64,000 bases of DNA from Proteinivorax tanatarense (GTDB lineage Bacteria > Bacillota > Proteinivoracia > Proteinivoracales > Proteinivoracaceae), in assembly GCF_040267685.1 (NCBI RefSeq), contig NZ_CP158367.1, positions 2,418,001 to 2,482,000 on the forward strand. Direction: 5' to 3'. Position 1 is the first letter of the stretch; each line of letters starts with the position of its first letter. This document shows, one piece after another, positions 1-64,000 of the stretch. Below the pieces are notes generated by a model, which was not told where the DNA came from, did no database searches, and saw nothing but the letters and a program-made list of their open reading frames with translations. The position numbers were made by a program, and so were the translations under genes.

Positions 1-1057
1 TCCCTGACTCTACAACAAGCTCTTTGTTGGTTCTGTAATCTGGATTCCATTTATCTGAACCCCATTCGGTATCGTAGGGTAACGGACGTTCTTTTTCTTC
101 TAAAGGAGTTTTTGTACAAACCTTTTGTCCTAATTTCAATGCATTGGTTGGACAGTTTTCTATACATTCACCACAAGCAACACATTTTTCCTTATCCACT
201 TTAGATACATAGTTTGAGCGAATCATGTCAGGGTTGTTAAACATCCCTGCTATTCTAAGTGCAAAACAAGAACAGCCACAACAATTACAAATGGCATGAG
301 TTTTGCCAGGTCCATCTAAGTTCGGAATACTATGCATCAAACCATTTTTCTCAGCCTTATCTATAATTTCAAATGCCTCTTCTCGGGTAATTTCACGCCC
401 TCTTCCTGTTCTGATATAATACTCAGCAGCATGACCTAGCTGAATACACATTTCTTCCTTTAAATGTCCGCATCCCTCGCCCATAGCTTCCCTGGAGGTA
501 CGACAAGAACAGTCAGAAACTGAAAAAACATCATTTTCATTAAGATATTTCGAAACTTCCTCATAGGAAGCTCTTCGGGTTTCTCCTTGAATTGATTCTT
601 CGATAGGAATAACACGCATAGGACCAATTCCTACTGGGAAAATCCCTGCCCCTTGGGGCCCTTTAACTTTGCCGTACTCATCAAAAGCTTCAGCAATTTG
701 AGGGTATTTTCTTACATTTTCTCTATGGTTTGCCATCATTTCCATATGGCCTGGAACCCATATATCAATCCAAAACTTATCAACACCATCAACTTCATTA
801 ACAAAAGCTGCACCACAATCAGCTAATTCCAACAAAAGTTCATGGGTTTTTTCCTCAGATTTTCCACATGCATCAGCCACTTCTTTTGCGCTTAGGGGTT
901 TTCTGAACTCAAGGCAAAGACCAACCTCAGCCATTTCCTCTGTAACAACTGGCTCTAAAATTTTATATTCTGGGCGCTCTGGTGTAATTGCATCTTTTTT
1001 GCCTCTCTTAGTTCTGCTAATTTTATTAGCAAGATCTAAAACCTTTTCTTTTACCAT
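1..1057 (-). CDS. 4Fe-4S ferredoxin-domain protein (partial, C-terminus outside window)
   Basis: Reads from an ATG at 1057 preceded by GGGAGGG at good spacing and runs off the left edge, so only the first ~352 residues are present. The N-terminal part looks like a small helical, winged-helix-like region (PLSAKEVADACG). The middle holds two cysteine clusters (SDCSCRTSREAMGEGCGH and ICNCCGCSCF). A classical ferredoxin motif KCVACGECIENCP follows about 50 residues after the second cluster. Proteins of this build occur in strict anaerobes and are usually annotated as 4Fe-4S dicluster or ferredoxin-like proteins; the electron partner is unknown. It is probably cytoplasmic because no signal peptide or membrane segment is visible. 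It is separated by 440 bp from the next gene and is likely monocistronic from its own promoter. The exact function is not recognised. Confidence 0.85.
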   Translation of the reverse strand, partial: MVKEKVLDLANKISRTKRGKKDAITPERPEYKILEPVVTEEMAEVGLCLEFRKPLSAKEVADACGKSEEKTHELLLELADCGAAFVNEVDGVDKFWIDIWVPGHMEMMANHRENVRKYPQIAEAFDEYGKVKGPQGAGIFPVGIGPMRVIPIEESIQGETRRASYEEVSKYLNENDVFSVSDCSCRTSREAMGEGCGHLKEEMCIQLGHAAEYYIRTGRGREITREEAFEIIDKAEKNGLMHSIPNLDGPGKTHAICNCCGCSCFALRIAGMFNNPDMIRSNYVSKVDKEKCVACGECIENCPTNALKLGQKVCTKTPLEEKERPLPYDTEWGSDKWNPDYRTNKELVVESG

Positions 1058-1496
1058 AATTGTCCCTCCCAATTTTATAATTGATAGTCGATTGTAAAGC
1101 TTATAATTCCTGATGTGACAAAGTAACTATAGATAATTTTATATGATTTTAATCCGATACAGTGTTAATCAGGTTCTTTACAATCCACTAACCTACTAAA
1201 ATAATTTTAGTTTTCTCTGACCTCAACAATTGCCACATTATAAACCTTTTCTTCTTTGTCCCCCATTTCTCAAGTGATGTGAATGTTATAATTTTCTCAA
1301 CCTAAGTATAGATATTATGTCAGCATTTGTCAAAAATAAAAAAATCCTGTCACATCAGGGTTTTTCCCACTTTAGTTTTTAAGTTTGGTTTACACAGCCT
1401 CATTTTTCATAGACGATATAAATAAGTATTTTCCACTATTATATATGTTTAAAAGTGTAAAGTTTTCTCCAAAGTAAGAATAATTAAATAAAAATT
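1058..1496. other. 440-bp intergenic region with a distant 12-bp inverted repeat
   Basis: No ORF with a ribosome-binding site is visible. CCTGATGTGACA at 1109-1120 recurs as the exact inverse TGTCACATCAGG at 1348-1359. The region must hold the promoter of the iron-sulfur gene (minus strand) and the transcription end of the downstream flavoenzyme operon does not lie here. The repeat could be a pair of regulator half-sites or a long-range hairpin; this is unproven. Confidence 0.4.
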
Positions 1497-2753
1497 CTAA
1501 AAATATTTTTTGACCAGATAGTTTGTATGTTTTATACAATTTTCCATAGAAACAGTACTCATAATTTCACCGGCTAAAAACACATTATCTCTTCCTTGCA
1601 TCTTTTCCATTTTTTCATAGAAACCTTTTTGTAAAACATTAGGTTTCACATAGGGTCCCTGCCATTGCCAGCTTTTATATTGATATAACCTGGGATTACT
1701 AACTCCCAGCTTTAACATATCTTTTTTCAAAATATCTAAGGTATCTGCTTTTGAGTATTTGTAGTTGTTATATGCGTACACAGTCAAAAGCTCCTCTTTA
1801 TTGGTTGAATCCCAGCGAGAATTCCAGATTACTAAATGTCCTTTTTTTGAGGCATCTAAATTTTCTAGTATACAACCGCATCCTTTAGGGAGATTGTCTC
1901 CAATAAAGGTATACACGGTATATAGATTATATTTAATGCTTCTTAAATAGTCCACCATCTCACTGTCATGGCAATACATATGGATAAATTGATTTAGTGG
2001 CGAAGTAATAATTACCTTGTCATATTCTATGGTTTCAAATTCAGTCTCTAAAAGTAAAGTTTTATTTTTTGTCCTTTGAATATTAATTACCTCTTGACCC
2101 AACTTTAAGTTTTTAATTTTTTTGCTTAGACCACTAATTATAGAAGAAACTCCTGATTTCCAAGTAAATAACTCAGGAACTTCTAAAAAAGCCATTACCG
2201 TTTCAAAATTTAACAACCTTAAAACATATACAGCTGGTATTTCGTTAATATGACCTAACCCATAACTGGAAAAATGATGCATGTAAATCTTCTTTAACAC
2301 CTCTAGTTTGTGAAAATCACACCACTTTGCAAAAGGTAAGGTCAATTGTTCTTCAACGTAAGAAATATTGTCATCTCTAAGAGATTTGTATCCCTCTAAC
2401 ACTTCCGGCAAACGGTCTATCTCTTCTAAAAATACATCTAACTTATCTTTAGGAATCTGCAAAATCTTATTACCCTTAGCATCATAGCTGACCCTTGACA
2501 AACTTGGTCCATCAGGCTTTATATTTAGTTCTTTCATTAATGCTCGCAAGTTTTTTTGCACTGGCAGGCCAAAAAGAGCACCTAACTCATAAGATTTTCC
2601 TTTATGCCAAATGGTGTGTAACTTTCCCCCCAATCTATCCTCTTTTTCAAAAACAGTAACATTATTATACCCTTTTTTTTGTAACTCTAGAGCCATATAA
2701 AGTCCCGAAAAACCACCACCTACTATAGCAATCCTAGATTTCAAGTCCCTCAT
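1497..2753 (-). CDS. FAD-dependent amine oxidase-like NAD(P)-binding protein
   Basis: A 418-residue flavoprotein of the amine oxidase/protoporphyrinogen oxidase superfamily. The N-terminus has a Rossmann dinucleotide-binding fold: GGGFSG at residues 12-17, an acidic residue near 36 that would bind ribose, and the RLGGKL 'GG' motif at 40-45 that typically contacts FAD. The C-terminus (about 390-418) carries the usual second FAD contact (VFLAGE followed by a helix). The middle is the variable substrate domain, so the substrate cannot be predicted; no signal peptide is visible. The start codon overlaps the TGA stop of the upstream gene in an ATGA, so it is translationally coupled to the transposase-like protein at 2750-3814. 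This is an unusual partner for an oxidoreductase. Confidence 0.85.
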   Translation of the reverse strand: MRDLKSRIAIVGGGFSGLYMALELQKKGYNNVTVFEKEDRLGGKLHTIWHKGKSYELGALFGLPVQKNLRALMKELNIKPDGPSLSRVSYDAKGNKILQIPKDKLDVFLEEIDRLPEVLEGYKSLRDDNISYVEEQLTLPFAKWCDFHKLEVLKKIYMHHFSSYGLGHINEIPAVYVLRLLNFETVMAFLEVPELFTWKSGVSSIISGLSKKIKNLKLGQEVINIQRTKNKTLLLETEFETIEYDKVIITSPLNQFIHMYCHDSEMVDYLRSIKYNLYTVYTFIGDNLPKGCGCILENLDASKKGHLVIWNSRWDSTNKEELLTVYAYNNYKYSKADTLDILKKDMLKLGVSNPRLYQYKSWQWQGPYVKPNVLQKGFYEKMEKMQGRDNVFLAGEIMSTVSMENCIKHTNYLVKKYF

Positions 2754-3814
2754 TTTACATCAACTCGCTTCTTTTGATTAAGTAAAGCTAAAATCCAAAT
2801 TGGCAACTCCTCATAATTTAAACCTTTATTATTGGACTGTTCAAGAACCACCTCTATTGGTGTTTTCCCAGAGTTTACCCCTTTTGATATGGGTGTTAAA
2901 AAGTTATAATTTCTTAAAAACTTTTGAAATTCCCTTTCAACTTTTGAAAACGAGTTAACGCTGTTTTTATTTTCGACATAGCTATAAAAATCTTTGACTA
3001 AAAAACGATTAAAGTCTGTCATCTCATCTAAAACACTATTTTCTTCATACTCAACAAACCTATGATTAATGTTTAAATCATCAGTTACTTCTATTAGCAT
3101 GTTCCCTTTTACAAAGTAAGGTAAAAACTCTTTAGTTTTATAAGTTAATAAATAATCTATGCTTATGTTAAAAGTTTTAAGCAAATACATTATTTTATGC
3201 TCGAAAAAGTACCAAACATCTATGTCCTGCTTTTTATTATAAAGCTTAACAACTCCTAACCTAGAATAAACATCATAGATGCTGTATTGATATATTTTTC
3301 CCACTCCATCAAACTTACCGATAAAATCGATCCTCTGTATTACGCATTGACCTGGGTAGTTTACGCTTTTAGCTTGATCCCCAAAAGGAATAGCTTGTCT
3401 CTTTTTTTTCTTCACGCTAATAGGATAAGTCTTATTTTTAGAATACTCTAATCGCTGTCTTTTTTGAGATAAGTTATGACGCTTCAAAACGTTATATATT
3501 CCTGATTCTCCCAAATCTAATCCTTCAGATTTGAATTCATAGTAAATACGCTTGGGACCATCTAGGGGATATTTAGCCACATAATCTAATATTTCCCTTT
3601 CTACACTTGAGCTGACTTTATTGGGCATTTGTGGTTTTTGAGGTTCCTTTGATTGTAACCCCGCTATTCCATTTTTTTGATAAGCCCTATACCAGTTATA
3701 AAAAGTCGTTCTGGAAATTCCAAACAACTTACATGTCAAGGAAACGTTTTTATGTTTGATAGCGTGCTTTAATACTATATGTTTACTATGTGAATTAAAT
3801 CCCTCTGATTTCAT
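2750..3814 (-). CDS. Domesticated IS481/IS3-type transposase-like protein
   Basis: 354 residues with the architecture of an IS481-family transposase. A helix-turn-helix lies around residues 15-50 (FGISRTTFYNWYRAYQKNGI), a second winged-helix linker at 65-125, and an rve (RNase H-like) region from ~150. The first acidic residue is retained (RIDFIGKF, D163). The second, normally in LL(S/T)DNGxEF, is replaced in LLTYKTKEF (222-230), so the DDE triad is broken. No terminal inverted repeats or target duplications are visible around the gene. It overlaps the flavoenzyme gene by an ATGA, which suggests a retained cellular role such as sequence-specific DNA binding. RBS: GGGAGAAGGTG before the ATG at 3814. 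A transposase annotation would miss the loss of the active site. Confidence 0.75.
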   Translation of the reverse strand: MKSEGFNSHSKHIVLKHAIKHKNVSLTCKLFGISRTTFYNWYRAYQKNGIAGLQSKEPQKPQMPNKVSSSVEREILDYVAKYPLDGPKRIYYEFKSEGLDLGESGIYNVLKRHNLSQKRQRLEYSKNKTYPISVKKKKRQAIPFGDQAKSVNYPGQCVIQRIDFIGKFDGVGKIYQYSIYDVYSRLGVVKLYNKKQDIDVWYFFEHKIMYLLKTFNISIDYLLTYKTKEFLPYFVKGNMLIEVTDDLNINHRFVEYEENSVLDEMTDFNRFLVKDFYSYVENKNSVNSFSKVEREFQKFLRNYNFLTPISKGVNSGKTPIEVVLEQSNNKGLNYEELPIWILALLNQKKRVDVK

Positions 3815-3894
3815 AGCACCTTCTCCCTCTCTAATACTTTATAATACTTTATATATCATAATTAGACATTTACCGTAAAATCCCTTTTAATGCT

Positions 3895-4707
3895 CTAATG
3901 GTTAAGCATTTTGCCACATTTTGAACAAAATTTATCATCTTCATAGTAAGTTCTTCCATGACAACTATTACAAATTTTTGTATTTCTTTTTGAAGTTTGT
4001 GCTAATTCATGGGATATAATTCCTGTTGGTACCGCTATAATTCCATAGCCGACTATCATTAATAATCCAGAAAATAACTTACCAATTGGAGTTTGAGGGG
4101 AAATATCACCATATCCTACAGTGGACACAGTTACCACTGCCCAATACATTGACTCAGGAATGCTAACAAATCCATTTTCTGGTCCTTCGATTATGTACAT
4201 CAAAGATCCCATTATAAGAATAATAAATGATATTGTTAACAGAAAAACAGTTATTTTAGGCCTACTTGCTTTAAGGGCTAGCAACAGATGACTTGACTCA
4301 CTTATATATCTTCCCATTTTTAGGATGCTAAACAACCTTAGCAACCTCAGTATCCTGATAACAACTAAAAATCGCAGCTGTGGTATAAATAATCCCAGAT
4401 ATACCGGTAGTATTGCCAATAAGTCAATAATGCCATAAAAGCTTAAAATATAGGATTGTTTGTTATCAACTACCCACACCCTTAATAAGTATTCAATTGT
4501 AAAAATAGCTATAAAAAACCAACCCAATGTTATTAAAATCAACTCATATTCATGCCGGATACTATCTACACTTTCAATAACCACTAAAAAACTATTGCTT
4601 AAAATAACAATTACTAAAATAACATCAAAAATTTTTCCAGCCTTAGTTTCTGTGCCAAAAATTATTTCTGCTAATCGTTCCTTAAGACATTTATAACTAG
4701 AGTTCAA
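3895..4707 (-). CDS. Voltage-gated potassium channel with C-terminal zinc ribbon
   Basis: A 270-residue six-TM ion channel of the Kv-like superfamily in the plasma membrane. Segments S1-S3 occupy roughly 25-110. S4 carries regularly spaced arginines (R112, R118, R121, R124). The pore loop holds the K+ selectivity filter TVGYGD at 196-201 and is followed by S6. The last 25 residues form a treble-clef-like zinc ribbon (C246, C249, C261, C264), an uncommon cytoplasmic tail for such channels. The start is taken as TTG at 4707 with AGGTAGGG upstream; there is no nearer ATG. It is followed by ~80 bp before the transposase-like gene and may be monocistronic. Confidence 0.88.
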   Translation of the reverse strand: MNSSYKCLKERLAEIIFGTETKAGKIFDVILVIVILSNSFLVVIESVDSIRHEYELILITLGWFFIAIFTIEYLLRVWVVDNKQSYILSFYGIIDLLAILPVYLGLFIPQLRFLVVIRILRLLRLFSILKMGRYISESSHLLLALKASRPKITVFLLTISFIILIMGSLMYIIEGPENGFVSIPESMYWAVVTVSTVGYGDISPQTPIGKLFSGLLMIVGYGIIAVPTGIISHELAQTSKRNTKICNSCHGRTYYEDDKFCSKCGKMLNH

Positions 4708-4837
4708 ACCGCATCCCTACCTTCATTTAGTGTAAAAACATCTTAGTTTATAACATTCTTTACTTAAAATTCACTGTAACCTTCTTCTCCTCGTTAATTA
4801 TTAACTCATTTACATTAATGCACCGTTAATTTGCACT

Positions 4838-4895
4838 AAAAAGCATCTTCGAATTAGTATTATTTTAAGTATTATACCATTCAAAGATGCTTTTT
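4838..4895 (-). terminator. Long-loop terminator after the DUF2179 gene
   Basis: AAAAAGCATCTT at 4838-4849 pairs with AAGATGCTTTTT at 4884-4895; the arms extend to 14 bp with one mismatch. On the minus strand the second arm ends in TTTTT, as expected just downstream of the gene ending at 4916. The loop of about 34 nt is long. Confidence 0.65.
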
Positions 4896-4915
4896 ATCGT
4901 CTTTAAACTTCCTAT

Positions 4916-5455
4916 TTATTTAGATTTTGTTTTCTTATTAATCTTTTTCTTCATTGATTTCACTAAAAATCCACCTTTAAACCTTCTTGCTTCGTAGGAA
5001 ATTATAAAAGCTCTTGGTTCAAATTTTTCTATAATATGAAACAGTTCTTCTTCCCTACTTCTTTTTGTTAAAATATCCAACCTGTAACGTTTGCTGTCTC
5101 TTCCCTCTCCTTCGTATACGGTAACTCCAAAACCTTCATTTCTTAAGTGGGTAATTAATTCTGTGTTTTTATCCATCAAGTTAACCATAAGGTTATTGTA
5201 TCCAATAGCAAGTTTGTTTTCTATAGCACTGCCAATCAACATACCAACACCAAAACCCAATGCATAAACAATTAATGCAACTGTTCCAGTATCTCCACTA
5301 AACACCAGCGACAAACCAAATACATACACAAGCGCCTCTAAAAATCCCAAAAATGATGCCATGATAGTGACATTTTTAACAAGGAAAATAGTTCGAAGTG
5401 TAAATATAGGCACATAAATTAGCTGTAATATTAAAATCAAAATTATTTCTTGCAT
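4916..5455 (-). CDS. UPF0316 / DUF2179 membrane protein
   Basis: 179 residues: three N-terminal membrane segments (about 2-22, 30-52, 58-80) followed by a cytoplasmic DUF2179 domain (about 105-165), which ends in a basic tail. This is the domain order of the UPF0316 (YebE-like, DUF5698 plus DUF2179) family. The function is unknown; DUF2179 domains are regarded as possible ligand-sensing modules. The ATG follows GGGGGGCTAAA. It is flanked by its own terminator and by the terminator of the upstream gene, so it is monocistronic. Confidence 0.85.
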   Translation of the reverse strand: MQEIILILILQLIYVPIFTLRTIFLVKNVTIMASFLGFLEALVYVFGLSLVFSGDTGTVALIVYALGFGVGMLIGSAIENKLAIGYNNLMVNLMDKNTELITHLRNEGFGVTVYEGEGRDSKRYRLDILTKRSREEELFHIIEKFEPRAFIISYEARRFKGGFLVKSMKKKINKKTKSK

Positions 5456-5543
5456 TTTAGCCCCCCTATTTAGACTCTCTATTAAATGGTATCATATTTT
5501 AAGCTCCTTTTCTATTTCTATAAATTGTTAGTAGCTTTATTAT

Positions 5544-5591
5544 CCAAAAACTAATCTTCTGTTGAGTATTAAACAGAAGATTAGTTTTTGG
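5544..5591 (-). terminator. Strong terminator after the YihY gene
   Basis: A perfect 20-bp inverted repeat (CCAAAAACTAATCTTCTGTT at 5544-5563 and its complement at 5572-5591) with an 8-nt loop. It lies between the stop codon at 5667 and the next minus-strand gene. Confidence 0.85.
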
Positions 5592-5666
5592 TTTATATTT
5601 TCTTTTATCTCTATCAAATCTGCTCTGCTTAGTGTCCTTCTTAAAGTGGTTAGCGCAGACACTCTA

Positions 5667-6506
5667 TTACTTATTTTTTTTAAGCTCCCTCATATTATAT
5701 AAGGTAGCGTTGACTTCTCCACCTATTATTAAAATAAATCCACTTAAATAGAACCAAAACATCAATATAATAACTCCTCCTAAAGTTCCGTATGTAGCTG
5801 AGAAATTATTAAAGTTTGCAACATAAATAGAAAAGCAATACGAAATTAACAGCCATCCTAAAGTTGCTGTTATAGCGCCGAAAACAACATGACCAAAAAT
5901 CAGCTTTTTGTTTGGTGCTATATAATAAGTTAACATTAAGGCTGTTATCATTATTGCTGCTGAAATTATCCAGCCTAAAAAGTTTATAAAAGTTATTGTT
6001 TCAGTGGAGAAATAAAAAATACGTCCTAAAAAAACTAATATAGCTTCTCCAAATATTGGGATTAATAAAATTACAAAAAACGTTACTACCATGCCTAAAG
6101 TCATAAAAATAGAAATTAACTTTAATTTTACAAAGGATCTGGTTTCATCAACATTGTGTACTTTATTTAGCGCTCTCATTAAAGCATTTATCCCATTGGA
6201 AGCAGTCCAAACTGAAGCTAAAATTCCGAATGATAACAAACCACCTTTAGGTTTTGCTACCACTTCTAAAATTGTATCTATAAACACCTGGGCTAAATCA
6301 GATGGTGCAAACTCATATACAAAGTGATGAATCTGTTCTATGTTAATAGGCAAATAAGAAAAAAGAGCCAAGATAAAAATCAAAAAAGGAAATATAGATA
6401 GCATAAAGTAAAACGCTAGAGTTGCTGCCCAGTCCTGAATTGGGTCTTTTTTAATTTGTTCAAAAAACTCTTTTAAAAACAACTTAGGAAACCTTACTAA
6501 ATTCAA
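5667..6506 (-). CDS. YihY/virulence factor BrkB family membrane protein
   Basis: 279 residues with six predicted membrane segments (first at ~35-55) and the family's typical N-terminal motif (DPIQDWAATLAFYFMLSIFP) and C-terminal glycine-rich stretch (FSATYGTLGGVIILMFW). The family is abundant but its biochemical role is unsettled; the old 'ribonuclease BN' label is wrong. The ATG at 6506 follows AAAGGTGG. It is monocistronic, ending at a strong hairpin. Confidence 0.9.
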   Translation of the reverse strand: MNLVRFPKLFLKEFFEQIKKDPIQDWAATLAFYFMLSIFPFLIFILALFSYLPINIEQIHHFVYEFAPSDLAQVFIDTILEVVAKPKGGLLSFGILASVWTASNGINALMRALNKVHNVDETRSFVKLKLISIFMTLGMVVTFFVILLIPIFGEAILVFLGRIFYFSTETITFINFLGWIISAAIMITALMLTYYIAPNKKLIFGHVVFGAITATLGWLLISYCFSIYVANFNNFSATYGTLGGVIILMFWFYLSGFILIIGGEVNATLYNMRELKKNK

Positions 6507-6768
6507 TAAAAATTCACCACCTTTTTGCTAGAGGTCTACCTTCTTACACGAAAATTTATATTTAATTGAATATTTCGAGACATAAGTGAAAACTCCTCCT
6601 TTTTATATATCATATTGATTCTACTTCGCAATATTATAAAAAAAATCTATTTTAGGAAGGATTTTGCTTTTCTTTTGTCTAAATATTCTTTAAGTTTTTT
6701 CTCCACAATATTAAGATAGAGGGGAGGGTTAGTTTAGAGCCAATTACCTATTAAAAGGAGAGATCAGT

Positions 6769-7461
6769 ATGAAAAAAATTTATTTTAAAGCATTATTACC
6801 AGTTTTAATTATTTGCATTATTTTTGCTATTATTCCTTCCTATGCACAGGCTAGTTCTAAAAACCCAGTGGTTTTTGTGCATGGATATTTTGATTCCACT
6901 TCGGATATCTTTGGAAAATCTAATTTTAGCTCGCTAAAAAATTATTTAATTGAGCAAGGGTGGCCCAAAGATAATCTTTATGTAATTCAATTTTCTAGTA
7001 TTACAGGGAGTAATGTAAACAACGCCCACGAACTAAGTAAATTTATAAACGATATCCTATCAGAAACAGGAAGTAAACAGGTAGACATTGTTGCTCACAG
7101 TATGGGAGGGTTAAGTTCTCGTTATTACGTCAACCAACTGGGTGGAGTTGATAAAGTTGGTTCATTAATTACCATAGGTACACCTCACTATGGAACTCCT
7201 CAAGCTTATTTAGCAAGTTGGTCTGCTGGAGGGCGGGAGATGATTCCCAGAAGTATTTTCCTAAACTATTTAAATAACGATCTTTTAACACCTGGAAACA
7301 TTCATTACACTTCAATCTACACTTACCTTGATGAAGTGGTGCCATATAGAAGATCAAGAATCGATGGTTGGAATAATGTAGGGGGATTTTACAATCTACA
7401 CATTACCATGCTGATGCATAACTCAGTACACGAAATTGTAAGAGATAATTTGTCTCAATAG
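6769..7461 (+). CDS. Secreted triacylglycerol lipase, LipA-like
   Basis: A 230-residue alpha/beta hydrolase with a signal peptide (MKKIYFKALL... hydrophobic core, likely cleaved near residue 28, YAQASS). It aligns in pattern with the small Bacillus LipA lipases: the oxyanion-hole region FVHGYFDS (36-43), the nucleophile elbow AHSMGG with alanine in the first position (S111), the acid in SIYTYLDEVVP (D188), and the histidine in NLHITML (H211). It probably hydrolyses ester lipids outside the cell. Start ATG with AAAAGGAGAG. It is the only plus-strand gene in the first 17 kb and ends in a convergent terminator. Confidence 0.9.
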   Translation: MKKIYFKALLPVLIICIIFAIIPSYAQASSKNPVVFVHGYFDSTSDIFGKSNFSSLKNYLIEQGWPKDNLYVIQFSSITGSNVNNAHELSKFINDILSETGSKQVDIVAHSMGGLSSRYYVNQLGGVDKVGSLITIGTPHYGTPQAYLASWSAGGREMIPRSIFLNYLNNDLLTPGNIHYTSIYTYLDEVVPYRRSRIDGWNNVGGFYNLHITMLMHNSVHEIVRDNLSQ

Positions 7462-7500
7462 TTTTAAGCAACTATCCTGTTCTAGCGCCCAAGTAAATAT

Positions 7501-7550
7501 AAAAGGCATCCTTTGTGGAAAAAGTTATTTCCTAAGGTTGCCTTTTTTTA
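7501..7550 (+). terminator. Terminator after lipase
   Basis: AAGGCATCCTT (7503-7513) pairs with AAGGTTGCCTT (7534-7544) with one mismatch, followed by a run of seven T. It lies between the convergent lipase and PH-domain genes. Confidence 0.8.
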
Positions 7551-7555
7551 TCCTT

Positions 7556-8992
7556 TTACTCTCTAGTAAACCAAGCCCATAGTTCTTCTCCTGACTCCCT
7601 GCTAATGTCTTTTACTGTAAATGTGGCACTTAGCATTGCTGTTAATACAGTAGAACTTATGGTGGTAAGGTTTTTAGCTTTCTGAATAAAATTCGTTTTG
7701 AGTTCTATTGATTGAATTTGGCTTTTTTTCATTAAAACTGTGGTCCTAGCAATAATGCGATAACGAAAAATAATATTTTGATCTAAAATGACATAGCTAC
7801 CATCTTTATACCTCAGATATCCTAAAAACCAAGAAATAGGGAGTATCAACAGACCTGCCCATACAAAAGGGTTAGATACCAAGTAGAATATCACAAGTAA
7901 GGGAAGTAATGGGACAGTAGACCTAGTAATATAACGCCTTAAGGCTTTTTGAGGTAGATTTTTAAAATCTTGACAATATGCTCTGTCAGGTGAAACAAAG
8001 CTTATAAAATCTTCTATTTCACTTTTTTTAATCATTGGATTTAATATTGTTTTAAATCCGCTGTCCTCAGAAGCACCGCCGGCTACCTCCACTTCTACAA
8101 TTGCGTAACCAAAAGGTTGCCGTAATAGCCCTTCTACTATTCTTATAGCTTGAATTCTATGCACTTTTAAACTTAGCTCTTTTTTCTCAATAAGCCCTCT
8201 AGTGATTTTAATTTCCGCTTCATCTTTAACTATAGTAAAACCTCCATAGGACATGACGAACCGAACTATAGAAATAAGCCAAGATAATAAAAATATCAAA
8301 AATACAAGCATAACAATAAACATTAACTGAGTGTTTTGAAAGATTCTAAAGGCGGAGCTAAAAAATTCACCTGGTACAATTGCCATACCATTTCCTACTA
8401 TTACAGCTAAAAAAGAGAAAATTATTCCTAAGCCACTAGAAGTCATACCCGCTAAAATTAGACGTTTATAGTTTATTTCCCAAACATTCCTTGTTGACTC
8501 TGAAACAGAAGCGGTAGCATCAATGTCTTCTACACTCTTTTCATCTTCTAAAGCTTTACTAATATACTCTGCTTTATTTCTATCTATAGCTTTTATATGA
8601 ACCTCAGGCTCTAGTCCTGCTCCCGCAGTTTCAATTTGCATAGTTACCAGGTCAAGAATTCTCCACAAAATCCCTGCTTTAGTGTTAATAGTCTGTACTC
8701 GTTCTTTTTTTATATATCGGTCTTTTTTTACAAAAACACCTGACTTAACATGAAGCACCCCATCAGAGTAAGAGTATTTTAAAAAGTACCATTGCAAAAC
8801 ACTATTTAATATACTAATTAACAGTGAGCCTAAAATAAAATAACGAAAAAAATTATTTTCAAAAAAGAGTGATGTGGATCGGACTTGTAAAATAAAAACA
8901 AATATTATGGGAAATATAAACTCTTTTATGCTAGCTAGAAATCCTGTCAATATGATGATTGGATGAGATCTCTCTGGCTTAAATTTCTTCAT
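7556..8992 (-). CDS. bPH2-domain membrane protein, YdbT-like
   Basis: 478 residues with repeated bacterial pleckstrin-homology (bPH2, YdbS/YdbT type) domains. Copies lie around residues 55-140, 250-335 and 400-470, each next to a pair of membrane helices (for example ~15-70, 180-245, 360-395). Typical signature: RVQTINTKAGILWRILDLV and KVHRIQAIRIVEGLLRQPFG. In Bacillus the homologous ydbS-ydbT pair contributes to resistance against heterologous antimicrobial peptides; the role here is inferred from that family. It overlaps the preceding gene by 14 bp and is the second gene of a two-gene operon. Confidence 0.88.
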   Translation of the reverse strand: MKKFKPERSHPIIILTGFLASIKEFIFPIIFVFILQVRSTSLFFENNFFRYFILGSLLISILNSVLQWYFLKYSYSDGVLHVKSGVFVKKDRYIKKERVQTINTKAGILWRILDLVTMQIETAGAGLEPEVHIKAIDRNKAEYISKALEDEKSVEDIDATASVSESTRNVWEINYKRLILAGMTSSGLGIIFSFLAVIVGNGMAIVPGEFFSSAFRIFQNTQLMFIVMLVFLIFLLSWLISIVRFVMSYGGFTIVKDEAEIKITRGLIEKKELSLKVHRIQAIRIVEGLLRQPFGYAIVEVEVAGGASEDSGFKTILNPMIKKSEIEDFISFVSPDRAYCQDFKNLPQKALRRYITRSTVPLLPLLVIFYLVSNPFVWAGLLILPISWFLGYLRYKDGSYVILDQNIIFRYRIIARTTVLMKKSQIQSIELKTNFIQKAKNLTTISSTVLTAMLSATFTVKDISRESGEELWAWFTRE

Positions 8993-9464
8993 CGTTTATC
9001 CTCGCTAAGGTAGAAATCTGTTTTCTTAACTCCAAAGCTTTTTCCATTTTTAGTGCAGGTATTTTATGATTGGTGCCTGCCGTTGAAATTGATAGAGTTG
9101 CAAGCTGAAAATATCGTAAAATCGGTCCCTGCTCTGTATCTACATGTTGTATTTTAGCCATTGGTATCAGACTTCGTTTTACCACCAGTATACCATATTG
9201 AATATCCACTTCATATTCTTTTATTTCATAACACCAGTAACGTTTTCGTATAGAGGGAATAATAAAAATGTTTAACAGCCCTAGTACTATTGCTAAAGAC
9301 ATTAGTATCCATAAAATAAAATTTGGAAACGGCCCCCATAAGCGTGAAGATACTATAAATCCAATAATAATAAAAATATAAAATGCAAAATAAATGCAAC
9401 CCCCAACTCTCCACGCTTTTATGGCCTTAGGATGAATCTTTTCCTTCGGTCGCTTATAATCCAT
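8979..9464 (-). CDS. bPH2-domain membrane protein, YdbS-like
   Basis: 161 residues: two membrane helices (about 22-45 and 50-70) followed by one bPH2 domain (75-155, with LIPMAKIQHVDTEQGPILR). It is the short partner of the YdbT-like protein and the two open reading frames overlap by 14 bp. The ATG at 9464 is preceded by GGAGGTAAG. Function unknown beyond the family's link to envelope stress. Confidence 0.88.
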   Translation of the reverse strand: MDYKRPKEKIHPKAIKAWRVGGCIYFAFYIFIIIGFIVSSRLWGPFPNFILWILMSLAIVLGLLNIFIIPSIRKRYWCYEIKEYEVDIQYGILVVKRSLIPMAKIQHVDTEQGPILRYFQLATLSISTAGTNHKIPALKMEKALELRKQISTLARINDEEI

Positions 9465-9561
9465 AACTTACCTCCTTAACAAAATATTTCTTTCCTTACC
9501 TATGAAATATATTATAAAGTCTATTTTAGGAAATGAAAACCCACATTTTAAAAACAACTAC

Positions 9562-10089
9562 TTAATTCTTTCTCATTTTTTTAAGCTTGTACTTATAGCC
9601 TAAATAAGGCAAACTGGTAAAGATTACAGCGACAAAGCTAATAGTAATAAGTATATAGTAAATAATATTTATTTCCTGCAAAAACCTACTGATTATTATG
9701 AGTGATGTAAATATAATTAACGAGTAAATACTGCTTACTTTGAACTTTCCTGCAATTGTTTCTAGATTATCAAATTTTGAAGTATTATCTGTGTAAATTG
9801 GTTTTATACCTTCTGGAGCCGAAAAAAGATGTAATTCATCTCCTAAAGTCAGTTCATGCTTCCAACCTGCTGATTTAAATAAGGAGAAATAATCTTCACC
9901 TACATTTTTTTGATAATCAACTGCAAAATCTAAATTCTTAGGCTCCCCTTTTTTAAAGCGGTAGCATAGTATTGGCAAAACTACCCCATCAATTAACCAA
10001 CCCTGTTTGGCTAGATTTTTTAGCTTTTTCATGTCATTCTTTTCTAAAAAAGCATAACCACCGATTAAAACGTATTTTTTTTCTTTCAT
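9562..10089 (-). CDS. DUF2812 domain membrane protein
   Basis: 175 residues. The N-terminal ~95 residues match the DUF2812 pattern (residues 20-75 with the GWLIDG and YFSLFKSAGW motifs), followed by two membrane helices (~118-140, 145-165). DUF2812 genes almost always sit next to a PadR regulator. Here the ATG overlaps the PadR stop codon in an ATGA, so both are translated from one mRNA. The family is suspected to sense or respond to membrane-active compounds but has no proven activity. Confidence 0.85.
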   Translation of the reverse strand: MKEKKYVLIGGYAFLEKNDMKKLKNLAKQGWLIDGVVLPILCYRFKKGEPKNLDFAVDYQKNVGEDYFSLFKSAGWKHELTLGDELHLFSAPEGIKPIYTDNTSKFDNLETIAGKFKVSSIYSLIIFTSLIIISRFLQEINIIYYILITISFVAVIFTSLPYLGYKYKLKKMRKN

Positions 10090-10424
10090 AACTTCTCTCC
10101 TTTCTCTTTTAGTTTAATTTCTGCCTGGCATACCATATTCTTCTTTCTTCTAACTTCATTTTTTAACATTCGTAGCCCCTTGTCTGTTATTTTGTATATT
10201 TTCTTATTATCTTTTTGCTCTTTAGTCATTTCAATAAGTTCTGCTTTCAATAATTTCTTTAATGAGGTATATAAAGAACCGGGCCCTATTGTAAACTTTC
10301 CATTGGTCATGTCATTAACATTTTGCATAATTAAATACCCATGTTTTTCCTCCAAAAGACTTAATAGTATATAATATATTGTATCTGTTAATTCACCCAT
10401 ATTAATTGAGTCCGTTCTAGCCAA
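10086..10424 (-). CDS. PadR family transcriptional regulator
   Basis: 112 residues containing a winged helix (TDTIYYILLSLLEEKHGYLI, then GPGSLYTSLKKLLKAELIE and the basic wing) and a short C-terminal dimerisation helix. PadR proteins are repressors released by small molecules. The start is TTG at 10424 with GGGGGAAT upstream. Two near-identical palindromes lie immediately upstream (10441-10491), a likely autoregulatory operator. It forms a bicistron with the DUF2812 gene. Confidence 0.9.
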   Translation of the reverse strand: MARTDSINMGELTDTIYYILLSLLEEKHGYLIMQNVNDMTNGKFTIGPGSLYTSLKKLLKAELIEMTKEQKDNKKIYKITDKGLRMLKNEVRRKKNMVCQAEIKLKEKGEKL

Positions 10425-10440
10425 CTAAATTCCCCCTTAC

Positions 10441-10491
10441 TATATCATTAAATGATATATCTTTATTTATAATATATCATTTAATGATATA
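10441..10491. promoter_or_regulatory. Twin palindromic operator of the PadR gene
   Basis: Two 19-bp palindromes, TATATCATTAAATGATATA at 10441-10459 and TATATCATTTAATGATATA at 10473-10491, are the reverse complement of each other. Their centres are 32 bp apart (three helical turns). They lie 17 bp upstream of the PadR start codon, where the promoter must be, so they are best explained as cooperative PadR dimer sites. Confidence 0.75.
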
Positions 10492-10527
10492 GGTTACAAC
10501 TACTTTTTGATATTTGTGTATTACTTA

Positions 10528-10567
10528 AAAACAATATCGCCAATAAATAACTTGGCGATATTGTTTT
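10528..10567 (-). terminator. Terminator after the M20 peptidase
   Basis: A 16-bp perfect stem (AAAACAATATCGCCAA at 10528-10543 with its complement at 10552-10567), 8-nt loop, ending in T-rich sequence on the minus strand. Confidence 0.85.
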
Positions 10568-10584
10568 ACTACATAACCTTGAAG

Positions 10585-12027
10585 TTAAGAGTTTTGTACA
10601 AGTTCATTAAAGAACCGTAAACTCCTCTTTACATTTTCAACAGACACTCTCTCATTAGTATTATGCATCCTATTGATTTCTGATGCTTCTACTTTTATAG
10701 GAGTAAATCTATAAACATTATCACTTATCATTTCATATTTTTTTCCGTCTGTTCCACCAATAACTAAATAAGGCGTCACTATAGCTTCGGGAAATACTTT
10801 CTGTATAGTTAGCTTAATTTTTTCAAAGGTATCGTTTGATGGACTTGTTGTAATTTCTGATGGTTCCCATTTTTTTATCAGTCTAACAGATACTCTGTTG
10901 TCATTTATAGTGTTTATAACATGTTTTACTACATCCTCTGATGTTTCTCCCGGCAAAATTCTAAAATTAATTATAGCTTTTGCATGTTGAGGCAAAACGT
11001 TAGAAGCATCACTACCTTGTATAACAGTTGATGCTGTAGTTGTCCTTAATAGAGCGTTTCCTGTTTTTGATTTAGAAAACACTGATTTAAATAAAGGTTT
11101 AAAAAGCCACATATTCGCTATAATAACTTTGTTAGTAAAGCTCATTTCTGGTCCTATATTTTCAAGCATTTCTTTTACAGGACTTGTTATTTTAGTTTTT
11201 AATTGCTTTTGTTCTAGTTTCACTATGCTTTTACACAGCACTCCAACAGCTGTATTTTGTGGTGGCATAGATGAGTGCCCGCCAGAATCCTGACAGGATA
11301 TTTCTACATCAGCATATCCTTTTTCTGCTACACCAACCACTGCAACTGGTGTAGCTACTTCTTTTAGTATATCTTCGGTAACACATCCACCCTCATCTAG
11401 AACATATTCAAATTCTAATCCTCTATCTTTAAAAAGTTCAGCTATTTTAGCAGCTCCATCTAACCCTCCGACTTCTTCATCCTGACCAAATGCCAAATAA
11501 ATATCTCTTTTAGGAGCAAAATTCTGAGACAATAAGTTCTCCACTACCTCTAAAATAGCAAATAGCTGTACTTTCATATCTAGAGTACCCCTACCCCATA
11601 TAAATCCATCTGCAATTTCCCCACTAAAAGGCTCATGACACCAATCTTTTTCTGTCCCACCTTCTACTGGTACTACGTCCAAATGGGCAATCAACAGTGC
11701 TGGCTTTAATGTTCTATCTTGACCTTGCCATTTATATATAACTGAATGGTCAATCGTTTCCTTCTTTAATTTTTTTTGGATATTGGGATAATTTTTCTCA
11801 ATTATATAGTGTAGTTTTTTAAACTCATTATAATCAATCCTTTTTTTATCGCTATAGGAAATTGTTCGACACTTTACCATTTCTGAAAACCTTTGTAATG
11901 CTCTTTCTGTATTTATATTAATGCTTTTAGGGGCACATTTCACAGTTCCCTTTTTTTTAAAAGTAAGTGTTTGTATTAAAATAATCAGCAATATCACAAG
12001 GATGGTAACTGTTAAAAGTGTTAACAT
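10585..12027 (-). CDS. M20 family metallopeptidase (PM20D1-like), membrane anchored
   Basis: 480 residues. An N-terminal membrane helix (2-20) anchors the enzyme. The M20 catalytic domain follows, with zinc ligands in LLIAHLDVVP (His and Asp), GFIWGRGTLDMK (bridging Asp), the catalytic DEEVGG pair, and a late HN motif (MHNTNERV). The central dimerisation domain (about 235-370) interrupts it. The closest named subgroup is carboxypeptidase PM20D1/CPS1-like, which hydrolyses dipeptides or N-acyl amino acids. ATG with AAAGGAGG. It lies last in a three-gene operon behind two integral membrane proteins, which suggests a peptide or amino-acid-conjugate uptake and hydrolysis module (inference). Confidence 0.87.
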   Translation of the reverse strand: MLTLLTVTILVILLIILIQTLTFKKKGTVKCAPKSININTERALQRFSEMVKCRTISYSDKKRIDYNEFKKLHYIIEKNYPNIQKKLKKETIDHSVIYKWQGQDRTLKPALLIAHLDVVPVEGGTEKDWCHEPFSGEIADGFIWGRGTLDMKVQLFAILEVVENLLSQNFAPKRDIYLAFGQDEEVGGLDGAAKIAELFKDRGLEFEYVLDEGGCVTEDILKEVATPVAVVGVAEKGYADVEISCQDSGGHSSMPPQNTAVGVLCKSIVKLEQKQLKTKITSPVKEMLENIGPEMSFTNKVIIANMWLFKPLFKSVFSKSKTGNALLRTTTASTVIQGSDASNVLPQHAKAIINFRILPGETSEDVVKHVINTINDNRVSVRLIKKWEPSEITTSPSNDTFEKIKLTIQKVFPEAIVTPYLVIGGTDGKKYEMISDNVYRFTPIKVEASEINRMHNTNERVSVENVKRSLRFFNELVQNS

Positions 12028-12045
12028 TTGAATCCTCCTTTGTAT

Positions 12046-12753
12046 TTACCTTCTTTTTTCAACTTCTATTACGCCTTTTTTCCATAGTATCCTTGCACTC
12101 AACAAAGTTATAGGAAGCATCACAATTATGGCAACTCCTTCAAGACCACTTTTTAAAATACCAAGTTTTGCAGCTAAGGAAACTAATAACACCGGCAAGA
12201 TAATGGCAGTAGATTTACGCTTCACTATATACTCTCCTTCACCTTTACCCAAAAAACCTAAGAACAAACCTCCAAACAGTGCAGGTAGCATGTAAGTAGT
12301 GGCCTGCTGCACTGAGTCAGTTTGCAACAATGGCTGTAGTGGAACTAATAAAATAACTCCAAGTGCTATTATTAATATAGTTAGAATAGATGATAAGGCT
12401 ACAGCAACTGTAGAAATAGCATCTCCTTCAGGTGTATTAGGCTCAACATTAGCTATTTTCATGGCGTTTATTACACAGGGAAGCTTTAAGTTTAGGACAT
12501 TACCGGTAGTAAAAGTTAAGTAACATGAGGAACCCAATAAAGGGGTATAGCTTAACACCTCAGCTATTCCTATGGGTATAAACAAAGCAAAAACACCAAT
12601 ACCACCGAGTATCACTGAAGAAATAGGAGGAAAAATATCATATATAGCGCATATAATTGTTGGAATCATTAGTATGTAAATTATCAGTATAGTCGTTCCA
12701 GTTCTCCCAAACCTATGAACCCACCTTAGATATGACTCATTACTCTTCTCCAC
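12046..12753 (-). CDS. Integral membrane protein, putative transporter subunit
   Basis: About 235 residues with six predicted membrane segments and a short charged C-terminus. Conserved-looking loops include TPLLGSSCYLTFTTGNVLNLKLP and FGGLFLGFLGKGEGEY. I do not recognise a named family. Start: GTG at 12753 sits 8 nt after AAGGAGG; an in-frame GTG at 12762 lies inside the ribosome-binding site and is unlikely. It is sandwiched between a DUF5058 protein and the M20 peptidase with 6- to 20-bp gaps, so the three are probably co-transcribed and the two membrane proteins may form one permease. Confidence 0.7.
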   Translation of the reverse strand: MEKSNESYLRWVHRFGRTGTTILIIYILMIPTIICAIYDIFPPISSVILGGIGVFALFIPIGIAEVLSYTPLLGSSCYLTFTTGNVLNLKLPCVINAMKIANVEPNTPEGDAISTVAVALSSILTILIIALGVILLVPLQPLLQTDSVQQATTYMLPALFGGLFLGFLGKGEGEYIVKRKSTAIILPVLLVSLAAKLGILKSGLEGVAIIVMLPITLLSARILWKKGVIEVEKRR

Positions 12754-12768
12754 AAAAATCACCTCCTT

Positions 12769-13491
12769 CTACAAAAGCAAATTAGACCAACCAACAGAAG
12801 CAACCATTGCTAATATAAGCGTTAGAGCTAATATAAAGTCGTTTAACCACAACAATCTAAACCTTTTAGCAATATATCCTAAGCTAAATGCTATAAAAGC
12901 ACTGGTAAACAATGTAGCTGCGCTAACTGGATTATCAAAAATCATTAAAGGAAAAAATACAGCTATAAGGGTCAACATAAAACATGAAGTCATTACAATG
13001 CCCCATGTATTGTCTTTCCTTTCTCTAGCCTCCATCAAACCTGTTGTCATTTTTTTAGCAAATGGTAACAGGACCAGAAATCCCCCTAAAATTCCTATAG
13101 ACATTACAAACATAACAGCTCCAAACACTTGAGGATCATTTGCCTCAGCCATTAAAGCAATGCTGTTATACCCCATCCCTTTAGCTGCCATATCTGCAGC
13201 CATTAGTTCATATGCAACTGAGCCTAACACCGATAATCTCCACCATGGCCAAGGAATACCAAACACAGTGGCCAACGAATAAAAACCTATTACAATTGCT
13301 ATACTGGGAACTATGGTAAAAATCAAGGTTGACTTTATAACCTTATAAATTGTTTTTTTGTCTATCCCTAGTTCTAAACACCTCTTGTAGCTCTGTATCA
13401 AAAACACAGATGCAAAAGCTATAATATATAACAGTCCAAAAATAACAAGTAGATACAGCAAAGTACTATTCGCTACATCTTGGAAGCTCAT
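12769..13491 (-). CDS. DUF5058 family membrane protein
   Basis: About 240 residues, six to seven membrane helices, with the recognisable DUF5058 features (TVFGIPWPWWRLSVLGSVAY and a later NTWGIVMTSCFML). The start is the ATG at 13491 directly after AAAGGAGGG; a TTG 24 nt earlier would place the ribosome-binding site inside the gene. The function is not established. Its fixed neighbourhood with another membrane protein and an M20 peptidase suggests a transporter for the peptidase's substrate or product. Confidence 0.78.
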   Translation of the reverse strand: MSFQDVANSTLLYLLVIFGLLYIIAFASVFLIQSYKRCLELGIDKKTIYKVIKSTLIFTIVPSIAIVIGFYSLATVFGIPWPWWRLSVLGSVAYELMAADMAAKGMGYNSIALMAEANDPQVFGAVMFVMSIGILGGFLVLLPFAKKMTTGLMEARERKDNTWGIVMTSCFMLTLIAVFFPLMIFDNPVSAATLFTSAFIAFSLGYIAKRFRLLWLNDFILALTLILAMVASVGWSNLLL

Positions 13492-13656
13492 TTTTTTCCC
13501 TCCTTTGATTTTCAACCCTCAAAACGGATTTAACCAAAATATACTGTATAAAGGTTACTTTAAGTCAATAGCCATATATAAAAATTTCTAAGCCGATTAA
13601 ATCAAAACCTAAACCAATGTTTAATTTTTCTGTAAATTAGCTCCTATATAAAGCAT

Positions 13657-13690
13657 AAAAAAAAGAACTTAAAGTTATCTTTAAGTTCCA
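13657..13690 (-). terminator. Terminator after the MerR-methyltransferase gene
   Basis: GAACTTAAAG (13665-13674) pairs with CTTTAAGTTC (13679-13688); on the minus strand the stem is followed by eight T. It lies right after the stop codon at 13696. Confidence 0.9.
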
Positions 13691-13695
13691 AAAAA

Positions 13696-14925
13696 TTATT
13701 TTTTCCTTCCTAAATATGTCCATTGATTGACATTATTACCTCTTTCTAAAAATGAGCCGTATTCACCCACCTCTAAGGTAATTGGCTCATGGATTAGCGA
13801 GTCCTCCTGATTAAAGTACTTATTAAACAATTCTTTTATCCAGACTTTAGAATAATACTTTTGATACTTTTCATCCAATAACTTAGGAAAGTCATATAAA
13901 TTAAAATAAACGTAGGTACCTACCCATAATCCATCTTTTTTTAGCATTTTGTTTAAAAACGATATATTCTTCATTACTTTTTCAGTCTTTTGGCTATCAT
14001 AAAAAGAACCATTTACTTTATCTATTATAATATCAACGCAATAATTTTGAAGTGGTATGTCGGGATAGTTTGAACAAATAAAAATGATATCTGGTCTATG
14101 TTTTTTCTTTTCTACTATTTTTTTAGCATACTTTAAAGAGTCCAGATTGTTGTCTACAGAAATAAAGCATGAGTCTTCAGGAAGATTTTCGCTCAACCTA
14201 CTTAAAAAAGCACCTAAACCTGTAGTGTTTTTCATAATGATCTTATTGGATAAATTTGTCTCTAATACTTTTTTACCAACCCAACTGGCCGCTAAATAGA
14301 CATTATGAATAAGTTCTTTGTCAGTATTATTTATGTACCTGCGCTTTAATTGATCAAAATCCATATATTTTTCATCTTTAAACTTCATGCTAGTAATTAT
14401 TATTCCCTCTTGTATTATAAAACTGTAATTGCAATTACTACAACACCCCTTTCCATCTAAAACAGAGTTATTTCTCACATTATCACTATCAATAATGATA
14501 TCATTATTACACCAGGGGCATGCTAATAGATTTAAGAAGTGTAGTGGGATGCCTAACACGCTTTTTTTATTAACACGTTTAGAAATTTTATAAATTTCAC
14601 TATCCATAACCTCTAATATCTCATCTATTTCTTTTTTGTTAATTAACAGCTGAACCTTTTTCTTTTTATATAGTTTCAACATATAATCAAGGTATTCTTC
14701 ATCTTCAGAAGCGCTTAAGATATTAAAAGACAGAAATTCTTGAATTTCTTCTAAGTTAAAGTTAAACTTCTTCATTTTATTGATTAAGTAGATTGTTTTA
14801 TCACATTGTTCATCAAATATATATTGAGAGTTATGTTTATTAGGTATCAGAAGTCCTAGTTTAATATAAAAACGGATAGTTGATTTAGGTACATCATGCT
14901 TCTCAGAAAATTTGCTTATTTTCAT
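13696..14925 (-). CDS. MerR regulator fused to zinc ribbon and methyltransferase-like domain
   Basis: 409 residues in three modules. (1) A MerR winged helix (1-75, SKFSEKHDVPKSTIRFYIKL) plus the usual coiled-coil dimerisation helix to ~120. (2) A Trm112/RlmA-like zinc ribbon at 134-170 with CPWC (C136, C139) and CCSNC (C161/C162, C165). (3) A Rossmann SAM-methyltransferase-like domain at ~210-380, with a degraded glycine loop (TTGLGAFLSRLSENL) and the acidic strand end ISVDNN. The last two modules resemble 23S rRNA guanine-N1 methyltransferases of the RlmA family, but here they replace the effector domain of a MerR protein. A SAM-binding sensor or a self-contained modification/regulation protein is possible. 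ATG with AGGGTGG. Confidence 0.8.
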   Translation of the reverse strand: MKISKFSEKHDVPKSTIRFYIKLGLLIPNKHNSQYIFDEQCDKTIYLINKMKKFNFNLEEIQEFLSFNILSASEDEEYLDYMLKLYKKKKVQLLINKKEIDEILEVMDSEIYKISKRVNKKSVLGIPLHFLNLLACPWCNNDIIIDSDNVRNNSVLDGKGCCSNCNYSFIIQEGIIITSMKFKDEKYMDFDQLKRRYINNTDKELIHNVYLAASWVGKKVLETNLSNKIIMKNTTGLGAFLSRLSENLPEDSCFISVDNNLDSLKYAKKIVEKKKHRPDIIFICSNYPDIPLQNYCVDIIIDKVNGSFYDSQKTEKVMKNISFLNKMLKKDGLWVGTYVYFNLYDFPKLLDEKYQKYYSKVWIKELFNKYFNQEDSLIHEPITLEVGEYGSFLERGNNVNQWTYLGRKK

Positions 14926-15107
14926 TTAACCACCCTTCCCTAAAACAATCGCAAAATCCTTCTTTAATTAATTGACTGCTATGTAAGCACCTTTTTTAAC
15001 ACTTAAAAATATAAGCTTTGTTATTATTATATTTCCTTTTTTGTCACTCCATTACATTTTCCAGATTAATTCTTATTTTTTTCCTTTTAATCTATATAAT
15101 CTACTTT

Positions 15108-15566
15108 TTAGTACCCATAAAATATTTCTTTTTTGTATTTTGATTTGCTTTTGCTTTTCAATTCTTTTAATAACTTCTCCACAGAGCCACCTAAGTTATA
15201 TTTATCTATATCCTTCAAATCCACCCACTTATACTCTTGAGCTTCATCGTTTAAAATTACATCACCAAAGTCGGTTTTACATACATAATCAATAAATATA
15301 AAATGCTTATCTTTATAAAATCCCTTTTCAAAAACACTTTCCTTAACACTAATTAATTGGATATCATTAATTTCTAAGCCTGTTTCCTCTAACACCTCTC
15401 TTTTTAAAGCCTCTTCCATTTTTTCACCTAAATCTATGTGCCCTCCTGGAATCACGTATTTATCATCCCATTTGTGAGATTTACAAAGCAATACTTTGTT
15501 ATCAGGATTAAAAACTACTGCACTTACAGTTGGTTCTGGATATCTTTTCACTAAATTTGTTGACAT
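15108..15566 (-). CDS. NUDIX hydrolase
   Basis: 152 residues from the ATG at 15566, chosen because AAAGGAGG lies upstream; an in-frame ATG at 15671 precedes the ribosome-binding site and would overlap a terminator. The Nudix box reads GGHIDLGEKMEEALKREVLE followed by ETGLEI, with the full GX5EX7REUXEEXGU pattern. The enzyme should cleave a nucleoside diphosphate linked to another group; the substrate cannot be read from the sequence. The C-terminus is lysine-serine rich (KSKSKSKYKKE). Confidence 0.88.
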   Translation of the reverse strand: MSTNLVKRYPEPTVSAVVFNPDNKVLLCKSHKWDDKYVIPGGHIDLGEKMEEALKREVLEETGLEINDIQLISVKESVFEKGFYKDKHFIFIDYVCKTDFGDVILNDEAQEYKWVDLKDIDKYNLGGSVEKLLKELKSKSKSKYKKEIFYGY

Positions 15567-15633
15567 AATATATCTCTTTCCTCCTTTAAACTTGGTAATA
15601 ACCCCAGCAAATTCTGTTAAAAATTCCCTAAAA

Positions 15634-15660
15634 AACAAAAAGGGCGTTAAGCACCCTTTC
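15634..15660 (-). terminator. Terminator after the M23 peptidase gene
   Basis: On the minus strand AAAGGGTG pairs with CGCCCTTT around a CTTAA loop (15639-15659), then TTTTTG. Confidence 0.75.
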
Positions 15661-15702
15661 CAAAGTACCACGCCTATCTTTTTTAGCTTATCTATTTTCC
15701 TA

Positions 15703-17058
15703 TTAATAGTAGTTCATAGGGTTTGTGTGTCTTCCATTCAACCTTACCTCAAAATGCAAATGAGGACCCGTAGAAACTCCTGTAGATCCAACATGACCTA
15801 GAGACTGTCCTTGGCTAACAGTTTGACCTGATTTTACACCAATATTTTCCATATGAGCGTAAAGTGTAGTTTTCCCTCCACCATGGTCTACGATAACGTA
15901 CAGCCCATAACCAATACTTCTATTTCCTCCTGCAAAAATAACTTCTCCTCCATCAGCAGCTAGTACATTTACAGGATTGCCATTAAAAGAAGGTGACCCA
16001 GCCCATCTTTCTCGGTAAATGCCTATATCAATACCAGTGTGCATGCTAGTTCGCCTCGTGATAGGATGTGTTCTGTAACCATAATGCGATGTTACCCCAC
16101 GAGAACCTTGAACTGGCCAAATAAGTCTACCTGTAGCTTTTTCTATGCCTCCACCTTGAGGAGGAGCAGTGTCATTGTCCGCTGGTTTATTATCTGTGTT
16201 ATTGTTGTTTGAATTGTCATTTTTTTGTTCTGCAGCCTCTGCTTCCTTTTCACGTTCTCTTCTTTCCTGCTCTTCTCTTTCACGTTTTTTTCTTTGCCTT
16301 TCAAGCTCTTTTTCTCTTTCAGCCATAAGTGCTACAATTTGTTGCTCCGCTTGTTTGGAAGCAGCTTCTTTTTGACTTATAACTTCTTGAGTATTTTGTT
16401 TTTTAGTCTGAAGCTGAGTTGAAAGGCTATTTAGGCTTTGTACATCTTCTTTTAGCTCTTCCTCAGCCACTTGGGCTTGAGCAATCATTTTCACTAAACT
16501 ATCTTTTCTTTCAACTTGTTTATCTTTTTCTACTTTTAAGTATTCTCTTTTTTCTTTTACTTCTTCTATAAGTTCTTTATCTTCTTCTAAAATTAACCTA
16601 AGTGCATTAAATCTTGAAAGAAAATCAGAAAAACTTGAAGCAGATAGCAAAACATCTAAATATCCCACAGACCCTTTTTGATACATGGCAATCAACCGAG
16701 TATCCAAATACTCGGTATTTTGTTCCAAAAAATCTTCTGCTTCTTCAATCTTTAGTTCTGTTTTAGCAATTTCACTTTCCGTAGAAGTTATATCTTCATT
16801 TAATTGTTGAATTTGTTTTTGGCTTTTTGCTATTTTATTATCAAGTTCTTCTACCTCTTCAGTTAACTCATTTATTTCTTTATCAAGAGAATCTACTTCT
16901 TCACGGCGATTTTCTATGCCTTCTTCTATTTCCTGTTGCTTTTGTTTTTCTTTATCTATATTACCCTCAATACTGTTGGCAAAAATAGGGTTAATCATTT
17001 GTAAAGATATTAAAAAAATACACAACACTGCAATAAGAAACTTTGATTTGTTAAACAA
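15703..17058 (-). CDS. Coiled-coil M23 murein endopeptidase (EnvC/PcsB-like)
   Basis: About 451 residues. A signal peptide (hydrophobic core FLIAVLCIFLISLQM, cleavage near IFANS) leads into a long coiled coil (~30-260) rich in E, K and Q. A low-complexity asparagine/proline linker (~265-305) and a C-terminal M23/LytM domain follow, with zinc ligands in HTGIDIG and GPHLHFEVR. It should act outside the membrane as a cell-wall hydrolase, probably controlled by its coiled coil as in EnvC/PcsB. The start is the TTG at 17058, placed 5 nt after GGAGGGG; a TTG at 17076 precedes that site. A perfect Spo0A-type box lies about 45 bp upstream (17103-17112). Confidence 0.87.
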   Translation of the reverse strand: MFNKSKFLIAVLCIFLISLQMINPIFANSIEGNIDKEKQKQQEIEEGIENRREEVDSLDKEINELTEEVEELDNKIAKSQKQIQQLNEDITSTESEIAKTELKIEEAEDFLEQNTEYLDTRLIAMYQKGSVGYLDVLLSASSFSDFLSRFNALRLILEEDKELIEEVKEKREYLKVEKDKQVERKDSLVKMIAQAQVAEEELKEDVQSLNSLSTQLQTKKQNTQEVISQKEAASKQAEQQIVALMAEREKELERQRKKREREEQERREREKEAEAAEQKNDNSNNNNTDNKPADNDTAPPQGGGIEKATGRLIWPVQGSRGVTSHYGYRTHPITRRTSMHTGIDIGIYRERWAGSPSFNGNPVNVLAADGGEVIFAGGNRSIGYGLYVIVDHGGGKTTLYAHMENIGVKSGQTVSQGQSLGHVGSTGVSTGPHLHFEVRLNGRHTNPMNYY

Positions 17059-17388
17059 ACCTACCCCTCCCTTCAAATACCTAAATTAAAATTAATAGTA
17101 TAATTCGACAAAAAAAACAAAATACCTTCTTAAAACTTCATTTATATATCTTCTTATATGTTATTGGAATATTATACAACTATATAATGACACAGAAATT
17201 TGTTATAATTTTTATGTAAACTTGTATTTATTTTAAATAATTGTGTTGTGATCAGATACAACCCCTATACAAACATGTCACTTGACATTTTCAATAGTAG
17301 TACAAAATAATTCTTTAAAATTCTATCAAATCACATCTTTTAGATTTCCGCAATCAAACTAATTAAAAATAAAGAGGAGGGGAGAGGA
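17059..17388. other. Divergent intergenic region between M23 and YdjM-like genes
   Basis: The 330-bp AT-rich region separates two divergent genes. TTTGTCGAAT on the minus strand (17103-17112) matches the Spo0A box consensus. TTGACA at 17282-17287 is a possible -35 element for the plus-strand gene, although the -10 (AAATAA near 17305) is poor. No ORF with a ribosome-binding site is visible. Confidence 0.45.
17103..17112 (-). promoter_or_regulatory. Possible Spo0A box upstream of the M23 gene
   Basis: TTTGTCGAAT contains the 0A-box core TGTCGAA and lies just upstream of a TATACT -10-like element (minus strand). A single short match in AT-rich DNA can arise by chance. Confidence 0.35.
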
Positions 17389-18360
17389 ATGGACCCAATA
17401 TCACATGCCATTATAGGACTTTCTATCTATGGATTAAATAATGCTCCTGATATAAGTAACCCAGCTTTAATAGGTTGTATAACTGGGGCGGTGGCTCCGG
17501 ATTTTGATATAATCACTAAATTTAAAAGCGACTATGTCTATTTAAAACATCATCGTGTGGGAAGCCATTCCCTTTTAGGTATAGTCGTTTTGTCAGTATT
17601 GATTACTTTATTTCTTTCGATGTTCTATGCAGGTTTTTTCTTTAAAGAAGTTTTATTTTGGACATTTATTGGCACCTTATCACATGTTTTTTTTGACTTG
17701 CTAAACTCTTACGGTGTTGCATTGTTATATCCATTTAACAAAAAAAAATATACTTTTAATCTTATAACCATTTATGACCCCGCTATTTTATTATTAAGTG
17801 GATATATATTTTTCTTTAGTGAAAGAAATCTTTTAGATAAATTTTTAATACCACTTGTTTTTGTAACTTATCTCGGGTTAAAACAATATAATAAAAATTA
17901 TATTGTTAAGAAACTTAAGCTATACTATAGCAAAGAATTAAAAAATACACACCCTATCAAGAAAATAAATGTAATGCCTTCAGATTATGGTATCTTAAAG
18001 TGGGATTACATTATTAGTACCGATGATGAATATATTGCTGGTGAGATTAGTGGATATAAAGGATCACCTACTTCATTTAAGCGCTTTGCTAAAGTTTCCA
18101 ATTCTTTAATTGAAAAAATCTATAATGAAGAATTAGGGTTATACTTTAAAGACTTTACGCCAATTTACCATGTTGAGCTTGAACAACAAAAAGATGGGTT
18201 CATTGTTAAAATGATCGACTTAAGGTACAAAATAAAAAATAGGTTTAAACATCATGCCTTATTCTATTATAATAATAATGCAAAACTTATAAAAAGTGTA
18301 TTTCATCCCTTTAGCATGGACAACCAAATAGAGGTAAGCAAAAATAATAGATACCACTAA
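17389..18360 (+). CDS. YdjM/DUF457-type membrane-bound metal-dependent hydrolase
   Basis: 323 residues. The N-terminus MDPISHAIIGLSIYG and the motifs APDFDIITKF and HHRVGSHSLLG are the histidine/aspartate signature of the YdjM (DUF457) family of membrane-bound putative metal-dependent hydrolases. Four membrane helices lie between ~60 and 165. The soluble C-terminal half (~180-320) is unusual for the short family members. Start ATG with GGAGGGGAGAGG. The stop codon lies within a 15-bp hairpin. Enzymatic activity is predicted, not shown, for this family. Confidence 0.85.
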   Translation: MDPISHAIIGLSIYGLNNAPDISNPALIGCITGAVAPDFDIITKFKSDYVYLKHHRVGSHSLLGIVVLSVLITLFLSMFYAGFFFKEVLFWTFIGTLSHVFFDLLNSYGVALLYPFNKKKYTFNLITIYDPAILLLSGYIFFFSERNLLDKFLIPLVFVTYLGLKQYNKNYIVKKLKLYYSKELKNTHPIKKINVMPSDYGILKWDYIISTDDEYIAGEISGYKGSPTSFKRFAKVSNSLIEKIYNEELGLYFKDFTPIYHVELEQQKDGFIVKMIDLRYKIKNRFKHHALFYYNNNAKLIKSVFHPFSMDNQIEVSKNNRYH

Positions 18361-18381
18361 CTTTATAAGTTGGTGGTATCT
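18349..18381 (+). terminator. Hairpin at the end of the YdjM-like gene
   Basis: AGATACCAC..AACTT (18349-18363) pairs with AAGTTGGTGGTATCT (18367-18381), 15 bp with one mismatch and a 3-nt loop. It overlaps the stop codon and separates two convergent genes; there is no good T-run. Confidence 0.55.
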
Positions 18382-18397
18382 CTATACGAAAAAGGAA

Positions 18398-20767
18398 TTA
18401 TACCTTCTCCATCTTTATAAGGCTTATGCCTAAAAACTTCTTTTTTGTAATATATTCAAAGCTTTCTTCTATATTAGATACTTTTATTTTTATTTCTGGC
18501 ATCGCCTTGTTTTGTATGTATAGTTTTTCTTCTTCAGACACTGTTTCTAACTCCAGATTATCTGAAAAGTATTGATACAACGTGTTATTTTCATAACTCA
18601 CTTTATATTCTGTTATTTTATATTTACCAAATATATTTTTTATATTTAAAGCTATTTGCATTTCTCTATCTTTATATTCATCGCTAAAGGAGTACTGAAT
18701 GTTTTCCCATTCCCTATACATAGTGAATACTAATATAGCTATGTCGTTTCCATCTCTAGTTGCAACACAGCCATCGCCTATCCAAACCAAGTTTGTTTTC
18801 AATTCTTCAATAAACTTTAAAATATAAAATGTAGTAAGCTTTATACCTAGTATGTTACAAATTGGATAATTATCGGCAATACATGCTTCATCTTCTATTT
18901 TGCATAAAGAAACATAAAAATTGTCGTGGTTTATATTTAATAATAAAAAATTCACAAAAATATTATAGTAAAAAAAATCATATTTTTTAGGTACATCACG
19001 ATCATCTACAATATAATTAAATGTACATATTAATTTTTCGCTATTCTCTAAATGTAAATAAACTTTCAGCTGTTCTATAAGTGTATTTATACAATCACTT
19101 AAATTTACAAAGCTTTGTTTATTCAAGTAACTATTGAAGCAGTTGATATCCATCCGCAAATAACCAATGCTGTCTAGCATTCCTCTTATATCTTCTACAT
19201 ACTTTATCTCTTCTTTATTCATGTTAATTGATAAAGGGCCAATATAAACTCCAACAATATTTTTAGTAGTCCCAAATTTGCTTATTAAAATATCAGATAA
19301 ATGTTCTATCTGCTCTATCGACTGTTTAAAAAAATTAACCATAAGTCCACTAATATTTAATTCAAATTTCCACTTTTCTAAATTTGTTGTACCTATTATC
19401 ATTGACAAAAAATCAATGGCTGATTTAAAGTTTAAATAATGTTTATCATTTAAATTAGTTGAAGTACACTGATTGTGAAAATCTAACCCTATCTGTAAAA
19501 CAGGAGTTATTCTATGTTTGGTAAGTACATTTACTAAATTTCTTACTTCCATCTTTGGTATATATTGTAATTTATCTTCTTTTTTTAGACAAAATTCCCC
19601 TTCATTTAAGTGAAATTTAATTATTATAAACTCAAAACTTAAATCAGTTAATACTTTTTCTAAATTATCAAGGTTGTCACCTACAATGTCTTCAAGCTCA
19701 ATAATTTTACACCATTTTTCTTTTGTATTAAAGCTTTCCGCTCCTTTGATACCTATCTTATATTTTTTATCCTCAATCTGTAGGGTATTATATCTTTTTA
19801 TTCTTTCTTTTTTTGTTTTTTTTAAAAAATCCCTAACTGAATAGTGATCTAATAGGGTATTTTCCTCATTTAACTTATCTAAGCAGTTATACTTTCGTCT
19901 AAAGTCAGTAGGGGACATGTTTAAAATTTTTCGAAAATCTTTATTTAACAGCTTAACATCTGCAAATCCACTACTTATAGATATTTTTGACACTGTTTCA
20001 TTTGTATTTAACAGTAAATCCACAGCTTTATTTAGCTTTTGTTTTAAAGAGTATTGGGTAAAATTTTCACCAGTAATTTTTTTAAAAACTCTAGAAAGAT
20101 AGGAGTAGCTAACATTATATCTCATAGCCATTTTTTCCAAGCTTAAATCTTCTTCAATTGAGCATGATTTTTCTTCCACAATATCAAATATAATCTGTTC
20201 TATAGTATCCGTTTCACCTTTACAATAAAAGGTATCGTCCTTAAATAAACAATCCTTAAGGTTGTTAATTAAATCTTTCAACCTAGATAGATGAACCTCA
20301 TATTTACTCTGAGCATTTATATTCTCTATAAATAACAATCCTAATGCATAAACAATTCTATCTTTTACTGTTGGGTCTAGACTATTGCTTTTTAGTAAAG
20401 AATCCTGTGTAATTCCAGAAATTTCCTTTAAATAACTTGGTTTTATTTGGAAAACTAGCATTATATTATCTTTTGAATCACTATATATACTATGAGCTTT
20501 ATTAGCGTTAATTATATAAAGCTCCCCTTGATTTAATATTTTTACACGGTTTCTTTCTGAGACTTCAACTGTTCCTTTAAGTACATATAAAAGCTCTATT
20601 AAATTATGAGCTGTAAACTCCATTCCCACTATTCTCCGTAAAAATACTCTATATGGTAACTTTCGTTTAGCAATAATTATTTTTTGATTGTTAAATAAAT
20701 TCTTTTTAAAGTAATCTAACTCGTTAATTTCGCTGTGCCAATTTTGTAAACTCACTATAAATACCAT
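18398..20767 (-). CDS. Large AraC-family regulator with C-terminal extension
   Basis: About 789 residues. A cupin-like AraC ligand-binding domain spans ~30-120 (GMEFTAHNLIELLYVLKGTV). A double HTH of the AraC type lies at ~195-295, ending in MSPTDFRRKYN. A ~490-residue C-terminal region follows. Regulators of this length in Firmicutes usually carry a glycoside-hydrolase GH39-like barrel after the HTH; the pattern FIIIKFHLNEGEF and the alternating strand/helix layout are consistent with a TIM barrel, but I see no clear catalytic pair. It probably regulates genes elsewhere because no sugar genes adjoin it. ATG at 20767 chosen; a TTG at 20779 and a GTG at 20755 (better spaced from AAAAGG) are alternatives. 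Confidence 0.82.
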   Translation of the reverse strand: MVFIVSLQNWHSEINELDYFKKNLFNNQKIIIAKRKLPYRVFLRRIVGMEFTAHNLIELLYVLKGTVEVSERNRVKILNQGELYIINANKAHSIYSDSKDNIMLVFQIKPSYLKEISGITQDSLLKSNSLDPTVKDRIVYALGLLFIENINAQSKYEVHLSRLKDLINNLKDCLFKDDTFYCKGETDTIEQIIFDIVEEKSCSIEEDLSLEKMAMRYNVSYSYLSRVFKKITGENFTQYSLKQKLNKAVDLLLNTNETVSKISISSGFADVKLLNKDFRKILNMSPTDFRRKYNCLDKLNEENTLLDHYSVRDFLKKTKKERIKRYNTLQIEDKKYKIGIKGAESFNTKEKWCKIIELEDIVGDNLDNLEKVLTDLSFEFIIIKFHLNEGEFCLKKEDKLQYIPKMEVRNLVNVLTKHRITPVLQIGLDFHNQCTSTNLNDKHYLNFKSAIDFLSMIIGTTNLEKWKFELNISGLMVNFFKQSIEQIEHLSDILISKFGTTKNIVGVYIGPLSINMNKEEIKYVEDIRGMLDSIGYLRMDINCFNSYLNKQSFVNLSDCINTLIEQLKVYLHLENSEKLICTFNYIVDDRDVPKKYDFFYYNIFVNFLLLNINHDNFYVSLCKIEDEACIADNYPICNILGIKLTTFYILKFIEELKTNLVWIGDGCVATRDGNDIAILVFTMYREWENIQYSFSDEYKDREMQIALNIKNIFGKYKITEYKVSYENNTLYQYFSDNLELETVSEEEKLYIQNKAMPEIKIKVSNIEESFEYITKKKFLGISLIKMEKV

Positions 20768-20779
20768 CCTTTTCCGCAA

Positions 20780-20918
20780 AATATAATCTCTAAGGAGTTA
20801 GCTCTTCAGCCTATAGGACCGGAATGCCCTCCTGCTCAAGTGATGGATAATTTACTAATATAATTGGACTTGGTTAATTATAAAATTCAAAGCTACAATT
20901 AGATAGTTTCTTAAAAAA
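20780..20918 (-). other. GC-rich, possibly structured leader of the AraC-type gene
   Basis: In very AT-rich surroundings the stretch 20795-20850 is GC-rich. On the minus strand AGGAG (near 20833) can pair with CTCCT (near 20796), enclosing GGCATTCCGGTCC and CCTATAGG. It does not match a riboswitch that I know. Confidence 0.3.
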
Positions 20919-22973
20919 TTACTTTGTTTCCACATACTTTTTATTAAAAATATCTATAGTTTTGTTTTTATTAGACGTAGTCTTACTTTCTTTATAGTCA
21001 GACTCTTCAAAGTTTACATTTTTTCCATCTACGTTAAACTTTTTGTTTATATCTCTCAACTCTTCTAGCAAATCAACATTTCTTGCCTGTAGCTTTGTTT
21101 TCTCTTGTATTAGCTTTCTAATTTTGCTTTGATCATTTTCATGCCTACTGATAATATCCTGAATTGTTTTACCTTGATGCTCCATTTGTGAAAGCATTTC
21201 AACCATATCTTCTTCCAACAATTTAATTTGTTCTCTATAAGATTCTGAATTCTTTTTTAGTAGCAAGAATTCCCTTTCCTTGGCTTGACTGTTCTCCAAG
21301 TGTTCTTTTAAAACTTCTTTATCTATTTTCAACCTTTCATTTTCTTCTTGAAGATCAAAAAAATTAGTATGCATTTTATCAAATTTTTCTCTCACATCTT
21401 CATAGTATTTGTTGTCTTTTTCTAAGGATGAATTTTTATCCTCTAAATTATCTATCTGATGTATCAGTGAGTTAACTTTATCCTCCATAGAGTTTAATTT
21501 GCTCCTCAACTTTTTATTCTCCTCTCTTTCCACAGATAAAATACTATCTTTACTCTCTTCAAGTTGATTTAACTGCCTTTTTATCTTTTGTTTTTCATCT
21601 AGTTCTTTATTTAACTCATTTTGTAACTCTTTAATTCTTTCTTTCTCTGCTTGTTTTGTGTTTAACTCTAGTTGCAACTGCTCTTTAAGCCTATCTTTTT
21701 CCTCTAGCTCTTTACTTAACTCTTGTTGTAACTGCTCTTTAAGTCTATCTTTTTCCTCTAACTCTTTACCTAACTCTTGTTGTAACTGCTCTTTAAGTCT
21801 ATCTTTTTCCTCTAACTCTTTACCTAACTCTTGTTGTAACTGCTCTTTAAGTCTATCTTTTTCCTCTAACTCTTTACCTAACTCTTGTTGTAACTGCTCT
21901 TTAAGTCTATCTTTTTCCTCTAGCTCTTTACTTAATTCTTGTTGCAACTGCTCTTTAAGTCTATCTTTTTCCTCTAGCTCTTTACTTAATTTTTGTTGCA
22001 ACTGCTCTTTAAGTCTATCTTTTTCTTCTAACTCTTTACTTAACTCTTGTTGCAACTGCTCTTGAATTCTTTCCTTTTCCTCTATATCTTTGCATAATTC
22101 TTGTTGTAACTGCACCGCTTCTAACTCTTTGTTGGACTTTCGCTCCAGTTGCTTCTTTAACTCTTCCTTCTCTTCTAGTTCTTTGCTTAACTCCTGCTGC
22201 AACTGTTCTCTAGCGCTATCTTTTTCTTCAAGCGCAATACTTAACTCTTGTTGCAAATGCTCTTCTTCTTTAATTCTTTCCTGGAGCTTTTCAAACTCTA
22301 ATTTCAATGATTCACTTGAACAGTCTTTATTTCTTAAACTATCTAGCTCAGTTCTTAAATCAGAAATTTCTTTTTTATATTTCTCTACTAGCTCATCTTT
22401 CTCTTCAACACTATTTGTAAGAACATCTATGTCTTTTTCTAATTTTAATAACTTATCTCCATTTTCGTCAGAGAGTCCATCTAGTTTTTCTCTCAATAAC
22501 TTAATCTCTTCTGACTGATTTTTTATCTCATTATTTGAAGACTCTAATTCAGTTTCCAACTGTACTAAATAGTCCGTTAACTCTTTTTTCTCTTGTAGCA
22601 ATTCTTCCTCTTTATCTTTAGCAACATTAAACTGCTCATTCTTAAGTTCAAACTCATCAAACTGCTTTTCCAATTCTTGTGCTTTTTTTTCCGCTTCATG
22701 AAATTGTTTTTTTAGTAAATTGTTTTCTTGAGACAGTAGCTCTTTTTCCGACATTAATTCTTTAAGCTGATCCTCAAGATTTTCCCGCATGTGTTCCACA
22801 GATTCCTTAAATTCATTAACATATTTATCGACGCTACCCTTAGTATAACCACCAAATAAAGTTTTTTTGAAGTTATCACTAATACTTCTTTTACTCTTAA
22901 CCCTATTGGAACCATTACTTGAAAAATTAGTATCTAATTCCATCTCATCATTTCTTTCAAAAAAATCAGACAT
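20919..22973 (-). CDS. DivIVA-like long coiled-coil repeat protein at the end of the Tad operon
   Basis: 684 residues. After a ~33-residue polar N-terminus comes a motif typical of DivIVA-family proteins (FKKTLFGGYTKGSVDKYVNE, about 35-54), followed by an almost uninterrupted coiled coil to ~650. Residues ~285-450 consist of 18-residue repeats of the type ELEEKDRLKEQLQQELSK, encoded by exact 54-bp DNA repeats. The alternating E/K pattern favours a stiff single or paired helix. No membrane segment or signal peptide is visible, so it is cytoplasmic. The ATG overlaps the end of the DUF192 gene by 8 bp, making it the last gene of the Tad pilus operon. A polar scaffold or spacer that positions the Tad machine is the best guess. 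This is inference. Confidence 0.85.
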   Translation of the reverse strand: MSDFFERNDEMELDTNFSSNGSNRVKSKRSISDNFKKTLFGGYTKGSVDKYVNEFKESVEHMRENLEDQLKELMSEKELLSQENNLLKKQFHEAEKKAQELEKQFDEFELKNEQFNVAKDKEEELLQEKKELTDYLVQLETELESSNNEIKNQSEEIKLLREKLDGLSDENGDKLLKLEKDIDVLTNSVEEKDELVEKYKKEISDLRTELDSLRNKDCSSESLKLEFEKLQERIKEEEHLQQELSIALEEKDSAREQLQQELSKELEEKEELKKQLERKSNKELEAVQLQQELCKDIEEKERIQEQLQQELSKELEEKDRLKEQLQQKLSKELEEKDRLKEQLQQELSKELEEKDRLKEQLQQELGKELEEKDRLKEQLQQELGKELEEKDRLKEQLQQELGKELEEKDRLKEQLQQELSKELEEKDRLKEQLQLELNTKQAEKERIKELQNELNKELDEKQKIKRQLNQLEESKDSILSVEREENKKLRSKLNSMEDKVNSLIHQIDNLEDKNSSLEKDNKYYEDVREKFDKMHTNFFDLQEENERLKIDKEVLKEHLENSQAKEREFLLLKKNSESYREQIKLLEEDMVEMLSQMEHQGKTIQDIISRHENDQSKIRKLIQEKTKLQARNVDLLEELRDINKKFNVDGKNVNFEESDYKESKTTSNKNKTIDIFNKKYVETK
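21676..22107 (-). repeat. 54-bp in-frame tandem repeats (8 units)
   Basis: Unit starts at 21676, 21730, 21784, 21838, 21892, 21946, 22000 and 22054, exactly 54 bp apart. Units 2-4 are nearly identical at DNA level and the edges are more diverged; weaker copies continue to about 22260. Each unit encodes an 18-residue coiled-coil segment, so copy-number change keeps the frame. Confidence 0.95.
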
Positions 22974-23292
22974 ATTTTTCTACCTCCTCTATATTTAACA
23001 CTTTCTTTTTAGTGTCTTTTTTTAAAACTCTCCTAAATTCAGAAGATGTTTCAAGAATATGTTTGGTTCCTTTTATCCTTTTACTAATTTTCCAAGGCTT
23101 CAACACTTGATACCCAATGACATTTAAATACTTATCTAGATAAATAACACACAAATCAAATTTCATAAAACACGTATGGACTCTACCACAGTTTGGAAAA
23201 AACATGCCTTCGTTTAATGATATTTTCTTCTTAAACATTAACCCTTTCAACCTACTCCAAAAACTATCTGCAATTTTAAGCTTAGTTATCAT
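22966..23292 (-). CDS. DUF192 domain protein in Tad operon
   Basis: 108 residues forming one DUF192 domain, with the family motifs WSRLKGLMFKK, GMFFPNCGRVHTCFMKFDLCVIYLDK and VLKPWK. DUF192 proteins are small beta-rich proteins, often secreted, of unknown function; this one lacks a signal peptide. They are commonly found within Tad pilus loci of Firmicutes. It starts with ATG after GGAGGGG, 12 bp behind tadC, and overlaps the coiled-coil gene. Confidence 0.82.
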   Translation of the reverse strand: MITKLKIADSFWSRLKGLMFKKKISLNEGMFFPNCGRVHTCFMKFDLCVIYLDKYLNVIGYQVLKPWKISKRIKGTKHILETSSEFRRVLKKDTKKKVLNIEEVEKYV

Positions 23293-23304
23293 GGTTCCCC
23301 TCCG

Positions 23305-24225
23305 TTAATTACCTAAAGCTTCTATTATCTGTGGAACAGCTGGTCCTAAAAGCACAATAAATATAACTGGAAATATAAAAACAACCATCGGAATTAATAT
23401 TTTAACAGGGATTTTAGCAGCTGCTTCTTCTACCTCTTGTTTATGGGATATTCTTAACATTTTAGATTGAGAATTAAGAACATTCTGCATTGAAGTTCCT
23501 AGTTCATCAGCCTGAATTACAGAACTTGTAAAGGACTTCACTTCATCTATTTCACATCTCTCACCGAGTGCTTTAAGCGCATCTTTTCTTTTTTTACCTA
23601 AGTTAATTTCTCTTTTTACGATGTGAAATTCATCAATTAGCGGTCCTTTTGTTCTTTCAATTACATACTCTAGCGCTTGATCAAAGCTTAGCCCAGCTAC
23701 AATACTCACACTTAATATATCTATTACTTGCGGCAACTGAGACTTTATCTCTTTTTTCCTATTAGAGATTTTAGTTTCTAAAGAATATCTGCGATAAACA
23801 TATCCAAAAAATATCCCAATAATTAAATACAAAAATAATTGTATTATATTAGCTCCAGTTCTTGATCCGATATAACCACTTACTACACCAAATCCTATAA
23901 TAATAATTAAATTCATAGCTCTGTAATCCTTAGGGCTCATGTTTATACCTGCTTTGGAGAGTTTTTGACCAAGCTTTATCTGTGATTTTTTTTTGATTGG
24001 GAATAAGTTTGCTGCTGATTGAATCATTTTATCAACAAGTGGTTTAATAAATCGTTCTTCAAAAGATAACTCCATTATGTCATTATTTGGTAACGTTGGC
24101 TTATTAACATTTTTAATATCTTTAAGTCTAGTTTTATAAACCTTATGTTTCTCCCCTAAAACATTGAAAAGTAATATTACCAAAATATAAGTAATAATAG
24201 ACACTAATAAAGGTATTTTTATCAT
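23305..24225 (-). CDS. tadC: Tad pilus inner-membrane platform protein TadC
   Basis: 306 residues with a GspF/TadC-type T2SSF domain (~155-290) between membrane helices. One helix lies at the N-terminus, two near 110-150 and one at the C-terminus. The motif GLSFDQALEYVIERTKGPL followed by ADELGTSMQNVL is diagnostic. It forms, with TadB, the membrane platform that couples the CpaF ATPase to pilin assembly. ATG with GGAGGAATT, 8 bp after tadB. Confidence 0.93.
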   Translation of the reverse strand: MIKIPLLVSIITYILVILLFNVLGEKHKVYKTRLKDIKNVNKPTLPNNDIMELSFEERFIKPLVDKMIQSAANLFPIKKKSQIKLGQKLSKAGINMSPKDYRAMNLIIIIGFGVVSGYIGSRTGANIIQLFLYLIIGIFFGYVYRRYSLETKISNRKKEIKSQLPQVIDILSVSIVAGLSFDQALEYVIERTKGPLIDEFHIVKREINLGKKRKDALKALGERCEIDEVKSFTSSVIQADELGTSMQNVLNSQSKMLRISHKQEVEEAAAKIPVKILIPMVVFIFPVIFIVLLGPAVPQIIEALGN

Positions 24226-24233
24226 AATTCCTC

Positions 24234-25163
24234 CTACATCTCTATGTTTATTAGTTTTTTAATCGTTATATATCCCAATACTTCCAACACAATACTTAGT
24301 CCCAATAGTACATGCCCATAAGTTGTATTAAACATTGGTGCCATATACTCAGGATTTACCATAGATATCATAACCAAAAGTACCACTGGCAACAGAGCTA
24401 TTATTTTACCAGAAATTTCTCCCTGAGCAGTCAATGCCTTTATATTGCGTTTTATTATTATCCGATCTTTTATGGTCTCCCCAATATTATCTAAAATGTT
24501 TGATAGGTTACCCCCCACTTGCCTTTGAATGGCTACAGCAGTGGTCATTAGTTCCATATCCTTAGATTCCATTCTTTTAGCAACATTTTCCATAGATTTT
24601 TCTAGTTCTTCTCCTAATTCAACTTCTCTAACTATTTTCTTAAATTCAGTACCAATTGGGTCCGGTAAATCCTTTGAAATACTAGATAATGCTTGCTCAA
24701 AAGTAAAACCAGCTCTTAAACTATTAGATATAACCATAAGTGCTTCTCCTAGCTGTTGATTGAACTTTTCCATTCTCTTTTTTTTCAAGATAGACACCAA
24801 TATAATTGGAAATAACAGACCTGAAACAACTAGCGTAATTACTATAACAATTCCTCGGCTGAGGAGAAGGGCAAAAAAACCTGGAAATACAGTCACAATA
24901 CCCCATAATAAAATAAACTCTTCTGGCCTTAAATGTAAGCCAGCTAACATCAAATCTTCCCTTAATTTCTCTGGTAGTTTAATGCTTATTCTTTCTTTTG
25001 GTTCCTTTCTTTTGCTTCCCGCTGGATACTCAAATAAGCTGTGTTTTTGAATATCATTTAATCTAATCTTATATGTTATATACTTCCTATATACAAACCT
25101 CATAAACAAGTCGACAATATTGTAAATAAAAACCGTTAAACAAACTAGCATTATTATTTGCAT
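24234..25163 (-). CDS. tadB: Tad pilus inner-membrane platform protein TadB
   Basis: 309 residues. An N-terminal membrane helix, a pair of helices (~75-125), the T2SSF domain (~150-275; SLRAGFTFEQALSSISKDLP, and QRQVGGNLSNILDNIGETI) and C-terminal helices match TadB. It is the partner of TadC and is encoded between cpaF and tadC with 8- to 11-bp gaps. Confidence 0.93.
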   Translation of the reverse strand: MQIIMLVCLTVFIYNIVDLFMRFVYRKYITYKIRLNDIQKHSLFEYPAGSKRKEPKERISIKLPEKLREDLMLAGLHLRPEEFILLWGIVTVFPGFFALLLSRGIVIVITLVVSGLLFPIILVSILKKKRMEKFNQQLGEALMVISNSLRAGFTFEQALSSISKDLPDPIGTEFKKIVREVELGEELEKSMENVAKRMESKDMELMTTAVAIQRQVGGNLSNILDNIGETIKDRIIIKRNIKALTAQGEISGKIIALLPVVLLVMISMVNPEYMAPMFNTTYGHVLLGLSIVLEVLGYITIKKLINIEM

Positions 25164-25174
25164 ATATTTTCACC

Positions 25175-26527
25175 CTATTTCGTAAACCATTCATCTTTTA
25201 TCATAACACCATTTTCTCTTAAAGAATCTACAACATAAGGCCTAATGCCTGTTGGGACAAATTTGCCCCTTATTTTCCCCGATGCATCATACCCTTCCTG
25301 TTTATATACAAAAATATCTTGAAGAGTTACTATATCACCTTCCATACCAGTTACCTCAGAAATTGCAACTATCTTTCTAGAACCGTCCCTAAATCTAGAT
25401 TGTTGAACTATAATATCAATAGCTGAAGCAATTTGCTCACGAATAGCCCTGACTGGTAGCTCCATACCCGACATCATAACCATCGTTTCCAATCGAGCTA
25501 TCATATCTCTTGCAGAGTTAGCATGAGCTGTGGCTAATGACCCATCGTGCCCCGTGTTCATGGCTTGTAACATATCTAAAGCTTCTCCTGAACGAACCTC
25601 TCCAACAATTATTCTATCAGGCCTCATACGCAGCGAGTTTTTCACCAAATCCCTAATAGCTACTTGTCCCTTTCCTTCCACATTTGTAGGCCTAGATTCT
25701 AATGTAATTACATGACTCTGCATAAGCCTTAACTCTGCAGCATCCTCAATAGTAACTATCCTTTCATTATCAGGGATAAAACTAGATAGAACGTTCAGCA
25801 AAGTAGTTTTACCACTTCCTGTACCACCGGATACCATAACATTACATCTTCCCTTTACACAAGCTTCCAAAAAAGATGCCATTGGAAATGATAAAGAATT
25901 AAATTCAATCAAGTCTTTTATCTGAAGGGGATCAGTTTTGAATTTCCTTATAGTAATCGTAGGACCATTAAGAGCTATAGGAGGCACTATGGCGTTAACA
26001 CGAGACCCATCATTTAATCGTGCGTCTACCATGGGGTTAGCTTCATCACAACGTCTTCCTATTGGCGATACTATTCTGTTAATCACTTGAATTACATGAG
26101 AATCATCTCTAAAAAAAAGTTTAGAAGGTTGGATTTTTCCATTTCGCTCTACATACACATCTTTTGCTCCGTTAACCATTATCTCAGAAACCTCTTCATC
26201 CCTCAAAAGCGACTCCAGGGGACCCAATCCAATGATATCGTCATATATTTCTTGCGCCAGGCTTTCCCTTTTATTTTTTGTTAAAACTTCTCCTTTTTGA
26301 ATAAGCAGCTCATTTATAATTTCCATAACATCTATATCTTCTTTTGTTCCATCATTCTCTTGTACCTGTTTATTATAAGAGTCTATTACCTCTCTATGTA
26401 TAACAGTTTTTAGACTGTCATACTTATCAGTTTGCTCCACTTCTTCAGAAAAGTCCATCATTTTAGGAGTGTTAAGTTCTGAAAAATTTTTTTTCTTTAC
26501 TTTTTCAAGCCTCTCAGATAACTTCAT
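25175..26527 (-). CDS. cpaF: Tad pilus assembly ATPase CpaF/TadA
   Basis: 450 residues, a secretion ATPase of the GspE/VirB11 class. The N-terminal domain (60-200) contains LGPLESLLRDEEVSEIMVNG. The catalytic domain has Walker A GGTGSGKTT at 234-242, an Asp box and a Walker B region (RMRPDRIIVGEVRSGEALDM), followed by the His box (GHDGSLATAHAN). It hydrolyses ATP on the cytoplasmic face to drive pilin polymerisation. The ATG overlaps the cpaE stop by one base (TAATG). Confidence 0.95.
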   Translation of the reverse strand: MKLSERLEKVKKKNFSELNTPKMMDFSEEVEQTDKYDSLKTVIHREVIDSYNKQVQENDGTKEDIDVMEIINELLIQKGEVLTKNKRESLAQEIYDDIIGLGPLESLLRDEEVSEIMVNGAKDVYVERNGKIQPSKLFFRDDSHVIQVINRIVSPIGRRCDEANPMVDARLNDGSRVNAIVPPIALNGPTITIRKFKTDPLQIKDLIEFNSLSFPMASFLEACVKGRCNVMVSGGTGSGKTTLLNVLSSFIPDNERIVTIEDAAELRLMQSHVITLESRPTNVEGKGQVAIRDLVKNSLRMRPDRIIVGEVRSGEALDMLQAMNTGHDGSLATAHANSARDMIARLETMVMMSGMELPVRAIREQIASAIDIIVQQSRFRDGSRKIVAISEVTGMEGDIVTLQDIFVYKQEGYDASGKIRGKFVPTGIRPYVVDSLRENGVMIKDEWFTK

Positions 26528-27732
26528 TAAGCCTCACCCTTTTTGTTTTTCCGTTTTCTTGAAAATATACCTAAGCCAGGGATACCTTCCTTTCTTCCCT
26601 CGTCTGCATCAGATTCGTCTATTTCATTAGCTATTTTTTGATATGCCTTGGAAACCTTGGATAAAGGCGACTCCATAACTATAGGCCTCCCTTGATTTAT
26701 AGATTCTAAAGCCAATTTATTGTCAAAGGGTATGCTCTGCCATATTGGAAATTCTAATGCTTGGGATACATCCTTCACCTTCACTCTACTACTCTCCTCT
26801 TTTGCAACTAAAAGCTGTATTTTCTCATTATGTACCAAAGAATTTACTATTGATAACCCTTTTTTAGTGCTTCTAAGGGTAGCTAAATCCATTCCAGTAA
26901 CATAAATAAGCAGAGAAGATGCATCAAAGCATGATAAGTTTACATTATTAAACCCAACACTAGTATCGATAATTAAATAGTCATAGTATGTTCTAAGAAC
27001 TGATATTATTCTTTCTATCTGAGAAGGTGATATATGATCGGCATACTCCGGACTAGATGGAGCTCCCAATACATTTATACCAGATGAGTGTACTGACATG
27101 TATTTTCGAATAACATCTGCATTTGGGTTGCTGTGCTCCTGTAACAACTCAGCTACAGTATTTCTTGAATCCAAGCGCATTGCGTAAGCAACATCACCAA
27201 ATTCCATATCAAAGTCAAGAATAGCAACCTTTCTTCTTTTTTGAGCCAATTTTATAGCCAGGTTTGTTACTACTGTGGAACACCCTACTCCACCTTTTGA
27301 GCTGAAAACTGTTATGACTTTTGACTTCCAATTAACGTTTGATGTATTTTCTAGCGCAATAAATCTTGCCGATTCATTAGCATGAATTGACTTTATTTGA
27401 GTAACTAAAGTCTCTCGATCTACTTGCATCGGTAAGATGTAATGAACTCCAGTTTGCATTACTTTTTGAATAATATCATTGTTATATTCTTCAGTAATTA
27501 CAACAGGTACAGATCTAGGTCTTAACAAATATATTTGCTGACATACTCTCAATAATAAATTGATACTTTTAGATGAAACAAAAACCAAATCCGGCTTGGT
27601 CTGAGTGATTTTATCTAAAACCTTATTTTCATCACTTATACTACCAACAACTCTAATATCATCATCTTGAAGTAATGAAAATATCCTTTGACCTGTCATT
27701 TCTTCTGCAAAAATTAAAACTTTAACTTCCAT
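26527..27732 (-). CDS. cpaE: Tad pilus localisation ATPase CpaE/TadZ
   Basis: 401 residues. An atypical receiver-like domain (1-115) precedes a ParA/MinD-type ATPase with deviant Walker A KGGVGCST (146-153) and the switch motif LDFDMEFGDVAYAMRLD. TadZ/CpaE proteins mark the cell pole or division site where the Tad machine is built. The C-terminus is highly charged (DEGRKEG and a lysine-rich tail). ATG with AGGAGG. A DivIVA-like protein in the same operon could be its positional partner. Confidence 0.93.
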   Translation of the reverse strand: MEVKVLIFAEEMTGQRIFSLLQDDDIRVVGSISDENKVLDKITQTKPDLVFVSSKSINLLLRVCQQIYLLRPRSVPVVITEEYNNDIIQKVMQTGVHYILPMQVDRETLVTQIKSIHANESARFIALENTSNVNWKSKVITVFSSKGGVGCSTVVTNLAIKLAQKRRKVAILDFDMEFGDVAYAMRLDSRNTVAELLQEHSNPNADVIRKYMSVHSSGINVLGAPSSPEYADHISPSQIERIISVLRTYYDYLIIDTSVGFNNVNLSCFDASSLLIYVTGMDLATLRSTKKGLSIVNSLVHNEKIQLLVAKEESSRVKVKDVSQALEFPIWQSIPFDNKLALESINQGRPIVMESPLSKVSKAYQKIANEIDESDADEGRKEGIPGLGIFSRKRKNKKGEA

Positions 27733-27748
27733 ATTTACCTCCTGTTGA

Positions 27749-28444
27749 CTACTTCTTTATATCTTCTAAAATCACACCATCAATTCCTTGTTTTTCCTCA
27801 TCTGCCTGATTTCGTAAAATAAGACGATTATCGTTTGCTACAGTTGTTGCAAGTGATAGGTCTAATGCCTCTTCTGGAGTAACTGCTAAAGTGACAGTCA
27901 CGTATTGCATACCCTGCTCACTTTCAACTGCTGGAGGGTTCATTAGGTTATCAACAGCTAATACTTTTCTATTTTCCAAAAGTAAAACAGCCGTTTCTTC
28001 TTCACCTAATACCGAGATTACATCTACCTGATCTCCTATTTTCAAAAGTCCAGCCACGCCGGAATCCTGTTCTACATTGATAGTTATAGCCCTCATTTCT
28101 TCTGGTACAACAGAAGACAATCCAGCTCTTATACTTCCCGATTCTTCGATTTTTTGTGTTGTTATTATATCTCCTCTAAACATATCTACCATGGCTACTT
28201 TTCCTACAACTTCATCCACATTTGACACTGAATTTTCAGGAACAGCTTCATTGTGAATCTCTTTGACTTTTACCATATCCGCTGTTATCTCTGTCAAACT
28301 ATTTATATCTTCTCTTACAATAATCGTCTGCACTAAGTTTTCATTTGAGGTGTTATCATTACTACTTAATGTAATGATTAATCCTAATAAAAAAATACAA
28401 GCAGCTGCTACTGTGGCTATCATCTTAGTATTTTTCAACAACAT
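27749..28444 (-). CDS. cpaB: Tad pilus assembly protein CpaB/RcpC
   Basis: 231 residues. A single N-terminal membrane helix (9-27), an SAF domain (~45-105; SLTEITADMVKVKEI, RGDIITTQKI) and the RcpC/CpaB C-terminal region (GVAGLLKIGDQVDVISVL) show the family. It stabilises the secretin or the envelope-spanning part in Gram-negative systems; in Gram-positives it probably serves as an envelope adapter. Located 16 bp before cpaE. In-frame ATG/TTG codons at 28444-28438 compete for the start. Confidence 0.92.
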   Translation of the reverse strand: MLLKNTKMIATVAAACIFLLGLIITLSSNDNTSNENLVQTIIVREDINSLTEITADMVKVKEIHNEAVPENSVSNVDEVVGKVAMVDMFRGDIITTQKIEESGSIRAGLSSVVPEEMRAITINVEQDSGVAGLLKIGDQVDVISVLGEEETAVLLLENRKVLAVDNLMNPPAVESEQGMQYVTVTLAVTPEEALDLSLATTVANDNRLILRNQADEEKQGIDGVILEDIKK

Positions 28445-28471
28445 TCCCCTACCTTTTTTAAAAAATCACTA

Positions 28472-28921
28472 TTACGGGCTCCAAACTCTATTTCTTTCCT
28501 TAAATTGTCTACCGGGTATCGTTACTTGTATTGGTAACTCATTAATCCCAAGCATTCTCAAAGTTGTACACTGATATGTATCTGTTAAAATAACTGTAAT
28601 ATCTGCAGTTCTACGCCTATGTGTTGTCTCCACCTCTCTCCATATAACATCAACCTGATTTCTCTCTAACCCATTTTGCTCAGCTATATCTTGTGCAATC
28701 TCCCTCATAGTTTGTTCTGGGTGATATGAATTCCAAAGTTCTTCTGATAAATCAAATCTCGCATCCCTTATTAAGTTACCTACTTCAATCAGCTTATCTC
28801 TTTCATTGAATGCCAGCACTACATCTGTTGCTAACCCCAAAAAAACTATCAGTAATATGAACGTCCCCGCAAATAATACTAATATATCCCCACTTTCATT
28901 TTTCTTGCAATTATCTAGCAT
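28472..28921 (-). CDS. TadG-like pseudopilin/pilus assembly protein
   Basis: About 149 residues with an N-terminal hydrophobic helix (ESGDILVLFAGTFILLIVFLG) in the position typical of TadE/TadG prepilin-like proteins and a ~110-residue extracytoplasmic domain. The ATG at 28921 is 8 nt behind AAAGGGG; a GTG at 28930 lies too close to that site. It is the third TadE/G-like protein of the operon and probably contributes to the pilus tip or base. Confidence 0.75.
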   Translation of the reverse strand: MLDNCKKNESGDILVLFAGTFILLIVFLGLATDVVLAFNERDKLIEVGNLIRDARFDLSEELWNSYHPEQTMREIAQDIAEQNGLERNQVDVIWREVETTHRRRTADITVILTDTYQCTTLRMLGINELPIQVTIPGRQFKERNRVWSP

Positions 28922-28939
28922 TTTCCACACCCCTTTGTA

Positions 28940-29482
28940 TTAGGATTGCATTCTAATCCTTCGCGCTTTATACAAGTTGTTTGTTAGATTTATACCGTCC
29001 CTAAAAAAAGGTTTGCTAAGTGGGGTTAATGGCTCTATGGTATATTCTATTACTCCTTGGATTTCTATGGTGGTAGTGCCAAAGTGCACGTCTGCTTGAT
29101 CACTAGGGACCCCTCTAGGAGCGTTATATTTATATACTTTGCTTCCTGGATATATCGAAACCTTACCATTAGATATTGAAACATTACTTAAATCTATATG
29201 ATTAGTTGTATCCTCATTTGCTTTGCTAAACTGCTCTCTAAGTATTCTATTGGCACGAAATCCGCTTCTGACTATTGGGCGATTATTAGTCATAACCCAT
29301 TCTTCCTCTTGAGGTAAAGAAATATCCCAAGATGTACGCCTACAAACATGATTAAACATAACTTTTTGATAGGTGATCCATCCAACGTCTATAACAAACA
29401 TCAATAATAATAAAAAAACAGGTAAAACTAAAGCATATTCTACCATAGCTTGTCCTTGTTCATTTTTTACCACTTTTAACAT
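28940..29482 (-). CDS. TadE-like minor pseudopilin
   Basis: 180 residues with the TadE motif near the N-terminus (NEQGQAMVEYALVLPVFLLL), which includes the conserved Glu after the processing site, then a ~150-residue external domain. It should be processed by the prepilin peptidase of the same operon. GGTGG precedes the ATG. Confidence 0.85.
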   Translation of the reverse strand: MLKVVKNEQGQAMVEYALVLPVFLLLLMFVIDVGWITYQKVMFNHVCRRTSWDISLPQEEEWVMTNNRPIVRSGFRANRILREQFSKANEDTTNHIDLSNVSISNGKVSIYPGSKVYKYNAPRGVPSDQADVHFGTTTIEIQGVIEYTIEPLTPLSKPFFRDGINLTNNLYKARRIRMQS

Positions 29483-29509
29483 ATTGCACCACCTATCTTT
29501 TGTGTTCTA

Positions 29510-30043
29510 CTAATCCCAACCGTCTCCCCCACAATACATAAGTCCTGTAAAGGATTCAGAAAGTTGAATACTATCTCCTAATATAGTTTTAGTTATAAAC
29601 ATCCCAAAGGGCATTTCGTAATCAGCAGTAACAGTTACATATTTGACATCGTTTCTGTTATTTATTCGATCAAATCTTCTAGTTCTCTGGTTGTAATGAT
29701 GCCCTATAAACCATCTTTCTTTAGTCTCACTTTCTTCTATACTGACATTTAAATTATCAGAATTTAAATTAGTTCCTTCATTTATAATTTGCAATACAAG
29801 TTCATCAAGATTATTGTGTTCAGAATGTGCTCTTATCCCACCTGTCACACCCTCTTCTTCATATAGAGTTATGACTTTTTGTACTTCTCCGGCCACATGC
29901 TGCAGTTCCATCTTTACATGAACCGCTCTTCCCATATCAAAGATAAGCCCGAGCATAATCAGAACCAAAGGTAGAACTAAAGCAAACTCAACAAAACTGT
30001 ATCCATTTTCTTTTTTTAATAACCCTTTTATTTCTTTTTGCAT
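29510..30043 (-). CDS. TadE-like minor pseudopilin
   Basis: About 177 residues. The TadE domain is at 10-50 (ENGYSFVEFALVLPLVLIML), followed by an external domain with SFTGLMYCGGDG near the end. The ATG at 30043 follows GAGGAGAG; a TTG at 30058 lies inside that site. It is the first of three pseudopilin genes after the Flp pilins. Confidence 0.83.
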   Translation of the reverse strand: MQKEIKGLLKKENGYSFVEFALVLPLVLIMLGLIFDMGRAVHVKMELQHVAGEVQKVITLYEEEGVTGGIRAHSEHNNLDELVLQIINEGTNLNSDNLNVSIEESETKERWFIGHHYNQRTRRFDRINNRNDVKYVTVTADYEMPFGMFITKTILGDSIQLSESFTGLMYCGGDGWD

Positions 30044-30065
30044 TTTTTCTCTCCTCAAAGAGTAT

Positions 30066-30093
30066 AGAAGGGATGATTAATACCATCCCTTCT
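30066..30093 (-). other. Hairpin between flp and tadE genes
   Basis: AGAAGGGATG (30066-30075) pairs with CATCCCTTCT (30084-30093) with an 8-nt loop. On the minus strand no T-run follows the stem, so it is more likely a stabilising or partially terminating 3' hairpin that raises pilin mRNA over the rest of the operon. Confidence 0.6.
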
Positions 30094-30125
30094 TTTAGTA
30101 AAAAAGCTTTATAAGAGATTAATTA

Positions 30126-30287
30126 CTAGTTACTTCCAGTTAAAGTATTGCCGATATCTTCAAAAATTCCCTTCAAACTGTCACCTACTGCAGTTAATGC
30201 TACAATTGCTACAACAGACACCAGCACTAAAATAAGACCATACTCTACCATGCCTTGTCCACTTTCTTCATTCAAAAACCATTTCAT
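30126..30287 (-). CDS. flp: Flp family type IVb pilin (53 aa)
   Basis: A short gene: MKWFLNEESGQGMVEYGLIL begins a 53-residue Flp pilin. The prepilin site G(Q)GMVEYGLIL is followed by a hydrophobic helix and a short tail (GDSLKGIFEDIGNTLTGSN). ATG at 30287 follows GGAGGAACTTAATT; the stop is TAG at 30126. It is a compact paralogue of the pilin encoded directly upstream and probably the major subunit. Confidence 0.9.
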   Translation of the reverse strand: MKWFLNEESGQGMVEYGLILVLVSVVAIVALTAVGDSLKGIFEDIGNTLTGSN

Positions 30288-30359
30288 AATTAAGTTCCTC
30301 CTCTTATAAGTTTATATTTAATAACACACTGACATTTCAGCATGTTAAAAGCAAAATTA

Positions 30360-30557
30360 TCATGTCGGTATAATATCTTTAACTTTATCGTACATAGGTT
30401 TAATCAAGTTGTTACCTAAAAGTTCTAATGCACCTACGGTAACTAAAACAACCAAAGCTAATATTAACCCATATTCAACCATCCCTTGCCCACTTTCTTC
30501 ATTCAATATCGTCGCAGGTAAAGCTAAATAATAGTTACTTTCATTATTATATTTCAT
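30360..30557 (-). CDS. flp: Flp family type IVb pilin (65 aa)
   Basis: About 65 residues from the ATG at 30557 (AAGGAAGG upstream; a TTG at 30587 precedes that site). The pilin core is nearly identical in pattern to the second copy (NEESGQGMVEYGLILALVVL), but the leader before the processing site is longer (~23 residues) and the tail differs (LIKPMYDKVKDIIPT). It follows the prepilin peptidase gene by 30 bp. Confidence 0.88.
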   Translation of the reverse strand: MKYNNESNYYLALPATILNEESGQGMVEYGLILALVVLVTVGALELLGNNLIKPMYDKVKDIIPT

Positions 30558-30587
30558 CCCAAGTGACCTTCCTTTCCCAAAAATCAA

Positions 30588-31274
30588 TTATGATATAAAA
30601 TTCACAATTTCTATCAATACTGGTTGGTACATTACTATCATAAATCCACCCATTATTTGAGTACACATTGGAAATCTACTCCCAACTTTTATTTTATAAG
30701 TAAATAGTCCATACAAAATATAAACTAGTAAAAATGCAGCAATTCCCACAACAAAAAGAACTATTTTATCTAAACCAACCATTAAAGATAAAGCCATAAC
30801 TAATTTTATATCTCCAGCACCAACCCCTAAAGAACCTGACATTAACTTAGTCAATCTAGCTGAAATGAAAAATATCATGGTTACAATGGCTAGTGCTAGA
30901 ATTCCTGCTCCAACCCCTTTAAAACCATTGATTATTAATTGATTAAGCAATCCTGTAATTAATAAAAGTAAAACCAACTCATTGGGAATAATCCTTATTC
31001 TTTCATCAGTTCTTACTCCAAATAAAGCTAGAGCTGACATGACAGCTGTTAAGATAGCTGCATATAAATCTAAAAAACTAAATGCCAGCAAAAAACCTAT
31101 TGATAAAAGTATAGCGTTTATCCATTTATCACTATTCTTTTCGCTACGATATAAAGTATAAGTTTTATTATTTTTCCCTTGCTTCCACAAGATTATTTTT
31201 TTGACGGCACTAGAAATATAGAAACCAAGTACAAAACCTAATACAGCAGTTACAAACACCATCACATTCTGCAT
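30588..31274 (-). CDS. Prepilin peptidase CpaA/TadV
   Basis: 228 residues and about six to seven membrane helices. The type IV prepilin peptidase domain (A24) has its first aspartate in the loop FGVRTDERIRIIPNELVL and the second in the GxGD motif (GVGAGDIKLVMAL). It cleaves and may methylate the Flp and TadE-like prepilins encoded downstream. It is the first gene of the Tad operon; ATG with GGGAG. Confidence 0.9.
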   Translation of the reverse strand: MQNVMVFVTAVLGFVLGFYISSAVKKIILWKQGKNNKTYTLYRSEKNSDKWINAILLSIGFLLAFSFLDLYAAILTAVMSALALFGVRTDERIRIIPNELVLLLLITGLLNQLIINGFKGVGAGILALAIVTMIFFISARLTKLMSGSLGVGAGDIKLVMALSLMVGLDKIVLFVVGIAAFLLVYILYGLFTYKIKVGSRFPMCTQIMGGFMIVMYQPVLIEIVNFIS

Positions 31275-31488
31275 TACTATTTCTCCCTGTTTGATTTGTT
31301 GTTTACTATGATATTAAATTCCCACTAATTCTACTACCAATTTATTTACTTGATTTTTCTTTATCCTTGTTATAAGTGTCACATATTTTCGACTGTTTCT
31401 TTTTTTTTGACAATCAACTACCATTTTCTTGTCATTTCTTTGTTTTTAGACTTTATTAGACCCTGCCAATTTTTATTAACTTGTTTCT

Positions 31489-31548
31489 AAACATCCAAAG
31501 CACTTTATAGGTAAACTGCAGTTTACTATATAAGTGCTTTGGATGTTT
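31489..31548. repeat. 60-bp near-perfect palindrome upstream of the Tad operon
   Basis: AAACATCCAAAGCACTT (31489-31505) is matched by its exact complement at 31532-31548. The centre holds the perfect palindrome GTAAACTGCAGTTTAC (31511-31526). Only the 5-nt TATAG/TATAT segments between differ. It may be a terminator-like hairpin, an operator, or a relic of a mobile repeat. Confidence 0.85.
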
Positions 31549-31612
31549 ATATTATAATTGTAAAGCAAATACACCATTCCTAATTATCCAGGTATTCCTC
31601 CCAAAATATATA

Positions 31613-31660
31613 ATAAAAGCTTAATCTTAGAGAATAATACCTCTAAGATTAAGCTTTTAT
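31613..31660 (-). terminator. Terminator after the alanine symporter gene
   Basis: A perfect 20-bp stem (ATAAAAGCTTAATCTTAGAG at 31613-31632 and complement at 31641-31660) with an 8-nt loop, 20 bp after the stop codon at 31681. Confidence 0.88.
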
Positions 31661-31680
31661 TGTTAACTCAAATATTAAAT

Positions 31681-33072
31681 CTATTCTTCCCAGCATTCCA
31701 CATTCTCTAACCCTTTTACATTTTTTGAGTAAAAAATCGGGTCTTTTCCTTCTTTTCTTTGTTGAATATAGTCATTCAAAACCTTAAACGCAATGTTACT
31801 AAGCATAATTATTGCTATAAGGTTTATTAAAGCCATTGACCCCATAAATAAATCTGCCATACTCCAAACCAAGTCTAAACCTGTTAATGAGCCAAAAAAC
31901 ACCATAAATAGAACTGCTACTCTATAGCACAAAACTAACATTTTGCTTCCTTTTAAAAACTCAATATTTGTTTCACCATAATAATAATTCCCTATAATTG
32001 AACTAAATGAAAAAAGCAAAATGCTTATTGCAATGAACGTATTGCCCCATGAACCTACATGAAAACTTAAAGCTGCTTGAGTAAGCTGTATCCCACTTAA
32101 ACCATCGTTAACATACTCTCCAGATAATAGAATTATAAATGCTGTTGCACTACATATAAAAATAGTATCAGTAAAAACACCTAGAGTTTGAATTAAACCT
32201 TGTTTAACAGGGTGGGAAACTACTGCTGTCGCAGCGGCATTTGGAGCACTCCCCATTCCTGCTTCATTTGAAAAAAGACCTCTTCTAATACCTTGCATCA
32301 AAGCAGCAGCCGCTCCTCCTCCTAATACAGGTTTAAATCCAAATGCATCACCTATTATAAGTGAAAACATTTCTGGAAGCATAGTAATATTAGTTATAAG
32401 AATAAATAATGCAATAATTATATAAGCACTGGCCATTATGGGAACAATAATTGCAGATACCTTTGCTATTCTTTTTACTCCACCAAAAATTACTGTAGCT
32501 GTAACAAGTAAAACTCCTAACCCCACTACACTTCTATTTAACCCAAAAGCTTCTTCAAAAGCAAAAGAGATCGTATTTGATTGTACAGAGTTAAATACTA
32601 AACCAAAGCAAACAGTTATTAAAACAGAAAATAGAACCCCCATCCACCTTTTTCCTAAAGCTTTATCCATGTAATATGCTGGTCCACCTCTATACCCACT
32701 TTTGTCTTTAATCTTATAAACCTGGGCTAGTGTATTTTCAATAAAACTTGATGCAGCACCAACCAAAGCTATTAGCCACATCCAAAAAACTGCTCCAGGC
32801 CCACCAACCGAAATAGCCAATGCTACTCCTGCCAAATTACCAGTTCCAACTTTGGAAGCGGTGCTGATACAAAACGCTTGAAAGGGCGAAACTCCTTTTT
32901 CCTTATCCGAAGGTTGTTTAATCAGCCTAAACATCTCTTTAAAAAACCTAAATTGTACAAAATTGGACTTTATAGTAAAGTATGTTCCAGCACCTATTAA
33001 TAAAAATATTAAAACATATGACCATAAAATTGTATTTCCAAGTGCAATAACATTTTCTAAAAAACTAACCAT
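31681..33072 (-). CDS. Alanine/glycine:cation symporter (AGCS family)
   Basis: 463 residues and ~10-11 membrane helices of the AGCS (TC 2.A.25) family. Family motifs are visible: GTGNLAGVALAISVGGPGAVFWMW, FIENTLAQVYK, GGPAYYMDKALGKRW and GLFSNEAGMGSAPNAAATA. It imports alanine or glycine with Na+ (or H+). Start ATG with AGAGGAG. It lies next to the decayed NSS transporter and ends in its own terminator, so it is monocistronic. Confidence 0.93.
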   Translation of the reverse strand: MVSFLENVIALGNTILWSYVLIFLLIGAGTYFTIKSNFVQFRFFKEMFRLIKQPSDKEKGVSPFQAFCISTASKVGTGNLAGVALAISVGGPGAVFWMWLIALVGAASSFIENTLAQVYKIKDKSGYRGGPAYYMDKALGKRWMGVLFSVLITVCFGLVFNSVQSNTISFAFEEAFGLNRSVVGLGVLLVTATVIFGGVKRIAKVSAIIVPIMASAYIIIALFILITNITMLPEMFSLIIGDAFGFKPVLGGGAAAALMQGIRRGLFSNEAGMGSAPNAAATAVVSHPVKQGLIQTLGVFTDTIFICSATAFIILLSGEYVNDGLSGIQLTQAALSFHVGSWGNTFIAISILLFSFSSIIGNYYYGETNIEFLKGSKMLVLCYRVAVLFMVFFGSLTGLDLVWSMADLFMGSMALINLIAIIMLSNIAFKVLNDYIQQRKEGKDPIFYSKNVKGLENVECWEE

Positions 33073-33114
33073 TAGAAAACTCCTCTCTTATTTAGTATTA
33101 TTATAAGCTCTTTA

Positions 33115-33524
33115 TTAAAGTAAAAATAAACCTTGAACAAAAACTGCAGCAATTGCTATCGGTAATATCCATTTTATAAGAAACTTCCAAATGTTTTGAA
33201 ATGGCAAAAAATGCTCGCCGTTAGAAGTAGCTTCTTTTATAGCATTTTCTGCTCCCCATATCCACCCTACAAAAATACATGTAAACAGAGCTCCAATGGG
33301 CAAAAGAAGTTAGTCTGTTAAAAATACAATAAAGTCAAAAATATTGAGATTGTTAATGATGGTTATATGCGACCATACCCCCATCCCCAAAGATCACCAT
33401 AAGAACCTGCCATATATGGAAACTTCCATAGGTTACCTAATCCGACTGCAGATCATGATGCTGCTAAAATAAATCCAGCTTTTGAACTCCATTTGTCACG
33501 TTTATTACTACTATTACTACTAAT
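33115..33524 (-). pseudogene. Decayed Na+-dependent neurotransmitter-type symporter (NSS/SNF)
   Basis: Two remnants of one NSS-family transporter remain. The 5' part (33374-33524) encodes RDKWSSKAGFILAAS, stop, SAVGLGNLWKFPYMAGSYG, the N-terminal TM1 signature of the family, and ends at another stop. The 3' part (33115-33360) encodes NIFDFIVFLTD, stop, then LPIGALFTCIFVGWIWGAEN and the last membrane helix. About 400 middle codons are missing. The ribosome-binding site GGGGGG survives but the start codon appears mutated to ATT. The family takes up amino acids with Na+ and Cl-. Confidence 0.88.
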
Positions 33525-33679
33525 AATATTCCCCCCAATCAACGCAATGTTTTTGCAACAACTTTGTCACAGTAAAGAAATAAAGTAATTAATATTATGC
33601 AATATTTTTTTTAGTATTGCAAGGGTTAAATTAAAAAAATACTTTTTCTCGTTAAATAACATTTAAGAAAAGAAAATAA

Positions 33680-33708
33680 TTGACTTTGTTTATGTAACGT
33701 GTTAAAGT
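33680..33708 (+). promoter_or_regulatory. Sigma-A type promoter of the DAACS gene
   Basis: TTGACT (33680-33685), 17-bp spacer, TAAAGT (33703-33708), 27 bp before the start codon. Confidence 0.6.
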
Positions 33709-33734
33709 GCGGCCTATGAAAGGGGCGAAAGTAA

Positions 33735-34874
33735 TTGAAAAGATTAGGATTATTGCCAAAGCTTATTCTTGGTATTATTTTAGGTATTATCATTGGAAGT
33801 ACACAGATAGAAATATTAACTAGGATATTAGTAACATTTGGAGGTATCTTTGGGAATTTTTTAGGTTATATCATTCCACTTCTTATCATTGGTTTTATTG
33901 CACCAGGTATTGCTGAACTAGGAGAAAAAGCTGGAAAGCTGCTTGTAATAACAGCAACCATTGCATATATATCTGCTCTTGTCGCCGGTATAATTGCCTA
34001 TTTTACAGGTTCAACAATATTACCAACCATAATCGCAGATGGAGGTGGAACGGTACAAGAAGGTGTAGAAGCTCAGCCATATTTTGAAATAGTCATTCCA
34101 CAAATTATGGGAGTAATGTCAGCATTAGTTACAGCCTTTATGCTCGGATTAGGTATGGCTGCAATTAAAAGTAAAACTATGTTAAGCTTTATGCAAGAGT
34201 TTCAGTGCATAATTAAAAAAGTAATAGAAAATATTATAATTCCATTTTTACCAATTTATATAGCTAGTATATTTGCAAACATGGCTTATGCTGGCGAAGT
34301 AAGACAAACATTATCTACTTTTGGAAGAGTTTTTGTATTAATACTAATTGTCCATATAGCTTTTATAATATTACAACATACAGTTTCAGCCCTTCTGACT
34401 AGAAAAAACCCTTTTAACGCTATTAAAAGCATTTTACCAGCATATATAACTGCTATAGGAACTCAGTCTTCCGCTGCTACTATTCCAGTTACTGTTAAAA
34501 GCACAAAAAATATTGGAGTATCTGACAAAGTAGCAGAGTTTGCAGTTCCATTATGTGCAACTATTCATTTATCCGGAAGTACAATTACCCTTACAATGTG
34601 TGCTATCGCTGTGCTAATTTTGGAAGGGGCCGTTATTAGCTTTGGACAGATTATGCCTTTTATAGCTATGTTAGGTGTAACTATGGTTGCTGCACCTGGA
34701 GTTCCAGGAGGCGCTATTATGGCAGCTTTAGGACTATTAGAAACAATGCTTGGGTTTACAGAAAGCCAGTTAGCATTAATGATGGCTTTGTATATTGCTC
34801 AAGATAGCTTTGGAACAGCAGCAAATGTTGCAGGGGATGGGGCTATAGCTCAAATAGTCGATAAATATAAGTAA
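33735..34874 (+). CDS. Dicarboxylate/amino acid:cation symporter (DAACS family)
   Basis: 379 residues, eight membrane helices and two re-entrant loops of the glutamate-transporter fold. Motifs: PLLIIGFIAPGIAELGEKAG, the serine-rich loop GTQSSAATIPVT and the substrate/Na+-binding stretch IHLSGSTITLTM, then VPGGAIMAALGLLE and QDSFGTAANVAGDGAIAQIV. It imports a dicarboxylate or acidic/neutral amino acid with cations. Start TTG after AAAGGGGCG. It is monocistronic, convergent with the response regulator gene. Confidence 0.92.
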   Translation: MKRLGLLPKLILGIILGIIIGSTQIEILTRILVTFGGIFGNFLGYIIPLLIIGFIAPGIAELGEKAGKLLVITATIAYISALVAGIIAYFTGSTILPTIIADGGGTVQEGVEAQPYFEIVIPQIMGVMSALVTAFMLGLGMAAIKSKTMLSFMQEFQCIIKKVIENIIIPFLPIYIASIFANMAYAGEVRQTLSTFGRVFVLILIVHIAFIILQHTVSALLTRKNPFNAIKSILPAYITAIGTQSSAATIPVTVKSTKNIGVSDKVAEFAVPLCATIHLSGSTITLTMCAIAVLILEGAVISFGQIMPFIAMLGVTMVAAPGVPGGAIMAALGLLETMLGFTESQLALMMALYIAQDSFGTAANVAGDGAIAQIVDKYK

Positions 34875-34968
34875 TAATATATACGCACATTTTAGGAATC
34901 TATTTTCTAATATCGTCCTATCTAAAATAAAATAACAGTCCCAAACAAGATATTTGCTGTTTAAAAAA

Positions 34969-34998
34969 TGAAAATCTACCCACCCAGGTAGATTTTCA
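34969..34998. terminator. Bidirectional terminator
   Basis: TGAAAATCTACC (34969-34980) pairs with GGTAGATTTTCA (34987-34998), loop CACCCA, with T-rich sequence on the plus side and T-rich complement on the other. It separates the convergent symporter and response regulator genes. Confidence 0.88.
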
Positions 34999-35048
34999 TT
35001 TTCATTTTTAATTTTAAAAAAAATCCATCTTTGCCTTTATTTAGAGTG

Positions 35049-35678
35049 CTATTTTTGCAGATTGTTAAAGTAAAATATCGCCAACTGAGTTCTGTCTCTT
35101 AGGTTGAGTTTATCTAAAATAACACTCAAATAGTTCCTCACTGTACCTTCCCCCAAATAAATTTCTTTTGCAATTTCCTTATTTGAAAGCCCTTTTGCTA
35201 CTAATTTAATAATTACATATTCCTTGTCTAAAAGGCCATACTCTTTATAATCTTTCTTATTCTCCATATCAAAGGCAACAGTAGGGAGCTTGCTGATTAT
35301 CTGCTCACCAAAAACATTTTGCCCTGAACACACAGCGTTAAGCGCTGGAACAATACTATTGTAATGTTGCTTTAAAATATACCCCTTTGCCCCTATTTTT
35401 AAAGCCTTAACAATATACTCATCATCTGCAAAGGTTGTTAAAAAAAGGATCTTTGCCTTGGGAAATGTATTCAAAATTTCTTCAGCTGCATCTAATCCAC
35501 TGACCCTACCCATCCTTATATCCATTAAAAGAATATCAGGAATATGCTCTTTGTAAAGCCTTATAGCCTCTGCCCCATTGCTAGCTGTTGCTATAACTTT
35601 AAAATTTTCATTTGCCTCTATAATAGTCTTTAATGATGTTGACACCAGAGTATCATCATCTACTATTATAATTTTCAC
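35049..35678 (-). CDS. LuxR/NarL-type response regulator
   Basis: 209 residues. The receiver domain has its acidic pocket at the N-terminus (IIVDDD) and phosphoacceptor Asp in DILLMDIRMG, with T and K in FLTTF and LKQHY. The C-terminal LuxR HTH carries VAKGLSNKEIAKEIYLGEGTVRNYLS. It pairs with the histidine kinase 30 bp upstream and probably controls the divergent ABC exporter. GTG start with GGGGGAGG. Confidence 0.93.
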   Translation of the reverse strand: MKIIIVDDDTLVSTSLKTIIEANENFKVIATASNGAEAIRLYKEHIPDILLMDIRMGRVSGLDAAEEILNTFPKAKILFLTTFADDEYIVKALKIGAKGYILKQHYNSIVPALNAVCSGQNVFGEQIISKLPTVAFDMENKKDYKEYGLLDKEYVIIKLVAKGLSNKEIAKEIYLGEGTVRNYLSVILDKLNLRDRTQLAIFYFNNLQK

Positions 35679-35708
35679 GTTTACCTCCCCCTATACAGTT
35701 TGCTTTTT

Positions 35709-36773
35709 TTAAGGTTTCATAAAAGAAATAAAGATTTTAAACCCGCTAGATTGATCAAAATTTATAACGCCATTTAATGACGCAACCCTCTGTTTTATAC
35801 TTTCAATCCCCATACCTTTAAAAGTTGCTAAGCTTGCTTTTTGTTTTCCATTATCACGTATAACTAACTGATAAAATTTAGGATGTTCATACAAAGTTAT
35901 AGATACATGGTCAGCATTAGAGTGCTTCATGACATTTGACAAAGCCTCTTTAATGATGGCAATGACTGCATATTTAGCTTTCGCTGGCATCTTTTCACTC
36001 ACTTCATACTCTAATGTTGTTTTGCAAAAGGTAAAATTTTTTATTATTTTATTAATTTCACCATAAAGGTCGATAGAGTGTTCATGCAAATCATGGACAC
36101 TTTTTCTTATGGAATTCATGCCTTCATCTAAAGTAACCCTAACCTTTTCTAAACTTTTTATGGTATCGTCCTCTTTACTAACAGCTATAACAGCTCCTAT
36201 TTGTAAAATTGAACTGGATAAAAGGTGTCCTACATTATCATGTATTTCTCGTGCAATTCTATTTCTTTCGTTTAATGTAGCCAAATTTACTTCTATATCT
36301 TGTTTAGTTACTAATTCACTAACTTTTTCCTCAAGGGATATGGATAGCTCTGTTAAATAGTCCCGTTGTTTTATATAATCTTCCCTCAATTTGTTTTCGT
36401 AAGTTGCTCTTTCTTTTAATAGATAAACAATAACATAGATTACTAATAATAATCCCATAGAAGCAAAAGAAAATTTCTCAAAATGCAGTACATAGGGTAC
36501 AAATGCTATAACCGTAATTATTTGTTTATTTGATTTTAATAAATCATAACTTATTAGCGGTAGAAAAAAAACAAATTGCGGATAAATAGTTGTCAAGGTT
36601 AAATAAAATATAAATCCCCATTGAGCCATTTTTTCATTATTAAAGTACTCTAAAAAACTACTTAAAGCAACAGCTAACAAAATGGCAATAACTCCTTTAC
36701 TAGGGGTAAATTCTATTAAAAGAATTATAGAAGTTATAACAAAAATAATTATTTTATTTAATATGTTCCCCAT
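35709..36773 (-). CDS. Sensor histidine kinase (HPK7/NarX-like)
   Basis: 354 residues. Four to five short membrane helices fill the first ~125 residues with almost no external loop, indicating intramembrane sensing. A coiled-coil linker and HisKA_3 domain follow, with the phospho-accepting His in NERNRIAREIHDNVGHLLSS, then a HATPase_c domain (KEALSNVMKHSNADH, DNGKQ, GMGIESIKQRV). The small-loop design is typical of LiaS/DesK-type kinases that respond to membrane stress or drugs. It is the first gene of the two-component operon. Confidence 0.92.
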   Translation of the reverse strand: MGNILNKIIIFVITSIILLIEFTPSKGVIAILLAVALSSFLEYFNNEKMAQWGFIFYLTLTTIYPQFVFFLPLISYDLLKSNKQIITVIAFVPYVLHFEKFSFASMGLLLVIYVIVYLLKERATYENKLREDYIKQRDYLTELSISLEEKVSELVTKQDIEVNLATLNERNRIAREIHDNVGHLLSSSILQIGAVIAVSKEDDTIKSLEKVRVTLDEGMNSIRKSVHDLHEHSIDLYGEINKIIKNFTFCKTTLEYEVSEKMPAKAKYAVIAIIKEALSNVMKHSNADHVSITLYEHPKFYQLVIRDNGKQKASLATFKGMGIESIKQRVASLNGVINFDQSSGFKIFISFMKP

Positions 36774-36888
36774 AAAGCTCCCCTCACTTTTTTCCTTTAT
36801 ATGGCTCTCAGTATTTTAGCTACTACTTAATCATAACACATCATTTGCCTTTTTTTTATTTTTTTCATCGTAACCACACTATTATAAG

Positions 36889-36916
36889 TTGACAATTGTC
36901 ATAGCACCCTATGACA
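36889..36916. promoter_or_regulatory. Dyad operator between two-component system and ABC exporter
   Basis: TGTCATAG (36897-36904) and CTATGACA (36909-36916) form a perfect 8-bp dyad with a 4-bp spacer. It overlaps GACAATTGTC (36891-36900) and a TTGACA -35-like hexamer (36889-36894). This is the expected type of site for the LuxR-type regulator. Confidence 0.65.
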
Positions 36917-36978
36917 TATTACACTGCCTCACTATGTGTATTTCTAATACAATAAATTAAAAGAAAGGAGATGACGCT

Positions 36979-37908
36979 ATGATTAAAATTCAAAACTTAG
37001 TAAAAAGATATGGTGAACTAGTCGCCCTTGATCATGTAAATATACAAATAGACGAGGGGGAAATTTTTGGTCTTTTAGGGCCTAATGGTTCAGGAAAAAC
37101 AACAGCTATCAATTGTCTTTTATCTCTTTTAAAATTTGACAAAGGCACAATTGAAATACTTGGAAAGGAAATGACCCCATCTTCCTATGATATTAAACGT
37201 AATATTGGTATAGTCATGCAGAACGTGGCAGTTTTTGACGAACTAACTGTCTACGAAAACATTGATTATTTTTGTGGTCTATATATAACTGACAACAAAA
37301 AACGTAAAGAACTAGTAAAAGAAGCCATAAACTTCGTAGCATTAAATGACTTTATTAAATTTCATCCCCCAAAATTAAGTGGTGGTTTGTTAAGAAGACT
37401 CAATATTGCTTGTGGTATTGCCCACAAACCAAAAATAATTATCTTAGACGAACCTACAGTAGCAGTAGACCCGCAAAGCAGAAACAAAATTTTAGAAGGC
37501 ATCAAAAAACTAAATGAGCAAGGAGCAACTATAATCTACACATCTCATTACATGGAGGAAATTGAACAACTGTGCTCAAGACTTGCTATTTTAGATAAAG
37601 GTAAAGTCATCGCTTGTGGGACAAAGGAAGAAATCAAAGGAATGATATCATTAGGAGAAAAAATTGTTGTGGAAACATTCAATATAAATAATAGCCACTT
37701 AAATAAAATGCGTGAAATACCTAATGTCGTTGAAATTGAGCACAAAGCCAATATGTTAACGGTAAAACAAAAAAACGGTCCTAGCAACCTAGTTAATATA
37801 ATTAATTTTATCACTGAAAATAATATTAGCTATGGAAAGATATATTCTGAACAACCTACTCTAAATGATGTATTCCTTGAAATAACAGGAAAAGAATTGC
37901 GAGATTAA
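36979..37908 (+). CDS. ABC-2 exporter ATP-binding protein
   Basis: 309 residues. Walker A GPNGSGKT at 34-41, signature LSGGLLRRLN, Walker B IIILDEPTVAVDP and the switch His in YTSHYMEE. The C-terminal ~80 residues form the extension common in drug and peptide exporters. Start ATG with AAAGGAG. It is the first gene of a three-gene operon with two permeases (12 bp to the next) and is divergent from a two-component system that probably induces it. Confidence 0.93.
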   Translation: MIKIQNLVKRYGELVALDHVNIQIDEGEIFGLLGPNGSGKTTAINCLLSLLKFDKGTIEILGKEMTPSSYDIKRNIGIVMQNVAVFDELTVYENIDYFCGLYITDNKKRKELVKEAINFVALNDFIKFHPPKLSGGLLRRLNIACGIAHKPKIIILDEPTVAVDPQSRNKILEGIKKLNEQGATIIYTSHYMEEIEQLCSRLAILDKGKVIACGTKEEIKGMISLGEKIVVETFNINNSHLNKMREIPNVVEIEHKANMLTVKQKNGPSNLVNIINFITENNISYGKIYSEQPTLNDVFLEITGKELRD

Positions 37909-37919
37909 GGAGGTTAATT

Positions 37920-39035
37920 ATGTCATATCACATCTTTAAATATACTTTAAAATCTCTATTCAAGGATAAAATGGCCTTATTTTGGTTAATTTTTTTCCCG
38001 CTTATCCTGGCCACCTTTTTCAACCTAGCATTTGAAAACTTAATGTCCAGCGAAGGATTTGAAAAGGTGGACATCGCTATAGTTGGCGAGAATGAAGTAA
38101 CAGAAAATCTTAACAAAGCAATGGAAAAAAGTGAGCTTTTCAATATATACCATAAAAATGAATATGAAGCTAAGCAACTTTTGTACGATAAAGAAATTAC
38201 CGGCTATATAATCAATAGAGATGAATTAGAACTTATTATCCTAGACCAAGGTCTGAATCAATCCATTACAAAAATTTTCTTAGATAATTATGTTCAAGCT
38301 TCCAGCACCATCTATAACATTATCGAAGAAAATCCACAACTAACCCAGTCAGGATTTTTAGAAGATATAGATTTTAGTAAAAGCTTTTCTGAAGAGGTTC
38401 CTATCAACAATTCCATGAATGTACTAGTAATCTTTTATTACGCTTTGCTAGCTATGACTTGTTTAATATCAGCGGTTTCTGGGTGTAATGTCACTGCTAT
38501 GATCCAAGCAAATCAAACTCCCCTGGCTGCGAGAAATAATCTGGCTCCAACACATAAGCTAAAAATGTTTTTATCAATGGGTTTAGCTTCAGTTTGCTTC
38601 CAGTTTATATCAGCTATTCTAGCCGTTTTTTATATATCACAGGTTCTAAAAGTAGATTTCGGTGATAGGGTTATTCACATAATTATATTATGTTTTGTGG
38701 GATGCTTCACAGGCACAATGTTTGGAGCTATGTTTGGAGCTTTTACAAAGTTCAAGCTAGAAGTAAAAGATATGTTGGTCTCTAATATCATTATGGTGAT
38801 GTGCTTTTTATCTGGGATGATGGTGTTGCAGGTAAAGTATATTATCCAAGAAAAGGCTCCTATTATTGCGTATATTAACCCTGCAAACCTCATTACAGAT
38901 GGCCTTTATGCACTGTACTACTATGATACTCTTGAAAGATATTTTTTTAATTTAGTAATGTTAGCTATATTAGGAATAACTTTTTGTATTATTACCATCC
39001 TTGTTTTAAGGAGGCAGAAATATGCAAGCATTTAA
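37920..39035 (+). CDS. ABC-2 exporter permease
   Basis: 371 residues: one N-terminal helix, a ~150-residue external domain (about 40-175) and five to six membrane helices in the C-terminal half, the layout of ABC2_membrane_3 (YhgE/NatB-like) permeases. ATG with AAGGAGG. The end overlaps the next permease gene by 14 bp, so both probably make a heterodimer. Confidence 0.88.
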   Translation: MSYHIFKYTLKSLFKDKMALFWLIFFPLILATFFNLAFENLMSSEGFEKVDIAIVGENEVTENLNKAMEKSELFNIYHKNEYEAKQLLYDKEITGYIINRDELELIILDQGLNQSITKIFLDNYVQASSTIYNIIEENPQLTQSGFLEDIDFSKSFSEEVPINNSMNVLVIFYYALLAMTCLISAVSGCNVTAMIQANQTPLAARNNLAPTHKLKMFLSMGLASVCFQFISAILAVFYISQVLKVDFGDRVIHIIILCFVGCFTGTMFGAMFGAFTKFKLEVKDMLVSNIIMVMCFLSGMMVLQVKYIIQEKAPIIAYINPANLITDGLYALYYYDTLERYFFNLVMLAILGITFCIITILVLRRQKYASI

Positions 39036-40185
39036 AATCTTTTTAAAAATTATATCTCGAAAATTCCTTATATCCTTTTTAATTTATACACTCATATTCG
39101 TCGGTGTAATGACTTTTTTTTCCACTAGTGACATTGATCAAATAGAGGATGCATTTGAGCTATCTCAAGTTAGGATTTCTGTTATAAACAATGATAATAC
39201 ACCTTTAGCCAATGGACTAGAAAAGTATATTAATAGCATAGGTAAACCAGTGGAAATCAAAAAAGATGACAGTAGTATCAAAGATGCACTTTTCTTTAGA
39301 GAAACAGAGTTTATTGTAACTATTCCCCAAGATTTCCAAAAGAATTTTAGCTCCTCTAACCAACAGATGATAACTACAATGTCTATACCAGATTCAACGA
39401 GTTCGCAATATGCTACAACCGTTATTGATAACTATCTAAACACTGCTAAGTTATATATAACTGCTTATCCCGAAATGCCCATGAAAAAAATTAACCAAAA
39501 AGTATACAATGATATTTCAAAGGAAGCGAATATTTCATTTTTAAACCCTACTCAAAATAACAACAATGATCTATCTGGATTAAACACTTACTTTAACTTC
39601 CTCTCTTATTTATTATTAGCAATGTTGGTGTCTATGGTGGGAAGAGTTATGCTGATTTTCAATAATAAAGAAATAAAAATGCGGCATTTTTGTTCTCCTG
39701 TAAGCAACATTAGCTATAACCTTCAAATTATTTTTTGCAACTTTTTTATTGCTTCTACTATTTGGATAATATTTCTTGTCTTAGGTTTCGTTATCAATAG
39801 TTCCTTTTACCAAATTAATTCATTGCTATTTGTAGTTAACTCCTTTGTTTTAACGGTTTTCTGCTTAAGTCTAAGTTTTTTTGTCTCTACTTTTTCAACT
39901 AAGAATTCCATTGACCCCATAGCCAATTGCCTTTCCCTCGGGTTAGCCTTTTTAGGTGGCCCATTTATCCCACAAGATCTTTTGAGTGATAAATTGAGTA
40001 CCATAGCGATCTTTAACCCTTTATATTGGTATGTAAAAGTAAATGATTCCATCGTTGACATCACAAGTTTCAGTTTTTCTACACTTCAGCCTGTTATATA
40101 TGGGATAATAGTTCAGCTTGCCTTTGCTTTTGCTATATTAGCTATAGCGCTGGTTGTAATTAAACAAAAACGACAAGCACTTTAA
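39022..40185 (+). CDS. ABC-2 exporter permease
   Basis: 387 residues with the same plan as its upstream neighbour: helix at ~10-32, external domain to ~190, six C-terminal helices. It overlaps the previous gene by 14 bp; its AGGAGGCAG ribosome-binding site lies inside that gene. It completes an exporter for an unknown amphipathic compound or peptide. Confidence 0.88.
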   Translation: MQAFKIFLKIISRKFLISFLIYTLIFVGVMTFFSTSDIDQIEDAFELSQVRISVINNDNTPLANGLEKYINSIGKPVEIKKDDSSIKDALFFRETEFIVTIPQDFQKNFSSSNQQMITTMSIPDSTSSQYATTVIDNYLNTAKLYITAYPEMPMKKINQKVYNDISKEANISFLNPTQNNNNDLSGLNTYFNFLSYLLLAMLVSMVGRVMLIFNNKEIKMRHFCSPVSNISYNLQIIFCNFFIASTIWIIFLVLGFVINSSFYQINSLLFVVNSFVLTVFCLSLSFFVSTFSTKNSIDPIANCLSLGLAFLGGPFIPQDLLSDKLSTIAIFNPLYWYVKVNDSIVDITSFSFSTLQPVIYGIIVQLAFAFAILAIALVVIKQKRQAL

Positions 40186-40199
40186 TGCTATTAACTATT

Positions 40200-40233
40200 A
40201 AGAAACGGTTTGGATTTATCCAAACCGTTTCTT
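40200..40233. terminator. Bidirectional terminator
   Basis: A perfect 15-bp stem (AAGAAACGGTTTGGA at 40200-40214 and complement at 40219-40233) with loop TTTA between convergent genes. Confidence 0.92.
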
Positions 40234-40267
40234 AATACTGATTTTTTATAGGGTAAAATCACAAACT

Positions 40268-41068
40268 TTAGCTTTCAATACTTTTTAATCTATTTTTTAA
40301 CTTACATCTTAAGTCTACAATTGTTTCATATATAATATGATTGGTTCCGGAAATATTAAAAGGTAGCTTTTCATCTTTGTTTTTTCTACACATTAATATA
40401 GTGGGTTTGTTTTTCCCATGGCTTAATCCAATTTCATACATTACGTTAGGATTTGCTCCCGAAGTATCGCCTATTACAATATCTGATTTATCAATTTGCT
40501 TTCGTATCATATCAATAATTTCATCATTATGTTCTATTTCATCTACACGTTCAACAATAGCTCCTAGTTTATCCGCAATATCACGGATGCCAAGGATATA
40601 GACATCATGGAACTCCTTAGAAAAAGGGATAGCAACAAAAATTCTTTTAGCTTTATTATTTCTTATTTTAATTTTATTGCTTATCATTTTTCTTTGTTTA
40701 TAATCTAAGTTTACAACCAAATCTTTAGCTTTTATTAACTCAATACCATATTCCGCTGCTACAATCTTTGACTGCTTACTAAACCCACTTATACTTGCAA
40801 TTATTGCTTTGTCAGCTAGTCTCTTTTGTTTTAAAAAATGAAAACTACTAGCCATAGACTTAACAACGCTAACGTCTACTTTTCTACTATAGCCTTTGCA
40901 CTTAACAATTGTTGTTATCTCTGTTCCACATGCTTTTTTCTCTTTTACCAAAATATCAATTTGTATTCCTGCTAGACCAACATCTACTTTTACTTTTCTC
41001 CCTAGCTTATAATAATAAAAGGCAACCCTTTCTTCAAGCTGATAGTTTCCCAAATTTATATAGTCCAT
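40268..41068 (-). CDS. Mrr-like nuclease domain fused to TIR/deoxyribosyltransferase-like domain
   Basis: 266 residues in two parts. Residues 8-120 have the order of an Mrr-type PD-(D/E)xK domain: an Asp in GIQIDILV (D38), then IVKCKGYSRKV (54-64) where family members have (I/V)ECKNY. The catalytic Glu is therefore Lys56. A typical GFSKQSKIVAAEYGIELI tail follows. Residues 142-226 match the nucleotide-binding TIR-like/nucleoside 2-deoxyribosyltransferase fold: FVAIPF, then DIVIGDTSGANPNVMYEIGL with a candidate catalytic Glu212. Such domains degrade or sense nucleotides in several antiphage systems, so this is a candidate defence or stress effector (inference). ATG with GGGG; monocistronic. 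Confidence 0.72.
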   Translation of the reverse strand: MDYINLGNYQLEERVAFYYYKLGRKVKVDVGLAGIQIDILVKEKKACGTEITTIVKCKGYSRKVDVSVVKSMASSFHFLKQKRLADKAIIASISGFSKQSKIVAAEYGIELIKAKDLVVNLDYKQRKMISNKIKIRNNKAKRIFVAIPFSKEFHDVYILGIRDIADKLGAIVERVDEIEHNDEIIDMIRKQIDKSDIVIGDTSGANPNVMYEIGLSHGKNKPTILMCRKNKDEKLPFNISGTNHIIYETIVDLRCKLKNRLKSIES

Positions 41069-41205
41069 GTAAAATACCCCTAAACTATTATATTTAAAAA
41101 TTTAACAACCGCTACTTTTTAAAACAAAACCTCAATTATTTCTTTGTATAAAGTGTTCTGTCATAAAAGATGTATTAGCAGATAGTTATTTTATATTTAA
41201 AATCT

Positions 41206-41245
41206 AAAAAAGATGATTTTTGCGAAATGCAAAAATCATCTTTTT
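41206..41245 (-). terminator. Terminator of the encapsulin operon
   Basis: AAAAAGATGATTTTTGC (41207-41223) pairs with GCAAAAATCATCTTTTT (41229-41245); GAAAT loop. Confidence 0.9.
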
Positions 41246-41254
41246 AATGCTTTA

Positions 41255-42046
41255 CTATATATTATATTTTACTACTAAACTAGGGTCTAGCACTCTAAAT
41301 GTAAAAGACTCAGTTATGAATAGTTTTACTTTTTTGTTGTCGTGGCCTTCGTACCCTATACTAAAGTCTTGGCCTATAGTCATTTCTAAATCTTCATGAT
41401 CATACGGTACTAATAGAGCACCTTCTAATTCTTTTGAGTAAACTATTTCAGTCTTTAAAAAATCCTCAATTAGTTTTTTCAATGGGTAGCCTTGGGAAGT
41501 TTTATTTATTAATTTCCAGCCTTCATCACCCACGATCAATGTATATGGACCGCTAGAGTAAGCGTGTTGAAGTTTTAGCACCCCAGCTGAAATTGATTCT
41601 AAAATGCCATTAGGCTCATTACCAAAACTTAGGTTATGCTCCGCTACCTCGCAAAGTCCTTTTATACCTCCGTCTTTATATCCATTATATATTGTGTTTT
41701 CTTCAAAAGCAGCTACTTTTTCTGCCGCTTCTTCTAAGGAATCTAATTCAATATCTTTAGCTCCACGGATGATATTATCCATTTCCCATCTATCTAACTC
41801 AAAGCTTATCCGTGTTTCTACTAAAGGTTTAACGCTATACATACCAGTTTTAACTTCGCCGTTATTCTCTGGTAATAACTCTAGCCTGCCATTTGTTACT
41901 GCATTAAAGTCCCAACCCTTTGGACCATCAACTTTTACAACTTTTCTAGCAGACAGGTGGGTTTTTAATACTTTGGCAGTAGTTTCTTCAATTTCCTCCC
42001 AAGCTTCCTTACTCAAAGGAGCTAATGATCTTTTAAGCATATCCAT
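41255..42046 (-). CDS. Encapsulin shell protein (family 1)
   Basis: 263 residues of the Linocin-M18/encapsulin family with the HK97 capsid fold. The start MDMLKRSLAPLSKEAWEEI is the family's N-terminal helix, and RKVVKVDGPKGWDFNAVTNGR and EENTIYNGY are conserved blocks. Shell proteins of this type self-assemble into a hollow compartment that packages the adjacent cargo. ATG with GGGGAG. It lies 21 bp behind the ferritin-like cargo gene, so the operon makes an iron-storage or detoxification nanocompartment. Confidence 0.95.
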   Translation of the reverse strand: MDMLKRSLAPLSKEAWEEIEETTAKVLKTHLSARKVVKVDGPKGWDFNAVTNGRLELLPENNGEVKTGMYSVKPLVETRISFELDRWEMDNIIRGAKDIELDSLEEAAEKVAAFEENTIYNGYKDGGIKGLCEVAEHNLSFGNEPNGILESISAGVLKLQHAYSSGPYTLIVGDEGWKLINKTSQGYPLKKLIEDFLKTEIVYSKELEGALLVPYDHEDLEMTIGQDFSIGYEGHDNKKVKLFITESFTFRVLDPSLVVKYNI

Positions 42047-42067
42047 TTTTGTATCTCCCCTTTTTAG

Positions 42068-42403
42068 TTATTTTTTCATATCTCCAATAGACAATCCGCC
42101 AGAGTCCTCTCCTTCTTCACCATGGTGCCCCATTATAGGACCTTCTTTAAATAAAGTCTCTTTTAACTCTTCATCCCAAACACCCATATTTCTTCTAAGC
42201 CACTCAATGGTCATGACGGCATGTTCTATTTCTTCATCTCTGTTATGTTCGAATATTTTCTTTAAATCTGGGTCATTTGTAGTAGCAACTCTTTGGTTGT
42301 AATAATCTACCGCTTCAACTTCCTCTTTTAAGCTTGTAATTGCTTTAGAAATGTTTTTAGTTTTTTCATCTAACTGTTCAATCGGCTCTTGATAGTTACT
42401 CAT
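42068..42403 (-). CDS. Encapsulated ferritin-like protein (EncFtn) with cargo-loading peptide
   Basis: 111 residues. Two antiparallel helices carry the metal ligands of EncFtn half-ferritins: glutamates around E27-E30 and the ExxH motif EEIEH (E58, H61). The C-terminal tail GGLSIGDMKK (102-111) resembles the encapsulin cargo-loading peptide. It should oxidise Fe(II) inside the shell encoded next door. The ATG follows GGGGAGG. A TATAAT-like -10 lies at 42424-42429 on the minus strand. Confidence 0.93.
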   Translation of the reverse strand: MSNYQEPIEQLDEKTKNISKAITSLKEEVEAVDYYNQRVATTNDPDLKKIFEHNRDEEIEHAVMTIEWLRRNMGVWDEELKETLFKEGPIMGHHGEEGEDSGGLSIGDMKK

Positions 42404-42718
42404 TATTTTACCTCCCCATATTTATTATACTATGTATGGTAACATATTCCTTCCCCTTTTGCAATAAGTTTTTAGAATGTTTTACTAATATAAATAGTAC
42501 TCAGTACTGAATTTCCAGAGTTATTTAAAAGAAAACATCCTATAGCATAGGGTTAATTTTCCTTAAATCAATATGTCTTTTCCCTAATATAAAAAAATGG
42601 CTATTCTCAGGTTTTTATTGTTAAAGTATCTATTTAAGAGATATACTACAGTTAGTTTATTTTCTCAATAAATTAAACCACCTACAGAACAACTCTAGTA
42701 GGTGGTTTAATTCAATGA
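42404..42718. other. Intergenic region upstream of the encapsulin operon
   Basis: 315 bp. It holds TATAAT (minus, 42424-42429) as a likely -10 of the encapsulin operon, without a good -35, and the terminator of the ABC operon at 42673-42710. No ORF or recognised iron-regulator box is visible. Confidence 0.5.
42673..42710 (-). terminator. Terminator of the four-gene ABC operon
   Basis: TTAAACCACCTAC (42673-42685) pairs with GTAGGTGGTTTAA (42698-42710), 12-nt loop, directly after the stop at 42719. Confidence 0.85.
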
Positions 42719-43336
42719 TTATCTTACTTTTTCTATCTTTTTCACTGTGCCATTACTTAAAGTAATAATTTCATCAAACAAGGTTGTTTTATCAACGGAA
42801 AAGCCGTGGGAGGCAACTACTATAATCTTTTCCCGTTTCTTAAACCCCATCAACAACTCTATTGCCATGTTGTAGTTTTCATCGTCTAGCGCATTAAAGG
42901 GTTCATCTAAAAGTAAAATGTCCGGCTCCTCCATTATAGCTTGACAAATTCCAAGCCTTTGTTTCATACCTAGTGAAAATGTACTCACCTTATCATTACG
43001 ATAGTTATACAAATTTACTTTTTTTAGCGCTTTCTCTATGTCAGTTAATGAAATTCTATTATTTATTGAAGCTAAGTATTTTAGATTGTAAAGGGCAGTT
43101 TCCCCTTCTAAAAATGAAGGGCTTTCAATCATAACACCAAAGCTATAGTCTTTATCTTTTACAACCTTCCCTTTATTTGGCTTTATTAACCCACAAAGCA
43201 TTCTAAGAATCATTGTTTTACCACTACCGTTATGACCTTTCAACAAATACGCCCTTCCTTTTTTTGCTTCTATGCTGACATCATGTAGTATTTCTTTGCC
43301 CTTTAAATCTTTATGTACCTGTGATAGTTTAATCAT
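42719..43336 (-). CDS. ABC transporter ATP-binding protein
   Basis: 205 residues, a short ATPase: Walker A GHNGSGKT (~34-41), signature FSLGMKQRLGIC, Walker B ILLLDEPFNALD and His switch ASHGF. The C-terminal extension is absent. It overlaps the upstream membrane gene by 8 bp and is the last of four overlapping genes that follow a broken secreted-peptide gene, so it probably powered export of, or immunity to, that peptide. Confidence 0.9.
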   Translation of the reverse strand: MIKLSQVHKDLKGKEILHDVSIEAKKGRAYLLKGHNGSGKTMILRMLCGLIKPNKGKVVKDKDYSFGVMIESPSFLEGETALYNLKYLASINNRISLTDIEKALKKVNLYNYRNDKVSTFSLGMKQRLGICQAIMEEPDILLLDEPFNALDDENYNMAIELLMGFKKREKIIVVASHGFSVDKTTLFDEIITLSNGTVKKIEKVR

Positions 43337-44006
43337 TTTTCACCTCTCCATAAAATTCATATTCTTTATTTTTAAATATACAATAAAGTATCGTAGCCAA
43401 TATCAATAATTTTGAGGTAATTAAAAGTATTGGGTGTTTCTGATAGTTTGGAGATACCACAGTTAATACTGACATAAATTGGCTATAGTAGGCTAAAAAT
43501 TGAAAAAAGATTAGCAATGTTAAGCAGCTAAAGTAAATAACAGACTTTTTAACTCGAATCATGTTAAACAAAACTATAATCAAGCCCCACTTCATAAAAG
43601 TCTGTACATATAAGCTAAAAATAAAAACTAGCCATTTTATCTCCATAGGAGTTGACTGAATAGAAAAAGCTAGATCTGCCAGCAACTTTAAAGCTGACAG
43701 TATCAACACAGTTTTACCAACTTCAAAAATTGTAAATTTATAAAATGCTGCCTTTGAACTCCTTGGAATAATATAATCTGATAGTAAAAATAAATTACTT
43801 GTTTTACTCATAAGAAAATATATAAAAATTGCACCGACAGCTAAATTTAACGTTAAAAGAAAAACTGACAGATCCCCTGTTCCATTGTTCACAGCTGTAA
43901 CAAGTTGTTCTATTCCACTAAAATTCCAACTTTTAGTATAGCTCACCGCCATCCTGTTAATCAAATAAAAAAAAGCGGTGACATAAAAAATATTCCTTCG
44001 TTTCAT
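43329..44006 (-). CDS. ABC-2-like membrane protein
   Basis: 225 residues and six predicted membrane helices, no recognisable motif. Its start overlaps the previous stop (TAATG) and its end overlaps the ATPase gene. It is probably one of three permease subunits of the same exporter. Confidence 0.75.
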   Translation of the reverse strand: MKRRNIFYVTAFFYLINRMAVSYTKSWNFSGIEQLVTAVNNGTGDLSVFLLTLNLAVGAIFIYFLMSKTSNLFLLSDYIIPRSSKAAFYKFTIFEVGKTVLILSALKLLADLAFSIQSTPMEIKWLVFIFSLYVQTFMKWGLIIVLFNMIRVKKSVIYFSCLTLLIFFQFLAYYSQFMSVLTVVSPNYQKHPILLITSKLLILATILYCIFKNKEYEFYGEVKND

Positions 44007-44635
44007 TATAAGTACTCCCTCTTGCTAATAGTGGCAGAGACATAAACCATCAACATAAAAGCTATAAAAATTAAAATAACATACAAATTGTTATTTACAA
44101 AACCATAAAAATCACTATCCCCCTTAACAAAACTTATGGTTAGCAGAGAAATCAAAAAGGTAAAATTGATAATAACATTTGTTAATAAAGCAATTACATG
44201 CTTTGAATATCTCAAATAAATTACTAGATAAACCATGTAAACATAAATACAAAACGAAAACAACTTAAAACTATGAGCAAATAAGTTAGTCTCAATATTT
44301 GCCCCTAAACTTAAAGAAATCAAAACCAAAATCAAATAAGTCAGCGCGCTATAAAAGGCACTTAAATAAATCCCATGCTTAAACAGCGCAGATAACAGCC
44401 CTGTTTTATAACGAGTTAATACCTCAGCACTCAGAAAATTCTTTCGAAAAACATATAAAAACCATACAAAAAAGAAGGTGTTGTTAAACAAAAGCATCTG
44501 CGGGTTGTCAATTAAAATATTAACCGCTTCTTCGTTTAAAGTATTATTATGCTTTGAAAAATACCCCAAACTCATATAAACGAAATTAGCTGTATATAAA
44601 AAAAACCATATAATTTGTGATTTTCTTAATGCCAT
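44006..44635 (-). CDS. ABC-2-like membrane protein
   Basis: 209 residues with six membrane helices. The family is not recognised. It overlaps both neighbours (10 bp upstream, 1 bp downstream), which argues for a stoichiometric membrane complex with the other two permeases. Confidence 0.75.
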   Translation of the reverse strand: MALRKSQIIWFFLYTANFVYMSLGYFSKHNNTLNEEAVNILIDNPQMLLFNNTFFFVWFLYVFRKNFLSAEVLTRYKTGLLSALFKHGIYLSAFYSALTYLILVLISLSLGANIETNLFAHSFKLFSFCIYVYMVYLVIYLRYSKHVIALLTNVIINFTFLISLLTISFVKGDSDFYGFVNNNLYVILIFIAFMLMVYVSATISKREYL

Positions 44636-45510
44636 ACAATATAGTCCTCTGTATAAGATTCAACGTTAACACTGTACATGTATATGGTAAGGGCCAACAA
44701 AAGTAATGGCAGAGCTACAAAAGACAAAACTGTATCTAAAAGAGATGTATGGCTTATAGAATTGAAGTAGACACTCTTCAAAAAGCTGTCTGGAACAAAA
44801 TATCTTGTAACGGTACCAAAAGTGGGAGAAATGTTTCCTATAGTAGAACTTATAAACAAGAAAATAAAATAGACAAAGAATGGAGATATCTGTATTAGGT
44901 ATTTATTCTTAAGATAAGGAGTGCTAAGAGAAACCAGCGACACCACTAAGGAAACAAAAATTGGCCCCATTATTATTTGCGCAGTCAAAGCAAAAATATA
45001 ATTTATTCCATTTATATCACCTAGTCTTGTAAATGTCGTTATATCCTGAGCAAAGCCAGTTCCTCCAATAGCAATAGAGCCTAACAAAAGAACTGTATGA
45101 AACAACAAAATAAAGGTAAATATGTATAAAACTTGAGCTATAACTAAATTTTTTATATACCTCTCATAACCTAACCTTGAGACAAGCAACGACCCATATC
45201 CAGATTGGAGGTTGCTAAAAGTTGTTGAGCAAAGATGAATGCCAAAACCTATTAAAGCTACAAGAATAAACACAATATAAAAATCCCCAAAAATAAATCT
45301 ATCAAAATATGCCACACCAGTATAGCCATTAACCATTTTCTCAACAGCAGCTAAGTTAACATCCTCCGCCCCTGAATTTAACACTTTTATCCATTCTTGT
45401 TTATCTAAATAAGTAGAATAGTAGCTTAAAGCAACTAAAATTGACATGAAAAAGATTAGCACAAAGTTAAACTTTGACTTTAAAAACCGTAAATATTCGT
45501 TTTTCAACAA
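44626..45510 (-). CDS. ABC-2-like membrane protein with external loop
   Basis: About 294 residues. A first helix at ~15-33 is followed by a ~45-residue external loop (YLDKQEWIKVLNSGAEDVN) and five more helices. The layout is that of ABC-2 permeases. The start is placed at TTG 45510, 8 nt after AAAGGAG; the GTG at 45519 overlaps that site. First intact gene of the operon; a small hairpin (45536-45558) separates it from the decayed peptide gene. Confidence 0.78.
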   Translation of the reverse strand: MLKNEYLRFLKSKFNFVLIFFMSILVALSYYSTYLDKQEWIKVLNSGAEDVNLAAVEKMVNGYTGVAYFDRFIFGDFYIVFILVALIGFGIHLCSTTFSNLQSGYGSLLVSRLGYERYIKNLVIAQVLYIFTFILLFHTVLLLGSIAIGGTGFAQDITTFTRLGDINGINYIFALTAQIIMGPIFVSLVVSLVSLSTPYLKNKYLIQISPFFVYFIFLFISSTIGNISPTFGTVTRYFVPDSFLKSVYFNSISHTSLLDTVLSFVALPLLLLALTIYMYSVNVESYTEDYIVWH

Positions 45511-45535
45511 AAAATCCACTCCTTTCTTAAAATTT

Positions 45536-45558
45536 ATTCAAGGCTAGATACCTTGAAT
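45536..45558 (-). other. Small hairpin before the ABC operon
   Basis: ATTCAAGG (45536-45543) pairs with CCTTGAAT (45551-45558). No T-run follows. It could be a partial attenuator between the peptide gene and the transporter genes. Confidence 0.5.
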
Positions 45559-45638
45559 ATGAATCAAATTATCTAGCGTTAATTTGGAACCTAATAGTTC
45601 TAGTTTAGTTCTATACAGGTTTAATTTGTGCATGATAT

Positions 45639-45961
45639 CTATAACCCAGGTGTACCAGTATTATTAAAACCTGTTATTGCTGAACTTGTAGTATTTACTG
45701 CCACCGAATCACTTCCCCGTATTCCATCTGAGTTAGCCAAGCCAACTTCGGGATTAGTACACATTTCTTTTGAAGTTGCTAAAACATCGAATTCAGAGTT
45801 ATTTGATTACTTGTAGGAAGTGATGCTCCGTATATTTCTCCAGTCATCATTCCATGCTAAATCAACAGTGCCCAATGGTCCCCAACTATAGGTGCTGCAG
45901 ATGCAACTGTTGAAATTAGCAACAGGGCAAAAAAGGTCATACTAAAAATCTTTTTATATAA
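45639..45961 (-). pseudogene. Frameshifted small secreted protein upstream of ABC exporter
   Basis: After a good ribosome-binding site (AGGAGGGG) the start codon appears mutated (TTA at 45961). The frame then reads KKIFSMTFFALLLISTVASA, a typical signal peptide, followed by APIVG. Continuing the product needs at least three frame changes: GPLGTVDLAWNDD, then GEIYGASLPTSNQITLN, then EFDVLATSKEMCTNPEVGLA and a serine/threonine-rich end with FNNTGTPGL, stop at 45639. The intact ancestor was a secreted protein of ~105-125 residues rich in N, S and T. I do not recognise the family. Its place before an exporter operon recalls bacteriocin or secreted-peptide loci. Confidence 0.6.
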
Positions 45962-45983
45962 CCATTCCCCTCCTAAATAAATT

Positions 45984-45999
45984 TATAAACCGGTTTATA
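45984..45999. promoter_or_regulatory. Perfect palindrome upstream of the decayed peptide gene
   Basis: TATAAACCGGTTTATA is a 16-bp perfect palindrome just upstream of the ribosome-binding site of the pseudogene; a regulator operator is likely. Confidence 0.5.
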
Positions 46000-46107
46000 T
46001 TTAAAATAATAACATTTCTGAATATTCTCTTTAAGTATTTTTTGAAATACTTGTAATATTTGTAAATCATGTTTTTTCTGTTAACTAAGTTTACATCTAT
46101 CACAACT

Positions 46108-47379
46108 TTAGTTCTCCACTTGATATCTTTTGAAACTATAATATCCATAAATAAGCATAAGTATCGAAGAAATAACAGAGAAAACAACTATAACTATTGG
46201 CAGCATAACCACATTCCCAAAGAGATAAAAAGCCTCAAAGTTTTTAAAATGATGCACACCAATTAAAACATTTGAAGGTGAAAACAAGAGTACCATACTT
46301 ACTATACCATCGGCACTTTCTATTCCATCAACAAGTAACCAGTTAAAAGTTATAGGAAGTAATAGCACAATGCCAGATACAACTAAAGAAGTAAATGTTT
46401 TTTTTATTTTTGCTGAAATAAGTAGTATTGTTGACACAAAAAATATCAAACCTAAAAAACTCATAGCCAGCACAAAAAAGTAACTACTTAAGTAAGTAAA
46501 TGGATAAGGGCTTGGATTTTGGACCCAGTTTTGAAGAAAAGATTTTGAACCTTCTAATCCAAATAAGACCGCAATCATAATAAAATTTATCAATTGAATA
46601 AACACCCAGGCTGAAACAGCTATTACAAAAGATATGATAATTTTTGCAGCAATTATCCTATTCTTCCCATATTTTGTAGTCAAAATCAAAGAATCGGTCT
46701 TTTTCCAATATTCTTGTGAGAAAATTGGAGACAAAGCTACTACCAGGAAAACGCCAATGGTATAGGGCAACACCGTCTGCATAGCATGAAGTCTTGACCA
46801 TCCCCAGCTATAATCATAATAAACCACATGTTTATTGCTTAAATAGCCATACATCTCCTCTGCTTTTAAAGCCAGAGCCTCTCCTTTTTGTCCTTGATAA
46901 GTCTCCCGATAATATTCTGCTGTCTCATTTCCTTTTTTATCAGCCCTGTGATAAAAATTACCTGATACTTCTGGTTCCTCTAAGCGCTGGAGTTCTCGAC
47001 TCTCTAAAACCTCTTCTTTCACAAAGAAAAAAATATTTGATTCAGCTTCTTCCCTGGAAAAACCCCTATCAACTAATTCATCTATCTTAGCTTCCTTCTC
47101 TTTATCACTTATTTGGTTTGCTGGATCGTACAGTATTGATTCTTTTTGATATTTGATGTTTTGTATCCAATCATCATCAATATACCCTGCAAATTCTGTT
47201 CTATCCTCTTTAATTCGTTCAACCTCTTGTTTGCTGTATTTCAAACCATAAGTTGGTTCACCTGGAAATGTTCCGTAAAAAATCATTAAAAAATTATATA
47301 TTATTACTAAAGCCAGCACTCCTATAACCATAGGTCTTTTTAGCACTTTTTTCATTTCATACCCTATTAGTTTTTTCAA
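46108..47379 (-). CDS. ABC-2 permease (large)
   Basis: About 423 residues. A first helix (~15-35), a ~150-residue external domain and five C-terminal helices. It is a clear paralogue of the next gene upstream: both share a block of the form A.EMYG.L.N....YYDY..GW and a following LPYTIG/MPYTIG.FLVVALSPIFS. TTG at 47379 follows GGAGGGG; the longer frame would overlap the previous gene. It is the last gene of the ECF-led ABC operon. Confidence 0.87.
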   Translation of the reverse strand: MKKLIGYEMKKVLKRPMVIGVLALVIIYNFLMIFYGTFPGEPTYGLKYSKQEVERIKEDRTEFAGYIDDDWIQNIKYQKESILYDPANQISDKEKEAKIDELVDRGFSREEAESNIFFFVKEEVLESRELQRLEEPEVSGNFYHRADKKGNETAEYYRETYQGQKGEALALKAEEMYGYLSNKHVVYYDYSWGWSRLHAMQTVLPYTIGVFLVVALSPIFSQEYWKKTDSLILTTKYGKNRIIAAKIIISFVIAVSAWVFIQLINFIMIAVLFGLEGSKSFLQNWVQNPSPYPFTYLSSYFFVLAMSFLGLIFFVSTILLISAKIKKTFTSLVVSGIVLLLPITFNWLLVDGIESADGIVSMVLLFSPSNVLIGVHHFKNFEAFYLFGNVVMLPIVIVVFSVISSILMLIYGYYSFKRYQVEN

Positions 47380-47392
47380 AACATCCCCTCCG

Positions 47393-48643
47393 TCAATTTT
47401 CCACTTCACGTTTTAAAAAAGTGTTATATACGTTAAATATAAGATAAATAGATACTAATATAGCTACAAATGGCACTACCAGTTGCATTAAAACCACATT
47501 TCCTGCAATATAATAAGCATTAAAATTTTGCAAATGACCTGAGCCAACTAATATCCAAGCTGGTAAAAAGAATAAGCCTTCCCTTATAATGCCACCAATT
47601 AATCCGTCAATCTCAAAAGAAGATATAATGTTGGATAGTAATAGTACTATACTACTTATGGTTAGAGTCACAAATGGACTTTTACTTTTTACTGATATAA
47701 AAGTAGGCACACTGATAAAAAGCATTACACCCGTTAAGCTTATAAAGCTTACTGCTAGAAAATGGGTTCTTTGTGTAAAGGCGAAGGGGCTGAAATTAAA
47801 CACCCAGTCCTGCACAAAACTTTGCCCGCCTTGTAAAGTAAATATCAATGATATCAACAGTAGATTTAAAAAGTTAATGAGCAACCAACATCCTAACCCT
47901 ACTAAAAAAGCAGCTAAAATTTTTCCATAAATCAGCTTGCTTTTCCCATATTTTGTAGTCAATAAAATACTATCAGTTTTTTGGTAATATTCCCCGGAAA
48001 ATATGGGAGACAGTGCAACAATTAAAAATAACCCTATAGTATATGGCATTAAATTTTGCATATTAATCAATTTTTGCCATCCTAAGTTATAATCATAATA
48101 GGCTGTATAGTCGTTAGCTAAGTTACCGTACATTTCTTCCGCTTTAGCAGCTAGACTTTCACCTTTATTTCCTGTGTAAGCTAAACGATAATGTTTTCCT
48201 TGCATATCTGAAAAAAACTGTGCATTATCATAAAACCCAGAAGCATACTCTGCGTCTAGTAGGGCGATGTACTGATGACTATTCAAAATCTCCGGCTTTA
48301 AAAATGCGGTGTTCTCCAAGTTATCAACATACTGCCTTGAGTAACCCCTTTCTAAGTACTCATTCCGCACCTGTTCTTTTTCTTTCTTGGAAAGTAAGTT
48401 GCTAGGGTTCTCCCTCACAGAGTATAAAGTACTTTGAATGTAGTTAGTCCATTCTTCATTTATATCTCCTGCGTATTTTCCTTGTTCCCTCCTTGTCATT
48501 TCGAGATCTTGTTGTTGGACTAAACCACCTTCAGAATTTATAAATATAGCTACGTAGTTAACACTGAGAATTAGCAAAAGTAATACTAGCACTATAGGCC
48601 TGTTAAGGAGTTTCTTGACCTCAAACTTAATCATAGTTAACAT
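47393..48643 (-). CDS. ABC-2 permease (large)
   Basis: 416 residues with the same architecture as its downstream paralogue (helix, external domain with the AEEMYGNLANDYTAYYDYNL block, five helices). ATG after GGGGAG, immediately adjacent to the ATPase stop. The two permeases probably form a heterodimer served by the ATPase at 48644-49510. Confidence 0.87.
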   Translation of the reverse strand: MLTMIKFEVKKLLNRPIVLVLLLLILSVNYVAIFINSEGGLVQQQDLEMTRREQGKYAGDINEEWTNYIQSTLYSVRENPSNLLSKKEKEQVRNEYLERGYSRQYVDNLENTAFLKPEILNSHQYIALLDAEYASGFYDNAQFFSDMQGKHYRLAYTGNKGESLAAKAEEMYGNLANDYTAYYDYNLGWQKLINMQNLMPYTIGLFLIVALSPIFSGEYYQKTDSILLTTKYGKSKLIYGKILAAFLVGLGCWLLINFLNLLLISLIFTLQGGQSFVQDWVFNFSPFAFTQRTHFLAVSFISLTGVMLFISVPTFISVKSKSPFVTLTISSIVLLLSNIISSFEIDGLIGGIIREGLFFLPAWILVGSGHLQNFNAYYIAGNVVLMQLVVPFVAILVSIYLIFNVYNTFLKREVEN

Positions 48644-49510
48644 CTACGCTTCTCCCCTGAAATGAAATAGATATAAATCTTCAAGGCTTGGCGATACATT
48701 AACAGCTGTTTTTTCTGGACATTCTTCTGACACAATTCTAAGCTCCACCGTATCACCGCTATGTTTAAGGTTGCTAACAATATATTTGCTGTTATAACTT
48801 TCTACATCTTTAGGCGATACTTTCAAGTTCCACACAAAGTTATCAATGGAACTACAAATGCTATCTGCCTTTGCCTCCTGAAACAGCTTTCCATGTTTCA
48901 CAATAAAAATTTTGTCCGCAATGTATTCAACGTCAGAAACAATATGGGTGGATAGCAGAACAATCTTTCCTAAAGAATTATCACTAATTATGTTGCGAAA
49001 CTTAGTTCTTTCCTTAGGATCAAGCCCTACGGTAGGCTCATCTAGAATTAATATTTTGGGGTCATTAATTAAAGATTGAGCTATTCCAAGCCTTTGACGC
49101 ATGCCTCCAGAGTAGGTTTTTATTTTTTGTTTTCTAACATCATAAAGTCCCACAGTGTTTAATAAATATTTACACCTTTCCACCGCAGTCAACTTAGGCA
49201 ACCCCTTTAATGAAGATAAGTAAATCATAAAATCCCAACCGGTAAAATCAGGGTAATATCCAAAGTTTTGGGGTAAATATCCTAATAGTTCACGGTAAGC
49301 CTCATCCAAAGTTGAGATGCTTATTCCATCAAGTAAGACTTCTCCTGATGTTGGGCGCAAGATGTCACACATCATCCTCATTAAAGTGGTTTTCCCAGAT
49401 CCATTAGCGCCCAATAATCCATTTACCCCTTCACCAAATGTGGTGGAAAAACCATCCACTGCTATTTTATCTCCATACTGTTTTGTAAGTTTTTTTATCT
49501 TTAATTCCAT
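48644..49510 (-). CDS. ABC transporter ATP-binding protein
   Basis: 288 residues from the ATG at 49510 (AAAGGAGGT upstream; a frame extending to 49603 would overlap the preceding gene). Walker A GANGSGKT, signature YSGGMRQRLGIA, Walker B ILILDEPTVGLDP and LSTHIV. The C-terminal extension ends with SPSLEDLYLFHFRGEA. It energises the two permeases downstream, in an operon led by a sigma factor. Confidence 0.93.
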   Translation of the reverse strand: MELKIKKLTKQYGDKIAVDGFSTTFGEGVNGLLGANGSGKTTLMRMMCDILRPTSGEVLLDGISISTLDEAYRELLGYLPQNFGYYPDFTGWDFMIYLSSLKGLPKLTAVERCKYLLNTVGLYDVRKQKIKTYSGGMRQRLGIAQSLINDPKILILDEPTVGLDPKERTKFRNIISDNSLGKIVLLSTHIVSDVEYIADKIFIVKHGKLFQEAKADSICSSIDNFVWNLKVSPKDVESYNSKYIVSNLKHSGDTVELRIVSEECPEKTAVNVSPSLEDLYLFHFRGEA

Positions 49511-50250
49511 TGAAGTTGTACCTCCTTTTTCTTTAATAATTTGAGGCAATAAAAGAGTTCTCCTAGCATAAACGCTGAAGATAAAACAAATAAAATAATC
49601 CACATAGCCTCAGTTACCACAAGAAAAAAACTTAGCTCTGTAATCAGTTTCATCAAAACTATCAAACAGAGGGAAATACTCAGATATATGACCGATGAAC
49701 GGATTTTTAGCAAGTGAAAAATTAGCAAATGTATACCTGTAATAATATTAAAGGGTACTAAGCCGTAAATAATCAATTGGGTAAAAGGAATACTGTATTG
49801 AACCGACAGATAGGTAACCATTAAAGATAGAACAAGTAGGTTAACACTGCCTATAATAAAAAGACGGGCCGCTATAAGCTTTGCCATGTTATTTTTGCAA
49901 ACCTCTTCAAGTTCCCCCATGCCGTAAATCGCTCCCTTAATTAACTCTGGACCTGCAAAAAAAGCAAGCATAGGTGTTAACGTAAATAACATTCTTTGAA
50001 GATCAACATTGGGTTCAGTTACATTGATTGTAGATAATGTCAGCATAATAATAAAAGTTATCTGGGTTAACCAAAGATAGGGAGAGATATATCCTAGTTG
50101 TTCTTTAACTAAAACATTAATTGGAGTTTTTGTTGGCACTATTTTTTTCATATCTTTTTGTCCTAGTTGTATAGTCCTTAAGATATCTTTTCTTTTTCCT
50201 TGAGGAACGCGATACTGTTGAAGCAATTCTTTAAAATCTTTATTCTTCAA
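49501..50250 (-). CDS. Six-TM membrane protein, possible anti-sigma factor
   Basis: About 249 residues. A basic cytoplasmic N-terminus (~70 residues) precedes six membrane helices. It lies between the ECF sigma gene and the ABC genes; the end overlaps the ATPase gene by 10 bp. Membrane proteins in this position are often anti-sigma factors, but no zinc motif is visible. TTG at 50250, 6 nt after GAGGAGG, is the preferred start; the GTG at 50265 lies inside that site. Confidence 0.72.
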   Translation of the reverse strand: MKNKDFKELLQQYRVPQGKRKDILRTIQLGQKDMKKIVPTKTPINVLVKEQLGYISPYLWLTQITFIIMLTLSTINVTEPNVDLQRMLFTLTPMLAFFAGPELIKGAIYGMGELEEVCKNNMAKLIAARLFIIGSVNLLVLSLMVTYLSVQYSIPFTQLIIYGLVPFNIITGIHLLIFHLLKIRSSVIYLSISLCLIVLMKLITELSFFLVVTEAMWIILFVLSSAFMLGELFYCLKLLKKKEVQLQWN

Positions 50251-50782
50251 GGTAATCCTCCTCACTAAGTAATTTTTTTAATTTCTTCTTTCCTTGTTTT
50301 AAGCGAGATTTTACAGTTGACAATTTTACCCCAGTTATATTTGAAATATCTTTTATCTTCATATCGTGATAATAATAAAGAATAATAACATCTTTTTGAG
50401 TGTCAGGAAGGGTGTCAATTTTACCTTTTATGTTTATGGCCTGCTCATTGTGGATAACTTGTTCTATAGGCTGAGGGCTATCATCAGCTTTCTGTAGAGC
50501 ATCAATATCTTCATAACTATACTTATTTTTTTTGTAATAATCATTACAAGTATTAACTGCTATTGTAAATAAAAAGTTTTTAAATTTACCTGTAAACTTA
50601 TAGCTATAAATAGCCTTAATTAGCTTTAGAAAAATATCCTGCGTTAAGTCTGTAGCCACTACCTTATTACCTGTCCTTCTAATACAATAGCTAAATATAT
50701 TTTGGTAGTGTTTTTGTACTAAAGTTTCAAAAGCTTGTTTATCTCCTGCTTTTATTTTCCTAATTAATAGATAGTCCTGTAT
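50240..50782 (-). CDS. ECF-type RNA polymerase sigma factor with probable AUA start
   Basis: About 180 residues. Region 2 (DKQAFETLVQKHYQNIFSYC, then ATDLTQDIFLKLIKA) and region 4 (LPDTQKDVIILYYYHDMKIK, then VKLSTVKSRLKQGKKKL) are complete. The first ATG/GTG/TTG-type start that leaves a long frame is 50659, which would delete most of region 2. The full domain begins at ATA (50782), placed exactly 8 nt after GGAGG (50791-50795). ATA is a rare but known start. The gene leads an operon with a membrane protein and an ABC exporter, so it is probably autoregulatory and envelope-responsive. Confidence 0.82.
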   Translation of the reverse strand: MQDYLLIRKIKAGDKQAFETLVQKHYQNIFSYCIRRTGNKVVATDLTQDIFLKLIKAIYSYKFTGKFKNFLFTIAVNTCNDYYKKNKYSYEDIDALQKADDSPQPIEQVIHNEQAINIKGKIDTLPDTQKDVIILYYYHDMKIKDISNITGVKLSTVKSRLKQGKKKLKKLLSEEDYLEE

Positions 50783-50914
50783 AGTGATAGCCTCCTTTCA
50801 TCTACCAAACACTCTACATCTATATTAACTTAAATTCACCTAAAAAAGTTTTAAATATGTAAAAAATCTTTTGTAAATTCACCTTTGAATAATTACCAAA
50901 ACTAAAAAAGGCAT

Positions 50915-50953
50915 AAAAATGGGTTGCCCCAGAATTAATCTAAGACAACCATA
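50915..50953 (-). terminator. Terminator after the CDF transporter
   Basis: On the minus strand GGTTG (50946-50950) pairs with CAACC (50922-50926) through an imperfect stem, then CATTTTTA follows. Confidence 0.6.
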
Positions 50954-51026
50954 CTATTTGTTTAATTTTAAAATTGAACGTTAATCAATGGTACTATTAC
51001 ATCCAGTTAAGGTGCGATAAAATTTC

Positions 51027-51944
51027 CTAAAGTGCCCATTTCCGTTCTTTAGTAAAAGCAATGGTAATCCATTTATCAGGTGCTAAAGGGTCAACAAATT
51101 GAAAAATTTCTTCTCGAATTTTATCTTGGTCTTCAATTGTTTTTACTTTTGATTGATCATTAACAATAAAGTCTATTTCTATCCAAAGCATTTTTCTGCC
51201 TTTAGAAACCCTTAAAAATGATTCATCTAAATTATATCTTTCTTCTATGCTCAAAACCATTTCATCTAACTGTCTACTTAGTTCACCTTCTGGTGCACTA
51301 GCTAGTATTTCTTTAAAAGACTTTTTTATTTCCTCTATTGGAATCTTTATAAAGTATAAACAAACCAATATCACTATTATTGGATCCACATATGGAATAA
51401 GAAAATCAAGTTTAGCTACTTTACTCATTCCAAACGCAAGGACAAAGGCAGCTAAAACACCGGCACTTGCATAAGTATCCATAAGCCATTGATTTGATTC
51501 TGCTTCAATTAAGGTGGAATCAGATCTTTTTGATTGCTTTTCTAATCTTTTATAAATAGCAAAACATATAATTGTGCTTATCAGAGAGTATAGAGTCCCT
51601 AAATCAACGTTAATATCTCTTCCCCCTGTAAAAACTGCATATAAAGCAAATATAAAAGACAAAGAAACCATAATAGCAATTACAACATACTTAACCATAA
51701 TAACCAATGGCTCCACAATAGCTTTTCCAAAAGGATACTTTCTCCAATCATTTTTTGAAGCAAATCTTGCTGCATATAAAGATAATGTTGATAATCCAAT
51801 GCTTAGCGAAGAATATAATCCATCAAAAATAATCATTTGTGATTTTGCTAACAGGCCTAAAACTACTCCCATTACCGAAAAGAATACGCCTGCATATACT
51901 GATTCTAAAAGTAATTGTTTATCTTTATTTTTATCTGCACTCAT
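51027..51944 (-). CDS. Cation diffusion facilitator (CDF) family transporter
   Basis: 305 residues: six membrane helices (~10-200) followed by a cytoplasmic C-terminal domain. Metal-site-like residues occur in FDGLYSSLSIGLSTLSLYAA and AESNQWLMDTYAS, positions where CDF proteins have HxxxD/DxxxD. The usual His/Asp pattern is partly replaced, as in an unusual CDF subgroup, so the substrate may not be zinc. ATG with AGAGAGGG. Monocistronic. Confidence 0.85.
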   Translation of the reverse strand: MSADKNKDKQLLLESVYAGVFFSVMGVVLGLLAKSQMIIFDGLYSSLSIGLSTLSLYAARFASKNDWRKYPFGKAIVEPLVIMVKYVVIAIMVSLSFIFALYAVFTGGRDINVDLGTLYSLISTIICFAIYKRLEKQSKRSDSTLIEAESNQWLMDTYASAGVLAAFVLAFGMSKVAKLDFLIPYVDPIIVILVCLYFIKIPIEEIKKSFKEILASAPEGELSRQLDEMVLSIEERYNLDESFLRVSKGRKMLWIEIDFIVNDQSKVKTIEDQDKIREEIFQFVDPLAPDKWITIAFTKERKWAL

Positions 51945-52044
51945 TATATAACCCTCTCTAACTTAAATAACTATTACAAGAAATTAACTGTTTTTTATTT
52001 GTTTTGTTTATAGTATGTCTTAAAAAATCCATTTCATTGCTTGC

Positions 52045-53634
52045 TTACAAAAGTAAAACCAATACCTGGGCCATTATAGCCACAAAAATAAGGGCAAATG
52101 GGTATGCAGCAGCGTAGGCGATGGCGGGATCTTCTGACTCCACCAAACTATTTAACGCCCCTAATCCAGGGGTACTTGTCATACCACCACACATTGCACC
52201 AAGTGAGTGAATCATGCTGAGACCGTAGATTTTTTTCCCAAGAAGAAAACCAAACACAAGAGGAACCACAGTAATAACAGCTCCAGCAAACAGTAGTCGT
52301 ACTCCCTCTTGCTGAATAATGTCTACAACCCCTGCTCCCGCTGTAGTTCCTGCACCAGCAAGAAACATTGCAAGCCCTATATCACCAATAACTTGATTAG
52401 AAGGTTGAAAAAACCTTGCTCTAATTGGCCCGATCTTACCAAAGTGTCCTATAACAAGAGCCACAAACAGTGGCCCTCCAGCAATTCCTAAAGTAATTGC
52501 TCCAAGGCCTGGAAGATATATAGGGGTCATGCCTACTAAAAGACCTACAAATAAAATTAAACTAAAAGAAAAGAGGTGAATGTTAGTTACTTCCAGGTGC
52601 CTCCTACTAAAAAGCTGCTCTGCTTCGTTAAGCCGATCTTCACAACTGACAACTGTAAGAATGTCTCCCTGTTCTAATCGCCAACCAGCATTCTGATTAA
52701 ATTCAAAACCACTGCGTTCTATTCTAGTAACGGTAACTCCATACTTGCGCCGAAGAGCAAGCTCCCGTAAACTTTTCCCCACCACTTCTTCTGATTCTAC
52801 AGTAATTCGACGCACTTTAACATTGTCATGATTGGCAAAGTTAGTAGTGACTTTTTCACCAATTTCATTACATAACTGTTCAAGATCCTTTTGATTTCCC
52901 ACTGCTACTAAGCGATCACCCTTTAGGATAACAGTATCACTTAAACCAACTATTGTTCTATTACCACGAATAACACGGCTCAAAACCACAGAGGTTCCCT
53001 CAGCAAGGCGAAGTTCTTTTAATGTCTTTTTGTGGAGATAATCTTTAGTTACTTCGATAGTCATAACTTCTGGGGTTAAGCTCCGTTTAATAGGATTCGC
53101 TTTACCAGTTAAATCCTGCATCAAATCAATCTTTAAAATTTTTGGAAGCAGTTGAACAAACAGAACAACCGCTAATACTCCAAAGGGGTAAGCAATACCA
53201 TATCCAACAGAGGCAATTGGATCCCCAGTTGCTTCAAGGGCCGCCGCTAAACCTGGAGTACTGGTTAAAGCACCCGTCATTATTCCTATGCTTAGGGCGG
53301 CGGGCAATTCCATAACTGTTGATACGACAAAGGTTGTTATACCAGCAACAACTATAATGGATATACTAACAACACCAAAAACTACTCCAGAGGTGCGAAG
53401 CATTCGAAAGAAGCGAGGACCTGCCTGCAAGCCTACCGTTACAATAAATAAACTTAAACCTAAATTCTGGATAATTGTAGATACTTCATACCCTAAGTGT
53501 CCAAACACCATTCCCACAAATAAAACTCCACTTGAGCCAAGACCCACACCTTTTATGGATAACTGCCCAACTAGTGACCCAATAACCATAATTAAAAATA
53601 ATAGTATCAGTGGTTCATTTAATAATTCAGCCAA
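52045..53634 (-). CDS. AspT/YidE-YbjL-type transporter with two RCK_C domains
   Basis: 529 residues. Two halves of five to six membrane helices each (Asp-Al_Ex/YidE-YbjL duplication, with the repeated GALTSTPGLAAAL and GGMTSTPGLGALN signatures) flank two TrkA_C/RCK_C domains (~190-270 and ~275-350). The family includes aspartate:alanine antiporters. Start TTG at 53634 with AGGAGAG. It is preceded by its own promoter and a structured ~190-nt leader (see 53690-53861). Confidence 0.87.
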   Translation of the reverse strand: MAELLNEPLILLFLIMVIGSLVGQLSIKGVGLGSSGVLFVGMVFGHLGYEVSTIIQNLGLSLFIVTVGLQAGPRFFRMLRTSGVVFGVVSISIIVVAGITTFVVSTVMELPAALSIGIMTGALTSTPGLAAALEATGDPIASVGYGIAYPFGVLAVVLFVQLLPKILKIDLMQDLTGKANPIKRSLTPEVMTIEVTKDYLHKKTLKELRLAEGTSVVLSRVIRGNRTIVGLSDTVILKGDRLVAVGNQKDLEQLCNEIGEKVTTNFANHDNVKVRRITVESEEVVGKSLRELALRRKYGVTVTRIERSGFEFNQNAGWRLEQGDILTVVSCEDRLNEAEQLFSRRHLEVTNIHLFSFSLILFVGLLVGMTPIYLPGLGAITLGIAGGPLFVALVIGHFGKIGPIRARFFQPSNQVIGDIGLAMFLAGAGTTAGAGVVDIIQQEGVRLLFAGAVITVVPLVFGFLLGKKIYGLSMIHSLGAMCGGMTSTPGLGALNSLVESEDPAIAYAAAYPFALIFVAIMAQVLVLLL

Positions 53635-53689
53635 ATCAATCTCTCCTAATGCTTTTTATTTTACCGTTATTTTAGTATAAGTGCGTGCA

Positions 53690-53827
53690 ATAAAACGACT
53701 CCGGATAAATTTCCGGAGTTAACAGGTTTAATATTAAGTAAGTTCTGCCAATGTGCTGACAGAACTTTATTTGTACCAATACTTTTGGCGACACTTTTTT
53801 AGCACTTCACGTTTTTTATACCCTGTT
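53690..53827 (-). ncRNA. Structured leader with terminator hairpin upstream of the AspT-like gene
   Basis: On the minus strand AACAGG (53822-53827) can pair with CCTGTT (53721-53726) to close a domain. Inside, AAGTTCTGTC pairs with GGCAGAACTT (53740-53767). Directly after comes a GC-rich hairpin (ACTCCGGA / TCCGGAGT, 53698-53719) followed by CGTTTTATT, a terminator shape. This layout suggests an attenuated leader. It matches no riboswitch class I know. Confidence 0.5.
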
Positions 53828-53833
53828 AATTTT

Positions 53834-53861
53834 ATTATACCATTTATTATATGTTTAACAA
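53834..53861 (-). promoter_or_regulatory. Promoter of the AspT-like transporter
   Basis: TTGTTA (53856-53861), 16-bp spacer, TATAAT (53834-53839) on the minus strand. Confidence 0.65.
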
Positions 53862-53949
53862 GGTGGGCCTTCAATCAATGTTTTTTCCATTTCAGTTGTT
53901 ATAATAGAGCCTTAAATCCAGTAATCTGCCATACTCTCACCTTTATTCA

Positions 53950-55185
53950 TTAAGAGTAGTTGGTCTCATAATAAGCCTTATGATAAGTTTTTTTGCCTTT
54001 TCGTATCTTTACACCAGTTTTTAATTGTTCCAAAGTAATAGTACATTTAATAGAGTTAACTTTAGCATCATTAATAAATAATCCTCCTTGATATATTAAT
54101 CGTCTAGCTTCACTTTTAGAAGATGTTATGCCACATTGAACAATTAAATCAATGATACCTATTACATCTCCATCTAAACTATCATCCATAATTTCTGTGG
54201 TAGGTATCAGCGAATCATCCTTTCCAGCTGAAAATAGAGCATGAGAAGCATTTTTAGCATTATAGGCCTCTTGTCGTCCGTGAATCATGCTAGTAAGTTC
54301 ATAGGCTAATACCTCCTTGGCCTTATTTAAATTTTTCCCTGTCCATTTTTCCATTGATTTGATTTCATCAAGAGGTAAAAAAGTAAGCATTCGTAAGCAC
54401 TTAATTACATCAGTATCAGCAATATTTCTCCAATACTGGAAAAATTTAAAAGGAGAGGTTTTGTTAGGATCAAGCCAGACAGCCCCCTTAGCAGTTTTGC
54501 CCATCTTGTTACCTTCAGAGTTTGTTAGTAGTGTGATGGTCATAGCACACGTGTCTTTGCCTAGCTTACGGCGGATTAACTCTCTACCACCTAACATATT
54601 TGACCACTGATCATTTCCACCAATCTGCATATTACACCGATAATTTTTGAATAGATAATAAAAGTCATAAGATTGCATAATCATATAATTTAGCTCTAAA
54701 AACGACAGTCCCTTTTCCAATCTTTGCTTATAACACTCCGCCCTTAACATGTTGTTTACCGAGAAGTTAGCCCCTACTTCACGGAGCATTTCAACGTAGC
54801 TAATATTTAAAAGCCAATGAGCATTATTAACCATTATAGCCTTGTCTTGACCAAAATCAATAAACTTCTCCATCTGCTTTTTGAAACAATCGCAGTTATG
54901 TTGAATTGTTTCAGATGTCATTACAGAACGCAAGTCTGTCCGTCCCGACGGATCACCAATATATCCTGTGCCTCCACCTACAAGAGCAACCGGCTTATTT
55001 CCCGCCATTTGTAAACGTTTCATAAGGCATAATGCCATAAAATGGCCCACATGCAACGAGTCTGCTGTTGGATCAAACCCAATATAAAAAATCGCATCAC
55101 CTTTATTAATAAGCTCTTTAACTTTTTCTTGATCTGTGACTTGAGCTATTAAACCACGCTCCATTAGTTCATCGAAAATTTCCAT
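53950..55185 (-). CDS. tyrS: Tyrosyl-tRNA synthetase
   Basis: 411 residues, normal length for TyrS. The class I motifs are present: a HIGH-like DSLHVGHFMALCLM, the tyrosine/ATP pocket LALVGGGTGYIGDPSG-type stretch (as ALVGGGTGYIGDPSGR), QSYDFYYLFKNY and GGNDQWSNML, and a KMSKS-like GNKMGKTAKG. The C-terminal S4 RNA-binding domain (~345-410, SSKSEARRLIYQGGLFINDA) is complete. It charges tRNA-Tyr in the cytoplasm. ATG with GAAAGGAG. No T-box motif is visible upstream. Confidence 0.96.
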   Translation of the reverse strand: MEIFDELMERGLIAQVTDQEKVKELINKGDAIFYIGFDPTADSLHVGHFMALCLMKRLQMAGNKPVALVGGGTGYIGDPSGRTDLRSVMTSETIQHNCDCFKKQMEKFIDFGQDKAIMVNNAHWLLNISYVEMLREVGANFSVNNMLRAECYKQRLEKGLSFLELNYMIMQSYDFYYLFKNYRCNMQIGGNDQWSNMLGGRELIRRKLGKDTCAMTITLLTNSEGNKMGKTAKGAVWLDPNKTSPFKFFQYWRNIADTDVIKCLRMLTFLPLDEIKSMEKWTGKNLNKAKEVLAYELTSMIHGRQEAYNAKNASHALFSAGKDDSLIPTTEIMDDSLDGDVIGIIDLIVQCGITSSKSEARRLIYQGGLFINDAKVNSIKCTITLEQLKTGVKIRKGKKTYHKAYYETNYS

Positions 55186-55372
55186 AACAGTACTCCTTTC
55201 AAAGTTAATTTATACCCTCCTAAAATATACTAGGGTAATAAGTTTACTTAGTTGCCAGTCTCTCTATTTACTTTAATAGTAAAGTGAAATACCACACCAT
55301 ACTATTGTTAATAACCCCAACTATTCCTAGCTTTTTTGTAATTAGGATGCTTTAAATTTTAGCCTGAAAAAC

Positions 55373-55420
55373 AAAGCAAGTAAAGTCACAAAATGCTACA
55401 TGTGTGACTTTACTTGCTTT
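55373..55420 (-). terminator. Terminator of the TetR unit
   Basis: A perfect 18-bp stem (AAAGCAAGTAAAGTCACA at 55373-55390 and complement at 55403-55420), 12-nt loop; TTTGTTTTT follows on the minus strand. Confidence 0.92.
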
Positions 55421-55425
55421 TCTCC

Positions 55426-55956
55426 TTAATCAATATATCTTAAAATATCATTTGGTAAAGTTTGTTTTATTAACTGAACTAGTTGTTCTTTATCTATTTT
55501 CATACCGTTAACTAGCCATTGACTGATCATATCTGTCCCACCACGACAAGCTATTTCGATAGCAAATTTCATTGTATCATCATTAATATCGGCACCTTTA
55601 CTTTTCAAATACTTTTGATATGTTTTTTTAGTGACAGCTATGTCATAATTGCGAAGGCCATTAATATCTCTGCTTTTATATGCATTTTGTAGTATAATGC
55701 TTTTCCCCTGATAAATGTCAAGATAGCGTAACAATGCCTCTTCCCAAGATAAATCTTCAGTAATACGGTCAAAGCTTTTGCTATAAATTTGAATAAAATA
55801 CCAACTTGCTAGAGCGTATTTGTCTTTAAAATGACGGTAAAAAGTTTTTCTTGAAAGTGACGAATCAGCCACTATCTCACTGACCCGTATATCATCAAGA
55901 TTCTTTTTTTGTAGTAGCTTTTCAAGAGATTTTGCTAGCCTGTTCTTTGTATTCAT
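55426..55956 (-). CDS. TetR/AcrR family transcriptional regulator
   Basis: 176 residues from the ATG at 55956, 7 nt after GGAGAG; an in-frame TTG at 55986 lies before that site. The N-terminal TetR HTH reads VSEIVADSSLSRKTFYRHFKDKYAL, and the C-terminal ligand/dimer domain is of the DhaS/TetR_C type. It follows the 52-aa ORF by 67 bp and is probably in the same transcript, downstream of a SAM riboswitch. Confidence 0.88.
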   Translation of the reverse strand: MNTKNRLAKSLEKLLQKKNLDDIRVSEIVADSSLSRKTFYRHFKDKYALASWYFIQIYSKSFDRITEDLSWEEALLRYLDIYQGKSIILQNAYKSRDINGLRNYDIAVTKKTYQKYLKSKGADINDDTMKFAIEIACRGGTDMISQWLVNGMKIDKEQLVQLIKQTLPNDILRYID

Positions 55957-56023
55957 AATGATCTCTCCGTAAATATTATTGAGCAATAATCAAATAATAG
56001 GTCTAAATCGCTTGGACTTATAT

Positions 56024-56182
56024 TTATTGTTTCTTACACCTAGGATCTTCTATGTCTTTAATATTCATATCCGTTAGCGGCTTTATGAATTTTTTATATC
56101 GTTCTTTTTTAAACTGCTTTAACTCATCTTGATTCAATCCCCTTACTGCTTCTTCTAGTGTTACTTTTTTAATACCTTTCAT
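56024..56182 (-). CDS. 52-aa protein under SAM-riboswitch control
   Basis: A small ORF of 52 codons (starts MKGIKKVTLEEAVRGLNQDE, ends EDPRCKKQ). ATG at 56182 with GAGGATGATGATTA upstream at correct spacing. The product is charged, helical and basic (many Lys), without membrane segment or recognisable domain. It is the first gene after a promoter, an S-box aptamer and an intrinsic terminator. Conservation of its start signals and regulation make it likely real. Confidence 0.72.
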   Translation of the reverse strand: MKGIKKVTLEEAVRGLNQDELKQFKKERYKKFIKPLTDMNIKDIEDPRCKKQ

Positions 56183-56215
56183 TAATCATCATCCTCTCAT
56201 TTTTTACTTTAAATG

Positions 56216-56247
56216 TAAAAATCCTTCCTAACAATAGTTAAGAAGGG
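56216..56247 (-). terminator. Riboswitch expression-platform terminator
   Basis: On the minus strand CCTTCTTAAC (56237-56246) pairs with GTTAGGAAGG (56223-56232) with loop TATT, then ATTTTT. The 5' arm can instead pair with TAAGGAGG (56266-56273), forming an antiterminator that competes with aptamer helix P1. Confidence 0.88.
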
Positions 56248-56265
56248 TTATAATTAAATATTTCA

Positions 56266-56353
56266 CCTCCTTATCGTTGTTAGCTGTACCACCTTGCTTT
56301 GTCACAGGTTGGTGTAGGGTCATTGAGCTAACTCTCTACCCTAACTCTTGATA
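56266..56353 (-). ncRNA. SAM (S-box clan) riboswitch, SAM-I/IV-variant-like
   Basis: The minus-strand RNA contains the S-box core in order: UAUCAAGAG (56345-56353), a P2 arm (TAGGGT at 56338-56343 with ACCCTA at 56315-56320 and inner GAG/CUC), AAUGA, CAACCUG opening P3 (ACCAACCT 56306-56313 with AGGTGGT 56288-56294), AAGGUGGUA, and CGAUAAGG closing P1 (56269-56275). The P2 loop GTTAGCT (56326-56332) is complementary to AGCTAAC (56279-56285), the SAM-clan pseudoknot. The P4 arm of classical SAM-I is absent, as in SAM-I/IV variants. SAM binding should stabilise P1 and allow termination (OFF switch). Confidence 0.85.
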
Positions 56354-56385
56354 GTTTTGGTTATTTTTTTTACAATTTTGTTAAA

Positions 56386-56414
56386 ATGTTAACGCAAAAA
56401 TTCACCTTTGTCAA
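56386..56414 (-). promoter_or_regulatory. Promoter of the SAM-riboswitch transcript
   Basis: TTGACA (56409-56414), 17-bp spacer, TAACAT (56386-56391) on the minus strand; the start point would lie ~25 nt before the aptamer. Confidence 0.82.
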
Positions 56415-56428
56415 ACATAAATTTAGCC

Positions 56429-56448
56429 AAAGTAAATCGCTTTACTTT
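56429..56448 (-). terminator. Possible hairpin at the end of the 56442-57005 gene
   Basis: AAAGTAAA pairs with TTTACTTT around a GCGA tetraloop, overlapping the stop codon; no further T-run. Confidence 0.4.
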
Positions 56449-57005
56449 TCAACTTCTTTTAAAACCCTAGTTAGTAAATGAGGGTGATATTTTCTCACAT
56501 TATCTAATTGTTCTTTGCCAAACTTCTTTGTCCAGTAAATTACGCTCTCCACCAAATCTGAATCATCCTCTGGAATCCCATCAATTTTTTCTGGATACCC
56601 CACAATTTTTATTTGCGACTTCTCATCCAAGTCTAACAGAAAATCTTTGGAGTCACTAACAAAAATTTCTTCATTAGGCTCTATTGCTTCATCTGCTACA
56701 ACTTCTTCTATCCATCTAGTTTTATTTTCTTTAAACTTTTCTCCTGGCAGAACATAGATTGAACCTGATTTCCCAGAATATCTATACTCAAAAGCTCCTT
56801 CAAATCTTTCACACACATAAATCATCCCTGTTTGTCTATCACGACCAATTGCGCAAGTAAAGTCACCACCTACACCACTCAAAAATAATGCACTAATGCC
56901 AATCTCTTTAGTTGCATAAACATATTCAGCACCATGGGTGCTTTTATTTGGCTTAATCAATTTTAGCCCACTAATTTCTGAGCAATGATATACTGATTGC
57001 AACAT
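56442..57005 (-). CDS. Uncharacterised protein with ART-like N-terminus
   Basis: 187 residues from the ATG at 57005, right after GGAGGGG (a frame extending to 57041 starts before that site). The N-terminal pattern SVYHCSEISGLKLIKPNKS then THGAEYVYATKE followed by ALFLS resembles small proteins with an ADP-ribosyltransferase-like or RES-like fold (H-S ... STHG ... YVYAT). No function is known. The C-terminal part (~130-187) is acidic then helical. It lies immediately upstream of the riboswitch unit but is transcribed separately. Confidence 0.7.
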   Translation of the reverse strand: MLQSVYHCSEISGLKLIKPNKSTHGAEYVYATKEIGISALFLSGVGGDFTCAIGRDRQTGMIYVCERFEGAFEYRYSGKSGSIYVLPGEKFKENKTRWIEEVVADEAIEPNEEIFVSDSKDFLLDLDEKSQIKIVGYPEKIDGIPEDDSDLVESVIYWTKKFGKEQLDNVRKYHPHLLTRVLKEVEK

Positions 57006-57374
57006 TTGAGCCCCTCCATTTATAGAATTAAAAAAACTCACAACGCCTGATATGACAACGTTTTTTTAGCACCTAATGGGAGTGTTGTTCTGAGCTTAAG
57101 GCGAATAGCCTTAAATTGCTTTAATTTTTGCTAGTGTTCTTATACTACATTTGCCAAGAAATCTCCTCTTTATTGATCGAATTTTTTATATCCTTTTTTC
57201 TATGATATCCAACAAAAATAGCTAAAACCCTATCAAAAGATTTTAGCTAATACGTACCTTTCTTTAAAGTTTAAACTTAATCAGCGAGACTTTTTATTGG
57301 CTACTGATTAATCACTAGGATTCCTTTGATCAACTTACATTTTTTATGTTAACTGTAATTATAAATTGGAGTTT
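57006..57374. other. Intergenic region with two hairpins
   Basis: 369 bp without an ORF. TAGCTAAAA/TTTTAGCTA (57219-57249) followed by TTTTTG on the minus strand is a plausible terminator of the ABC operon. TTAATCAG/CTGATTAA (57277-57311) is a second, weaker hairpin. The remainder would contain the promoter of the 56442-57005 gene. Confidence 0.55.
57219..57249 (-). terminator. Terminator of the ABC/GntR operon
   Basis: TAGCTAAAA (57219-57227) pairs with TTTTAGCTA (57241-57249); the minus strand then reads TTTTTG. Confidence 0.7.
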
Positions 57375-59093
57375 TCAACCAGATAATTTGCTATAAAGTC
57401 CAGTATAAACTCCAGCTCTTGTTAGCAGTTCGTCATGGTTACCTCTTTCTATTATTTGCCCATGCTCCACCACTAAAATACTGTCTGAATTTTTGATTGT
57501 AGATAACCTGTGAGCTATAATTACAGTTGTTTTATTTTGCATAAGGTTGCTAAAAGCATTTTGAACTAATTTTTCTGATTCATTATCTAAAGAGGAGGTA
57601 GCTTCATCAAGTAGCAATATTGGAGCATCTTTGACTATAGCTCTAGCTATTGCTATCCTTTGTTTTTGACCACCAGACAAAAATATCCCCCTTTCACCCA
57701 CCATTGTATCATAGCCATTTTCAAGGCTTGAAATAAAGTCATGGGCGTTTGCTGCTTTTGCCGCTGCAAAAATTTCGCAATCTGATGCATCTTTTTTGCC
57801 ATATGATATGTTCTCTTTGACAGTACCGTTAAAAAGATATGGATCTTGAGGTACATATGCCATCAAGCTGCGAAGGCTGTCGATTGAGTAGTCATGGCCC
57901 ATTTCGCCAAAATAAGATATGCTTCCATCTTGTGGTTGGTATAATCCGAGTAACAGCTTAAATATAGTGCTTTTCCCTCCACCACTAGGTCCTACTATAG
58001 CTACAGTTCCACCCTCTCTTACTTCAAAGGAGATATTATTTAAAACAGTATCTGTGCAGTTATATGAAAAACTAACATTTTCTACTGCTATAGCATTATT
58101 ATTATTTAAGGCCGGCATCTTTTTGAAATGGGTAGGTTCTTCCTCCATTTCTAACAATTCATTTACCCTGTCAAGTCCGGCAAAAGATTCTTGAACTTGA
58201 TTTAAAAACTCTCCTAAGCTTTGAAAAAATATCCTAACACCATGTTGTAGCTGGTTAATAGCTAACACTTGACCAAAAGTAAAGTCTCCCTTTTCCTTCA
58301 TTATAAAAATACTGGCTATAGCTATAAAACCGATAGCAGAAAAGGTCCTTAAAAAACTATTTAACCCACGCATAACAGCACTAATTTCAACTCTTTTTGA
58401 TACAGCTTTATAAACAGATTTGTTCTTTTGCTCATACCTTCTAGCCATTTTATTTTTCAAGTTATATAGTTTTATAACTGAAGCTCCAGTAATTATATCA
58501 GAGATAGCTGTAGTTGTAGAAGATAACTTTTTTTGTACTTTATCACTACTTTCTTTCATAGGGTTAATAAATAAACTGCTAATACCAAGTGTTATAAGGT
58601 TCCAGGTTAAAAGACCTAAGGCAAGTTTCCAGTTTAATATGAACATATATGTTATACACGCTATTCCGACTAAAAATGTACCAGTTATATTAAGAAGATA
58701 TTCTGTTAAAGATTTTTCCAAAACTTGAATGTCATTTGTCACTCTAGATATAAAGTCGCCACTATGACCTTGGCTATGATTTTGAATAGATATTTTAAGC
58801 ATTTTATTAAATGCTTTAGCTCTTAAAAAACTAATAGCTTTTATAGAGGAAACTCTGATTAAAATATGTCCTATCAAAACAAGTATTGTAAGAAAAAAAG
58901 TCAAGGCTATTAATCCGTAAACTGCGTTTAAAACTAAACTTATGTCCTGTGCTATAATACCATCAAAAATGACTAAATATATAGTTGCTATAAAAATTTG
59001 ATTTAAATTCAACATAGATATACAAACAAGCCCAATAGAATACCTTAATCTATTTCCCTTTAACAAACTATATAAATTTTTAATTCCCTGCAC
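57375..59093 (-). CDS. ABC exporter, half-transporter (multidrug type)
   Basis: 572 residues: six-helix ABC transporter domain (~15-310) and an ATPase domain with Walker A GPSGGGKST, signature LSGGQKQRIAIARA, Walker B PILLLDEATSSLD and the His switch AHRLS. GTG start with GGAGGGG; the GTG overlaps the upstream stop by one base. With its neighbour it forms a BmrCD/YheIH-type heterodimer that exports lipophilic compounds or peptides. Confidence 0.94.
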   Translation of the reverse strand: MQGIKNLYSLLKGNRLRYSIGLVCISMLNLNQIFIATIYLVIFDGIIAQDISLVLNAVYGLIALTFFLTILVLIGHILIRVSSIKAISFLRAKAFNKMLKISIQNHSQGHSGDFISRVTNDIQVLEKSLTEYLLNITGTFLVGIACITYMFILNWKLALGLLTWNLITLGISSLFINPMKESSDKVQKKLSSTTTAISDIITGASVIKLYNLKNKMARRYEQKNKSVYKAVSKRVEISAVMRGLNSFLRTFSAIGFIAIASIFIMKEKGDFTFGQVLAINQLQHGVRIFFQSLGEFLNQVQESFAGLDRVNELLEMEEEPTHFKKMPALNNNNAIAVENVSFSYNCTDTVLNNISFEVREGGTVAIVGPSGGGKSTIFKLLLGLYQPQDGSISYFGEMGHDYSIDSLRSLMAYVPQDPYLFNGTVKENISYGKKDASDCEIFAAAKAANAHDFISSLENGYDTMVGERGIFLSGGQKQRIAIARAIVKDAPILLLDEATSSLDNESEKLVQNAFSNLMQNKTTVIIAHRLSTIKNSDSILVVEHGQIIERGNHDELLTRAGVYTGLYSKLSG

Positions 59094-60814
59094 TAAGCCA
59101 CCCCTCCTTTTCTACTATCAAACTGCTTGTGATACAGATTATGGTAAACCCCTTTCTTATTCAGAAGTTCTTTATGGTTTCCTTCTTCAACTATATTGCC
59201 TTTGTCTAGCACCAATATTCTATCAGCGTTGATTATTGTGGAGAGTCTATGAGCAATTACTATGCTCGTGCTTCCTATCAACACATTGTCCAATGCCTTT
59301 TGCACTAGCGCTTCTGATTCTGTGTCTAAAGAAGAAGTAGCTTCATCTAAAAGTAGAAGATCTGGCTCCTTTAAAAGAGCTCTAGCTATAGCTAACCTTT
59401 GCTTTTGTCCACCTGAGTAATTATCCCCCTTTTCTTCTACCACAGTATCATATCCGTTCGGTTGCTTTTTAATGAACTCATGGGCATTTGCTATAGTAGC
59501 AGCTTTTATTAACTGCGTTTCAGTACAATTTTCACAAACCATGGTTAAGTTTTCTCGTATTGTAGTGGGAAAAAGAAAAGTTTCTTGGCTAACAGTAGAT
59601 ATATTAGACCTTAACTTATCCAAATTCCAGCTTTCAATATCTTTTTCAAACATATCAATTTTTCCTTGATAGTTTGTGTAAAAGCCAGTTAAGAGCTTAA
59701 ATATTGTAGACTTCCCGCTGCCACTAGAACCTACTAAAGCCACAGTTTCACCTTTTTTTACTTTAAAACTTAAGTTTTTTAAGACAGAGTTATCATCATA
59801 ACCAAAAGTTAAGTTTTTCACTTCAACTAATGTCGATGCATCTTTAACATCAAATGATTCGCCATTCTTTCTTTCATCTTCTTCATTTAACAAATCATAA
59901 ATTCTTTTAAGACCCTGCATGGATGCTTTGTAGCTACCATAATGACTCGGAAGTTGGGCAAGGGGAAAAGTCAGGTTGTTTAATAGATTGATAAATGCCA
60001 ACAACTCTCCAGGAGTTAAGGAACCTCTAACTGTTAAATAACCTCCTAAACCAAAAGTTACAACAAAGGGCAAAAATGATATACCCACAGTAAAACTTTC
60101 TAAAACAGCCCTTTTTTTCGCTAATTCTATTCCTCTATTCATAGAGGTTTCTACTTGTTTACTAAACTTATCTCTCATAAGATCTTCTAGGTTAAATGCT
60201 TTAACTATAGATATTCCACCTAAAATATCTTGAGTGGTATTGTTCATATTAGATAGTTCATCTTGCTGCTCTTTACTAAACTTAGAAATAGGCTTACCTA
60301 AAAAGAAAGTTGTACTGAATAATAGAGGTAGCACCGCTATACTGATTATTGTAAGCTGCCAGTTTAAATAAAGAAGATAAACAAAGGAGACTAGCGCCAA
60401 TAGCGGCCTAGATACTAGCAAATAAGCATCATGATTGAGAAACTGACTAACCATTTGAAGATCATTTGTAAGCTTTGACATGCTATCTCCAGAGTGCATT
60501 TTATCTAGCTTATATTGTGGAAGGGCTAGCAATTTTTGCGTCCCCTCTTTTCTCAGGGTGTAAGTTATAGCTTCACTTATTTTGCCAACGGACAGGGTTT
60601 GGCCGCTTATACACAATGCCAAAAATACTGCAGTTAAAACTAAAATTCCAAGGTATAGATAAAAAGAATCTTGAGCTTGCATTAAAGAGCTGTCTATTAA
60701 GACTTTTAAAGATTGGGCCATTGCTAACGTAAAAATCAATTCTCCAATTAAACACATACCCGCTAAAAAATAATACCCTTTTAAGTTAGGCAATCTACTT
60801 ATCAGTTTCTTCAA
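59093..60814 (-). CDS. ABC exporter, half-transporter (multidrug type)
   Basis: 573 residues with the same design: six TM helices, Walker A GSSGSGKST, signature YSGGQKQRLAIARA (Tyr replacing the usual Leu), Walker B DLLLLDEATSSLD and AHRLS. Start TTG at 60814 with GAGGGG. It is translationally coupled to the second half-transporter. Confidence 0.94.
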   Translation of the reverse strand: MKKLISRLPNLKGYYFLAGMCLIGELIFTLAMAQSLKVLIDSSLMQAQDSFYLYLGILVLTAVFLALCISGQTLSVGKISEAITYTLRKEGTQKLLALPQYKLDKMHSGDSMSKLTNDLQMVSQFLNHDAYLLVSRPLLALVSFVYLLYLNWQLTIISIAVLPLLFSTTFFLGKPISKFSKEQQDELSNMNNTTQDILGGISIVKAFNLEDLMRDKFSKQVETSMNRGIELAKKRAVLESFTVGISFLPFVVTFGLGGYLTVRGSLTPGELLAFINLLNNLTFPLAQLPSHYGSYKASMQGLKRIYDLLNEEDERKNGESFDVKDASTLVEVKNLTFGYDDNSVLKNLSFKVKKGETVALVGSSGSGKSTIFKLLTGFYTNYQGKIDMFEKDIESWNLDKLRSNISTVSQETFLFPTTIRENLTMVCENCTETQLIKAATIANAHEFIKKQPNGYDTVVEEKGDNYSGGQKQRLAIARALLKEPDLLLLDEATSSLDTESEALVQKALDNVLIGSTSIVIAHRLSTIINADRILVLDKGNIVEEGNHKELLNKKGVYHNLYHKQFDSRKGGVA

Positions 60815-60856
60815 TTCAATCCACCCCTCACCTTTTTAACATTGCATAACATATAC

Positions 60857-61546
60857 TTACTTTATTAACTTCCGCATCCAATATAAAACTACACTAATAA
60901 GAAACATAGTTGCAAAGATTGATCCAAGCAAAGTTAGGTTTGGAAAATTTATGTTGAAGTTAATTACTGTGAATTCCAGCCTACTTTTCCATAATAGGTT
61001 AACAAATGATAAAAACAAAAAGTTAAAAGCAATAAACAGATTGCGCTTTATTTTGTTAAGCTTTATGATTCCAATCCCAACTGCCCATCCACCAACATAG
61101 TAACACATGATAATTAAGCTTAAAGAAAAAATATGGGCAATCCAAAAGGATGATGTTTCTAAAAAACTTAAACTGCTAATAGTAGCTGTAAAGCCAGTTA
61201 ATTGACTAACTATTTTGAAGAATATAGTAATAACTGTGGAAAGTAACACTATGCTTAGAGATAAATCTACTGCTGCAATTGTAGAGCTTATAAAATATTC
61301 TTTTCTGGTGATCCCATTTTTAATGAAATGCTTGAAATAGACTTGAGATGTTAGTAACCCGGTAATTAGCATGAAAATACATGCAGCACCAAAAATATTT
61401 TCCAAAAAGTTTATATTGTTGCTAGTGTCATAAGGATTAAAGAAAAAAATTGTTGCTTGAATAATAAACATTACGCCTATAAACCATAAAACCCAAATCA
61501 TTTGTTTTTTGTATAAATACCAAGCTAAACTTAATTTTCTACTCAT
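60857..61546 (-). CDS. ABC-2-like membrane protein (YtrC/D-like position)
   Basis: 229 residues, six membrane helices, no clear motif. Its ATG overlaps the ATPase stop in an ATGA, so it is the permease partner of that ATPase. The gene order GntR, ATPase, permease matches ytr-type operons induced by cell-wall antibiotics. Confidence 0.8.
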   Translation of the reverse strand: MSRKLSLAWYLYKKQMIWVLWFIGVMFIIQATIFFFNPYDTSNNINFLENIFGAACIFMLITGLLTSQVYFKHFIKNGITRKEYFISSTIAAVDLSLSIVLLSTVITIFFKIVSQLTGFTATISSLSFLETSSFWIAHIFSLSLIIMCYYVGGWAVGIGIIKLNKIKRNLFIAFNFLFLSFVNLLWKSRLEFTVINFNINFPNLTLLGSIFATMFLISVVLYWMRKLIK

Positions 61547-62424
61547 AATGATTGATCCTCCCTTGTCAAGTTAGAAAACAGTTCGTGTAAAGATACTGGA
61601 CTAATTTCAAGACCTTTATATGGCCCCTTTGCACCCTCAAGTTGCTCAATATTATCTAATATCATTACTGATTTTATGCCCCCAAGCTGCTTGTCACTTA
61701 ATTTTTTCTTATCGTTTACAAACTTATCAACTTGTTTGTATCCTCCAGTTACCTTCGCCCCCATACTAATCACTTGGTTATAGTCGTCATCGATAACTAT
61801 TCTGCCATTGTCTAAAATAAGCACATGGTCAAAAAGATATTCCATTTCTGATACTATATGTGTTGATAAAATAAAAGTCCTTTGACAACGCTTTTGTTCT
61901 TTTAATATTTCTTGATAGAATAAATCTCTAGTAAAGAAGTCCATACCTATATACGCCTCATCAAAAATCGTGATAGGTGAACCACTAGCAAGGCCTACAG
62001 TTGCATTAAGCGCCGAAATCTTTCCCATCGACAGATCATAAATAGGTTTATTTAAAGGCAGCTTAAATATAGAAGCTAAATCGTTGGCATAGTCTAAATC
62101 AAAATTAGGACGAAAACTATTATTAAATTTAAAATAGTCAGCTACTAGTTCATTTTTATAATAAAAGTTATTGCCAAAGTATATATAAGGAATTATTTTT
62201 TCATTTTCATAAACATTTTTATCACCCACCGTTACCGAACCTGTTGAAGGAGATAAAAATGATGCTAACAATGAAAGTAAAGTTGTCTTTCCAGCACCAT
62301 TTTTTCCTAATAACCCATAAATTTTGCCATAATTAATTGTAAGATAAATATCCTTAAGGACTTCAGTGTTTTGATATTTAAGTGTTACATTTTCAAAACG
62401 CACATCAAAATTCATCACATTCAC
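61543..62424 (-). CDS. ABC transporter ATP-binding protein (YtrB/YxlF-like)
   Basis: 293 residues. Walker A GKNGAGKT and the His switch STHIVSEMEYL are normal. The signature is degenerate (LSMGKISAL instead of LSGGQ), and the Walker B is ITIFDEAYIGMD. Such deviations are common in YtrB-type ATPases. It overlaps the GntR gene by 20 bp. A C-terminal ~75-residue extension is present. Confidence 0.9.
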   Translation of the reverse strand: MNVMNFDVRFENVTLKYQNTEVLKDIYLTINYGKIYGLLGKNGAGKTTLLSLLASFLSPSTGSVTVGDKNVYENEKIIPYIYFGNNFYYKNELVADYFKFNNSFRPNFDLDYANDLASIFKLPLNKPIYDLSMGKISALNATVGLASGSPITIFDEAYIGMDFFTRDLFYQEILKEQKRCQRTFILSTHIVSEMEYLFDHVLILDNGRIVIDDDYNQVISMGAKVTGGYKQVDKFVNDKKKLSDKQLGGIKSVMILDNIEQLEGAKGPYKGLEISPVSLHELFSNLTREDQSL

Positions 62425-62788
62425 ACTCCTTTACTTTTTTAATCATATTAATTACTTCCTTATCAGATAAGCCTAGCTTTTCAGCTTCTTCTACCAGTGG
62501 CAAAACATACTCTGTAGTAAAGGTTTTTTTTCTTTTTCTTAAAAGCCTATATCGCGCATTTTTAGCCACAAACATACCCACACCTCTTTTTTTGTAGATA
62601 ATCCCTTCGTCCACTAATAAGTTAATACCCTTTGATATTGTGATATGATTAACCTTATAAAACTTAACCATTTGAGTGGTTGAAGGCACCTGTTCATGCT
62701 CACCTAGCTGACGGTTTACAATCTGATCTTCTATTTTTTCTTTGACCTGTTTAAAAATAGGCTTATCTTCGTCAAAAAAGACGCTCAT
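62405..62788 (-). CDS. GntR family regulator (YtrA subfamily)
   Basis: 127 residues. An N-terminal winged helix (PIFKQVKEKIEDQIVNRQLG, VPSTTQMVKFYKVNHITISK) is followed by a short ~45-residue C-terminal dimerisation segment, the hallmark of YtrA-type GntR proteins. It is the first gene of the ABC operon and probably its repressor. AAAGGTGG before the ATG. Confidence 0.92.
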   Translation of the reverse strand: MSVFFDEDKPIFKQVKEKIEDQIVNRQLGEHEQVPSTTQMVKFYKVNHITISKGINLLVDEGIIYKKRGVGMFVAKNARYRLLRKRKKTFTTEYVLPLVEEAEKLGLSDKEVINMIKKVKECECDEF

Positions 62789-63254
62789 TTTAATTCACCA
62801 CCTTTTAACTTCACTATACATTAAGAGTTATATACTTAACTATATGACCTTATAAGTAGTATATGTTTAATTTTCTGAATTGTCAACAAAGAAATAGCTA
62901 AATATTAAACTATTTTCTGTTGGAGTGTTAAATCAAGAAAACCAACCTCTTCTACAGCTATTTAATCAATGGTTGTAAAACGCCGCAACATCTGATACAA
63001 CAGTGTTTTAATAATACTTATAAAATCCCTCAACTTAACTAGTAAAAATTTCATTCTGTTCCTCTAAGGCTAATAATCTTTGTTCACTTTCTATATCCAT
63101 GTTAGCACCAGGATTAAAGTCTGAACATTTTGCAATCTCCTGTGTTTATTTAATGTTTGCCAAAAAGATTGTTAAAAAAATCTCAAACAGTGGTTGACAG
63201 GTGTGTTCAAGGTAAATTATACTTAATAGTAACAATTCCTACGGAGGTGCTTTT
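62789..63254. other. Divergent intergenic region, GntR and rubrerythrin-like genes
   Basis: 466 bp. Near the GntR gene the sequence is rich in TATA/TTAA half-sites (62820-62870, for example TATACTTAACTATAT), a likely YtrA operator and promoter. A short open stretch on the minus strand (63035-63147, encoding TQEIAKCSDFNPGANMD and ESEQRLLALEEQNE) looks like a gene remnant without a start. The plus-strand promoter of the next gene is at 63194-63223. Confidence 0.5.
63194..63223 (+). promoter_or_regulatory. Promoter of the rubrerythrin-like gene
   Basis: TTGACA (63194-63199), 18-bp spacer, TATACT (63218-63223). Confidence 0.78.
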
Positions 63255-63704
63255 ATGGAAAATTATAAAGATATTTTAAAAATGGCTGTTGAAAATGAAG
63301 TTGAGGCATACGAGTTCTACAAAGATGCTGCTTCAAAAGTAACTGACAAAAACTTAAAATCCACTTTTGAAGAATTAGCAGAGGAGGAAACTAAGCATAA
63401 AGTTTTGTTAGAGGACTATTTAAAAAACGATTTAAAGAACATGAGCTTTAAAGAAAATAAAGACTATCAAATTTCTGAAACTGTGGAAGAAAAAGCTTTA
63501 TCTACTAGTATGAATTTTAAGGATGCTATAGCTTTGGCGATGAAAAAAGAGGAAGAAGCAATGAATATGTATAAGCAATTTGCTGAAGCCAGCGATGATG
63601 ATAAGCAACGGAAAACATTTGAAGAATTAGTAAAAATGGAACAGCAACACAAAACTAGATTAGAAGACATCTATGTTAACGCTGCTTACACAGAAGTTTG
63701 GTAA
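63255..63704 (+). CDS. Rubrerythrin/ferritin-like diiron protein
   Basis: 149 residues forming a four-helix ferritin-like domain. Candidate diiron ligands are NEVEAYEFY (first Glu) and ELAEEETKHKVLL, then the second-half equivalents KKEEEAMNMYKQF and ELVKMEQQHKTRL with ExxH pairs. The rubredoxin-like C-terminal Cys4 site of true rubrerythrins is missing. Such proteins remove peroxide or store iron in anaerobes. ATG with GGAGG; own promoter and strong terminator, so monocistronic. Confidence 0.9.
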   Translation: MENYKDILKMAVENEVEAYEFYKDAASKVTDKNLKSTFEELAEEETKHKVLLEDYLKNDLKNMSFKENKDYQISETVEEKALSTSMNFKDAIALAMKKEEEAMNMYKQFAEASDDDKQRKTFEELVKMEQQHKTRLEDIYVNAAYTEVW

Positions 63705-63714
63705 AAACTTGTAT

Positions 63715-63772
63715 AAAAAGGGGGGCTGCTTTAAACGGGAATAATTTCCTGTTTAAAGCAGCCCCCTTTTTT
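63715..63772 (+). terminator. Strong terminator after the rubrerythrin-like gene
   Basis: A 22-bp arm (GGGGGGCTGCTTTAAAC core, 63715-63736) pairs with its complement at 63751-63772 with an inner GGAA/TTCC extension and a T-run. Confidence 0.95.
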
Positions 63773-63833
63773 ATTGCTATTTATATTTAACATTACTTTC
63801 AATAGACAAGGCAATTAACTTTTCAAAATATGT

Positions 63834-64000
63834 CTAACCGGTTTGTAGCACTGCTATTATAAGGGCAAATATTGGAATAACGCTCCCCCAAACTAACTGG
63901 GATAAGGTATGACGTTTAGTTTTTATTGAAGCCCAAAATACAGATAAAAGAACAAGTAAACTAAGTAAAGCTTTGGTACCGATAAAATAAGTCAATATCA
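63834..64000 (-). CDS. Membrane protein, C-terminal end (partial)
   Basis: The frame enters from the right edge and ends with a TAG at 63834; ~55 residues are visible (ILTYFIGTKALLSLLVLLSV, then WASIKTKRHTLSQLVWGSVI and PIFALIIAVLQTG). It has two hydrophobic helices separated by the polar loop KTKRHTLSQLVWG. The RHTLSQL loop recalls PAP2-superfamily phosphatases, but the fragment is too short to name. Confidence 0.6.
   Translation of the reverse strand, partial: ILTYFIGTKALLSLLVLLSVFWASIKTKRHTLSQLVWGSVIPIFALIIAVLQTG

Follow-up and report, generated by a model that had tools for sequence, protein, structure and literature searches.

The leader that precedes a 52-aa open reading frame (ORF) and a TetR regulator gene in Proteinivorax tanatarense is very probably a SAM-I (S-box) riboswitch without P4, predicted to switch its operon off at high SAM levels. 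We analysed a window of 64,000 nucleotides (contig NZ_CP158367.1, positions 2,418,001 to 2,482,000), in which a promoter, the leader, a terminator, the 52-aa ORF and the TetR gene follow one another on the minus strand from 56414 to 55426 (Table 1). The leader carries UAUCAAGAG, AAUGA, CAACC, AAGGUGGUA and GAUAAGG on this strand. Every element described in the initial annotation, namely the promoter, the S-box-like motifs, the terminator and a competing antiterminator, was found there, and the TetR assignment was confirmed by Pfam and NCBIfam domains. The open frame of the TetR gene is 55986-55426, with ATG 55956 as its likely start, and the gene begins 67 bases past the 52-aa ORF.

Two features of the surroundings were also noted. 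Upstream of the locus lie two adjacent MsbA-like ABC exporter genes (window 57375-60814), which are possible targets of the TetR regulator. Downstream of TetR lies a tyrosyl-tRNA synthetase gene (window 53950-55185); the genome has a second TyrS-like gene, only 28% identical to it.

Table 1. Features of the riboswitch locus, in window coordinates.
Feature	Position	Strand	Evidence
sigma-70-type promoter TTGACA-N17-TAACAT	56386..56414	-	sequence; consensus scan, 10/12 matches
P4-less SAM-I (S-box) aptamer (predicted)	56268..56356	-	RF00162 match; model R1
P1 5' strand UAUC	56350..56353	-	alignment A5
P1 3' strand GAUA	56272..56275	-	alignment A5
P2a 5' strand, kink-turn side, P2b 5' strand	56334..56343	-	alignment A5
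P2b 3' strand, kink-turn bulge, P2a 3' strand	56315..56327	-	alignment A5
pseudoknot strand GUUAG, P2b loop	56328..56332	-	100% paired, 9 distinct sequences
pseudoknot strand CUAAC, J3/4	56279..56283	-	100% paired, 9 distinct sequences
P3 hairpin, with C-G replacing one canonical S-box base pair	56287..56313	-	alignment A5
antiterminator strand UAAGGAGG, overlaps P1 3' strand	56266..56273	-	duplex with 56246-56239, -9.7 kcal/mol
intrinsic terminator, 10 pairs + T tail; 5' arm CCUUCUUA pairs with the antiterminator strand	56223..56246	-	sequence scan
RBS-like GAGAGG before the 52-aa ORF	56198-56193	-	sequence
orphan 52-aa ORF	56024..56182	-	open reading frame
perfect 7+2+7 palindrome ATTATTG-CT-CAATAAT, candidate operator, between the 52-aa ORF and TetR	55975..55990	-	sequence
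TetR-type regulator, TetR_N + TetR_C_8, DhaS-like	55426..55956	-	Pfam, NCBIfam

Detection of the leader and its relatives

The Rfam SAM model (S-box, RF00162) matched 56356-56268 at 34.4 bits, with an E-value of 2.5e-6 when the stretch was searched under an E-value threshold and of 6.8e-6 over the whole 3.09-Mb genome. The gathering cut-off of this model is 44.4 bits, and a default Rfam scan of the window with gathering cut-offs reported no match because the leader scores below it. The clan filter of cmscan retained RF00162 for the leader, and the fold z of -2.44 was taken as beyond chance. Three stronger SAM matches to RF00162 were found in the same genome, one before metK and a tandem pair before an NhaC-type transporter gene. 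The leader is a genuine riboswitch from a known clan, with SAM sensing predicted.

We then sought relatives that share the loss of P4. A DNA search of 101 genomes returned leaders 74-79% identical to the window copy at four places: one each in G002 and G012 and, in both the window genome and the same-genus genome G001, the first RNA of the tandem. A covariance model (R1) was built from five copies and run over 398 genomes, where nine loci scored at least 74.8 bits and the next SAM RNAs scored at most 48 bits. The window aptamer scored 99.1 bits against R1, being itself among the sequences of that model. Through this model the set gained a further G001 copy and single copies in G155, G233 and G288. 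An Erysipelotrichaceae MAG contig (CACXEN010000153.1) came from a pattern scan covering 84,980 named species, and G414 from a second model, R2. The P4-less copies are mostly already recognised by RF00162, since seven sister loci, at 46.8-60.1 bits, pass its cut-off, which G002 (35.7 bits) and the window copy do not reach. No description of a P4-less S-box was found in the open literature searched, whose coverage of structural work is partial.

Several of these loci have individual features. A P4-less RNA followed by a canonical SAM riboswitch forms a tandem before one transporter gene (L031:8580-8848 and L033:8522-8789), and the P4-less RNA, first in the tandem, has a terminator of its own. 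In G414, the P4-less SAM RNA has a divergent pseudoknot, CAAG:CUUG, and is followed by a short MORN-like ORF in a neighbourhood of type I restriction-modification-like genes (L076:6689-7287). In G155, a P4-less RNA precedes an apparent integral membrane protein (L070:5516-6400).

Structure of the P4-less aptamer

Ten P4-less leaders, nine of them distinct, were aligned (A5), and pairing was assessed for P1, P2a, P2b, P3 and the pseudoknot. It was found that 97.7% of the cells pair, with two-sided changes at nine pairs, and that none of 500 shuffles reached the observed pairing or two-sided-change count; slid versions of the structure were 23-49% paired. A chance resemblance to the S-box, to which the blank default Rfam scan might have pointed, is practically negligible as an explanation, given the two-sided covariation of nine pairs among the leaders. 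P1, P2a/P2b with the kink-turn, and P3 were all present by covariation. The pseudoknot between the P2b loop and J3/4 was paired throughout, with two pairs changed on both sides among the nine distinct sequences (GUUAG:CUAAC in the window, CUUAG:CUAAG in G002, UUUGG:CCAAA in G001). It had been annotated with 7 bp; we corrected this to 5 bp, a size that fits P2b and is backed by covariation, because two further pairs would take bases of P2b. The pseudoknot strand is joined to P1 by only 3-4 bases, mostly NNC, in every copy, and P4 is therefore absent from all of them.

All of the positions U7, G11, C44, A45, U57, G58 and U88 (T. tengcongensis numbering), which we take to be those contacting SAM, are kept in the window copy as aligned in A5. 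The conserved positions of the SAM-I aptamer are listed in PMC3764141. Two departures from the canonical core were observed. The P3 pair G43-C59 has become C-G in 6/9 distinct copies, a two-sided swap, and the second G.A pair of the kink-turn has become U opposite A (U for G at 2n) in the window, G002, G288 and MAG copies (4/9 distinct). By analogy the latter change is tolerated, because an engineered SAM-I RNA carrying G2nU,G3nU retains SAM binding (PMC3651934); U at 2n is also common in Kt-23 kink-turns (PMC5061560).

P1 is weak in the window copy. It comprises four contiguous pairs, UAUC:GAUA, followed by a C.A mismatch or, in an alternative pairing, by a bulged A and a single C-G pair. It is among the weakest in the P4-less set, which is probably one reason for the low RF00162 score. 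One reading of this lesion is that the window holds a decaying duplicate of a P4-less SAM riboswitch, damaged in P1 and standing before an orphan ORF, with a weak or absent SAM response. The RF00162 score, the lowest in the group against 46.8-60.1 bits for most, is consistent with decay, as is an ORF that has no homologue and an indecisive codon signal. However, the window copy retains an intact promoter, pseudoknot, terminator and antiterminator and all its SAM-contacting bases, and the G002 copy also scores low. The lesion need not be fatal, because P1 of SAM-IV likewise has four pairs (PMC6890682), although it may raise the SAM level that the window copy needs. We consider decay unlikely, if the most serious rival to a working P4-less SAM-I riboswitch.

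Class assignment and ligand

The P4-less RNAs share with SAM-I (RF00162) P1, the kink-turned P2a/P2b, P3, the pseudoknot from the P2b loop to J3/4, the SAM-contact bases, the terminator/antiterminator platform and relatives placed before SAM/methionine genes. They differ from it in having 3-4 bases, mostly NNC, in place of P4, a 5-bp pseudoknot of the GUUAG:CUAAC type, a P3 pair that is mostly C-G rather than G-C and, in the four copies named above, U rather than G at 2n.

The initial annotation had also proposed searches with the SAM-IV and SAM-I/IV models, and neither yielded an assignment. SAM-IV (RF00634) resembles the P4-less RNAs in its missing P4, 5-base PK-1 and 4-bp P1, and it carries P5 and PK-2 (PMC6890682). 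P5/PK-2 was not found here, and the kink-turn is SAM-I-like. The RF00634 model gave no match in the window genome, and a PK-2 complement to the P3 loop was not beyond chance in the window copy nor consistent among the relatives, so SAM-IV membership was rejected. The SAM-I/IV model (RF01725) shares the SAM clan core and scored the window copy at 37.2 bits, marginally more bits than RF00162 gives it yet under the RF01725 cut-off of 41.1 bits; the other P4-less loci reported scored 31.4-35.8 bits. SAM-I/IV has no internal loop in P2 (PMC2864571), whereas an asymmetric kink-turn internal loop is present there in all P4-less copies, and this membership was likewise rejected. We therefore regard either of these two classes as highly unlikely. 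From these mismatches and the clan filter's retention of RF00162, the RNA is classified on sequence features as SAM-I-type without P4, not as a strict SAM-I member by every feature. The window riboswitch is thus a modest structural variant of a class already known.

The genes behind the relatives bear on the ligand. In the Erysipelotrichaceae MAG contig, a P4-less leader directly precedes metK. In G012, another precedes a cluster encoding a metA-type HTS, MTHFR and an amino acid kinase; the leader-to-gene gap there is partly masked as N, and a Cys/Met-type PLP enzyme within it was called by eye only. In the window genome and G001, the tandems precede NhaC-type transporters. MetT, a proposed methionine transporter of the NhaC superfamily, is S-box-controlled (PMC2940859). 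Because relatives precede metK, the metA/MTHFR cluster and MetT-like NhaC transporters, SAM is the expected ligand of the P4-less leaders. The same fold with an altered ligand, such as SAH or another nucleoside, would suit the unusual target genes at the window locus; given unaltered SAM-contact bases and the presence of this RNA type before metK, metA-type and MetT-like genes, we judge it very improbable, even more so than a SAM-IV or SAM-I/IV assignment. The earlier reading of the leader as a P4-less S-box riboswitch is upheld by the covariance-model matches, the ten aligned relatives, their covariation and these gene contexts. It was noted that the NhaC/MetT-like gene behind the tandem of the window genome is two overlapping frames (L031:9185-10523) and a single 453-aa frame in G001; the split is a frameshift or a sequencing error.

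The predicted switch and the genes behind it

In the window leader, UAAGGAGG, including the P1 3' side, pairs with the terminator arm CCUUCUUA, and the antiterminator and terminator hairpins are mutually exclusive. Pairing of the P1 3' strand with the terminator arm reaches about -9 kcal/mol or better in 7/9 leaders. It is weak in the second G001 copy (-4.4 kcal/mol), and the score of the tandem copy is unreliable since the wrong GAT was used as anchor. A terminator with a competing antiterminator implies an OFF switch in which SAM favours termination. SAM binding would keep P1 closed, whereupon the terminator (56246-56223) would form and transcription would end. At low SAM, the P1 3' side would instead pair with the terminator 5' arm, and RNA polymerase would read through into the 52-aa ORF and the TetR gene, presumably co-transcribed. 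As for the control of these two genes that had been proposed, the anatomy fits a terminator/antiterminator switch, and the control itself we infer. Against this P4-less SAM-I switch stand the sub-cut-off score, the weak P1 and targets that are no recognisable SAM genes.

The 52-aa protein, as annotated, has no recognisable domain, with no significant match in Pfam, NCBIfam, PHROG or PDB. Homologues were found neither in 101 relatives nor in the 84,980-species contig collection, plasmids or viral contigs; matches among the relatives at E 0.03-1 were mostly segments inside longer unrelated frames. The suggestion that it takes part in SAM or methionine homeostasis as a new component drew on its position and is not supported, because the protein has no homologues behind similar leaders in any collection searched. 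Its codon usage fits the genome, and its own shuffled bases score as high in 15.6% of cases; the ORF is therefore a putative gene.

Small orphan proteins are also encountered elsewhere. Directly behind P4-less leaders in G001 and G002 lie orphan proteins of 111/104 aa, 42% identical to each other, which lends some support to the idea that this RNA type controls small orphan proteins. They are located at L069:6837-7172 and L034:8433-8747, with a methyltransferase gene next in G002. The 104-111-aa protein was not found in the window genome. A wider family was rejected, being clear in G001 and G002 only; a match in G300 looked stop-rich, forward frames only being inspected. A link to the small proteins of G233 and G288 was also rejected (hhalign probability only 28%).

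The TetR of the window locus is absent from G001. The palindrome between the 52-aa ORF and TetR may be an operator; a search for a second copy gave only mismatched sites at chance level. Tentatively, TetR most likely serves as a second-tier regulator produced when SAM is short. It may act at the palindrome that precedes its own gene, though this step is a guess.

P4 is considered an element of the SAM-I fold, and SAM-IV, the P4-less clan member known to us, has a further pseudoknot where P4 would be. RNAs that occur naturally with neither P4 nor a replacement pseudoknot indicate how small a periphery may be enough to support the SAM pocket, and through them the purpose of P4 could be tested in a natural setting. 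It is conceivable, though rather unlikely, that P4-less SAM-I RNAs are a distinct minimal SAM-clan architecture in several Firmicutes lineages, controlling metK, metA-type genes and also small orphan proteins (52 aa; the 104-111-aa family of two related genera) that would have as yet undescribed roles in SAM use. A working window copy would pass a SAM signal to a TetR regulator and a small protein, an unusual target for the class.
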